A DNA stretch of 64,000 bases. Origin: Asterochloris sp. CNOR1. Taxonomy: Eukaryota > Chlorophyta > Trebouxiophyceae > Trebouxiales > Trebouxiaceae. The stretch spans positions 2,666,001 to 2,730,000 of the forward strand of contig OZ017752.1 in NCBI GenBank assembly GCA_963969365.1. The letters run 5' to 3'. A program made the position numbers and the translations under genes. The stretch's first letter is position 1. The number at the start of each line of letters is the position of its first letter. Below the pieces are notes generated by a model. That model did no database searches and had not been told where the DNA came from. It saw only the letters and a program-made list of their open reading frames with translations. Below are positions 1 through 64,000 of this stretch, in pieces.

Positions 1-10259
<10,259 letters not shown>

Positions 10260-10311
10260 GGGAATGCTCTGGCTGTCAACGACTGCTCATGTTGTGAGGC
10301 TGGCAATTTAT

Positions 10312-10394
10312 GATCAGAAGTGCGACCGATCAAAAGTGCATTTGGCGTCTCGCCAGGCTCCCTCCAAGTCGTGCTTGCCTCCAAGTCGTGCCTG
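10312..10394. repeat. Two pairs of short direct repeats (iteron-like)
   Basis: GATCAGAAGTGC (10312-10323) is repeated as GATCAAAAGTGC (10328-10339) with a 16-bp period. CCTCCAAGTCGTGCTTG (10361-10377) is followed immediately by a near-identical 17-mer (10378-10394). They lie between the divergent starts of the IleRS gene (10259) and the HUH-like gene (10604). They could be initiator-protein binding repeats or simply promoter repeats. Confidence 0.6.
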
Positions 10395-10603
10395 CAGCGA
10401 ACGGTCCACGCTGACCTAAAGTAAGTCAGGTAACACCCTGCGACACGGCGTCAGACTTGAAGGCCTGCTCCGCGACAGACCCTGGTCATGGTGGTCATGC
10501 CCACTGGAATGCATCTTGACAGTCTTTTAGCTCACATCAATGAGCTTGGGCCTGTGTGCCTACTTAGAGCATTTCAATCCCACTCATAGGAGAGCAGGCC
10601 ACA

Positions 10604-11683
10604 ATGAACTCCAAGCAAGGCAGCGGCAAGAAGCCATTGCAGGAGCGCAACTTTGAAGTTGTTGTCAATCACATCACCACCAACGAAGACCAGCTGCCTC
10701 AGGTCTCGCAGCAGAGCATGGCAGCCTTGAAGAATGTCTTTGGAAACAACATAAAGAAGTATTCAGGTACCTTTCACCACAAAGCTGGCAATGACCACGT
10801 ACACTTCCTTGTGATGTCTGAGGCTCCCAAGACCAAGAGCGCTGTCAAAGCCCGCATTGCTGCCTCCATGGCACCCATTTTTGGCACAGAGACTGGCTTT
10901 GTGGAGGTGAAGTTGTTCAACGAGTTGAAAGCAGATGCTGGACCAGCTCGCGGCCTGAAGGGGCTTGGCGACTACAGGTCACTGTACGTGAACAACAACG
11001 ACCATGCAAATCACCGCCCAGAGGATCCTGGGCACAGGACAGTGGAGTTCATGTGCGGTGGAGATTGGGAGATCTCGCATGGAGGTCTCAGGAAGAGCGC
11101 TGGACGACAAGGCCCAGTGCAAGTGGTCACAGCAGCTGTCAAGGCAGGGACTCCAGAACTTCAATGCAAGACGTATGAGGAATATGAGCGTCTGATGGAA
11201 GCTGCCGCAGACAGTGTGAAATGCACCAAGTCCGACTTGCCGAGGGTGTTCATCAAGAGCTCGAGCTCCAACACTGTGTCAAGGCGTGTGCAAGGCGACC
11301 TGATTCGCAATCCTGCCTATGATGAGGAGGAGTTCAGAGCCCTCCCAAAGGAGCAGCAGACTCGCCAGCGAGAGCGCTCCATGAAGTACCTGCAAGGGCC
11401 CAATGGAAGCCTGCGAGAGGAACGTATGGTCGCTCATGAGTTTTTGGAGGCACACCCTCCTGACTTTCGTCGCCTCAGACTCCTGGAGCCTATCAGGAAG
11501 TTGCAATCTGGACCTGGCGGCCTTTCGCTGACCAAGCTGAAGCAGTACTATGAGGAGGCATTTATCAATCTGTTTGAGGACCTCCCACCTCCTGGATGGA
11601 TGGCTGGGCGTGCGCCAGCAAGGACTTGTGTCACTTACAATCTGCCGGCAGCTGTTGTTGCTGATGTGATGAAGGCCAGATGA
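10604..11683 (+). CDS. Intronless 359-aa protein with HUH-endonuclease-like motifs (Rep-like, tentative)
   Basis: A single uninterrupted reading frame starting at ATG 10604, striking among neighbours cut into short exons. The N-terminal third resembles a rolling-circle initiator. There is a hydrophobic strand FEVVVNH (residues 17-23, motif I-like), then HVHF (65-68) as a His-hydrophobic-His metal site on a beta strand, then paired tyrosines in DYRSLYV (123-129) where a nicking tyrosine would be expected. The usual Lys of the YxxK motif is not evident, so the assignment is tentative. The C-terminal two thirds is charged and helical with no recognised motif. It converges with the SF3 helicase gene at 12437 and faces a palindrome cluster at 12072-12171. 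If it is an initiator, it would nick an origin and the helicase would unwind. Other possibilities are an uncharacterised accessory protein of a mobile element or a host orphan. The frame looks whole. Confidence 0.55.
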   Translation: MNSKQGSGKKPLQERNFEVVVNHITTNEDQLPQVSQQSMAALKNVFGNNIKKYSGTFHHKAGNDHVHFLVMSEAPKTKSAVKARIAASMAPIFGTETGFVEVKLFNELKADAGPARGLKGLGDYRSLYVNNNDHANHRPEDPGHRTVEFMCGGDWEISHGGLRKSAGRQGPVQVVTAAVKAGTPELQCKTYEEYERLMEAAADSVKCTKSDLPRVFIKSSSSNTVSRRVQGDLIRNPAYDEEEFRALPKEQQTRQRERSMKYLQGPNGSLREERMVAHEFLEAHPPDFRRLRLLEPIRKLQSGPGGLSLTKLKQYYEEAFINLFEDLPPPGWMAGRAPARTCVTYNLPAAVVADVMKAR

Positions 11684-12071
11684 CACAAGCTTGTCTCAGA
11701 GATGAAAATTGGGAATACATGTACTGACATGCTACAGCACAGGTGTGGAAAGAGCGTCCATGCACCCACATCGTGTGATTTTGTAACAGGTGCAGAAAGT
11801 GCGCCAGTGCAAGCCTTTTCATGGGCCCAGGAGGCCCTCTTTTGCCACCAGGGAATCAAGTGTAGCCCATGCCCAGCCCTTAAAGCTACCACATGTCTTG
11901 ATGTGGACAGCTCCCTCAGGTTGTCATCATCAAGTGAAGTTCAATTGTAATGGAACATTGTTGTGCAATGACTGGCCACAAATGTTTAATTGGCCCAGAG
12001 AGACAGGGTTACGCAGGAATGCAGATCTTCAATTCATGTAGACCAAGAGTGTTTCAAGTGTAGTCTGTTGG

Positions 12072-12171
12072 GGGCAAGCCTGCAGGCTTGCCCTCTCAAG
12101 GTGAGATGTGGTTTTGTGGGGTGACATCTCACTTTCTGAGTGTCATTTGACACCACTCAGTGAAATGTGAG
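12072..12171. repeat. Cluster of three adjacent palindromes
   Basis: First is a perfect 22-bp palindrome at 12072-12093 (half-site GGGCAAGCCTG). Second is an inverted repeat with perfect 9-bp arms, GTGAGATGT at 12101-12109 and ACATCTCAC at 12124-12132. Third is a nested hairpin at 12136-12160: outer arms CTGAGTG and CACTCAG, inner GTGTCA-TT-TGACAC, with an imperfect extension of the arms to about 12128 and 12171. They lie about 390 bp past the stop of the HUH-like gene and about 270 bp before the end of the helicase gene. Such clustering suits a replication origin, a transposon terminus, or a bidirectional transcript end. Confidence 0.75.
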
Positions 12172-12436
12172 TTTCAGCAGTCCAATGTGACTTGCAGAGC
12201 AAGAACACGGCACAAAGGTAGAGTACAACAAGGGAGACAAGCCAGATCAAAAGTTTAATACAGATGACATGAAAAGCAGGCAGAGAAGATCAGCAGAAGA
12301 AGGGGCAGTGTTGGGCTGTAGCCACACAAGGCTTCAGACAGTTTTTGGTTCCTCTGCTGCATTAATGCAGAGAGGCAAAGGTCTCACATGTGGCACGTGC
12401 TCATGTGGCGTGGCGTGGCTTGAAAGGTGCCAGCAT

Positions 12437-15400
12437 TCAAGCACAGGACTTGGCAGGGCTGCGAGGGCTGCGCCAGCCCTGATCTGCTCGCTGCTCATGC
12501 TCGACCAGTGACCAGTGCTGAAAGACTTGCCTTGCGGAGACTCCGTTTATTTTGGCATGCTGTTTGGGCCTCCCACACTTCTCCTCTAGCATGCTGCAGA
12601 AATCAGATTTGCTGATGCTGTTGACCCGCAGCTGCCAGCCCTCTCTGTCCTCGTGAGGCAGCTGAAGCTGATACTGATCCCACAGGCGATTGCCAGAGAA
12701 CCTGCCGTTCCGCTGGGGCTCTATCATGTTATCTACCCACTTCATCGCCATGTCCCTCTCCCTGAGCAGCTCGCTCTTGAGCTGAAGCGCGCCTGGTGGC
12801 AGGTTGCCAAGCCCGCCAGCCCTGTATGACTGCAGACCCTGCAACAGGAGGTTGAATGTTTTCTCGTGGCAACCATGCCCCTGTTGGAGTCAGTTGCAGA
12901 AACAAAAGAGCAGAGACACACCTTGAGCATGCGAGCCAGCATGTGCACTTTCCAGACTTCAAAGCGCTCCATGCCAAAGCCAGGCTTCTCAATGAACGTG
13001 TGCTCCTCATGGGTGTACTTGTCCATCTCTTGCCGCTTGACAAAGCGTGCACGAAAAGGAAAGAACAGAAGGCGATCCTGGAAAGCCTACATTCAGACAT
13101 GATGCCTCAAGCCCTGGGATCTCGTGATGTCCAGTAAAGTGATGACAGTGACACAAAAACAAGTGTTACAGCAACAACCAGGCGTTAGAAGCATGGCATA
13201 CATATTCCTCAGGTGGGACAGGCATGCACATGCATGATGTCTTCAGCCCTGGCCACTGTTTGCATGGGCCACTGCTACTGACAGCCACCAGAGCCCACCT
13301 GGTTGTTCTTGCTGGCACTGAATGCAGGCAGCTTGTTCCAGTTGCAGGCAAGGATTGGGGTGCCGTGCCAGCGGAAGCTATCCTTGGTCCTTCCTCCACA
13401 AGCTCTCACCCTGCATGGACCACCTGAATGCCTCAACATGCATGCCAGCATCCCACAGCAGCATAGAAGCAAAGCACTCACGTCAGCTTGAAGCCTCCAC
13501 CACACATGTCCAGCAGCAGAGGGATGTCAAAAGGCTTGTCGGGGCTTGGCTCCTCCACCAGCACCAGCCGTATCCTGTCAAACGGCAGCCAGCCCTCTGA
13601 GTGCTGTGGGACAGCAAGACCTTGCTCAGTGCCAATGTCAGAAGCGTGGACGCAGGGAGCAACGAGTGCACTCTGGAAGCCCACCTCATGTCTCTGTCAA
13701 ACTTTGCCTGATAGAAAAGCTTAGGCTTGGCATCGTGAGCGTACTGCCTGTCCCCCATGGCCATGCACAGCAATCTCAGTAGAGTGGACTTGCCATTAAA
13801 CCCTACAGCAGCACAGCAACATCATGAAGGCAGATGCAGGGGAGCAGTGCAGGAAAGATCTTGACTGCCTTGCACAACATAGAAGCGTGAGCATCAGCTT
13901 ACCTGCGCGCTTGTCGGTGAAGATAGCCAGGTATTTCTCCTGGTGACTGCCAAGCATGGCATAGCCCAGGTACCGCAGCAGCAGATCTCGCTCCTCTGGC
14001 ACAGGAAAGATCTGGGCCAGGAAGTCACCGAACTCTCGCTCAGCGTCTGGGTCGAGATTGAGGGGCTGCCCAGGGTTTGCTGGATCAAAGCTGGGCCACT
14101 CATAGCCCACTGACCTGCTCACATAGTCCGCAGGCAAGCCCTGCCGCGGCAGGCCGGTGACCTGCATAAGGTGAGCTCAGAATCAATGCAGCCCATGCTG
14201 TCTCACTTCTGCATGGCAAGAGCACTCACCAGATCCACCACGCAGTTCTCCATGCCCAGGAGGTCAGGGTTGCCGTCCATGTGATGATCAACCTGAGCAT
14301 CTGCCAGCTGCAAGACTGCAGTCCTCTTGAGACTGCTGATGAAGTTGGCCTTGCGCAGATTCCTCAGGGCCAGAGTGAGATTGTCATCATAGAACTGCAG
14401 AGCTGGACACAGATATGTCACACAGCATCCAGTGGGCACCACAGATATGCCACGACAGCAGGCCATGCAGAGCAACAAAGAGACTACGTGCAGGCAGGCA
14501 CTCTTTGAGAACAAGACATGGTAAGATCTGTGACCAACCTTGCATGGCTCCAGAAGGTCAATGAGGGTGTTCTGCAGGTCCCTTTGCATCTGCAGCTCCT
14601 CAACGAGTCGCCACCGGCTGCCAGAAAACCTGAACACCTGACCAGAAGTGCCACAGAGGTAGCGCTGTGGGTACACCTGCCTTGGCAAGGGCACCTTGTG
14701 AAGGAGTGGCATATGGAGCAGAGTACAGGTCATGCAACGCCGTTCAGCAGCGGCACGCACCTTGTCAAACAGCTTCCAGAGAGGTAGATCTGTCTCAGGG
14801 TACTCAAGAAGCTCAGACAACAGCAGAGGTCCCACAACAACAAGCTGGGGTTCTGCCTCAGGTGTGTCAACCCTGCATGGAGCGCAGCGGTGCTTGTCCT
14901 GCCTTGCCAGTCCTCACAGTGCAGCCAAGAGGACTCAGTTTGCATACCACAGCGATACTTGCAGCCATGGGTCCTTGCCTGTAGTGCCCTGGCAGCTGCA
15001 GTCTTGTTGCTGAGTGCGATGCGAACTTGAAGACGCCTCCCACAGGCACAAGTGGAGCCTGGAAGGGGATATCTACTCGCTGACTGCAGGGATTAAATCC
15101 TAGCAGAGGCAGGCCCTTTTTGTTTGCATGCTCCCAGCTGTCACGCACAGCCAGTTTGAAGCTCAACGGCCGCCCAGCACGGCGCAGGCTAGCTGCGACA
15201 ACTTCTGCACTGAATTCAGGGGTGCCCGCGTAGCACTCTGAGGAGCCACGCACGCACGGGCCGCCGACCTCGCTCCACCCTGTCACCTGCAGATAGGTGG
15301 AACATTGACTGAGACTACAGCACTGTCACCACCGGCCACTGAGTTCCAAGCTCACCTTCCAGGTCGGCTCATGACTGCGCCTGGCAGTGACGCTGTCACT

Positions 15401-15729
15401 GGGCTCTTGTGCGTTGCCCTCACAACACATCTGACTGAGCTCCTCAGCACTCCCCTCAAGCTGCTGGCTCAGGCTGGAGCATGTCGCACCACAGATCGGG
15501 CACTGGCTGACAGATGCTGTGAAAGTCAGCCTGATGTCCCTGAGGCTCGCTTCTCAGCGCTATCTGGGACAAATATGCGGCGGCGCATGGAGTCAGCTAT
15601 GAACGAAATGTTCAGACTGCATCCTGCATCGCTCAGGAAGCCGCAGCCCTCAAGCAACTCTGTCAGCTCATCGACTTCGAGACCTTTGAGGCGATAAGGC
15701 AGGTACTCGAGCTCGTCTGGCAGGTCCAT
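12437..15729 (-). CDS. D5-like superfamily 3 helicase (virus/transposon type), spliced
   Basis: A replicative helicase of the poxvirus D5 / D5_N type found in large DNA viruses, virophages and related mobile elements. Read leftward, the parts are an N-terminal region from ATG 15729, a D5_N-like segment (LLGMENCVVDL near 14240; GLPADYVSRSVGYEWPSFDP near 14110), Walker A GFNGKSTLL (near 13790) reached across an intron, a Walker B-like RIRLVLVEEP (near 13570), a sensor-like segment GTPILACNWNKLP (near 13345), and a helical C-terminus ending at 12437. About ten exons with good GT-AG signals keep an open frame, so the gene looks whole. No archaeo-eukaryotic primase domain was recognised in the N-terminal exons. 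Host-style introns imply long residence or domestication. It is convergent with the HUH-like gene. Family is well supported; exon limits are approximate. Confidence 0.78.
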
Positions 15730-15781
15730 AGAGCTGCAGAGACTCGACCGACCTCTTCGACTTGACTTATATGGCCTGGTG

Positions 15782-15981
15782 ACAGCCTGACCAGTGGGTC
15801 AAAAGGGAGGGAGACATGGGAGCTCTTTGTGGGGCATGAAAGCACCGACACAAAGGACACACAGGACACAACGAAATCACCCCAGCATACTCAGCAAGCT
15901 CATGAGTTTTGCTCCAGGCCCCCGAGCAGACTGCATCCTTGCCAGCAGCTGCAGCCCTGGCAGGCTGTGTCCTTTGTGTCT
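15782..15981. repeat. Inverted-repeat element, copy A (MITE-like)
   Basis: Perfect 15-bp inverted arms, GACACAAAGGACACA at 15847-15861 and its complement at 15966-15980, enclose a 104-bp core. The same core and about 65 bp of its left flank recur at 17688-17898 in the same orientation. No target-site duplication is obvious. The element lies just upstream of the helicase start at 15729, so it could also be shared promoter sequence. Confidence 0.65.
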
Positions 15982-16490
15982 GGGAATCTGTCAATCACAG
16001 ATCTGCCCGCTGGCAGCATTATCCTCAATGGCAACAGTCTCAACAGCCCTGCTAGGCTGTGAGCCCCACCATGCTCATGCAGTTCAGGCTGGCGTTCTGC
16101 TGCCGGGCTAGATGGCAGAGCTCCCACACCTAAGCACATGGGACCTTGGTGTGCGCCACAAAGTGTCCTCGTTGCTCACTGGGTGCTGGCAGGCAGGGCA
16201 GCGGTATGGCACCTACTCCTCATGGCAGAAAGTGGCACACTGGCACATGCCTATCCTCTAGGTGGCGAAATGCCTAAATGTTCACTTGTATATCACTTGA
16301 ATCATGGAGCCACTTCAGTCTTCATGAGACATACTGCAATCACTCAAAAGGAAGAGGAGCAGACCGCCTGATGACCACAGTGAGGCTGCTAATTGTGCCA
16401 CGCGAATGTGTGGGAGTGAGGCCGCCGAACCACGCACAGCATGGACCCAGGTCGCAAAGCCTTGTTTCAGGGGAAATGCCGCTCTCTTTT

Positions 16491-16560
16491 TGAGAGAATG
16501 GATTTAAAGTCCGGGGGCCACAATGAACGGGCATGGGACTGACAATTCATGTAATCATGG
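16491..16560 (-). mobile_element. LINE 3' terminal segment, copy 1
   Basis: On the minus strand this segment reads AGTCCCATGCCCGTTCATTG followed by a CGGACTTTAAAT block. The same blocks occur at 21515-21560, next to another fragment with a related zinc-knuckle reading frame. It directly follows the stop of the reading frame at 16555, as expected for a LINE 3' end. Confidence 0.65.
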
Positions 16561-17331
16561 CAAAAGCAGCACTGATTGATGCATAAGCAGCGCTGCACGC
16601 ACATACTTAGCAAGCAAAATTGGGGGATGGTCATCAAAGAGGTCTGTCAAAGTCTGTCCTGGCGTCTTGAATAGGTGGCTGTGGGCGTTGCGCAGGTCAT
16701 CGAGCTGGGGACAGTGCAGCAAGATGTGTTGCTCGTCTTCTATGGCGGTTGCTGATGTGCAGAGGCGGCAGGTCCTCTCGTGTCTGGCTTCTAATGTGTA
16801 GCGGCCTGTCTCAACTCTCAGCCTGTGGCTGCTGCAGCGGATATGGGCCATTGATTTGCGCAGTCTGTAGCCTCTGATCTGCTGGATGTAAGGTTGCGTG
16901 GTGTACGCTGCGCTGAAGCCTGGAATTGTTGGCAACTTGGCATTGTAAATCTCGAAAATGCCTTCCATCAGCTCCTTGACTGTTAAAGGCATGCCTGAAG
17001 CGCCAATGGACTTCGTGAACCGGCCGTGGCCATATGGGGCTAGATCCCAAGTGATGGTCAGCGGGTGTTCAGCCACGAGCACATTGAAGTGTGCCTCGTC
17101 CAATGGGTCCATTGTGACGCGATCCCTCACTCTGAAGGTGTCATCGTTCATGCAAAAATTGAAGCCACTGCCGTCATTGAATGTGCACATGTCCCTGCCC
17201 AGAGTCAGCTTGCATGATGTCTGTTGAAGGTGTCTCACTGACCTTTGAAGGCTGTCAACCTGCTTCTCCAGGTCCAGCATGCGGTCCATGCACATGGTGA
17301 CAAAAGCTGCATTGGGAGTCTCAGGCACCAT
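16555..17331 (-). CDS. LINE-derived zinc-knuckle C-terminus fused to an unrelated N-terminus
   Basis: Reading frame of about 258 codons from ATG 17331 (an upstream in-frame TTG at 17349 is not needed). The N-terminus carries a short coiled coil (MCMDRMLDLEKQVDSLQRSV). The middle, around HPLTITWDLAPYG and LTVKELMEGIFEIYNA, faintly recalls the fungal DUF6699 family; this is a guess. The C-terminal 120 residues match the tail of non-LTR retrotransposon polymerases. They contain IRGYRLRKSMAHIRCSSHRL, a CxxC-x10-H-x4-C zinc knuckle (CRLC ... H ... C) and the acidic EDEQHILLHCP segment. The second copy at 22058-22492 shares only this C-terminal part. It therefore looks like a 5'-truncated LINE insertion that became joined in frame to another coding sequence, or a LINE with an unusual ORF. 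Whether it is expressed is unknown. Confidence 0.55.
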   Translation of the reverse strand: MVPETPNAAFVTMCMDRMLDLEKQVDSLQRSVRHLQQTSCKLTLGRDMCTFNDGSGFNFCMNDDTFRVRDRVTMDPLDEAHFNVLVAEHPLTITWDLAPYGHGRFTKSIGASGMPLTVKELMEGIFEIYNAKLPTIPGFSAAYTTQPYIQQIRGYRLRKSMAHIRCSSHRLRVETGRYTLEARHERTCRLCTSATAIEDEQHILLHCPQLDDLRNAHSHLFKTPGQTLTDLFDDHPPILLAKYVRAALLMHQSVLLLP

Positions 17332-17687
17332 GACGTTTTGCCAAGACAAGCAAAACCCTTGTCTCTAAGCCGTTCACTTCAACACAGAGAACTGTGCTTG
17401 GGGGCTCGCTGAGGGTTCTGCTGCAGAACAACGTGCGACAATGTGAGCCAAGGCCAGCAGAAGGACATAGATTTGCATCACACTGCTGCTGCGCACCTTC
17501 CAGTCCCTTGGCAATAAATACAACACGCTGGCCTGCTGGAGACCTTGCTACCCCAGGATGCAGAATGATGTGCGACATTGGGAGCCACGGCCTGCAGAAG
17601 GTAAGCAGATTGTTGTTTGTCATTTGCTGGCTTGGGAGGACTGACATCTTTGAGCTTCCTTATATGTGTTGACCAGGCCCTGTGACA

Positions 17688-17898
17688 GCACCTGAGCCCC
17701 AGCCAGTGGCTCAAGTGGAAGGGGAGCCATGAAAGAGCTCTAAATGAGGCATCAAAGCACTGACACGACGGACACACAGGACACAAGGAAATCACCCCAG
17801 CATACTCAGCTGCTCATGAGTCTGCTCCAGGCACCTGGGCAGACTGCATGCTGGCCAACAGCTGCAGCCCTGGAAGGCTGTGTCCTCTGTGTCTGTGT
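17688..17898. repeat. Inverted-repeat element, copy B (MITE-like)
   Basis: Second copy of the element at 15782-15981, by eye about four-fifths or more identical, same orientation, about 1.9 kb away. Imperfect inverted arms run 17762-17785 and 17879-17893. Both copies share the block ATCACCCCAGCATACTCAGC. The pair brackets the LINE-derived reading frame at 16555-17331. Confidence 0.65.
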
Positions 17899-18487
17899 GT
17901 CTCAATGAGGCATGGAGATGGATTGGGAGGTGGCACATGGATGGCCTCATGCCAATCTGAGAGGGGGAGGACTGGCCAAAGCCACCTGGCGTTCCCCATT
18001 GCACCAGGGCATCACTGCTGCAGCATGTGATGACGAAAAGTGGTATGTTGCCTTCCTGACCTTTGAGCATCTTGCTGGTCCTCCCAGTGACAGTGTTGTG
18101 TTGTAGCTGGGAAGGTACCTGCTTTTGACTGAGCCTTCTAAAAGCCCCACAGGCCCTGATCAGGGCATTGGCCTTAAGGCTGCCACTCAAAATCACTTCA
18201 AGCTGATATTTCAGCCTAGACATTGTTATTTTTCGCTGAGTGCCACTCGGTCCACTCTCCAAGATGCTTGCCAGGGGTGATGTGACGCTAGGTGTGTAGA
18301 CCAAGAGAGCAGGCCTCAAGGGGCTTGCCCTGGCGGGAGGTATGCGTGTCTGTAGAATGAATCCGCACTTTCTGAATGATGATCAGAACCTCTCAGAACA
18401 TGACTTTCAGCAGAAAAGAGTGACCTGTTCATGTAAATGGCGGTAGGCGTTGTCAATCGAAGAGTCAGCTTACAATTAAAGACTTGC

Positions 18488-21468
18488 TCAGCCGCTCTGC
18501 TTACGCTTGCCAAGCAATTTGTAATCACTGTTGTACCTGCTGCATAGCTGCTGCAGTGAGCTGACTGTCCTGGTGGCAGGGATGCGTTCACATTCCAGTT
18601 CTAAAGCCCCAACCACGGCTGCCATGGTGCTTCCCAAGGCAGCCATCCGGTTTCTGACCTCAGCAGCAAGGCCGTTCTTGAATCTTGAGAAGGCCTTGCT
18701 GCTGGCCCTTGCTTCTTTCTTGCTGCCATGCCACCTGCGGAGGTCTGAAGGCACCGCTGAGATCTTGGCAAACGCCTCGAATGCTGCCGGGACTGTTTGA
18801 AAATCTGAGAGCCGCCAGACCTGCACTTCACAAGGGGAAGGGTCTGACCATTACGCAGTTGCTCAAGCTGAAAGGCAACTGACTGCACACCTGCTTCTGC
18901 CAGAAAGGAGTCCCTCTCATCCGGGGCGTTCAGCACACTGAGGGACTGAGGCGGCAGAGCAATGCCATAGCTGGTCTGTGAAGCCAGTGGCACACGTGGG
19001 ATGGGTTTGGCTGCTGCCGGGGGCTGAAGGCCAGATAGAGGCACCTGAGGCAGCATCACCACTGGGGCAAAAGGCATTGGCGTGGCCTCCTTCCACCCAG
19101 CGTCTTGAAGAAGAAAGCCTGCGACATGGAAGGGCAAAGGTTCAGAGCATGCATGTTCAACTACAACACCTAGGGGGCTGCAGCGCTCACCGTTGGGTTG
19201 GTGAACAACAAATTCCTGTCGTTGAGAACTGCCTCAGCAGCAATGTGTTTGTCCCACGTCTCCTGCCGCAGCTGCTTGCCTGCAGTGCTCTGCAGAAGGC
19301 GACTGGCGGCTGGCGGGATGGTGCGGAGCCACTGGTCCCCATATGAGTCAATCCTCAAGCTGGCATTCTGCACAAACACTTGCCGCAGGTGGGCGATAGC
19401 CCTCAAGGGCGCCAGCAAAGGATGTGCAGGGTGGGATCGCATGCCAGCTTGGCGCAGGAGCACTGTCAAGCCTGGGATGATGCGGTCCAGCACATCCTCC
19501 TCAGCCTGCAGAACACAAGTGAAAAAGTCCCCCCCTTCCCCAATCTTGGTGATCTGCGTGAGAAGCATTGGCACTGCAATGACCTTACCTCAAAATCAGC
19601 CTGGCCCAAACGATGATTCTCGTGCCAGTCCCGTCCCCAACCAGCCAGCCTGTGGGCTGTGTCCGGGTCAAAAATGCAGTACAGGTCTGTGGTGTCAGAC
19701 TCATGCCTGCAAGGCACAGAACTGTTCAGCTGGGGACAACTCTGTTCAGAATGCACAGCATGGCCAGAGTTGCCCACCTTGCCGCCATCTTGATCTCCGC
19801 TTTGTTGATGCCCACGCTCTTAGCTGCCTCCACACCATGCTTCTTGAACTTGTGGCTGACTTCGCCTTTGGCGGAGTAACCATCAAGCCTGCCACAGGGC
19901 ACGCCTGCAGTGTAGCAAGCCACAATTTTCATCGACAGCCGTGTGCAAAAGCTGCAGCATTGACGCACTGGCTCACCAGCAAGTTCAAACGCCTGCTGAA
20001 GGTGAACGTTGAGGGTCTCTCCAGTCATGGGCTGATTCCCCTGCATGCTAGGGGCGGCAACAATGAACTTGGCCAGATCCTCAAGTTTGATGCCCCGGTG
20101 GAAGGTGGCGACAGCCAGGTCGGCCAGCGCTGCCTGAGGACAGATGCGATGGTCTCGGTACCTGTGGCAGAAGAGGCATTGTGATACAATACACACTGCA
20201 GCACACCGCCCAACTGCGTCTGACAGCAAGAATGCGCATACCTCACGACACCAGGAATATCCACTTGCCCAGGCTTCACAGTCTTCCCCTGCATGCTGCC
20301 AAAGAGAATTGCCACAGAGGGCGCTGGGCCCACACTGTCTTGCGTCCGCAGTGCCAGGCAGCTCCAGGGAAGCTTGCGCAGGTCATCAGAGCGGCCTAAT
20401 GTGGCTGACATGAACGTCATTGCCATCCTCAGCAGAAAGGCCCACTGCCACTGCTTCTGCTGGAACGCTGCCTGCAGGGACTGGCGAAGCTGCCCTGCGC
20501 TCAGTGCGGCATCCACCTGCAGATTTAAGCAACAAGCTGGTGTCAGACACGCCACCACTCTGTTTGCACAAGACGCTCTGACCAGGTCGTTACCCACCTG
20601 AGCTGCCACTTGCGCGTTGAGGTTCTCAGCCTGCATCTCCCTGCCACGTGCACGGACCAAGTCCCTGACCGCCTGGATCTCCAGGGGTGCGGGTACATCT
20701 GAGGTGATGCGGCCCTGTGAGTATTGCTCTCTGCGGACCTCCTTGAGGTGGCATAGATAATCACTGCATGCACCAGGCCAAGGGTTGGGAAGGGTGGGAC
20801 ATGAGCACAGCTCAGACACAGCAGTGGAGGGGCCCCACGCTGCTGAATGAGTAGCGAGCACCATTCTGCTGCACTGCCTCATCCACAAGCCACATCGAGA
20901 ACTCAAGAATCTTGGCCTGAGACATGAGGTCGCCATCAGGATATTGGTGCGCCTCCTGCTCACAGTATCTCTGCAGGATCACATGCGTGTGAGTGACATG
21001 GCCTTGGAAGCCTCAAGGGGGCCATAAGAACAGGAATAAAGGCCATGCAGTGCCTACCCTCCAGAGCTTGGCAGCTGATTTTTCAGCCTGGACTGTGTTC
21101 TGTGGCTTAGCCGCACCATGACGGGCATGGATGAGCTGGGTGAGCTGTAGGATACGAGCTTCCTCCTCAGGAGTGTTTGGCATTGCTGCTGCCAAGCCAA
21201 CTGCTGCGTCTGAGACTGGTGCTCCATTCTGCTGGCCCAAAGTCTCTAAGCTGTGCACACCAGGGGCAGAGGTTGGCACTGGCTGGAGATCATCCACCAC
21301 TCCAGACAGGTGTCTGCAGGCTTGATCAATGGCCGCTCTGAGGGAAGGGGGGCTGTTTGGAGAGCAGCTGCCATGTAGTTGTGCTATGTAGTCCCCAGCC
21401 AGCCCCAGACTGATGACATGGTTGATGTAGCTGCTGTACTCAGCAGATGGCACCTGGTAGTGCTGCAT
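18488..21468 (-). CDS. Crypton-type tyrosine recombinase, spliced
   Basis: A DNA-strand-exchange enzyme of the Crypton (YR transposon) class. From ATG 21468 about ten short exons read leftward: a core-binding region (KILEFSMWLVDEAVQQNGAR near 20890), then the catalytic domain. Box I arginine lies in SATLGRSDDLRKL (near 20390), as in the Crypton T-x-R-G-x-D/E-x-R pattern. GKTVKPGQVDIPGVVRY follows near 20260. The HxxR box appears as SHKFKKHG with Lys in place of Arg (near 19840), then KMAARW, then the presumed nucleophile tyrosine in DLYCIFDPDTAHRLAGW (near 19680). The C-terminal exons (to 18488) form a basic helical region that may be the GCR1_C-like DNA-binding part seen in several Crypton proteins. 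The frame is open with good splice signals, so it looks whole. A LINE tail ends about 20 bp upstream of the start codon. Confidence 0.8.
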
Positions 21469-21490
21469 GAAGGGGTGGGTCGATCTGGTT

Positions 21491-22492
21491 TGATGATGAT
21501 GATGATGATGATTTAAATTTAAAGTCCGTAGCCTCAATGCACGGGCATAGGACTATGATCATTTCATCCTACCAATGAACTTTGCTGAAGGTGTAGGGGT
21601 ACAAAAAGAAGCAGTACAGGCATATCAAGCAGGTCACTGTACTTGGCTGGTAAAGAGGGAGCCGGCGCTCATAGCAGGCCTTGGCACTGTGCTGGGCTTC
21701 ATCACCACATTGGACTGCTAGCTGAGGTTGCTGCCCGAAATGCAAACACCCTGGATCCTGTATGGCGCAGGGGGGGGCTCAGCCCCCCTGACTGGCTTGC
21801 CACGCCCTCTCAGCTCGTAGACTTCGCAGTCATGAGAGAGTTATGCTTGGGTATGACTGTGACCAGCAGTCTTCCCCTCGCAGGGCACCAGGCTCCAAGG
21901 CGGCACACCCCAAGCAACAACTCAGCATGGGGACCTTAGGGGAAGACAATCATGTGATGAGTCTAGCGCATTGCTATGAAATTGGGGCTCTAATCAGCAG
22001 CTGGTAAGCTGGGGACACATCACGGCACATAGAGGGGTCACCCAGGGTGTCTGTTCCTCATTTAGGCCCAGATGTGCCCCCAGTGATGCCCAGCATAGTT
22101 GCGTGCTGGAGCAGTGCTGCCCTGATGTATGTGGCCACTCGGCTTGGTGGTTGTTCAAACAGCGTTGCCAACGACTGCTGCTGCTCCGCAAACAGGTGGC
22201 TGTGAGCAGACCGGAGGTCTGCAAGTCCTGGGCAGTGTAGCAGGATATGGCTTTCATCCTCAATCTCATTCGGTGACCCACAGATTCGGCATGTCCGGTC
22301 CTCTCGCTTGAGCTGGGGCAATAGGTATCGCCCAGTCTGTACGCGCAGCTGGTGGCTGCTGCACCTGATGCTGGCATAGGCTCTGCGTAGCCTGAAGCCT
22401 CTGATCCTGGTCAGGTATGTCTGCATGGCATAGGCCGTGTTGGGGTTTGGCGTGCTAGGGTTATTTGACCTAGCAATTAGGTCGGGAGACAT
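21491..22492 (-). mobile_element. LINE (non-LTR retrotransposon) 3' fragment, copy 2
   Basis: The reading frame 22058-22492 (144 aa) carries IRGFRLRRAYASIRCSSHQL and a CxxC-x10-H-x4-C zinc knuckle (CRIC ... H ... C), the C-terminal part of a LINE polymerase; the reverse transcriptase itself is absent. About 500 bp further along the element's strand is the 3' end: GTCCTATGCCCGTGCATTGA, CGGACTTTAAAT, then an (ATC)n tail at 21491-21512. A microsatellite tail is typical of several LINE clades. The 21570-22057 part is non-coding or a later insertion. The fragment is 5'-truncated. Confidence 0.7.
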
Positions 22493-22669
22493 TTCTGAGA
22501 CGAACCCAACTGCTGGAGACTGTAAGGCTCAGCAGCCGATTCCTCCGTCCCTTTTACACTCAGTAAGCCGGTGAGCATCTTGACCACAAGTATCTGCTCT
22601 TTCATGTGGCTTCCTGATGAGATCTGAGCGCACAGCTGCACCTGTCCTCAGGGTAAATTGCTCTGGAAT

Positions 22670-25600
22670 ATGGCGGACGAGACAGGACTGGCCGCAGATG
22701 CTCTTTCTGGGCTGGAGGATGAATCCAGGGACGCCGCACTTGGCGTGCTCTATGGCGCAAGCGCTGATGCTCGTCAACGTCTGCAGAACCTGGTTCTGAG
22801 GTTTCGCAACGCTCCTGCACTGGCTGGAGCAGTCAGGGCCTTTCTGTCTGAGCACCGAGGTGCGTAGCCCGTCCCCTGGGTGCTCATGCTGAGGTGCACT
22901 GGAGCATGCAGGTGGGTGGCTTGCCACATGGCAAGATGCGGTTAGGGAGCACTGCCTACAGGGTTGCTAGCGCTGCTGGAGCCCTGCTGGTGCGTCGCTG
23001 TGCTTGTCTGTACAATCACAGCTGACGGGAATGAGCTGCTCATTGATTGAGCAGCCTGTGGAGGTGAGTTGGTGCACCAGGGCTGCAGGAGTTATCAACA
23101 GCATGCAGCGCACCTAGGGAGGCGCTGTTCAGGGTGACTGCCTTACTAGACTCAGCTTCCCCAGTGACACAGGTGGCTGGAGGTGAAGATCCCAAGCAGG
23201 GCTGCAAGATCTGACCTGCATTGCATGCGGCAGCAGGGTTGCGCCTTGTGGGAGGCACTGTGCAGGGTCCTGCCGCCAGGGCTGGCAGAGGCCCTAGAGC
23301 TTGGGCATGCAGGGCACGTCAGGACCTGATCAGTCCACTCCACCAGGGCTGCACCATCGGGGTGCAGGGTAGGCAGTCTACTCATTCAGCCTTCTTTGCA
23401 GTGATTAAGAAGCGTGAGTGGTGATGCCTTCACGCTAAGTGTGGATGCCTTGGAGCCTCACCGGGCCCAGGAGATGTGAACGTCGTGAGCTCTTTACAGT
23501 GCGCCGTAAGTGCGAAGACTCAAGGTTGCTGAGCTGCTCGTCATGTGCTGTGCGTTCCTGTGATGTGCGGGATACCAGAGTCATGGCCAGGCCTCGGCAT
23601 GATAATGGGATTCCTCAAGTGGGCTGCAGCTCGTGTGCTGGCTCACCTGGTGGGGACCTGCCCAGGCGTCCATCTTTGTCTGGCAGGGCGACATGTTCCC
23701 CAATCGCCAGTTGCATGGTTCAACCTGCATGTCATCTGAAGGGGAGCCTGTGCGTGAGGGGTGTCCTGCATGATGTGCGGCAGCAGGTGGGTGCATTCAA
23801 CTCTTCAAGGACCTGTTGACCAGGTGAGAGTGTCACTTTGCAGGAGACAGCATTTGAGTTCTCCAGCTGTCACCAATCGGTGCAGTCAAGCCTGAGCCTG
23901 CGTGTGGGCAATTGCTCTGCTGGGCTTTTTGGCTGAAGGCAACAGAGCTCGCAAGACTAGCGCTTTGCTGGAGGCCAACATCTGCTTTCAGCGCTGCATG
24001 GCCTGTTTTGCCTCCAAGTGACGAGGAACAGGCTGCAAGAGGGGCTTGTTCAAGCAGCTTCTCTGCTGCAGGAGGCAATGGAGAGCTTCTAGAGCAGCTG
24101 GGCCAGCTAAAGTTTGAAGTAAATGACCTCAAAATAACCATCAACCGTGCAGCAAGCACATCCCAACGAGAGGCAGAAATTGGGAAGGTAAGGGCATGTT
24201 GCCATGAAGCAGCAACTCTCTGCTTAAATTGATTGCACCTTTTTGCACAGCCTGCAATTGACTGCCCATAACTCATGTAGTAGAGATGTAGGACTTGTGT
24301 GTGACTGCAGAACCGCAGAAAGCAGATCAGAAATTCCAGATTCTCTGAGGCTCTCCCAGAAGTCCCTGCAGCCAGCATGCAAGCGGTGGTGAATACACTG
24401 AAGGAGCTTTGGGGCCTGCCTCCTGCTGCACGATCTTCGACACGACATCGAGGTGTGTGTCACATTGACTATTGTGTCTGCAGCACAGCTCTCCCTTTCA
24501 GCAGATGCCAGTTGAGTGCTGCCTTTGTTGTGCAGCTGCAAACTCACCTGCCTGCCTGCACAGTGTGCGCCCTAGCAAGTGCCTTTGCTGACAGCAGCAG
24601 GCATTGCCACCTGCAGCAGCCTCAGCAGAGACAGACGCCCCTCTGCGCCTCATCACCATGCGGCGGAAGGGGAGTGAGGAGCTCAGGGAGGCAGCACACA
24701 TGCAACCTGCAGCAATGGAGCTGCTCGGGGGGATGCAGAAAGCACTCGACAACAGAACAGGGTTGGTGCTGGCAGACACCCATGCCAAGAAGTACCTGCG
24801 CAGCCCCGACAAGAAGATTGACTGCTCTGGCCTGGCTGGCAATGATCGCCTCTGGTCGCAGCTGGTTGTGCCCATTGAGTTCAAGCTTGAGGAGAAAGAT
24901 GCAGACGCCGCGCTTGGGCAGCTGCTGGAGTCTGCCAGCATTGTGCAATGCCAGCAGCCAGAGCGAAAGTTCATCTATGCCGTCAGCATCACCATGGACT
25001 CAGTTGAGGTGTTCTGCGTGCACTTTGGGCCGCTGGCAGCCTTCAGCGGCATCCAGGGCAGCGGCCTGCTGCCACTCAGGCTGCACCCAGACTCTCCTGG
25101 CCTGTGCATGCTGGCGCGCGTCGTGGCTGCCCCGCTGGGTCACCTGGGCTTTGAGCCTGCAATCCTGCCAGAGGGCTGGCTGGGGCCCCACAAGTTCAGG
25201 TGCACTCAGCGCCTTGCAGTTCACTCTGAGTCAGCTGACACCCCCCTCAGGCCAAACAGCTCTGTCTTCAAGGCAGTGCTGCCAGAGTGCGGCGACAGTG
25301 AGGCGGTGCTCAAGCTGGCTGTGAATGACAAGGAGGTGGGCTTCCATGTCCGTGCATTACTGCTGGCATGAATTTGTCTTGGTTGGGGACCAGGTGTTCC
25401 TCGTACTGTCTGTCGAGCAGGCCAAAGCCCTGCAGCTGGTGCCACACGACAGCAGGCTGTCAGGTTACTGTTGGAAGCCAGTACCAATGCAGGGCTGTGC
25501 TGATGAATGTGTTGGCATCATGGACAGGGCCTGGCATTGAGAGTTCATCTGCTCTTTGCTTGCCTCTGTGCAGGCCAGAGTCCTGCAGCTGCTGCCGCCA

Positions 25601-26382
25601 GACGCCCCGCACCTTGTGCATCTCCTGGCAGCTGGGAACTTCCGCCACGGCGACACTCTCTGGGACGCTGTGCTGGTGGCGCCAGTTGTTGCGCTGCTTG
25701 AAGCAAGCTTGTCTGTGCAGCAGATTGCCCGGGTCACCTTTGACATTGCTGCTGCGGTGGACCAGCTGGCCGACCTGATGATTGTGCACCGAGACATCTC
25801 GCCAAACAATATTGGCTACCAGGCTGACGGGCACGGCTGCCTATTTGATTTTGGTGCTGCAAAGGTGGGCTCACTCAGGACGGACTGCTGGCATTGTGTA
25901 ATCAGTCTCTGACCCCTCATGTGCAGACAGGTGAAGCAAGCACATATAACCTGACTGACTTGCAGGTGATGGACAGCTCAGGTTCTCAAAGTCCTGTCCA
26001 GACCCTCACAGGCACGCCCATATACATGGCCATTGATGTATTGATGGGCCAAAGCAGCACTCCCAGCACCGACTTGGAGTCCCTATTCTACACCATCCTG
26101 GCTGTTTGTGTTGGTGGAAGCCACAGCGATCGTGGTGCTGGATTCGCCAATGCCCCGAAGGTGGCAGCAAAACTGCGCCGTGGGGGAATGCTTGCACCTG
26201 AGCTAGAAGAGTTGCAGTACGCCCCACAGGACAAGCATGCCTTTCTGGAGACCTTGCACAATGTGTTTTTCCCCTTTGCAACACCTAAAAAGGGCAAAGC
26301 CCCATCTCGTTTCCACTGCAATGATGTCTCGCCTGAGGATGTGAAGGAAGCTTGCAAGCAATTCATGAGCCCAAGTGTGTAA
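22670..26382 (+). CDS. PD-(D/E)XK nuclease-like plus FunK1-like protein kinase
   Basis: A kinase resembling the fungal FunK1 family and Crinkler-type effector kinases, in which a restriction-endonuclease-fold segment precedes an atypical kinase. ATG 22670 opens a first exon (MADETGLAADALSGLEDES...) ending at a GTGCGT donor near 22866. Middle exons near 24060-24190 (a coiled coil, EQLGQLKFEVNDLKITI) and 24378-24450 are likely. The large exon 24630-25340 holds KIDCSGLAGNDRLWSQLVVPIEFKLEE; the IEFK element and upstream Asp fit a nuclease E-x-K core. An N-lobe lysine lies in EAVLKLA. The C-lobe exons carry IVHRDISPNN (catalytic Asp, near 25785), FDFGAAK (DFG), then GTPIYMAIDVL and TDLESLFYTILAV typical of FunK1, with the stop at 26382. 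The 5' exon chain between 22.87 and 24.4 kb is uncertain. It lies next to the recombinase island and may be cargo. Function unknown. Confidence 0.72.
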
Positions 26383-27879
26383 ATTCTGGCTGATCATCAT
26401 CTGTGCAGCACACATGCTTCTTGAGGCTTGTACTGAGCGCCTGTACGCGAGCTGTCCATGTCAATGTCCACCAGCAACCACTGCTGAGCAGAAAGTCTTC
26501 CTTGGCTCAGGTCACACTGATGTGGAAACTTTGGTCTATTGCCTTGAGCTCTCAAAAGCCTCTGGACGCTTTTACATTCATTTTTGGGAGGTGTTGAATG
26601 CCAACAAGCAAGAAACAACACAACTTCAAGCCGCTGGCGCTCAAAGCTTTTGCAGCATAGGCCACAAGCAACTCTGGACACCTTCAAGTCACATCTGCAT
26701 GTGATTTAGTGACATGTTGCGGGGTGTCATATAGCATGTGATAAATTGACAGGTCGCAGGGTGTCACATGGCCTGTGATAACATGACCTATTGAAGCCTA
26801 AGCCCTGCCCCAGGAGTCCACCCTCCCGGGAGCCTCCCATCCCCGGGCAGCCTGCAACAGGTTCCTGGAGACATTTAGATGGCATCGGCACTTTTCACAG
26901 ATCAAATCAAGGAGACTGCTGCCCATCTAAGGTAGCATCTTGGCCAATGCTGACCTGAGGTCCTCAAAAGGCTATACTCTCAGACATCCTGCTGCTTCTC
27001 TTGAGCTGCCTGAAATGCCACACGCTTGAGTGGCAGCAGTGAGGCGCAGCCTAATGAAGAGTGCCAGTATGCTGCACACATGTGAAATCCAGCAGCAGCC
27101 CCACTGGCTTTCCATCATAATACCACAGCAGGCATGCACTGACGTTGGTGGAGCAGTTGGGCAACATGGCCTGTTTGAAGTTCCAGGGGATCTACAAGCT
27201 CGAGATTCGGATGACTACCACTATTGTGGCACCTGCTCATCATCGTGGATGCTTAGACTTTTCTCTGGGACGCTGCCAATGGCCATACACATAGGGGCCA
27301 TTGCCGCAGAAGTCTGAAGGAATATGCTTGTCAGGGCGCGGAGGAAGCTGAGGTCTGCAGCGTCTCATTCATGAGGCGCAGACACAATTCCAATGCAAAT
27401 CTCCGCCAGATATCTTGCCTGAGGAGACAGGTCTGGCCATGCCTGCCCTCATGCCAATTGCCAGGGAAGCGAACACAACAGCTGGAGGTTGCACCACCAT
27501 GACCCTCTGCACTGGGAGAGATATGGGCCCCTTTCCTCCACTGCGCTGTTCTCATTTTAGGCAGCAGCTTGGGGGGCCTCGCAGAAGACCAAGCATGAAA
27601 CAAGTTTCATGATACTTGCAAAAGCACAAGGCTCAAATCATCTGTTATAGCTGGCACCAGCATCAGGTTGGGGCCTTGATCCTGCAAGCCGCTTCTGCTG
27701 ACTCATTTCCAGTCATGGACACTTGATTGGTTCATACGGTGGTCACCGACTCTTGCAGCATGGGGCTGTCTCAGTCCCTCAGCTTGCACAACAGCATACA
27801 GTGGTGATGACACGTGATGCTGGCACCAGCATGGAGGGCAACATGGATTTCACATACAGACAAGGCAGGCAGGGAGCAC
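26383..27879. other. Intergenic stretch between two convergent genes
   Basis: Separates the FunK1-like gene (plus) from the 3' end of the DYRK/HIPK-like gene (minus). It contains a 37-bp tandem duplication at 26710-26783. The reading frames here (for example 27030-27317) show no recognisable motif or coherent splice signals. I see no gene. Confidence 0.5.
26710..26783. repeat. Tandem duplication of a 37-bp unit
   Basis: Two adjacent copies (26710-26746, 26747-26783), each beginning TGACA and containing GGGTGTCA(T/C)AT and TGTGATAA. The next four bases (TGAC) restart the unit. It lies about 330 bp past the FunK1-like stop codon. Confidence 0.75.
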
Positions 27880-30800
27880 TCAAGCCCGCTTTCCTGCGAG
27901 ACCCATCCAGTATGGGGTGGACTCTTTACGCTGGCGCTGGGGCCGTGAGGCAGCCAGGCTGCCTGCTGCGTCCGCACTGGGCGGCATGCAGCTTTTTTCT
28001 TGCTTGGGGTTGCTCTGTGCATGTGGCGAGGTGGGGTTGCCAAGCAGCCTGCGTTTCCGGCCATGGCCTGTGTTGAGGGCCTTTGGGGAGGGGCTAATTT
28101 TTCCAGGGACCTCTGCCATTGATCTGGGCTTCTTGCCTGAGCCTTCAGCATCCAGCCTGTCTGCCTCGCTGTCAGGCTGCCGCACCTTGGCAGGTGGATT
28201 TGTGCCTGCTGTGGCAGTGCTATTGGGTCTGGCTGTACTTCTTGCTGGCCCAGCAGCACTGCTTGCAGGCTGCCTAGCCCCGTCGGCAGCTGACAAGCGC
28301 CCAGTCTCTGCAACAAACAGGCCAAGCTGAGCAACAGCCTGAGCTTGCGCCCTCAAGTGAGAGCTCAGCTGATCTGCTGCCCCAGCATGCGTCTCAGAGC
28401 CAGGAGCCAGGCCCTGAGGTGTTGACAGTTTATAAGCCCAGGCCCACCTGCTGCAGCCTGCGGTGTTGCGCCTGAGAGCTTGCTGGGCGGCCGAAACTTC
28501 TGCTGAGCAGCTGCAGCGCCCTTTGCAGCTGGAACCGCGTCTCGGGCGGCGCTGTGCCCCTGCAGCACTTGCGCTGGTGCGGCAGCGGCGTCGGCGGTTG
28601 CAGCTGCCCTCCCCCGCCCTGCGGCATTGCTCTGCTGCGACCTGCTGCTTGTGTCTCCCCGCGGCGTCCACTTGGCAGCAGGCCAGCTGGGCTGGGCAGC
28701 GCCTGTGCCTGCACTGGCAGCCGGCTGAGCGTGCCTGGCATCAGGCTTCGCCCCCCTGTCAGGCCCCGGCCTGCCCTGCTGCCCGCCTGCAGCCCTGCCG
28801 CGCGGCGCATGCCTGGCTGCTGCAGCGTCTGCTGCCGCAGCTGCAGAGCGCAGCTCCTGCCGGTGGCGAGCCAGGCGGGGTGCAGACTCCCGCCGTGCTC
28901 TCTTCATGGGCTGCTGGTCCTCGGCGTCTGCTACGGCAGCCGCATGGAACAGTGCTGACAGCCCACTTGCTGCAGCACAGAGGCGGTTGCTTGCTAATGT
29001 GCAGCAATCTCCAATGCATGATCATAACAGCAACCAGTCTCTGTAACCTGACGAATTCCGCGGACTATTTTGCTCTGAGCGTGCAGCCTGAGCTGGGAGA
29101 TGGCGGCAGCAGCTCCAATCAAAGTGCAGGCTGAGACCTGTGACAATGGCTGAGGGTCTCATGGCACACAAAGGCAGCAGCGATGGGCAAGCAGCCCGAA
29201 GAAACCCGCTGCTGTGTTGTGGCAGCCTCACCTTGCTCCTCGGAGGCCGCCTCCACATCCTCTGGCTGCCGGTCAGACTGGCTGAGTTTCAAGCGTTTCC
29301 CAAGCACGCTCGATGCCATGTGAGCAGAGGCACCTGTGGGGGACCCAGGGGTCTCCTGCCGCGGCTGCGCTGTGCTTGGCTCTGGAGCCTGCAGCAGCCA
29401 TGAAGGGGCGATGAAGGGCGGTGCATGGTCTGGGCAGGCTGAGGCAGTCATGGGGATCCACGCAAGCTGTGCAGTGCTCGCCTCTGGCCCTTGCAGCACC
29501 CTCTGGGGCAGGTGAGGGAGGACGTAAACTGGCGTTGGACCCTCCTGGTGGAAATAATGAAACCTGAAATGCAGAGTAAGCAGATTGCCTGCCAGTCGAT
29601 AGCCTGCAGCCAGCACTCCAGAGCTGTGCTGCTACTGCGTTGATATGCTGGCCTGCATGCCCCGCCTGCTGGCCTGGAGTCTCTGCCGTGCCCCTGTTGG
29701 TGAAGTGACGAGGCATGACAACACAGGAGGCGCTCACCTCAGACAGACCTCCCCTGGACCGCTCCCCAGCGCCGGCCCTGCTCTGCTGGCCGCCACCCCT
29801 GGCAGGGGCCAGGCCGCCCTGGAAGGCCTGGCCAGCTCCTGCAATGGACCTCGTGCGGTGGCCGCTTCCCCCAGCAGGGGCTGGAACCTCCTCAGAGGCC
29901 TGGCTGGCCCGGGCACTGCCCCCGCTTGGCTGGCCGCCGCCCCTGTCTGGGAGCAACACCTCTCCAGAGGCTTGGCAAGCAGCAGGGCTGTTGGAGGCAG
30001 CGCTCCGGGGCTGCTGCCTGCCTGTGAGCGCATGAGGCTGGGTGCTGGGCTGCGGCTGTGAGGCAGCAGCTGCAGGGGTTGGCGCCTTGGCACCTTGATC
30101 CCTGAGAACGCTCTGCAGGAAGACCTGCAGGGCAGCACCAGGGATCACTGAAGCAGGCTGCATCAAGATTGGCACGGACCGTCAGCACCAAGCAGTGGCG
30201 CAGATGGTGTGGAGCCAGACACTGCAGGAAAAATCAAGTCGAACTGGCAGGCAGGCTCCGCAGGAGAACGAAGCAGGGAACAAGGCAGCAGTCGCACAGG
30301 CTGGCAGACACAGCAGCCTCGGACCTGCTGTGGCATTGCAGCTCACCTTGTCTTCGAGCTCTGTCTCGCTCTCCAGCAGTCCCTGTGGCTCGGCTGGCTC
30401 GGCAGCCATAGGGGGTCCGGGATGCTGCTCTGCGTCCCTGGTCCCGCTGCCCGACTCCGCACAGCTTTGCTGACTGCACGTGCCTACCATGGCGGCGGCT
30501 GTGGCAGCACTGGACTGCAGCTGCCTGCCTGGGCTGCGGCTGCCCGCCTGCCCTGCGCCAGCAGCAAGCTGCTCCTCCTCTGGCCGTGTCCCCAGACTGT
30601 GGCTCCTTGCCTGGGCCGCGCCGGGTTGCTGCCTGCCAGCGGCGGCGACTGCAACTGCAGCTGGGGGTGCTGCGCGGGGCCTGGGGTCGGCTGGCACCTC
30701 ACTGCCTGCTGCGGGGGGCTTCCCACTGCCTCCTGCTGGTGAGTCCGCCTGCAACAAGGAGCATCACACCTGCGACTTGCTGCCCACGCCTGGTGCATGT

Positions 30801-33800
30801 GCCAGCAGCCAAAGGCATCGCAGCTGCCCGCTACTGATGAGTCCAGCCACAGTAAGAAGCACCTCCACCTGGACCGGCAAAACCGTCATCCTGCAAAGGC
30901 CTTCTCTGCCAGCACTGGGCAACAGTCTCAGTGCTAGGCACTAGATGATGAGCAATGCAGGTACACATAGCTAAGCGGGGGCATGTGGTACAAGGTCACA
31001 GGCAGGGCACGCAATCATCATGCAGGTGATGCTGACCCAGCCCAGCAGAGTGTCCTGCAACCTGCATGAGATCTTTTGGCTCACCGGTCCCAGCTCTGAG
31101 TCTATTTGCCGCACAAGGGCCCCGACGTTGGCCCACACCTGCCGCCTGGCTGTGTTGCCGTCAGCGCTGCGACGCTGCCCCGTGGACCGCCAAGCAGCAG
31201 AGCCGAGCAGCGGAGATGGCACCTCTGGGGTCTCAGTGTTCACCAGGGCAGCAGCACTGCTGCCTGGGACCCCAATCGCGACATGTGCATCTGTCTGCTG
31301 CTGCTGCTGCTGCTCTCTACAAGTGGGACGCGCCTCGGTCTCTGCCAGGTCATCATGCACTGCTGTCTCAGAGGCCGCCTGGCGCCGCCTGCTGGCCGAC
31401 TGCGGCGTTTCGGGGACAGTCTGGCTGGAAGGAAGGCCTGCTGCCACGACTTGTGCGCCCCCAGCCCCAGCCCCAGCCAGCTTGGGACTGAGCGCCAGGC
31501 CGCCTGTTGCTGGCTCATCACCACCCCCCGGCACATCAGCAGCGCGCCCCTGCTGCCCTGCACGATTGCCACCAGCAGGAGCTGTTGGCAGCCCCCTCAG
31601 CCTGGCGCCAGGCAGGCCTTTGGCGGACACAGGCCACCTTTCAGCCTCTAGGCTGCCAACCGCTTGGCGCTGTGCCCTGGCAGTGCTCAGCTGGCCGCCA
31701 GTATTGGGCTGGGCTTCCTTGGCAGGCCCTGGAGGCTTCTGCTGCCCGCCGCCGCCAGCCAGCACCTCCTGGTGGGTGCTGGAGGCCTCATATGGCAGCA
31801 TCCCTGTGAACAGGGGGCTGCGCAGCGCAGCAGCAGCGCTCAGGCGTTGTGCAGGGTCATAGGCCAGCATGTCGCACACGAGGGCTGCCAGATCTCGGTC
31901 CACCCTGCTCAGTGCAAGGCAAAGGCTGGTCTGCCTCTGGTGCCACAGCTCAGGGAGGGCCTGGCGCACGCAGAGGCTGGACACGAAGGCGTGGGCATGT
32001 GGGGCGTGCCCCGCCCCCGACCCTGCCTGCAGCAGCAGCTGCTGCGGAGGGTGGGCCACAGCTGCAGGCGCCACAGGGCCGGGCACCTGCTCGGGCCGCA
32101 AGCCCAGCTTTTCTGGAGACCCCTTCTCAGGCCGCGTCCTGAGCTGCCATTGTGCTCCATCAGTCGCGGGCACGAGTCCCGCCAGCCCTGGCCGCTGCAA
32201 CTGCTGCTGCTGCCCGTCGGCCGCTGGCGTGCTGCTGCCAGGGCTGCTGTGCATGCTGGGCAGCCAGGCCAGCTTGGGGGTCCCCGCGACTACCGTGTGC
32301 CACGCGGCTGGCAGAGGCCCCAAGGTGTCTGTCATCTGCACAGGCAGCCGCAGAACCTGAGTGCGAGTGGCTGAGCAGTGAGCAGTCACCCCAGCTTCCT
32401 GGGGTCCTGCAACGACTGAGTGCTGGAAGGCTGGGAGTGGCCCCAGGGCATCTGTTGCCAGCACAAGCAGCGGGCCTAGCTCTGACTGGCTGAGTGCTGG
32501 GGGATCTGGCCATGTAGCGTCCCGGCAAAACTGGAACTGCAGGCAGGGTTGGAGGCAATCGTCAAGTACTGATCAGTGTGGTCCCAGAGCATACCTCATC
32601 TGCATGAGCCGCACAGGTGCATACGACCTCACCAGCTGCAGGTTATGTTCCCAGCCAGCCTTGCTGTCTCCCACATCTTTGAAGTGCATGTCCTCAGGAG
32701 CCGTGTGGCCCAAGGTGCTTCCGGGAGTCAGGCGCCGGCCCACAGCAACCCACCTGGTGGGTGGACCCTCTCGGTGCTGTCAGGGCAGTTAAGGCTGGCA
32801 TGGCTGCCTTGGCAGGCAGGCATGACTGAAACACCCACCTGCTGCAGCAGCTGGGCAGGAGTCTCCGCAGGGAAGAGCGGCTTGCCCAGCGCCAGCTCTG
32901 TCAGGATGCAGCCCAGGGACCAGATGTCAATGGCGGGACCACAGGGCATAGCCAGCACCACCTGCACATCACGCCACAGGCTACATCAGCAGCAATCTCC
33001 AGGGGGCAGACATTGAAGCCGGCACGTGACCAGCACAACCCTACCTACAGAGCACACCACGGGCTTGGCAGCAGAGGGGAGCAGCAATCACGAGAAGGAG
33101 GACATCACTGCTGGCCCCTGGCAAGCACCACCCACACAGCACATCACAGGCTCCGCCAGCAGAGAATATAGATATCAGTGCCGGCCAAGGGCCGGCACAA
33201 CCTGCAGTGCTTGCTGCACACGCTTTCAGTAGAGGGGAGCAGCAATGTCACAAGGCCAGATGTCAGTGGCAGGACATGGTCAGCAACAACCGCACTGCAT
33301 GCAACAGCCTGCACCAGCAGTGCGTAGCAGTGCACTTGTTGCAGTCTGACCAGGGCTTCTTGTCAATGTCTAGTGCCTACACTGCAATACGCATGCCATG
33401 CCAGATTGGCTGCCAGCATCACCAGCACTGCTGACATGGAAGGAGGGTCCATACATGTGCAGCACGAGTGCCTGTTTTGACCACGAGAAGAGTGCCAGGC
33501 CTGGCTGGCCCCCTCAGGAACGCTGGACAAGGCTCTGTCCCATGCACTATCAGAGGCATGCGCTTGTGCAAGCCCCACCTCTGGAACCAGTGAGGCAGCA
33601 TCTGCACTTGAAAGCTGACGTGGATGTTGATGGTCCCCTTGCACATCAGAGCAGCTGCCTGAGGTAGGTCTCCAACACCAGCATCTATGCTGGCTGTGCA
33701 GCAGCATGCACGCTGGCTGTTTGTGTGCTTGTCGAGTGCTCCGCCACCCCCAAGCAGTGAAATCACCTCTGGCGCGCGGTAGGGCAGCGTCTGCATCTCA

Positions 33801-36042
33801 AAGCTGACGCGGGTGGTGTCAGTCCCAGTCACGCTGATGCAGCTGCCCAGATCTGCAATCTTGAGCCCCACACGACCCTGACCAGCTGGCTGCGTCATCA
33901 AAATGTTATCCATCTTCAGGTCGGTATGCACCAGACCGCAGCAGTGCAGCAGCGCGACCGCATTCTGCAGGCAGGGACCAGAAGACAGATTGCAGACGGC
34001 TGAATGGCATCTCAGGGCAATTGTGCAGCCTGATGCGGTGGTGGCACTGCATTCTGCAAGCAATCACAGTCTCTGTGGGACTGGCCATAGCAGGGGAGGC
34101 ACCCTGGTGCATCTCCAGGGCTGTTGTGCTGCAGCAGCGACACAGTGTTCTGCAGGCGGCTACAGCTGTGCCATTGCAGACTTTCTGCAGCTGAAGGGGT
34201 CTGGCAGTCTGCACATGGCAACGATTGGCAACCAACATGTACAAGGCACAGGTTGGCGATTGAAGATGCCTCAGCTTCACCACAGGGATGCCTGTGGCAT
34301 GTCTGCTCCCAGGTCGCCAGCCAGCCCCTGCCACGCAAACAACAACGACAACAGAAGATGAATACTACCTGGACATGAGGTTCCTCAGCTAAGCCAGAGG
34401 ACACCTCTGGGCAGCAAGAGGCCCAACATACCAGAGACCTCCTTCTGCCCACCAGTACCAACACTGGTATTGCCCAAAAGCAAACAAGAGAGTATTCACA
34501 ATTTCCCACCAGCAGCTGGAATGCAAACAGCAGCCTCGGCATGCCATCTACCAGGAAATCTACCCACAGGAACATGGCCGTCAGATTTGAGCTTACGCAC
34601 CCACCAGCAGCTGCAGCGCAATCTTCCTCAGCTGCGCCAGGGGCAGACCCCGCGCAGCTGGGTCAGCCTCGGCCACAAAGTCCGTCAGGCTGCCATGCAG
34701 GCGCTCCAGGACCATGCAGAAGTGGCGGCCCCCGCCCAGCATGAAGGAGCTGAAGCAGCCACGCAGCTGGACGGTGGACTGGGCAGCTGCAACAGGGGCC
34801 CGCGCAGCCAGGTAACGCATGGCACGCGCCTCCTGCAGTGCAAAGGCAGACGTGAGTCCTTGCTGAGCCTGGGCTAGGGCTCTTCAGAGCCGGCAGTGCT
34901 GCAGGTGATAGCCTGCAGCACAGCCTGGATTCCTCTGCAGCCTGGGTGGAGGGGTCCATCCATGGCGCATGGCAGGTGCCTGCTGGGGGCGGGGCAGCCT
35001 GCCGAGGAACCTGGGCTAGGGTCCCATCAGAGCTACAAGATCGACCTAAGTGTCGATCCCGTGCTGCCAGCTGGGGCTCGTCAGCAGTGCAGGCGTAAAG
35101 CTTTCAGCAATGCAGTCAGGCTGCGTCAGCAGCCCAGCGTGGCAGGCGTGCTGCAAGATGCTGCCTACAGGGGGTAGCCCTCAGAAATCGCGTGCATGCA
35201 GGCAGGCCCACACAGCCCAGCAGGCGACCCCCAGCAGACCCGGCATAAGCATTCAGCATTGAGGTGCTGGCAAGGCTGTCAGCAGACATCTTGTGCCTCG
35301 GTGCAGCTTGGCCAGCGTCTGCAGCACCAGAGCTTGAAGATGGACGGCAGCCTCTGCAGCAGGCTGCTTGGGCACTGCACTCTATTCTACCAATGCCAGG
35401 CCGCCGACACTGGCCTGTGACATGCTAGCTGCATGTCTTTGTAGCCCATGAAGGTGAATGGCAACCCACCCTTTTGCCAGCAGCCGCATTGCGACTGTTC
35501 AAAATCTTGATGACCACAATCTCCTCCTGGCCAGGCCTCAAGGTATCCTCTGCCAGGATGACCTGCCAGTGCAGGGCAAGGTGTCAGCCTGCAGACCATG
35601 CATGCAGGTGCGATTGATGCACACTGGCAACTGCATGGCTGTGGAGCGTGCTGGGGAACGTGGGCTGAGCTTCTGGCAGAAAGGTTTCTAGGCTGGAGAT
35701 GAGTGAAGGCGCCATATGTGCTAGCTTTGCTTGCTGACAGGCAGGGCCTTGATGTTTATGTAAGTACAGGCACTGATACATGCTGGCAGGGCAGTTACTG
35801 GCAGCATGTCTTCATGACTGCCCCTCGGTGCAAAGATGCTGGCCACAAGTCACCACCTGGCGGGCTGCTTGCTGGACAGCAAAAACTCGGCTGCTTGCAG
35901 CAGAGCACAGACACTTGGCCTGCCTGGGAGGACACCCCTTCCCCAAGCAGGTGCAGGTAGCGGTATCGCTTTGCCAGCAGGGGCTGGTGAGTCCCCACGT
36001 CCAGCCTACCATCGTGCAGGCTGCCACATGAGGCCCCCGCAC
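27880..36042 (-). CDS. DYRK/HIPK-like Ser/Thr protein kinase with long disordered C-terminal tail
   Basis: Kinase exons read leftward. RYRYLHLLGEG, the start of the glycine loop, is near 35960. EEIVVIKILNSRN with the ATP lysine is near 35500. GGGRHFCMVLERLHGSLTDF (hinge) is near 34720. LLHCCGLVHTDLKMDNILM is near 33930. IADLGSC replaces the usual DFG with DLG, and TLPYRAPEV is near 33780. IDIWSLGCILTELALGKPLF (near 32920) and LVCDMLAYDPAQRLSAAAALRSPLF (near 31830) complete the domain. Order and motifs fit DYRK/HIPK/PRP4-type kinases. An insert of about 150 residues rich in Pro/Gln/Ala splits the C-lobe. The tail (31.8 to 27.88 kb, several exons, including a Q7 run near 31300) is disordered and basic, with likely nuclear signals such as GRKRR near 28060, ending at 27880. 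The first exon is unsettled; ATG 36452 is one candidate. That the whole tail belongs to this gene is inferred from continuous splice phases. Confidence 0.68.
32966..33330 (-). repeat. Decayed tandem copies of the kinase PAIDIWSLGC exon
   Basis: The exon 32838-32966 (IDIWSLGCILTEL) has on its upstream side about four worn copies of its 'CAGATGTCAATGGCGGGACC' end (plus strand), near 33000-33030, 33075-33125, 33160-33210 and 33232-33290. Each is followed by an 'AGCA(A)CAACC' block like the true acceptor side. Confidence 0.55.
33590..33665 (-). repeat. Decayed copy of the kinase activation-segment exon
   Basis: The exon near 33768-33965 encodes RVSFEMQTLPYRAPEV. About 190 bp downstream in the same orientation the intron contains HVSFQVQMLPHWFQ, a clear diverged copy preceded by GTINI where the exon has GTDTT. 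The copy is too worn to encode a working activation segment. Confidence 0.75.
34030..34160 (-). repeat. Two decayed copies of the acceptor end of the kinase catalytic-loop exon
   Basis: The exon starts after CTGCAG at about 33967 with AATGCGGTCGCGCTGCTGCA. In the upstream intron the same acceptor-plus-start recurs near 34058 (TGCAG then AATGCAGTGCCACC) and near 34152 (CTGCAG then AACACTGTGTCGCTGCTGCA). Both keep an AG acceptor. Confidence 0.65.
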
Positions 36043-36690
36043 CTGCAGCACCCCAAGTTGGGCCTCAACAAACTGCAGCACAAGCGCACAGCGCAGCGCG
36101 AGTCAGGAACACAAAAGCCCCTCAGCATGATGTCAAGAGGTCAGGAGAGGCTGGGCCTGCCATGGATATAATCATACAGACAGTGGACTGCACAATTGGC
36201 CAGACAACCATGCTGAATAGATGCTTCAATGTGCTTGTGCGTGGGCTTTTGGAGAGGGTATGCCCTCTGCAACAGACCTCGAGAGGATCCAGATCGCCAT
36301 GTTCGACCAGCAATGGCCTCTGCAGGCAGGCTGAAGGGCGAGCTGTCAAGGATGGGAACATCCTGTAATTTTTCAGGTCTTCGCCATTTTGCGAAAGCTC
36401 TTCTGTGCCCCATGTTGTCATCTGCTGCACTGGGGCTGTGCATGGAGTTCATGCTGGCCAGGGGACTAAAAATCTATGGTCAACTTTCAAGACACCAGGT
36501 CTCCATCCAGAGCACCAAACGTCAGCAAGTTCAATGTGCTCCTTCTGTGCAGGTGGTTTGTTTCGTTCTCTGCATGACGTCTGCTCCTTCATTGTTGCCC
36601 GTCACAGCAGCCCGGCCTGCTGCGGTGCTCAAATGACCAATCGACTGAGCCTGCTGATGGGCAATAAGGTTGATCCTAACTTGGCTGAAC

Positions 36691-39600
36691 CTACAAATGA
36701 TTGAAGCGGACCTGCAGTGCAGCAGCATGCAGCGTCAGCCCAAGGGGAGGCTGCCCCATGATGTCTCAAGCCCGTGACGATGCAGCCTGTCACCATGGCT
36801 TGCGTGCGGCAGACAGACAGCAGCCTCAGTGTCAGCAGGTCACGGTGAACTCACCACGACAGCTGTGATGTCGTCCACCACACCTTCCTCCTCCACCAGC
36901 CATCGCTGGTATGCCTCGTCCACCAGCTGCAGCAGCAGGCCACGTGTCAGCTCTAAGCCTTACATGCTGCATGTGACGATGGCCGACAGCCAATCACACA
37001 GGATTGTTTGCTCCTTTATCTCCAGGTGTGTCCACACTGCTGTCTGCTGGCTGCTGGGCATGCAACTGACACTGGTGTGACTCCTTCATCACATCACCTG
37101 GGCTGACTTCCAAGCCGGAAATGAAGTTTTGTGGAAGGTGGGGCGAGGGAGCCAGAGCTGAAGCACACAGCAATGTCATGCACACATGAGCAGCCACCTG
37201 CTCATGCTCTGCATTCTGCTTCAAGCAGTTGGTGTGCAATTCTTTGGAGCCACAGCTGGCACCTGGCTGCATGCCACATCTCCAGTGTCACACAGCATGG
37301 CCAATGCAGTGCGGGAGGCGGTCCTTGTAGCCCCCAGCCAGAGCTACCAGCCATGTCCAAAACCCACCCCGTACCTGTCTGCAGCCCTCCTCCACAGTGT
37401 CGCAGTTGCCCACAATCTCGATGGCCTCCTGGCTCTCAATGAACTCCCACACGCCATCGCTCGCCAGGACGATGAACTTGTCCTGGGGCGTCAGCTCGAT
37501 CACGGTGCAGTCAGGCTCTGATGTCACACCCACCCTGCAGGCAGGTGGCGCACGGTGGCACCAGGACTGCAGGAGCGTGCATGAGATCTGAGCTGGTGGT
37601 GCAGCAGCTTCACAGAGACGTGACCCTTGCCCAAGGGCGTGAAAGGCAGGGAGAGATGCAGCAAGGAGGGCACCAGGTGCAGACAGCGTGGGGCTGGGCT
37701 AAATTCAAACCAACAATTCTGCCCTGCATGATCCACGACAGAGCAGCCCACAGCAAAGCAACTGCATTGACGGTGAGTGCATGGCATGCTCACTGGTGGG
37801 CCAGCACGTCTCCCAGCGCACGGCTCATGGCCAGTCCAGGGATCCAGGCGTACTGCAGCCACACGCGGAAGGGCCCGATGGGCTGCCCCAGCTCATCCAC
37901 CAGCCTGCATCAGATTCAGCCGTGCTTGTGTATGTGTGGGATGCCATTCAAGCATGATACAGGCGGCCATGCCCAGCAGCAGTACATTGCTTCTGTGAGC
38001 AGTGAAACAAGCCTCAGATGGACAATGTTGCAACTATCAGTGCAGTTCATACGCGGGACTCTGCTGCACAATCCGCAATCATGAACGCCTTCCTAAGGCT
38101 GACAGTGGGCAGGACTAATGGCTGGCTAGTCTGAACAGCATAGCAGCCTCTCGCCCTAAGCCCCTGTTGTGGCAATATTGAGACCATGCACACCCTGCGC
38201 TTCCTGCAGTGGATGCTTCACAGGCCAGTAAAGAGCGCGCCCTCCCTTTCATGCAAGTGGCTTGTGTTGCTGGCCACCCCTGACTTTCAACAAGCAGCTC
38301 ACCAGGCATGCAACCTTGGTCCAGACCACTTTGCTGGGCACCTATCACTGGCAATGATGCACACCTCAGCCACCCTGAGCACCGCCCATACCGCAAAAGC
38401 TTCAGCCCTCTCTGCCCTGGTGATAGTCGTTAAGAGCCTGCTGTGCAGTTGTGAGCAACTAAGAGCTTGCTCACCCCTCCGCGAGCCCGTCACTGGCCGC
38501 AATGCATGCCTGCAGCTCCTACAGCAGCAAGTGAAGCCCTGCCCTAGGTGTCAGGTAAGTGATATTAGTTGGAACAAGCAACAGGGGGCCAAGACCCTGA
38601 CCTCTCCACGCGCCCGTTGCTGGCCACGATGCGCGCCTTCTCCTCAGGCATCATCGGCTTGTGGTCTTTTGTCAGGCTGACGGCCTCAAAGCCCTGCCCA
38701 TTCTTGCCAGCCCGCCCCAGCACGCCGCGGCTGTCCCCCACCCAAGCTGTTGTCAGCGTCTTGGCCTTCAGGAAGGCAACCACCGCCGTGCTGCCGCTGA
38801 ATTCGCAGTCTATGCGGCTGTTGGCCAGGGCCTTGTCCACCTCCACAAACCCTGCAGATGCAGCAGTGCATGACGCGATCAACAGGCGATGCGACACGTG
38901 GATACCCTGCATAGCAAATATGGCCAGCAGGGCAGCTCGCACGCATGGCACAAAATACAGGCCATTGCCACATGGTCTGCAAATGCAGCAACAGAGTATC
39001 TGGGTATGATAGAGTTTAGAGGAAGCATCATGAAAGCCTAGTCTATGGCCTGCACCACACACCCCTGTTGATGAATACACTTCGATGTCAAGTCTGCAAG
39101 ACGGCCCTAATGCGCCCCCCTCCACAGAGCCTGGCATGTCTGGCATAAGCCAGACCTAGCACCCAGTACTTTGCAACAGAGCCTATATGGTCAGCAAGGC
39201 AGTGAGTTGCGAGGGCCCCCTGGCGCAGCCTGCATGTGCAGCAAGGCAGTTGGTGCAGCAGGTGCAGACTAGAATCGCTGGCATGCATGCAGCACCTTCG
39301 CAGCATGCCAAAGCCTTGACTTGTTTCCGCACAGGCGATTTGTCTGCCGCAGCATTGATGCTGCCAGACGAAGATGCAATGTGCAGCAGGCCCGTACAAG
39401 GACTGCTCAGGCTGAAGCAGCCTCTGCATGCATGTGCAGTCACAATAGTGGTGTCAGGCAGGCCCGAATGGTGTCAGGCAAGGCCCCACCTCGTGTGAGT
39501 GCCTTCTGTGCATCCGCCTCGCTGCTCAGGTGGTTCACCAGCATGATGGGCAGGTGCTGTTTTACATAGCCTGACACCAGGTGGCCTGCAGGGAGATCCC

Positions 39601-41286
39601 GACTGGTGAGGGTCTGCTGCAAGGGAGCATGGGCGCCGCACAGGCAGCCAGCTCACAAGAAGCAGAGGATCGCCATGGATGTCTGATCTTGATTATGAGG
39701 CTTGAACACCTGGATTGCTGGCTTGCTGCAGAGGACCAAGCAGGCTGCTGCCCCCGGACACATGGTCTCACCGTTGGGGCCGTGACCGTCAAACGCTCCA
39801 AACAGTGCCTGGTCGCCAGTGATGTACTTTTCAAAAGCAAAGCAGTTGTCCTGGTTCTGCTTCTTGAAGCCAGGCTCCCTGCCAGCTCGCGACATGCATG
39901 CCATGGTGCATGTCACCCCAGCAGCGCTCTGCAATAGGGAGTTTCATGTTGATGGTGACTGCTTCAGAGCAGGTGCAGGCCTGTCCAACTGCAGGGCAGC
40001 CTGATTGAACATGCTGTGGCTGTCATGATGGGCTCATCATAGCTGGCACAGGCTGCACAAGCGCCGTTCCGCCAGGGCAAATACTGATCGCAACCTTTAA
40101 TGGCTGGCTAGAGCTGGCGGCTGCAGACAGAGCAGTGTCCTGCGTGACACACAGTGCTGTGGCAGGCAGCAATGCGTTGCTAATGTGGGGGCTGGCCTCT
40201 CCATGTGGGACTGCACCAACCACCGCTGATGCTGCAGAAGCTGAAGGCACTGCTATTGGGGCTAGGGGCACCCACCGTGACAGTTGAAGGCGGGGCTGGC
40301 GATGCCAGCGGTATGGGTGCAGCAGGGGTCACAGTAGGGGCGCCCAGGTCGCTAGCTGATTGGGGTGCTACGCTCGGCTGCAGGCAGACAGAAAGGCTGC
40401 ACTTTGCTGGCATCCTGCTGGCAAACAGAACGAAGAGAGGCAGCTGGATGACATGGCCGGTTGAGCGCCCAAGCTCAGACTTGCAAGCACTGAGCAGCAG
40501 TCTGCGGCACACACATGTGAGTGCAGCGGCTGAGTACTCATCAGGGTGCAGGCCCAGGACTGATGTTCTTGCAGCTGCAGGCACTGGGCATGCCTTGCTC
40601 TGCAGCAGGCACGCACATTGCAGTCACGCTGAATGCTTTAGGCTGCAGCCAGTGGCAGCAGGTGAGCTTGTCAAGGCAGACCCTCACGTCATTTGCCACA
40701 TAGGACAGGCGTCTTGCCCGAGTGTTCTTGCCCTTGCCCTTAGGCTGGTCGGCTGCAGGTGAAACTCCGGGCTGTGCAGGGGGTGGGGCATTGTTGCTCT
40801 GCATGCAACCAAATGCAACTGGGTATCAGCATGGCTGCCCGCTCGCTTTTGCAGCCGCTGGTACGGGTGGCATGCACTGCGCAGGCAGGCAGGGCGTGCA
40901 GCGGCATGCAGGCTTTGGCAGCTGCAAAGGCGAGCAGGCAGCCTGCTGACTCATGCCCCCATGTGAACTCACTGCTTCAGGACCAGGGGGTGGGATGCCA
41001 GGTTGCGAGGAGTCTCCATTCTGCACATAGGACAGCCTCCTGGCTCTTGTGTTCTTGCTCTTGGCCTTGGCCTTGGCGTCCTCAAGAGTCTCAGGCTGGG
41101 AGGTGATTTCACCCTGAGGCTCATCAGTGCCGGGCAGGGCCGGGGCTGCAGGTTGGAGGCAGTTCAGGCAGGCTAGTGGGCCACTGGTAGCAAGAATCAG
41201 CAGGGCTCACCCTTGGGCTTCACTGGTGCTTTAGCATGTCCTTCATCCACTGCCCCGGCCACGGGCACGCTGGATCCGCAGCCCAT
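36691..41286 (-). CDS. PP2C-family protein phosphatase with acylation-type N-terminus
   Basis: A metal-dependent Ser/Thr phosphatase. ATG 41286 gives MGCGSSVPV, a classic N-myristoylation plus palmitoylation signal, suggesting membrane attachment. Two exons (near 41010-41160 and 40690-40790) encode a low-complexity linker and both contain KNTRARRLSYV, a duplicated exon. Catalytic motifs follow: KKQNQDNCF and FGAFDGHGPNG (near 39800), SGSTAVV and WVGDSRGVLGR (near 38750), SLTKDHKPMMPEEKARI (near 38660), GLAMSRALGD (near 37820), VGVTSEPD and FIVLASDGVWEF (near 37450), and GVVDDITAVV (near 36870). All metal-binding aspartates are present. The last exon is only 21 nt (36691-36711, VRFNHL plus stop), joined in phase from a GTGAGT donor at about 36856. 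Eleven or so exons in all. Plant and algal relatives share the MGC start and this catalytic order. Confidence 0.9.
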
Positions 41287-41792
41287 GCGGGCGACGCGGA
41301 CACTCCTGCCTGCCCGGAGGGCCCTGTGAGGTCGGCTTGCAGCCGAACGCTGAGTGACACGCCGGTGGGCTGCCGGTTGGTTCAGCACCTGTGGCAACTG
41401 ATTCTGCTTGATTGGTGCTCTGCAGTGGCAGGGCTGCCTCACTCTGCCTGCTTTGGACGGCGCTTCACCCCAGCAATTTAGCCAATGACCTAACATGGCT
41501 TTGCATCCCGTTTTGATTGCCCCGTCAAGCACCCTGATCTGCAGTCCGGCTGAAAGCCACCTGATGACCAGGGCCTTCTGACCCTATTGTCCAACAGCTA
41601 TAACATTAGTATTCTCATTGATTGCAACTTGCACTGGTGATACAGGCTGTGTTTCTTGGTGACAGCAGGCCAATACTCAGATTGATCATATGAGGCAACA
41701 AAAGCCTGAGGTGCTCATCAGCAAAGCGTTCAAAATGGCAAGTTATGGTGAAGCATGTGTGGCTCGTCTTGAGAGCATCTGCAGTGACGAGC

Positions 41793-44700
41793 TCACAAGC
41801 TCTTCATGACTGCCTGGGCTGCCGCAATGGTCCGGTCGACATCCTCCTCTGTGTGTGCCAGTGATGTGAAGCCAGCCTCGTAGGCGCTGGGAGCGAGGTA
41901 CACGCCGTGCTCCAGCATGCCACGGTGCCACCTGCCAAACTTGGCGGTGTCCGACTTGGCTGCGTCTTCAAAGCAGTTCACCGGCCCCTCATTGAAGAAG
42001 AAGCCAAACATGCCTGCAGCACAGCAACGTGGCTCACATTTTGCTGAGGGCAGATCTTTGATGAAACCAGGGCAGGCCTGAAATGCAGTCACGCCTGCAG
42101 AGAACCTTCCCAGGTTGTCACCTGAGATGTGCCCACCGCAGACTGCATGGCCTGCGTCTTTGCCAGCCTTCAAAATGCCCTCGATGAGACGCCCTGTGAC
42201 CTTGTCCAGGTGTTCATATGTGCCGGGGCGGTCCAGGATCTCCAGAGTCTTCAGCCCGGAGATCATAGCCAGAGGGTTACCTGACAGCGTACCAGCCTGC
42301 AGGGCAGAGCATGCAATGGTGGGCTCCAGCAGGCCACTTGCTGCAGGAGCAGCAGGCATGAGCCCTGCTCTCAAATGCGTGACTGGGGGTTTGGCAGCTG
42401 CACTCCTTCTAGGTCCCCACTGGCAGGGCTTCTGACAGCAGGCACCCACCACGCAGGGCACAGCTGCCTGTCCCACATACTGCCTGCTCTGGTGCAACCC
42501 TCACGCCAACGCAGACACAACGGCCAGCAGGCTGTATCTGGCCCTGCACGTGCAAAAGCCTGCATGATGTCCCTGCACTTACCCACGATTCCCTCACAGG
42601 CCACCCTGGATGACAGGACTGCATTCTGAGCAGCCTGTGGTCACAAATGAGTGCACGCTGTCATGTCCCTGCCACTGTTGGGCAGCAGCGCTGCATCGCT
42701 GTGTCACAATGTGCGCACAGTGCCTGGCCCAATGCTGCAAGCACCACGGTCTGCATGGTGCCCCTTGCGCCCGCTGTAGGGCAGGCCGTCGCCAATGACA
42801 GGACAGGTCACTGCCTGCTGAGTTGCGCGCAGTGCCTACCCCACCTGGTACATGCGTCCTGCGGGTGCCAGTGTATGCAAAGTTCCCTTGCATCTGCCAC
42901 AGGCACCCACTGGAAGCCATCCCCAGCCACAGATCCATGTACACAGGGACACCCACCTGGTACATGGGCCCTGCAGGTGCCACTGTCTGCATGATGTCTT
43001 TCCGCCCGCCGTAGGCGCCCACTGGGAGGCCCCCACCAATGACCTTGCCCATGGTGGTCAGGTCGGGGGTGATGCCGAAGTGCGCCTGAGCGCAGCCCTT
43101 GGCTATCCGGAAGCCGGTCATGACCTCGTCAAAGCAGAGCAGGGCACCCTCCTCTGTGGCAATGTCGCGCAGGCCCTGCAGCAGAGCAGTTGTGGCTTGA
43201 GTGAGCTGGCCTGCTCCATCCACAAACAAGCTTTGGTGGAGGAAGGTGGGGTGCCACCACCCTGACCAGGCTGCTCAGGTGTCCCTGCACACTCAGTGCG
43301 CTGCCTCTGCAGCAGGGTAGCTGGTGTTGCAGACTTCCTGATCTTGGAAGCTGTGACCACAACAGCAGCAATGCTCAATTTACAGGGCACCAGAGCTTTA
43401 AGCTGCCAATTGCTGGTGTGAAGGAAGATTCTCTCTTCGCAAACTGCACAATGCAGACATGCCCTCACTTGGCTTTAGGATGCTTGGAGGTGCCGCAAGG
43501 GCAGCCTGCCACATTGTGGCCCCAAAGACAGCATACACCAGATGATCTCAATGACCCATAACTCCCTTGACCTGAGCGGCCCACCTGCAGGAATTCCTGA
43601 GTGGGGGCAATGTAGCCAGAGTTGCCCACAACAGGCTCCAGCATGATGCCAGCAATCTGGTCCTTGTTCTCCTTGAAGACCGCCCTCACGCTGTCCAGAT
43701 CGTTGTACCGAGCTGTCAGGGTGGCAGCTGCAGGACAGTTGGCAGACGTCAGCTGCAGACTGAACAATTGCTGCAGCACTGGCAGTCTGGTCCAGCAGGC
43801 ATGGCGAGAAGTCCGCTGGCAGCAACACAAGCAGCTGCCAACTGCAGTTTCTCTGCGAGAGCATCATGCCGCTGTGAAGATCCTGCAACAAGATTTCCTG
43901 CAGCAATGCAGACGAAGCACACCTCAATCTCTTCAGCAGCAACCTCACCTGTAGAGGCTGCTGGCACTCCAGGGGAGTCAGGGAGGCCTAGGGTGGCCAC
44001 GCCGGAGCCAGCTTGGACCAGGAAGGAGTCAGCATGGCCGTGGTAGCAGCCAGAAAACTTGAGAAGCTGCAGCAGAAATGTCAGTCTCTTACTACATCAT
44101 GCTGCAGGCCCATGTAGGCATTGCAGCCGGTGTCTGGGCACTCTCCTGGTTCAGACAGTCCTCTCAAGGTCAGGGCAGCGCCCATGCTCAGCATGTGGCG
44201 TAGAAAGCCTCATGCTCGTCATGAGGAGGGCAAGGCGACTGCATGCAGTACACTGAAGCCCCACTGTGGCAGCAAAGCTTGACTCCACAGGTACAATGAG
44301 CCATCAGGGAGCCTCAAAGGGGCAGCAGACAGCACACTGGGACCTGAATGCACGCGCGGCGGCCTCTCACCTTGTCCCTTCCTGTGAATGCGCGCATCAG
44401 CCGCAGCACCGACAGGCAGGCCTCTGTGCCAGAGTTGACAAAACGCACCATCTCCACGGAGGGCACGCGGTCAATCACCACCTTGGCCAGCTGATTCTGC
44501 AGCAGGAACGCAGCAAAACATGGCAAAGAGCAGGTGCCTGGCACAGCTTGCAAACAAACATCAGCCCGTCATAGCATGCTAGCACGGCAGTCAGGCATAC
44601 ATGGCACAGCAGACAGGAAGCAGATGATGACGCAGCGCTGCAGCAGCAGGGCTGTGGTGGACTGCATGCATGGTGCGACAACATCAATACTGGACCAGAG

Positions 44701-45304
44701 GTGCGGCCACATGGCAGCAGAACCAGTCAACAGCCGCGTACTCCATGATCAGCGGTGGGGCCACACCTCCAGCTCGCAGGGTGCGCCAAAGGACACCCCC
44801 TTGTCAATCTGAGCCTTCAGGGCTGCATTGACCTCGTCATTGCCATGGCCAACAATCGCAGGGCCCCAGCTGCCCACGTAGTCGATGTACTCATTGCCAT
44901 CCACGTCAAAGCACTTGCTGCCCTTGACCTTGTCAAAGACAATGGGCTGGCCCCCAACAGACTTGAATGCGCGCACAGGCGAGTTCACGCCACCAGGAAG
45001 CAGGTGCAGGGCCTCCTTGAATATCTGCAGCCAGCAACAGCAATGAGTAAAAAGCAACAATACACCTGCGTGACAAGCCGTATGCAGTGCCCACATGCAG
45101 TCTACAAGTGAATGTGCAGGGACAAAAAATCTGCAGGCTCACCCTCTCTGACTCTTTGGTGTTCAGAGTGGTGGTGGGCTTGTCCAAGACGGCTGCCTGG
45201 CTGCGAACTGGCCGGGAGCAGCGCTGTCTCTTGGCAAACTGCTGGGGTGCTGGCTGCACCGGCAGCTGAGCATTCAGCCTCTGGGGCAGGGATCCAGTCT
45301 GCAT
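41793..45304 (-). CDS. GSA: Glutamate-1-semialdehyde 2,1-aminomutase, plastid
   Basis: Converts glutamate-1-semialdehyde to 5-aminolevulinate, the committed precursor of chlorophyll and heme, using pyridoxal phosphate in the plastid. ATG 45304 opens a Gln/Pro/Arg/Ser-rich transit-like leader (about 45 residues). Then come [20 protein letters not shown] (near 45000), [20 protein letters not shown] (near 44860), [27 protein letters not shown] (near 44400), [16 protein letters not shown] (near 43640), and an exon 42957-43175 with [13 protein letters not shown] and [20 protein letters not shown], containing the PLP-binding lysine. The C-terminus [20 protein letters not shown] is near 42270, with the stop at 41793. 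All expected segments are present and the length is normal for the family. The intron after exon 42957-43175 contains decayed copies of that exon. Confidence 0.95.
42740..42925 (-). repeat. Decayed tandem copies of the aminomutase PLP-lysine exon
   Basis: Copy 1 (42845-42925) reads [20 protein letters not shown] then RMYQ, against [20 protein letters not shown] then PMYQ in the true exon, and keeps a CCAG-GTGGGG donor. Copy 2 (about 42740-42797) keeps [12 protein letters not shown]-like sequence. Both lie downstream of the real exon in the intron. Confidence 0.82.
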
Positions 45305-45525
45305 CTTTGCTGTGCCTGCCTTGCTGGATGCTGCGGCGGCGATGTGATGTCGATGTCGAGATCTTTGACCTAGGTACTAAACATCAAGAGTCCTATCCTG
45401 AGCGGGAGGGAGGGTGTGGGAATTTCACATTAAGGTAAGGGGAATACCAAATACGCAGACTGCTTGGGGATGCAAAGGGAGGGGGCGCCTCTGAACGTCT
45501 GCTGAACTGTGCTCGCCATGAGTTC

Positions 45526-47159
45526 TCATGGCCCATTTGGGTGGCCAGTTATGCGATGATGGCAGGTCCAGTCTCCGTTGCAATCAGTGCCATAGACAAG
45601 CACTGCTGAGACCAAGTCTGGGTTGTGCACAGCCACTGCTAAGTTGCGCCAGAGGCTGTCCCACTCCACCTTGTGCACTGGCGCCTCCATTGTGATCTGG
45701 GCAATGAGGTGGGCCTGCAGCATGACGCTGCGTCTCAGCATCCTTCAGAGGAAACTCAGAGATGGCCTCCTTGTTCTGTGCCTGGCCAGAGACACTTGCC
45801 AGGCAGGCTCAAACTCTGCTCACATCGAGTTTCAGAGAGGGACCATACACTAGACATTCCCCCAGGCGTACCTGCAGGTTGTCTGTGGAACCCTTGAGCC
45901 CCAGCAGGAGCAGCGTGCTGTCACCCCCGGCGGCAATGACCTCCTCAGGCCTCCCGCAGCTTGGTGCCCATGCCACACATCTGACGGCGGTCTCTGTGCT
46001 GTGCACGCTGCCCTGCCGCCATGTTGCGTGGGTCGCAGCATAATGCCAAAGCTGGACGCCTGCAGAGTCAGAGATTAGCACCTGCCCATCCACGATACAG
46101 GACTAGTCGTGCACAGCCGACTATCAGTAGCAGGATGACCACACCGACCAGCATGGGCCAGCAGGCAGCACAAGCAGGCAAGCCTGAGTGAGCCACGGCA
46201 TCAGCAGCAGGGGTGCAGGGAGGCTGGCAGCCTCCCCACTGTGCAGGTCTGCCTCCAGTTCAGCTGACACTGGCAGCAGGGACAGGCAGCACAGACACCC
46301 CCTTCACCTGCCTCTGTCCCAGGGGCACGAGAGGGGGGCCACGCTACCGCAGGCAGGCCGCTGTCCCTCGGCAGCAGGGGCATATCCTCACCTGCATCAG
46401 TCCCGGTGCACAGTAGGGCTGGGACACCGTCACAGGTGGGCCGCCAGGATAGGCAGTGGCAGGGTCCATCAGCGCTGGCCCTGAAGTCGTTGGCTGGCTC
46501 CCAACATGCAGCGTCCAGCTCTGCAGCTCCCTCAAAAAGCCTGCAGGGTGTTGGAGCAACAAGCGTGGGCTTGCGCACGATGCCCCGCGCAGAGGCAGCA
46601 TGCGAAAGCAGCGCCACTGCCTGCCAGCTCCGGCCACAGCAAGCCTCCTGTCAGTGCATACCTGACAAGGCCGCTGTGGCAGGCCACTGCCAGCTGAGGG
46701 TTCCCACTCTGAGCAGGGGCAAAGGCCAGGTCCTTCACGCCGCCAGGGATGCTGAAAGAGGCTCGCTCCTCCCAGCTGCCCTGTGCAGGCTGCCGGGGTT
46801 GCTGAGCCCTGGCAGATGGCAAGGGTGCAATGGCAGGCTGCTGCTGCCACATTGTGACATTGCCACTGGCTGCTGCCACAGCCAGCACAGCTCCAAACTC
46901 AATGGGAGCCCACACCACCTGCACAACAGCCTGGTCAGAACAGTGTGCCTGCATGAACTGGCTCAAGTCACTTGCATCACACCTTGATCAGGGCACAAGA
47001 GTCTGCCTGGAAGCTGCTGACCTGTTGCCAAGATCTGTCTGAGGAGTCATGAATGTGAACTGTGCCATGCTGGGTGCATGCAGCAAGCAGCTGTCGGTCT
47101 GATGTGAGTGCTACTTCCAGAACCCCAGTCTTCCCCTCTGCCAATATGGCGTCATCCAT
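45526..47159 (-). CDS. SEH1-like WD40 nucleoporin
   Basis: A beta-propeller protein of the Seh1 type, part of the Nup107-160 (Y) complex and, in animals and fungi, of GATOR2/SEA. ATG 47159 starts MDDAILAEGKTGVLEVALT, followed by HGTVHIHD (blade 1), VVWAPIEFGAVLAVAAASGN (blade 2), SIPGGVKDLAFAP (blade 3), LFEGAAELDAACWEP with CHCLSWRPTC (Seh1-type 'YEA...W...CLSW' segment, near 46480), AVRCVAWAPSCG with VIAAGGDS (near 45950), and a last exon EAPVHKVEWDSLWRNLAVAV to the stop at 45526. Five exons or so with clean donors, such as GTGTGA after CTGATCAAG near 46981. The C-terminal exon matches the Seh1 'PVWRVSWN' repeat. It is divergent from the DUF1826 gene, with starts about 80 bp apart. Confidence 0.83.
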
Positions 47160-47239
47160 CTTTGGCAGGTTTTTTCTTCACTGTGCAGGAAGAAGGAAAA
47201 GTTCAAGAACTGCACAGCACTGTAGGTGTGGCAGCTAAC

Positions 47240-49038
47240 ATGTCGGTGCTGTCAGCAGGCAACCCAAGTGCGGCAAAGGCGTCATGGCTGCGTGGTTCAT
47301 CTCAGTCAGGGAATTTCAGACAGCCAAGGCTCTGGAGGACCAGGGTCTGCTGTGCCCCCTCAGCAGTCATGTCCTGGCAAGCACAGTCTGGGCGCCAAGC
47401 ATTGCATAGCTTGAGTCAGCTTGGCAGGTGGCAGGGCCACAACGAAGGCATCAGCAATCTGGAGGCAGATATATGGCAGGCACATACCAATGTTGTCCAT
47501 GTTCAGCGACACTGTTGCCAACAACAGGGGGCGCTCAGGGAAGCAGTCTCTGCCGCTTCCCCTGCAAGGAGCCAGGTGTGTTTCTGCAGTGCCGTCATGG
47601 AGCTGAACAGGGCCAACATTGACCTATGTCTGAGTTCATTTGCAGGTCGTCCTGCAAGTCAATGTGCAGGGCGTCCACCTTGAGCTCTTGCAGCGGCAGC
47701 TTTGGAAAGCTCTGCCAGAGGCCCTGCCATCATTGACTGCAGCCCTCAGCGCCGACCTGCAGGACTGTACCCGGCGCTATGCTGCCCTGGCAGGTAGGCA
47801 CACAACCTGCCATGCTCTGAACAACTTGGTCATTGGACCGCCAGTCCACGTTTTGTTGCTGCTCTGGCCAGTGGGCTCACATACGTGCCATAGATGAATG
47901 CCTTGGAGAACAAGCGCAACTGATCTGGCCGCATGCCTGTGACACATCTGGGGGCAGAACCCATATGCTGGACTGTGCTGGCCTCTGCCAACTGTCTGGC
48001 TGTGCAGGGTGTGCCCTGTGCAGTAAGTTCGACCACGAGCATCAGCACGTAACACAGCACCTGTGCCCATCTTTACCTTGAGCTCGGCTGTGCAGGTTGC
48101 CCTGTGCAGTGAGGTGTGGGGGTGCTTGGCAGTGAGCGTCAGCAGCATGCGCAGCACTTGCTGATGGTCAAGAATTTGGCTATGCAGGGTGCCAGGCAGT
48201 GAGCGTCACCCTTGCGGCTGTCAAGGAGGCCACCTGCCCCCGATTCCATGCAGACCATGTCCGCCTCAGGGGCTTAGTTACCTACTGGTGAGCAGGGGTG
48301 AGGCGGTCTGTGTGCCTTTTGAAGGCTGCTCCCCTTGGGTGTGCCACATCCCAGCAGCAGGCGTGGGAGACCTGCGACATGTTTTGCAGGCTGCAGCAGC
48401 ATCAATGTCGGATGCAGCCATTGCTTATGTTCAAGAACCATGTAGGGCCGCTCTGGCAAGCTGTACCTGCAGGCCCTGCATGCACGAGCTGCTCTGTGAC
48501 AGCCACAAGCCTTTTCTGCTGAGCTAGCTGAAGCTTTCTCGCGACTGCAGTGGGCCAGGCACAGAATATGTAGCCAACAGGCATGTGGACCGCCGCATGT
48601 GGCTGCGTGCCCTGGGCGTTGCTGATACTGGTGGCTTTCGTGTGACACATCAAGGTCAAGTGCGCCAAGCCTCTGAGTGGGATCTGCTGTTGCTCAAAGG
48701 AGGCGCCTGGGAGGGCAACGCAGGTGAGTCAAGTGCTGGCTTTGCCAACTTCTTGTCGAGCATGACAGGTGCGGTGGGCCAAGCCACCAGCGCCTGAACA
48801 GGTTTTGCAATGTGTCATCAGCTTGGCTCTGCCCCCTGCAACTGCACCCCGAATCTCAAACCCTGGTCCCCCTGCAGGCAGAGGAGCAGTGCATCGCTCA
48901 CCTGCCGCTTCCCAATCAACGCCGAGACTGGTGGCCGTTTTTGATGAGCATAACGATGGCTCTACGGACTGTGACTGCAGCTGCAGTGGCCATCAGAAAC
49001 TGCCTGACGAGAATGAGGCTCATGTCACATCTGCATGA
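47240..49038 (+). CDS. DUF1826-family protein
   Basis: Function unknown; the family occurs in bacteria and algae. Diagnostic exons are VSVTLAAVKEATCPRFHADHVRLRGLVTYW (48190-48289), which carries the conserved CPRFHxDxVxxR motif, then GPGTEYVANRHVDRRMWLRAL (near 48560), WDLLLLKGGAWEGNAG (near 48690), and a terminal exon 48878-49038 with GAVHRSPAASQSTPRLVAVFD (family HRSP motif) and a Cys-rich tail. Upstream exons with LEADIWQAHTNVVHVQR and LHLELLQRQLWKALPEALPS-like helices (near 47460 and 47670) agree with the family's N-terminal half. The start at ATG 47240 is a guess. The His and Asp in RFHAD and the His in HRSP could bind a metal; that is inference. Confidence 0.72.
48000..48150 (+). repeat. 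Decayed copies of the DUF1826 exon start at 48190
   Basis: The true exon begins GTGCCAGGCAGTGAGCGTCA after TATGCAG. Two earlier intron stretches (near 48018-48045 and 48094-48140) repeat the TGTGCAG...GTGCC(C)TGTGCAGT(G/A)AG pattern and an 'AGCATCAGCA' or 'AGCGTCAGCA' block. They look like decayed tandem copies of the acceptor region. Confidence 0.5.
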
Positions 49039-49880
49039 CTGAAGTCCATGATGCAAGGCAGCGCATAACAGCCTCAGCGGCGCCACATTTACAAGGCTCA
49101 GCGACCTTCAATTACAAGATGTGCTGGCCTCAAAGCAGAACACAGCTGCATGCCAGCTGTATTCGCAGTATCCATAACATGGCAAGCTGCACAATGCTCC
49201 ATGTTCAACTTTAAAGTGCAAATTTGCAGAGATGTATGGCTTTACTCCCTCACCTTGCTGACGTTTGAGCAGCTATCTGCAGCAGCACACAGAGGTTGAA
49301 TGCTGGCAATGAAACGGCTCTTTAAGGGTGAGCACCGACAATTGCTGTTGCTCTTCTTCCTCCCTTACCTCTGTGCAGATTGAACATTCAGTGAGCCAAG
49401 CCAAGCAGCTGTGCTCTTGATCCCTTGGGCTGCTGATGAGCAATCTTTAAGTCACAAGTCATTGGGAGGCCTGACTTGATGTGGACCATCAATGTCATGT
49501 TGGTCAAGGCTGGTTTGAGGAGCAAAGCCCTGTGGAGCCCACTCAGCAGCAAGCCGTCCTTGCAAAATCAACATGAGCTGTCACGTGATCTGCCATCAGC
49601 TCAAGCCCATCCCTCACTCTACTTTGGCATGAGCGCACAAGACACCCCAAGTAAGATTCCAGCTTTTGGAGCACTGGGTCAGCTCTCTGGCTCTCTGTGG
49701 GAGATGGCTAGCTGCAGAAGGACCCTATTATGTGGCAGCGATCTTATTTTCATTGGCATTTCTTTGCCCCCACACAGCCTTTCAACTGCTCCTCACCCTG
49801 CATTTGTGAAGACCAGGTAACCGCACCGTCACGCTGCCAGCTTGAGGCGCCACGCAGACCTGTCCCCCAAGCATGGCCCT
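49039..49880. other. Intergenic stretch without a recognised gene
   Basis: Lies between the stop of the DUF1826 gene (plus) and the presumed 3' end of the coiled-coil gene (minus). The base mix is AT-richer than the surrounding introns and the CTGCAG word is scarcer. I see no coding motif, repeat or RNA gene. Confidence 0.4.
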
Positions 49881-49894
49881 TGTTGAGCACTGGC

Positions 49895-51885
49895 ACCTCT
49901 CCCCACAGCCTTCCCTGAGAGGCGCATCACGACCACAGCAGGGTGGGGTGCACCATCATGGTCCCAAGCTGCTGAGTCTGGTGTGAGGCTGTACATTGCA
50001 CGGAACAGCACTGTGGAGACCTTGAGAGGCAACAGCCCCGGACTACGTCTACGAGTGCCTGGGTCAAGCAACATTTCATAGGCAGCTAACAGTGGAGGGA
50101 GTCAAAGGGGATTGGAAGCAGGGCCGAGCCATTGTCAAGCTGCTTAAGAGCTGTCCACAGCAAGGAAGGAAGCTGTACAAAGTAAGCAGTCGTCAAGTGA
50201 GGCAGACAGCCAGTGGGGCTGTCAGGACCATTCGCACTCACGCAAGACTGTGCCCCTCCGGGAGGCGCCCCTGCAGTGGCGCGACCCCCTGCACACCTGC
50301 AGATGGGCAGCATGCCGTATATGACCTGTGGCTTACGGGCAACCAGAGCTCCAGCTTGTGAGGACAAGCTGCAAGCATAGCGACAAGTTGCAAGGCCACC
50401 CTCCCATGGCAGCTGGCAGGAAGAGCTGCAGAGGGCACCCTTCAGGCTGGATGCGGTGCCGAACCCCTGACACAGCTGCTGTGTCCTGGCAGGGGCCTCA
50501 CCAGTGTTGGAGATGGCGTGCGCCTGCCGCTGCTCTGGGCTGCTGGGCATGTCTTGTGGAGGCTGCGCTGCCGCCCAGGCTGCCTCGTCCCGCTCCTCCC
50601 GCACCTCCTGCGTGATGCCATTGGAGGCCACCTGCACGATCAGGGTGCACTGGACTGCTAGGGTGTTTTGCTTTTGATTGCCACAGACACATGGCCTGCA
50701 TCAATTTGTCGTGGGCCACCTGCACAACAGGGTGTTGACTTCCCCTGCAGTGCTGTTGTTGAGGGTGCTGTCTACCGTGAAAGGTACAGGTGCCACTGGG
50801 GACGCCAAAGCATTTTGGTGCAGAAGTAGTGCTGCTCCAGACGGCCCATGCACTGAAGCACCCTGCCCTGCCCAAGCATGGCGCAGTCCAGCAAGGCATC
50901 TCAGGCAAGTACAACAAAGACATGATGTACCTACATGTCAGGAATGTTCTGCCGTTTTCTCCACCACCTCGATCCTGCTTGACAGGGGCACAGAGCTACA
51001 AGGGTTCAAAGTACTGACCTGGACATCAGGGTTGCCCCTCCCTGCCATCTGCACCTCCTGCCGCTGCTCCTTCATGCTGGTCTGCAGACGCACCAGGTGC
51101 ATGTCAAGGCTTACTCAGGATTGTGAATGTGGTAAGCCAGCAGCAGGTCTGCTCAACGACAGGCACCTGCAGTTTGGCAATGAAAGCTGTCGCGGCATCC
51201 TTGCGTAGGGCTTGCTATGTCCTGCTGGGCACAATGAAAGCGAACGGAAGCACAACCCGCCAGAGCCTTCTGACCTGCTGCTTGAGCTGGTGTGCACCAG
51301 ATGCAGCATTGGCCCTGGCAGAGCTGGCCTTGACCAGCACCGTCTGCATAGTGAGAGCAGGCCTGCCGCGGGTAGTCAGCCGGGCTAAACATAGTGCATG
51401 ATGTCGGCGCTGCTGCACAACATCAAGTGCTGCATTGGTGGAACAGACATCTTCTCAATAGCCTTGAATGTCACCAGAGCGGCACACAGACAGCTCGACA
51501 GTCACGTACACCAATGATGCCAACCTGCATCTCCCCTGAGCCTGGTGCTTGAGCAGGGCAGGAAGCTCTTGCAGCTGAATTTCCTTATGAGCACAGCGAC
51601 ACTCAATGTGAGGCGCCAGGCATGTGCTTCTCATGTACAAGTGCAGTGGAACCCATGTCAGACTGACTGTGAGTGTGTGGCACTAAGCCCGTGACCCTAC
51701 AGGAGAGGCTAAGAACCACTAATAACGGACTTCACTGCCAAAGAGTGGGCTGCCCCACCTGCTGGTGCAGCGAGACCTGGGCTTCTCTTTTGGCAAGCTC
51801 CTTAATCTTGCGTGGCATCCCGCTCAGCTTCTCCGTGTTGAAAAGCATCTTGCTGGTCCCTGCTAAGCTGATGTTGATCTGCAGT
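49895..51885 (-). CDS. Unidentified multi-exon helical/coiled-coil protein
   Basis: Not recognised. Reading leftward, several short exons between good CTGCAG acceptors and GTnnG donors encode helical, charged segments: INISLAGTSKMLFNTEKL and MPRKIKELAKREAQVSLHQQ (51772-51882), EIQLQELPALLKHQAQG (near 51560), TVLVKASSARANAASGAHQL (near 51310), LDMHLVRLQTSMKEQRQEVQ (near 51080), VASNGITQEVREERDEAAW (near 50600) and VSTVLFRAMYSLTP (near 50000). The pattern suggests a small structural coiled-coil protein such as a subunit of a larger complex, but no family signature was found. Start, end and exon chain are all uncertain. The gene lies between DUF1826 and diacylglycerol kinase on the same strand as the latter, and its 5' end must lie before the 52140-52526 repeat array. 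Confidence 0.4.
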
Positions 51886-52139
51886 CAACAGTTTGGGGTT
51901 GGAACACACCCATAGCAGTGAGCATGGCGGGCTGCCTCGTTGGCTTTCTACGAACATGGATTGTCTGCGCCTTTGACCATGCTGGCTGGACAGAGTGCGT
52001 TTGGTCCTGAGAGTGCAGTAAGCAGGCGTCGCAGCAGGCCAGGGCACCCACAGCGAGGGGGCTGCTCATTGGTTGGCTTGCAGTGCTCCCATGCTCTGAC
52101 AATGTCCAGGGGTGAAACCCTCTAGCTGAGCGAGGGCAG

Positions 52140-52526
52140 ACAATTTGGCACCCGGACGGTGCATCCCCAGTGCGGGGTCCTTGGCATCAGCTGGCTGGTT
52201 TGGTGCTGTTGGGGCAGATGCATGGCCCCCTTTGGAGGTCAGAGCGAGGGGTCCTCAGCATCAGGTGGCAGGTCCTGGGCCTACGAAGCAGACTGGTAAA
52301 CATCCCTTCACGCGGGGAAACGCACCCCCTGCGGGGTTCGCCTGGCAACTCCTGGTCAAGCAGCCAGGTGCAGTTTCCCCTCAGCAAGGGAGTGTAGGGG
52401 GTGCTTGGTGTCAGCTAGCAAGCCCAGGGTGCTGCAGACAGATGCAGCACGTTCCAGCAGGTGAGAGCGGGGGATGTTTTGGCATCAGCGAGCAAGTCCT
52501 GGGCAGGCAGCCAGGTGGGTCTACCC
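52140..52526 (-). repeat. Array of decayed copies of the diacylglycerol kinase terminal exon end
   Basis: The end of the terminal exon ([13 protein letters not shown], near 52545-52590) is followed by about five worn copies at roughly 52167-52215, 52239-52292, 52310-52374, 52387-52440 and 52460-52520. Each keeps a version of 'GGGGTCCTTGGCATCAGC...GGCAGGTCCTGGG' (plus strand). The period is about 70-80 bp. This makes a minisatellite-like array seeded by an exon. Confidence 0.78.
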
Positions 52527-55500
52527 TCAAGCAGGCAAGCGCACCCGCAGCGGGGGGTCCTTGGCATCAGCCGGCAGGTCCTGGGGCCAGGGCTCCCCGT
52601 CCAGCTGCATGTGGGTGACGGGCGAGTCGCCCTTAGTCGTCCCGCCGCGCCCTCCCCGCACCTCCAGCTGGAGGTCATTCCCCTGGGCCAGGCGCACTGC
52701 GTGCACCTTGGTGCTCACCCCGCCCATCACCGCGGCGGTGTGCCACCCGCTTCTCAGTCCCAGCGCCTGCAGGCAAGCAGCATGCACTCGAGTTTGCCTC
52801 TGTGCGTGGCAGTCTGTGCTGGTGTGCTTGCGTTTGAGCCCAGTGCCTGCAGGGGAGGCAGTCTGCGCTGGTGTGCTCGCTTTGGAGGCCAGTGCCTGCA
52901 GAAAGGCAGCATGCACTGAGTGGTACCGGTACTGCAAGGCAGCCTCTGCAGGTGTGCCCTTGAGCTGCAGCGCCACAGGGAGGCAGCATGCACTCTGGGC
53001 TGGCCTGTGTGCGCGGCAGCCTGTGCCAGTGCGCCCGCTCGGGGGCCCCAGCACCTGCAGGGAGGCAGCATGGACTTGGATGTGGCCTCTATGCAAAGCA
53101 GTGTGTGTTTGTGCCGCTGTCCAGGCCCAGCGCCTTGCAGGGAGGCCGCGTGCACCCGAGGGGGGCCTCTGTACGTAGCAGTCTCTGCCAGTGCCGCTGT
53201 CCAGGCCTAGTGCCTGCAGGAAGACAGCTTCAACTCAAGGGTAACCTCCACGTCAGGCAGCAGACAGAGGCGCCACCTTTCATCCCAGACCCAGCGCCTG
53301 CAGGTCTCCCCGGGAATCAGTCAGGGGTGACATGGGGGGCAACAGCTAAGCAATCCCTGGCAACAAGTCACCTGCTGTGCAGCCCCAGCACCTGCCGTTA
53401 AAGTGAGCGGGGCCCCTGTGCAGTGCTGTGAATTGAGTGGACCACAGGCAGACACACAGTCCATGTCATGACCCCTGCAGTGCCCCGCAGCTGCTCTGCC
53501 TCTTCCACTGTCAACCCTTTACGGCAAGCAGAGGCTGCCTGCCCATAGGAGAGAGGGCACTGCCAGGGCCAGCCAGCAAGCAAGGCTGTTCGTCCTGCCG
53601 CTCATCCTGCCGGTGATCCTGAGTGCGAGTCACTCAGGCTCTCTCCCTGCCAGCTGTGAAAAGCATCAGCCCCTCTGGCCTGCAGCCCAGGCAGGTGCCG
53701 GAACACAGTGCGCCCCAGGCATGCTGCCAGCGGGAGGTTTGAACAATGTGCAATGGGCCACGTGAAGCCCACATACTTCCCCGTGTCTGAGCCAGGCAAC
53801 ACCACCTGCTGCTCACAGTGGGTGGACCCAGCACTGGCATTTTTGCAAGAGATGTAGAGCATGACACCCACCTCAATGGTCCCGTCATTGAAGATGGGTG
53901 TCCTCCACCCCTTCTGGGCATCCTTGGCTGTGTCCTTCAGGCCCCACAGATCCCGGCCCCCAGCATAGCTCTGTAGGTTGAGGACCACAATCGCCTTCAC
54001 CGAGGAAGGAACCTCCACAGTTCGCCACTCCCCGCCTGTGGAGCGCACCTGCAGGAAAAAGCACCGTTTCAGGCAAAGTAGCAGCACACAAGACCCTCTG
54101 CAGTTGCCAGAAAGTGCAGGGGCGTCTCCAGGCAGCCTTCACATGCTGAATCCCACAGAGAGTCAGGCCCATGCCAGCACCACTTTGGGCCATTGCTGCA
54201 AGTGATCAAGGGCCCACTTCTTTCTCAAACTATCGACTCAAATATAGAGACTGGAGGACCGAGAGAGCACTCAGAAAATGAAAAATGTAGTCACATCACA
54301 ATGTGGCAAGCTTGCTCCAGCATCTTGTTCACACCAGTGCAGTAGCTGCACCTCCACCAATGCCTCTCCTGAGCAGCAAAATGGCGCCTAGAGGCAGGCA
54401 AAGCCTGCTTGGAGGTGTGCCAAAGAATCACACCCGGCGCCTCAGCTTACAGCTCACAGCATGTACGATGGGCTGGGCGCAGCAGGACCAGGGTCAGGCA
54501 AAGGCTGTGGTCTGCCCCAGTTGTGTGTCAGAGCTCCAACACCACTGCCTCATCTTGATGGCTATGGTGCGCAGCAGAGCCAGGAGTCAGGCGATCTTTT
54601 GCTACGCTGCAGTTGCCTGCGATATGCTCGCATCTTCAGCGCCTCACCTTGAGGGTCACTGGGTGCCTTGTGGGCGTAGCAGAGCTGCTCTGCTGTCATT
54701 GTGTGCCAGACAGCTATGCCTTGACACCTCGCCTTGAGCGTCACTATGGGCTGGATGAGCACTGACAGTCACAGCGGCATGAACTCACATGGTTTGCTGC
54801 GCAACCAACTCACCTGCAGCTTGGATGCCTGCGTCTGCTCTGGAATGTATACGCCCAAGCATGCCCGCTCTGAGGCTGTGGCAAGCAGCTTGCCATCCAG
54901 TGACAGCGCCATTCACACCAGCGGGGAGCTGTGTGCCTGGATGAACGTGGCACCTCCTTACTTGCATGCTACACAGTCCCGCCCAGCGCCTCACCTTGAG
55001 GCTCACTGTGTTCTTGATGGGCTTGGCGCAGCAGAACCAGCCACTGGCGCAGCCATAGTAGGCATACCAGGCCTGGTTGATCATCCTGCTGGGGGCTGCC
55101 CAGGGCTTGGTCTCCCGCAGGTGGTGGAAGCCGTAGGCAGCCGTGGCGTCCATGCCAATGGAGAAGTAGTTCCAAAACAGCCCTTCCACCTGCAGATAGG
55201 CAGGTACAGTGTGGCCAGCCATGAGGCCATCACAAGCCGGAGACACCAAGTTCAGCACGGTTCCTGCACCAGCAGCAGGGCAGGAAAGGACAGATGTCTT
55301 GGATGCGGGTCAAAATAAAAAGGAGACAGGGCATTACAGCAGCCTCTGCACCTACAGCTTTGCAAGTGCATAGTTGGGTGCCTGTTTAAACACAGCACAC
55401 AGCTGCAATCTGGGCACCTGCAGGCTGGCAATGTTTGCAGCAATGACAAAACCTCCTGCAGGTTCTGCTGCCTGCAGCCCAGACAACAGGTGTAACGCCT

Positions 55501-58500
55501 GTGGTAAGAAGGGTGGTGTGGTGGTCTCCAGCCTCGGCCCACCTCCCAGGTCCCATCAACCCCACTCCATGAACTGAATTTTTGACCACTATCCGCCTGT
55601 GCAATGGTGGCTCAAGGACAGCCAGCACACTGCCGTCAGCATGATCTCAAACACCTGACAGAAGGTGCCCGTATGCCGGCCAGGCATGGCAACCCCACCT
55701 TGCCCTCCCCACTGCTGGTCTTCATGCCGTTGTCAATTAGTGACAATGAGTGCGGGAGATCGCCAAACAGGGACTTGTCACCTGCAGCCAGCAGCCCGCT
55801 GAACCTCACAGGTCTGTGCAACCTGGAAAGCAGACAGGCAGGTGTGCTCTGGGCATCACTGCTCGCTGAGCACAGCAGGCCAAAATGCCAGCCCACTTTC
55901 AATGACATCTCAGGCATGAAGTGTCCACCACAAAAGGCATTCATGTGCGGTCCTGCCTGGTACAACATTGAGCTGGCACCTCACAGCAACACATAGCGCC
56001 TGCCCTGCTAGTTGCAGGCAGCCTCCTGTGTAAGCTTAGCATGAGTTGATGTCCAGTTCCAAGGCTCTTACGGAGCAGTCCATTCTTTACTGGAACCTTC
56101 CTTGGCAGCGCAGGCTCATCCAGCATTGTGATGGTGGGTCTAGAGCAGCCCCTTCCTTACACCTTTTGCAACAGCAAGGCAGCCCCCCACAGAGCTCGTC
56201 ATTGGCTGCCAGGAGCACGAGCCCCTCTCCTGCTGTAGCCCTGGTCGCAGAGCAGCGCAGGCCCACCCAGCATCACGAGATAGATCAAAGACACAGGAAC
56301 ACAGGAGCAATCAGGCAAAGAGAAAGAACAATCCCTGGAGCCACCCCTCTGCCCCAGCGTCAAGCACAGTGCACGCTCACCCAGGGTCATAGAGAGGGTC
56401 CAGGCATCCAAGTCCCGCGGCTCAGCGTCAGCTATCCGCTTCATTGTGGAGTAAATGGTCGTGTAGTCCTGCAGGCACCAGCTGTATGTGGGTGCATGGC
56501 AGTGGCATGAGGCCAACCCCAGAGCCGCGCCGCTTCAGTAACTTGCGCCATTTCCGAGCAAAGCTGTGGCCCAAAGCACATCCTGAAGCCATCCTGAAGC
56601 CATCATTGTGGTCTGTGCTGTGCGCAGCAGTGGCTATGTCTTCTGGTGGGCACTTGGGAAGCGGCAGGGAAGCTTGTATGCAGAGCCCGACAGGAGCGTG
56701 CAGGGACTGACTTGATGCCATCGCAGACAGACTCGAGAAGAGGCAGGGACATCTGACAATGCTAGCAAGCAAGAAGCTACAGGCTGATGACGGTCTTGAG
56801 CCTAGAGGCTTTGAGCGGAGCAAGCGGCAAGGCTGCTCATCGTGCACAGCAGGGGTATACTGACCCATGTGCCCCTTGGGTTGCTAAAGGCCAAGGATGC
56901 AGCAGGCCTGTGCAGCATCTGTAGGCACACAGCATGGCGGCTAAACTCTCAAGCCTTTATCCACCTGCAGTGGCACGTGCCTTGATCCACTTGTGCAGGA
57001 AGGTATTCCCCCAGCCGAAGCTGAGGGACAGGTCATTCCCAGTGCCCAGGGGCATGACCGCCACTGATGGCGGCGGGTCCAGCTTCAGCTCTCGAATGGT
57101 GCCTAGCAGCCAGGCCACGGTCCCATCACCGCCGGCCGCCAAGATGCGCAGGCGCCTGCAGCCAGTGGGCGCAAGCTATGCTGATGCTTGGTTTGTTGCG
57201 GGGGCCCACAACGCGCCCTGCTGTTGTCTGCTGCCGGCGCTCAAACCAATGCTGGCGGGTCTCAGTGCCTCACTGCCAGACCCCAGGTGTGTGCCTCTGT
57301 TTTACACCACAAAAGTGATATATTGGGATGAGCAGCTGAATGCACAGTGCACCACCACAGATTGTGTTTCGCTGTTGACACTGGTGCAGGCCCAGCTGTG
57401 CTTGCTGGGGAATTGTGGGGATGTGCGCCCTCCCATGGCAAAGGCTGACCTTTTGAAGGAGGCTGCCAGGGGGTCCCCACGCCGCTCTGCATCCTCAAAG
57501 TTCTTGTAGATCTGCTGCAGCACCTGCCCTGGCCTGAACTCCTGGAGGTCAAAAACCTGCATCAACGGCACAGGCTTGTGTGTGTGAAGGCCGCTCCGAA
57601 AGTGCAGCTGGCTGCAGTGTGTTGTTGCACATGTTGCTGAGGAAGAGGTGCAGCATGAGCAATGGCCTGACTGACTGAAGGGTCAAAGACTTGCAACGGT
57701 GGCAGGGGCGCTGCTTGTGAGAGAGGCGCCGGTGGCCTACAGGGCTGCTCCTGCCTGCACTGCACCATGGCACATGGTGCTGCAGACTTCCTCAAAAGAG
57801 GTTCAGACTGGGTGCAGTCTTGTAGGTTTGACGCATCTGCAGTGAGGCTTGCCCTGAGAACTTGGGCCGCACAACTCTCAACATATAGGGCAGACATAGG
57901 GACTGCTAGCCTGGTGGTATTCCTTTCGGGGGGTGCATGCTTGCACCTGCCAAATGCATGGTGCATGATTTCAATCACTGCAGTGTTACGTACAACTGCT
58001 CTCCCACTGCAGATCGCCCTGGGTAGCAGACCAGCACAGCACAGAAGCCAGCCTTTGCCCCATGAGAGTGTCCCAGTCCATGGCAGCAGCACCTTGGCTG
58101 GCACTTGGGGACATGCACAGTTTGCCCTTCCGCCCCAGGGTGCCTCAGCGCTTGAGTCGAACAAGACTTGCACCCGCTGTAGTGCATGTGAGATTTCTCC
58201 ATCAGCCATGGTGCGCCACATACACGCTTGCCTTCCCCTGGGAGCGCCCCTGTGCTTGGCAATGCCTAATTCTGGGCCCCATGGTGGCATGGCTTGGGGC
58301 ATGGAGCACTGCACCAGATGTCCTGTGAGGAGCCTGACCACACCTCAAGTGTCCACCCCCAACCCACCTGAGAGTGCCCCAGTGCATGGTACAGCACGTC
58401 TGTCAGCTTAGGGCCTGCGCGGCCGCCGCTGCGTGAATTGATGAAGACAATCAGGGGGGCCTCTGCCACGTCGGGAATCTGGACCTTTTTGATGTGCTGC

Positions 58501-59349
58501 AGGAAGTCGTGGGGTATTCTGCACCAGCCAAGGGCAAGAGGGGTTTGTATGAGCGTATGCTGCGTTCAGTATGGTAGGTTGCACTTTGTCTCATTGGCTG
58601 CAGGGAGGAGGCAGAAGGTATCGCTGCTGTGCACCCCATGGCACTGACACCTCTGCAGCTTGATGCTTGACAGCATGACACAAGCTGAATGGGGCAGCAG
58701 CTCCAGCAGCAAAGCTGTGAGTCTCGAGAGTGAATGCCTTCCCATGTGGGAGTCGCCAAGGTGCAACAAGGGCACGACCAGCTGCAGAGGGCTAACAGAA
58801 GAAAGCTTGCCTGTACGGTTCCCGCAGGTCTGTGGCCTGCCGGTAGCTCCTGTATTCCTCCAAGTCCACAGGGGGAGCATCCACCTGCAGAGGCATGCAG
58901 CAAGTGCCTCTAAGCACTGTCCAAGGGCTGTTGCAAGGTGACAGGGCAGCTCCCTGTGTGCTGCCACCATCTATCCATGCGCTGCAGCCAAGGCTGAGAG
59001 AAGCTTAGCAGAACCCGCTGTTGTCACTGTGGGCACTCCTATCATGCAAGACAAGGCAGAGCTGTGAAGAAGTGCAGATGCCACCGCCTGCCATTGTCAC
59101 ACAGCCCTGCGTCACCTCAGCAGGCCGTCTGGTGTCTCCCCGCAACACGCCCCTCTTGGAGGTGATAGACTGCATGGTATATTCATGCTGTGTCAGAGTG
59201 AGCCGGATTGCTAACAAGATAGAGCGTGATCCAACATTCACCCTCTGCTCCAATGCGGCCATTGCCCTCTGGTGGGGACTGATAGGTGCCTGAGCGGGAG
59301 TAGACCTTTCAAGCTCTGGACTGACATCGCCCTCAGGACTTGCATTCAT
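52527..59349 (-). CDS. Diacylglycerol kinase, plant/algal type
   Basis: Phosphorylates diacylglycerol to phosphatidic acid. ATG 59349 opens [16 protein letters not shown], followed by an exon 58809-58889 ([20 protein letters not shown]) that seems to end at a rare GC donor. The catalytic domain has [19 protein letters not shown] (near 58440), [20 protein letters not shown] (near 57540), and [15 protein letters not shown] with [20 protein letters not shown] (near 57060), including the GGDGT and GTGNDL nucleotide-binding motifs. The accessory domain has [19 protein letters not shown] (near 55160), [15 protein letters not shown] (near 55060), [17 protein letters not shown] (near 53970), [11 protein letters not shown] (near 53880) and the terminal exon 52527-52766 with [11 protein letters not shown]. 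No C1 domain or membrane segment was seen, so it resembles the short plant type. Starts back-to-back with the ABM gene, 137 bp apart. Confidence 0.93.
52767..53250 (-). repeat. Minisatellite-like array upstream of the diacylglycerol kinase terminal exon
   Basis: Five to six copies of a unit of roughly 80-95 bp, each with 'GC(A)CCTGCAGGGAGGCAGCATGCACT' and 'TGTGCGxGGCAGTCTGTGCCAGTG' blocks (plus strand). The proximal edge is the acceptor CTGCAG of the exon at 52766. Each unit keeps a potential acceptor. It appears to be tandem copies of the acceptor region. Confidence 0.75.
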
Positions 59350-59486
59350 TGCAAACCAGCTGTTTATGTCACCCTAGTGCTGGTCGATGTTTCATGCAGT
59401 CCCAACTGTTGTTGCTCTCGTGTGATCTTAGCTGGCTCTAAAAAGGGCTGTTGCACAGAGCTTGAAAGTGATTGGACTCTAAATCC
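59350..59486. promoter_or_regulatory. Probable bidirectional promoter (diacylglycerol kinase / ABM protein)
   Basis: Only 137 bp separate the divergent start codons at 59349 (minus) and 59487 (plus). The spacer contains no clear TATA box. If both starts are right, the two genes share one promoter region. Confidence 0.45.
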
Positions 59487-61325
59487 ATGCAGTCAACCTT
59501 TGACTCTGACTCGGCACTGCCGTCCCGGGTCCAGCAACTGCTGAGCATGGGCCTGATCAAGAAGGAACCTGCTGCACCTGAGGTGGTGATTATCGAGCCT
59601 GAGGTGGATACTCGTCAAGATGTGTGAGGAAATGCTCTGTTTGTCCGCGAACGTGCTGGCCCAGGATACTACTGTACTGGTTTGCTATAACCAGCATTGC
59701 CAGATGTTGAGCTGTACCGCCGGTGCCTCTGCAGCATTGTGCCTATCGCCACACATCTGCTGGCCCTTGCTGTGGGTGCTGTGCTGGGAAAGTTGCTGGG
59801 CGGCAAGATTGTGTCAGGCAGACGAGTTGGCGCGCACAAGAAGCACCAGAAGGTCTGCATGCACCTGACAGCCTGGACATTGTCCTCTCCCCCAAGCTGA
59901 TTGCTGAAGATGCCTGCCCCTGCAGGCCTTTGTTCTCACTGTCCAATATGGCTTTGAACATGTGGCAGCGCGAGACAGGTGGGGCATGACCCCGCCTGCG
60001 ACATCTCATTGTGCATTTGTGTGATGTCAGTCAGCCTGATCCTTCAGTCCTGCCGTGTGCATGAACCGCTTGTTGTGTGCCTGCATTGGCCTGCCGGCTC
60101 ACTGCCTGTGCCACCCTGTCTGCCACCGAAGTGGTGCCCACTGGGGCAACTGCATGGCCCATCTTCCAGCGCTTGCATGGGGCAGTCTGGCCCCTGCCTG
60201 CAACAACCTGCCTTTGGGCGCAGCTGGTGCCCACTGCACGCATGCTGAGGCCTGCTGGGTCCCTTCCAAAGGCACCATGCCTGCTGCACGCAAGTCCTGC
60301 AATGCAATCCCCAGCCTCAGCCCAGCAGGGCACCCTGCCTGCAGGTGGCTGGGGCTGTTCAAGACGTTGGCCCAGCATGTGGCTGATGAGGAGAAGGATA
60401 CTCTGGCCTATGAGGTGTCTGTGTCAGAGGATGACCCGACCAAGATCTTGATCTACGAGCGGTGCGTGGTGTGGAAGTGTACAAGCTGTTGCTGCCCTGG
60501 GCCCTGTGCAGATAGTAAGGCAACCTCTGACTGGCACTCCGTATGTTGCATGATCAGGAGGGCTGCTGGATGCACAGTCGCAGATGCAGTCCTGGACCAC
60601 GTGGCTGCTGTGCAAGGCTGTGAGTGGTACATGTCATGGCGCTCCTGTTTGGTGCACAGGCAATGCCATGCATGTTGAGTCAAACGGGTGGAGTCCGGGC
60701 TGGTGTGCCATCCTGTGCTGGTGCAGATGACTAATATGCCTGTTGAGGCTGCAGGGTGGGGTTTGGCAGGTGCAGAGGCCGCCGTGCCAGGGCCAAAGCT
60801 GCAATCCCAATTGCTTGACTGCATTACCGAGAGTTCATCAGGGAGTGTGCTGGGGTGTGCAGTTGCACAGAGGAGGCCCCACACTGGCAAGCTTGCAGCT
60901 CTACTTGCTGCCCTCATGGGTGTCCTGCGCTGCACAGCAGACATCAAGCATCTGGCAGCTGTCGCCACCAGCCCAGTGTCTTCTGGGCAATCAGGCGACG
61001 ACGGTGTCCTCACTTGTGAGCAGCACATCTGAGGTGGCTCCATGTTGTGCAGGTACACAAACAAGGACTCAGCCTTCGTCCAAGTTCACCGCAGCTCTGA
61101 GCCCTTCAGGGCCATCAAGCAGCTTGCTGCACAGCACGCATGTGAGCCCATAAGCAGCACAGGGCAAGGCTGGACGGAACAGGTGATACTCCCTGCCGCT
61201 TGCACGTGTCCCTGTCACTCATGCTGCTGTGCTTGAGCGTGCGCCACCATGTCAGCTCACCAGTCCAGTCTGAATGATGCTGCTAGTTCCTGCAGGACAT
61301 TGGCTTCATGTGCGAGGCACGCTAG
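59487..61325 (+). CDS. Small protein with antibiotic-biosynthesis-monooxygenase (ABM) fold
   Basis: ABM-domain proteins are small ferredoxin-like-fold enzymes that oxidise small molecules or act as dimeric stress proteins. ATG 59487 begins MQSTFDSDSALPSRVQQLLS with a KKEPAAPEVVIIEPEVD linker. Next comes an exon near 59700-59850 with a probable membrane helix (SIVPIATHLLALAVGAVLGK). The ABM domain follows: AFVLTVQYGFEHVAARD (near 59950), WLGLFKTLAQHVADEEKDTL with YEVSVSEDDPTKILIYER (near 60400), YTNKDSAFVQVHRSSEPFRA (near 61080), and a last exon 61296-61325 coding DIGFMCEAR plus stop, spliced in phase from a CAG-GTGATA donor near 61181. The end GQ...DIGF is typical of green-lineage ABM proteins. 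The membrane helix before the domain suggests attachment to a membrane, location unknown. Confidence 0.78.
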
Positions 61326-62095
61326 ACCGATAGGAGCTGTGCTAGACTTGCTTCCTGCAGTGCTTGAGTGCTTGCTTCTTTCATGTAGCTGACATTGCAT
61401 GGCTTCTGGATTTTGTCATACAGCAAGCAACCTCAGAGGGACTGTAAGAGAGGGCAGTTCAAACCCTCTAGCTTGTGAGTTGGCACATGTCATTGAGGCG
61501 ATTTTGCATGTCTTGCACACATTGGGGACTGTGCACTCTGGGGTTGCATTTGGAGAGCAAAAGCAAGATGCATGGTGAGAAGGAATCATGTACCGAGTTG
61601 TGCTGCAGCTTGCCCCTGCAACAATGGCAGTGCTGACCGTGCCAGTCTTGGAGAGGGGCAGCCTTGCAGATGCATGGGCATTGCAGCAGCAAATGGGCAG
61701 GGCGCTCGACGTGTTCAGAGAAGGGGCTTGCAGGGAGGGAAAGACTGTGGGCAGCACACAATCTGAGCTGTGAATGTCACTGCTGTCTGGTGTGCAGGGT
61801 GGTCAGAAATGCTAAGATGTACAGAGCAACCACCTGATGCATGTTCTACTTTGTATGTTTCATGTTTCATTGCCCCACTATTGCTGTCAGTTGCCACATA
61901 GTGACTGTAGGCGGATGATGCTGTTGCCTGTGGTCAGGTATCCCAGATGGCTTTGCCTGACTCTCTAGCATGTGCTTCCAGCCTCTCATGTGGGTGCCAT
62001 GGTCTTGCGAGGGAATCCCCTGATCTAGAACTGCCAGCTCAAGGCCAAGCTGGAGGCTGACCGTGGCCTCTGCCTACTATGTTGGCAAGATGACA
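61326..62095. other. Convergent intergenic region
   Basis: Lies between the ends of the ABM gene (plus) and the RING gene (minus). It is AT-richer than the introns and probably holds the two 3' untranslated regions. Reading frames of about 60 codons (for example 61588-61773) have no recognisable motif. Confidence 0.4.
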
Positions 62096-64000
62096 TCACA
62101 TGGGCCGCAGCGGCTGGAAGGAGTCTATGTGCTGGCGGCAGAAGGGGCACAGGGGGCTCTTCAGGCCGCGCGCACACATCTGGTAGGCGCACTGCATGCA
62201 CATCTGCAGGCAGGGGCTGGTGTTGGCTCCAGTGCAGGCGCTTGAGGTCTGCTCAGCCTGTGAGGCCTACACCTGCTGTACACTGGCACAGGGCTCCAGC
62301 CCCAATGCCAACCATGCTGAGTGCTGGTGGCTGCTGGTTCTGCAGGTGCCAAACCTCATCAGGGGAGGAGCTTTGCAGTGCAAGGCTTCTGGCAGCCATC
62401 TCCCAGGGGCCCAGAGGGTGGAAGACCTTGCCAGCAATGTTGAAGAGGGGCAACAATGCAGTGCTGCTGGCACAATCAAAGGCCTAGCGGTCGTAAGCAC
62501 AAGCATCTGATGCAACGTGTCTGCGGCTCAGCCAGCTTACATGTCAGGAGGTGCGTTCAGGGCTAAGCCGGGGGTGCGTCGTCGGCCCTGCATTTCAGCC
62601 CCACCACAGCTGTTTCAAGTAAGCAATCTCACCTGATGTGAGCACTCAGCCACAGAGACCTGGAGGGGTCTATCCATACAGATGGGGCACAGCAGGTGCT
62701 CCTCCTCCAGGATGTCCCCAAAGAGCTTGGACTTGCCCTGCAAGCCAATGACAAGGCACAGGTCAGCTGCTGACATGACCACACTCCTGCACGCCTGCTG
62801 GTGCCTCCCGCAAGCCTCACTGACCACCATTGGGTGACAGTCAGCCAGGGCGCTGACCTTGCATGTCTGCAGAATCAAGTACTACAAGGGCTGCCTGGAG
62901 GAGGGACCTCTGCTCAGAGCTGTCGCAAACCAGTGCAAACATCCTCATGCCTGAGTTCTGTCGGGCCGCCAGGGCAGTGCTGTTGCCAAGAAGGACAGGT
63001 CTGCCTCAAGCATCCTGCAAAGCAATCAGTCATGCAGAGCAGAGCAGGCCCACCTTTATTGAGCTGCGGCTTCGCCGGTGGCCTGCAGTTGCGTCGCGCT
63101 GCAGGCTGAGACGGCGGGAAGGCGCCTGAGCGTCGGCGGCCTGCGCTGCGGGGCCATCAGACTCGTCCTCCTCATCCCCAGACTCATCATCTGCACTCGA
63201 GCGCAAGACTGAGCTCATCAGTCATCATGACATGGGAAATGCAGATGGATTATCTCATGGATCATCAGCACTCTGCTGCAGCTCAGCGGCTAATATGCAC
63301 AGCCAGCAGCTCTGCACACATGCCATGTCATGTGCATCCATCCTGTTAGACTGCAGGAGAACCACCAAATGAGGGCTCACAGCTCAAGACAGGCATCCTC
63401 AGGCAGTCATCTACAATCCTTCCCCAAACCCTCTGCAGAAAGGCCCCTGAGACGCAGACCACCCGCTCACCGTCGTCCTCCGACTCCCCGCTGCCGCTGA
63501 AGGGCTCCACCAGGTGGAAGCTGTACCCATGCTTGCCCAGCAGGCCCTGCAGCTGCTGGGTGCTCATCACGTCCTGCTCCCCCTCCTCCTCCCCGGGCCG
63601 AGTGGCTTCCGGGGCGACCTCCACAGGGGTCGGGGGCGCCTGCTGGGGCAGCGGCTGCCACGGCTGCCACTTCTGTGGGATGGCCCCACCTGCACAGCAT
63701 CAGCAAAGGGGATCGACCACCAGCCAGGAGTGAGGCGCTGCCTGGCTGCAGAGGCCCCTGCCTGCAAAGCGTCAGCCTGAAGCGTCAAGGTGTCTCGAGC
63801 ACAGACGATGCAAGGTGCACCCACATCTACTTGCAGCAAGGCCTGCCACTGAATTACTTTGAAGATTTGTTATATGTTTTCTATTGTTCTGGGGGCCGAC
63901 CCCGCCTGCGCAGGGTCAGCAGGGGATTATAGCCCTACAACAGTTGCCAACTCAGGCAGCATGGCCCGAGGCAAAATCGCAGTCTCAGCACACATGCTGC
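62096..64000 (-). CDS. XBAT-like RING-type E3 ubiquitin ligase, C-terminal part
   Basis: Transfers ubiquitin to substrates through a C-terminal C3HC4 RING. The RING is split over two exons. Exon 62638-62743 reads GKSKLFGDILEEEHLLCPIC then MDRPLQVSVAECSHQ. The last exon, up to 62201, reads MCMQCAYQMCARGLKSPLCP then FCRQHIDSFQPLRPM, with the stop at 62096. The CxHQMCxxC arrangement and PLCPFCRxxI end match the ankyrin-RING XBAT/XB3 group of plants. Upstream exons near 63050-63200 (acidic DESGDEEDESDGP then basic SRR repeats) and 63472-63690 (STQQLQGLLGKHGYSFHLVE) form a linker. An exon beyond 63780 (LLQVDVGAP) may be the edge of an ankyrin region. The N-terminus lies outside the window, so ankyrin repeats remain inference. 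Confidence 0.78.

Follow-up and report, generated by a model that had tools for sequence, protein, structure and literature searches.

A Rep-like gene with an HUH motif and a tyrosine-recombinase-like (YR) gene form the constant core of a multi-copy, cargo-carrying DNA element in the green alga Asterochloris sp. CNOR1. We analysed a 64,000-nucleotide stretch of contig OZ017752.1 (hereafter the window), in which one copy of the element spans 10412-26790 (16.4 kb; Table 1). The original prediction had joined the Rep-like gene, a convergent SF3 helicase gene and the YR gene into one possible element at 10312-21468. Much of this held: Rep and YR occur together in fixed order and orientation at most Rep loci of the genome, between common ends, while the helicase is optional. 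The extent did not, as the true right boundary lies 5.3 kb beyond the predicted end; the repeats noted before the first gene (10312-10411) fall outside the element, and the prediction had overlooked a module of cargo that has an internal site of its own. An element ending at the YR gene is ruled out by the right end at 26790.

Table 1. Features of the element copy in the window, and cargos found at the corresponding place in other copies.
Feature	Position	Strand	Remarks
Left end A	10412-10502	+	heptamer TGACCTA (10412-10418), then AAGTAAGTCAGGTAACACCCTGCGAC; conserved to ~10502
HUH Rep-like endonuclease gene	10604-11683	+	intronless, 359 aa, intact ORF
Strong hairpin cluster 3' of Rep	12068-12180		fold z -3.6 vs shuffles (12050-12180)
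D5-like SF3 helicase gene	~12437-15729	-	multi-exon; D5_N E 2.5e-9 (hand-spliced model)
Segment R1	15786-15981		~86-88% like R2 (17703-17902)
Probable non-LTR retrotransposon remnant	16488-17350	-	borders approximate; zf-RVT E 0.11, below cut-off
YR-like gene	18488-21468	-	ten likely exons, last two uncertain
Insert between YR start and site B	21493-22443	-	retrotransposon-like by eye only
Internal site B	22450-22493	+	GCTAGGGTTATT-TGACCTA-GCAATTAGGTCGG; heptamer 22466-22472; inverted-repeat structure
Probable first coding exon ("header") of cargo gene	22670-22859	+	inferred from reading frame
Window cargo, FunK1-type (Pkinase_fungal) kinase-domain gene	24377-26382	+	PF17667 E 1.8e-7, above cut-off, ORF 25894-26382
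Right end C	26710-26790	+	two 37-bp units (TGACATG..., TGACAGG...) and terminal heptamer TGACCTA (26784-26790)
Cargo of L044			Trypsin_2 E 1.6e-4, below cut-off
Cargo of L067			Pkinase E 9e-6, below cut-off
Cargo of L069			HNH_2 E 0.0016, below cut-off
Cargo of L042			P-loop E 0.011
Cargo of L066			nuclease-like motif by eye; no Pfam match
Cargo of L068			HRDL kinase-like motif; no Pfam match
Cargo piece of L065			no Pfam match

We searched the genome from which the window comes (56.4 Mb in 21 contigs) and, scoring the best candidates, obtained at least 126 Rep, at least 14 helicase and at least 154 YR matches; the listed matches merged into 81 Rep loci, 8 helicase loci and 83 YR loci, which are lower bounds. 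At 71 of the 81 listed Rep loci a YR gene lay downstream within 17 kb in convergent orientation, and at 59 of the 81 the convergent gap was 4 kb or less (median gap 2143 bp), so that the joint occurrence at other loci that the original prediction had proposed looking for is found for Rep and YR within this one genome. Other arrangements comprised eight YR genes upstream on the opposite strand, three downstream on the same strand and two upstream on the same strand. In 300 runs with randomly placed loci, convergent Rep–YR pairs averaged 1.1 and reached at most 6, versus the 71 observed; five contig sizes were approximated and three small contigs left out of this control. A YR gene was absent at 10 of the 81 listed Rep loci, and among the 83 listed YR loci a Rep partner was present at 69 and absent at 14. 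Homologues of the element proteins included jgi/Astpho2 "Aster" entries.

Copies of the element start matching one another at 10412, with flanks that differ from copy to copy. Of 20 Rep loci examined, all but L007 and L008 had the left end; of its heptamer, GACCTA was intact in 14 of these 18 and the first base was T in 12. On the other side, a DNA search with 26300-26800 showed that similarity stops sharply at ~26790, and the right ends mostly carried TGACCTA, with exceptions that include L057, L064 and L054. The heptamer (T)GACCTA is thus direct at both termini, and there are inverted subterminal arms at 10427-10444 and 26753-26770 that are 89% complementary. A genome pattern census of the ends and of site B, allowing up to 3 mismatches (reversed-pattern controls gave 0 each), counted 33 left ends and 72 right-end unit matches in 65 clusters. 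A right end followed within 25 kb downstream of 18 of the 33 left ends and was lacking at the other 15; the 18 end pairs were 7.3-22.1 kb apart, and the two pairs more than 20 kb apart are perhaps nested elements. A right end likewise lay within 25 kb downstream of 27 of the 81 listed Rep loci, compared with 1, 3 and 4 in the control arrangements, and of 40 right ends 25 had a Rep upstream and 15 did not. By eye we saw no convincing duplication outside the heptamer in seven flank pairs, one of which shares 3 bp. Of the shared boundaries and the empty allele that the original prediction had suggested seeking, the boundaries are indeed common to the copies, and seven joined flank pairs used as queries matched no empty paralogue; one left flank gave four partial repeats at 73-88% in the empty-site search.

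Nested elements occur among the copies, and at two loci elements meet exactly at heptamer cores. The C1 and C16 loci have a flank in common, with two blocks of ~0.5 kb that match at 95-97%. The kinase-bearing element of C1 terminates in the unit core TGACAGG, followed by a 37-bp unit and TGACCTA. In C16 that last 37-bp unit is replaced by a second element (C16:1525194 at its left end, 1534714 at its right), whose ends fall exactly at the two heptamer cores. A single heptamer at C5:3193264-3193270 joins a right-end unit to a left end, the product expected for a circle or a tandem; on the other side of this joint stands a left end in inverted, head-to-head arrangement, so that it is not a clean tandem.

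A third heptamer core is found inside the element. Each of the 12 elements examined has the pattern of site B, GCTAGG-N6-TGACCTA-N5-(T/C)AGGTC, immediately 5' of the YR gene, and in the window this site folds with a z of -3.5 against shuffles. The census counted 27 B sites in the genome, 25 of which adjoin a YR match; a right end lay within 20 kb downstream of 15 of the 27 and upstream of none. In the copies examined the cargo ORFs read away from site B, and past it similarity to the window ended within ~15-30 bp in L041, L043, L065, L066, L069, L070 and L071. L042 was still related to the window there (71.6%), and related headers were likewise seen among L044, L066 and L069 and between L067 and L068 (68-76%). 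In its 3' portion (24805-26790) the window cargo was 97% identical to that at C1 and C16, and the first 500 bp after B differed at these loci; one kinase cargo end stands behind different first parts at the three loci. The C1 and C16 kinase cargos each have one in-frame stop in the N-part. L043 and L065 agreed at 98.3% across the YR start and site B, lost similarity 20 bp after the B heptamer, and agreed again at 95.4% over 1.4 kb of cargo. Given the sharp boundary at B and the near-identical cargo ends, we conclude that the first part of the cargo has been exchanged, with its left boundary at B. A decayed YR 5' end close to right-end units in L063 and L068 may reflect a cargo-free form. The cargo set may resemble Crinkler/RHS-type effectors. 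Several cargos also have a short stretch in common between header and C-part.

Cargo could have been exchanged by ordinary homologous recombination, and site B could be no more than a shared bidirectional promoter with a regulatory heptamer, cargo diversity having arisen through homologous recombination and exon shuffling. In the copies examined B directly precedes the YR gene and the cargo ORFs point away from it, which suits a promoter, as do the related headers (window/L042 and the two groups above), and the stretch common to header and C-part could be a recombining intron. Against this, all 12 elements have the exact terminal heptamer at B, and similarity between L043 and L065 is 98% before B, ends 20 bp past it and returns later at 95%; we regard this explanation as possible but somewhat doubtful.

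The intronless Rep-like gene was borne out as predicted, its ORF being intact and an H-hydrophobic-H motif (HVH at residues 65-67) being present in 27 of 28 homologues. The window protein alone had no Pfam match at E up to 1; among the 28 homologues, the MobL relaxase profile matched 12 (best E 1.8e-4) and Rep_OBD matched 3 (best E 0.03), and MobP2 was a further HUH profile matched. An AF2 model (mean pLDDT 68.7) has the strand order b-a-b-b(HVH)-a-b; its structure matches rose no higher than the general ferredoxin-like background, with none at E 0.001 or better. A PDB sequence search with the Rep profile gave three matches, none of them an HUH protein, and no labelled Replitron protein was among the Rep homologue matches. 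The motif, the weak profile matches and the modest model together point to an HUH endonuclease. The palindromes predicted between Rep and the helicase also stood up against shuffled sequence (Table 1), and a hairpin arm was matched in L005, L006, L016 and L018 as well; the cluster is a possible origin or terminator. Fam_16, a family of unknown "DNA-related" proteins with 100 members, is described for A. glomerata in a section of PMC6652019, and this family might be the Rep or the YR of the present element.

The predicted YR gene is likewise present, with a possible frame problem or alternative splice site in its ninth exon, while its family assignment draws little backing from profiles. NDC10_II matched 4 of 15 YR homologues (best E 0.016, below the Pfam cut-off) and had no match in the raw genome, nor in 14 control genomes. 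YR motif blocks were found in 9-12 of the 15 homologues, and by eye the protein seems to have Lys where the second catalytic Arg is expected, the canonical tetrad of tyrosine recombinases being given as R-H-R-Y in the relevant part of PMC3212892. The predicted structure was poor (pLDDT 41.6), the YR profile had no match among PDB sequences, and a search with the YR-alignment profile matched only Asterochloris-named and ENA entries. The motifs and the sub-threshold Pfam matches weakly suggest membership in the tyrosine recombinase family.

To the unit with its ends, its three cores, the joints at these cores and the exchanged cargo we add an inferred division of labour between the enzymes, Rep nicking and YR inserting. 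We think it fairly likely that this is an integrative rolling-circle element, i.e., a circle that is moved by YR at the heptamer and amplified by Rep. The YR protein would recombine the two end heptamers to release a circle carrying one heptamer, and would insert it again at targets that resemble the heptamer, such as the right-end units of other copies; Rep, aided by the SF3 helicase in copies that have one, would nick the circle and amplify it by rolling-circle replication, raising copy number; and recombination at B would let the core swap the cargo behind it. We favour YR as the inserting enzyme because the element has direct repeats without visible target-site duplication (TSD) and joints at the cores, as proposed for Cryptons in passages of PMC3212892. 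Against the circle model stand the 10 of 81 Rep loci without YR, YR matches below the Pfam cut-off and the apparent Lys in place of the second Arg. Further points against it are the poor YR structure, Rep structure matches at background level, the empty-site search that found none, the head-to-head setting of the C5 joint, the 14 of 83 YR loci and 15 of 40 right ends lacking a Rep, the variation of the left heptamer, and the short direct terminal repeats, which would equally suit a Replitron moved by Rep.

A competitor to YR as the inserting enzyme is Rep itself, in a large Replitron-like transposon with TGACCTA as its terminal repeats and the YR gene as a passenger, a resolvase or a shuffler of cargo at B. 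An HUH Rep and short terminal repeats in direct orientation favour such a reading, since Replitrons are described in parts of PMC10741241 as elements that occur in green algae and have an HUH endonuclease, no TIRs and direct terminal repeats 5-11 bp long. The sequence TCACA-TGGCC-TGTGA, which lies in the last right-end unit and 12 nt from the end, recalls the Helitron hairpins placed 10-12 nt from ends in the same source, but the right end folds no better than shuffles (z -0.49). According to those parts Replitrons also make TSDs of 2-8 bp, whereas none was convincing outside the heptamer in our seven flank pairs, and known ones measure 0.9-4 kb, whereas the present element is at least 7 kb; also against this reading is the YR gene at 71 of 81 listed Rep loci. 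We judge the Replitron-like reading unlikely, and return to the YR-moved circle below.

The helicase predicted convergent to Rep is present in the window but is ruled out as a constant part of the element by its 8 listed loci against 81 for Rep. Five of the eight lie 1.8-2.6 kb 3' of a Rep in convergent orientation and five have a YR gene beyond; at the C3 helicase locus the Rep is a diverged copy that probably sits in a nested element. Short copies (L009, L010 and L015) match up to 12395 and then again from 17703, with no helicase in between and with one R1/R2-type segment directly after 12395. L002, L003 and L004 probably lost the helicase, because they match from 15202 onward but not over 12334-15201. 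Inserted segments vary among copies: 16488-16919 is missing from L041, and the insert at 21493-22443 is absent from L041, L042, L043, L065, L066, L069, L070 and L071, in which similarity skips from ~21490 to 22444. The helicase together with a recombinase could point to a degenerate polinton-like virus or virophage that had lost its capsid and polymerase genes, as tyrosine recombinases and SF3 helicases are reported for some members of these groups in a portion of PMC12220804. We consider this very improbable, given that the helicase is rare among copies, that a viral-contig collection yielded 14 and 54 pattern matches in the Rep and YR searches, none of them a relative, and that no capsid or packaging gene was noticed by eye in the cargo ORFs of eight other copies (two of them partial); a PHROGs search gave nothing clear. 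The alternative in the original prediction, independent insertions in a permissive region, is scarcely credible and for Rep plus YR is ruled out, as order, spacing and orientation recur between common ends at 71 of 81 Rep loci, even if the window copy does contain other insertions and nesting of elements occurs.

The closest known kinds of element appear to be Cryptons, Replitrons and the bacterial AICEs. AICEs of the pSAM2 type, from actinomycetes, are integrated by a tyrosine recombinase and also encode a rolling-circle initiator and cargo genes, and the combination of HUH and YR proteins resembles such integrative rolling-circle elements of bacteria. AICEs are bacterial, integrate at attB in tRNA genes and encode transfer proteins, whereas the algal element has a eukaryotic host, scattered sites and no transfer gene that we noticed. 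In Helitrons Rep is fused to a helicase in one protein, unlike the algal Rep, which at 359 aa has no helicase and is accompanied in few copies by a separate SF3 helicase. Fungal Starships are much larger than the algal element, and we know of no Rep in them; in the algal element, moreover, the YR gene is internal, beside site B. The likeness is that a single mobile unit holds both a YR-type protein and cargo genes, as is described for Starships in excerpts of PMC12134995. Integrons resemble it in that a recombination site adjoins their YR gene and is followed by exchangeable genes (from a part of PMC6431247); they differ in that the algal element is itself mobile, that no cassette array was seen and that exchange at B is a proposed step. 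With Cryptons it shares a YR-like gene with a weak Ndc10-like signal and a proposed circle (PMC3212892, in part), as well as having (T)GACCTA at both ends. The YR gene is essentially the only gene of Cryptons, some of which have a peptidase (same passages), whereas the algal element also has Rep, cargo that varies, in some copies a helicase, a third site in its interior and 37-bp units in tandem at the right end. Compared by description, Replitrons (PMC10741241, in part) are alike in the HUH endonuclease, the absence of a long TIR, the short direct terminal repeats and the green-algal host, and the algal element differs from them in being longer, in having YR in most copies and in showing no convincing TSD outside the heptamer.

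Each half of the element thus seems to resemble a known transposon type, and the pairing of HUH and YR appears not to have been described in eukaryotes, as we found no paper on such an element in the open-licence literature. Carrying the YR-moved circle further, we tentatively suggest a new superfamily of eukaryotic transposons, with two DNA-joining enzymes of unrelated kinds and a recombination core present three times, in which an HUH Rep would amplify a YR-inserted circle, the internal core would act like an integron att site in swapping toxin- or effector-like cargo, and the right-end units would be footprints of past integrations; we hold this as a whole to be a possibility somewhat short of even.

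Eukaryotic transposons are classed by one key enzyme. A recurring unit of HUH replication nuclease and recombinase-like protein would be a eukaryotic counterpart of the bacterial integrative rolling-circle elements. The host belongs to an algal lineage known from lichens, in which the variable cargo (kinase, nuclease-like, protease-like) provides a testable vehicle for the spread of modular gene families.

The window copy of the element carries two minus-strand inserts that resemble each other as judged by eye. The absence of insert 2 from the copies counted in the table indicates that it arrived later than the element.

Features of the left flank and inserts of the window copy
Feature	Window position	Strand	Remarks
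tRNA synthetase class I exon	8771-9340		PF00133, E 1.9e-18; left flank, external to the element
Insert 1	16488-17350	minus	weak zf-RVT signal, E 0.11
Insert 2	21493-22443	minus	missing in eight or more of the other copies

Direct repeats of 86% similarity (window 15786-15981 and 17703-17902) bracket a portion of the long form, to which the window copy belongs, and the short copies have a single segment of this repeat type. The ninth exon of the tyrosine-recombinase-like gene (window 18821-19118) has an open frame that is shifted relative to four other copies, which may reflect a frame problem or another splice site.

Elsewhere in the same genome (G000), the element at contig C3:117441-139616 holds an extra Rep copy (C3:124434) between its own Rep and its helicase pieces, which is probably a nested insertion. 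At C6:3164371-3171899, left and right ends are separated by 7.5 kb with no Rep among the matches listed in between, and this may be a non-autonomous copy. Otherwise unlike cargos have in common stretches of ~150–300 bp (74–88%), positioned between the header, the probable first cargo exon, and the later C-part (window 22987-23593), and these stretches possibly represent a shuffling intron.
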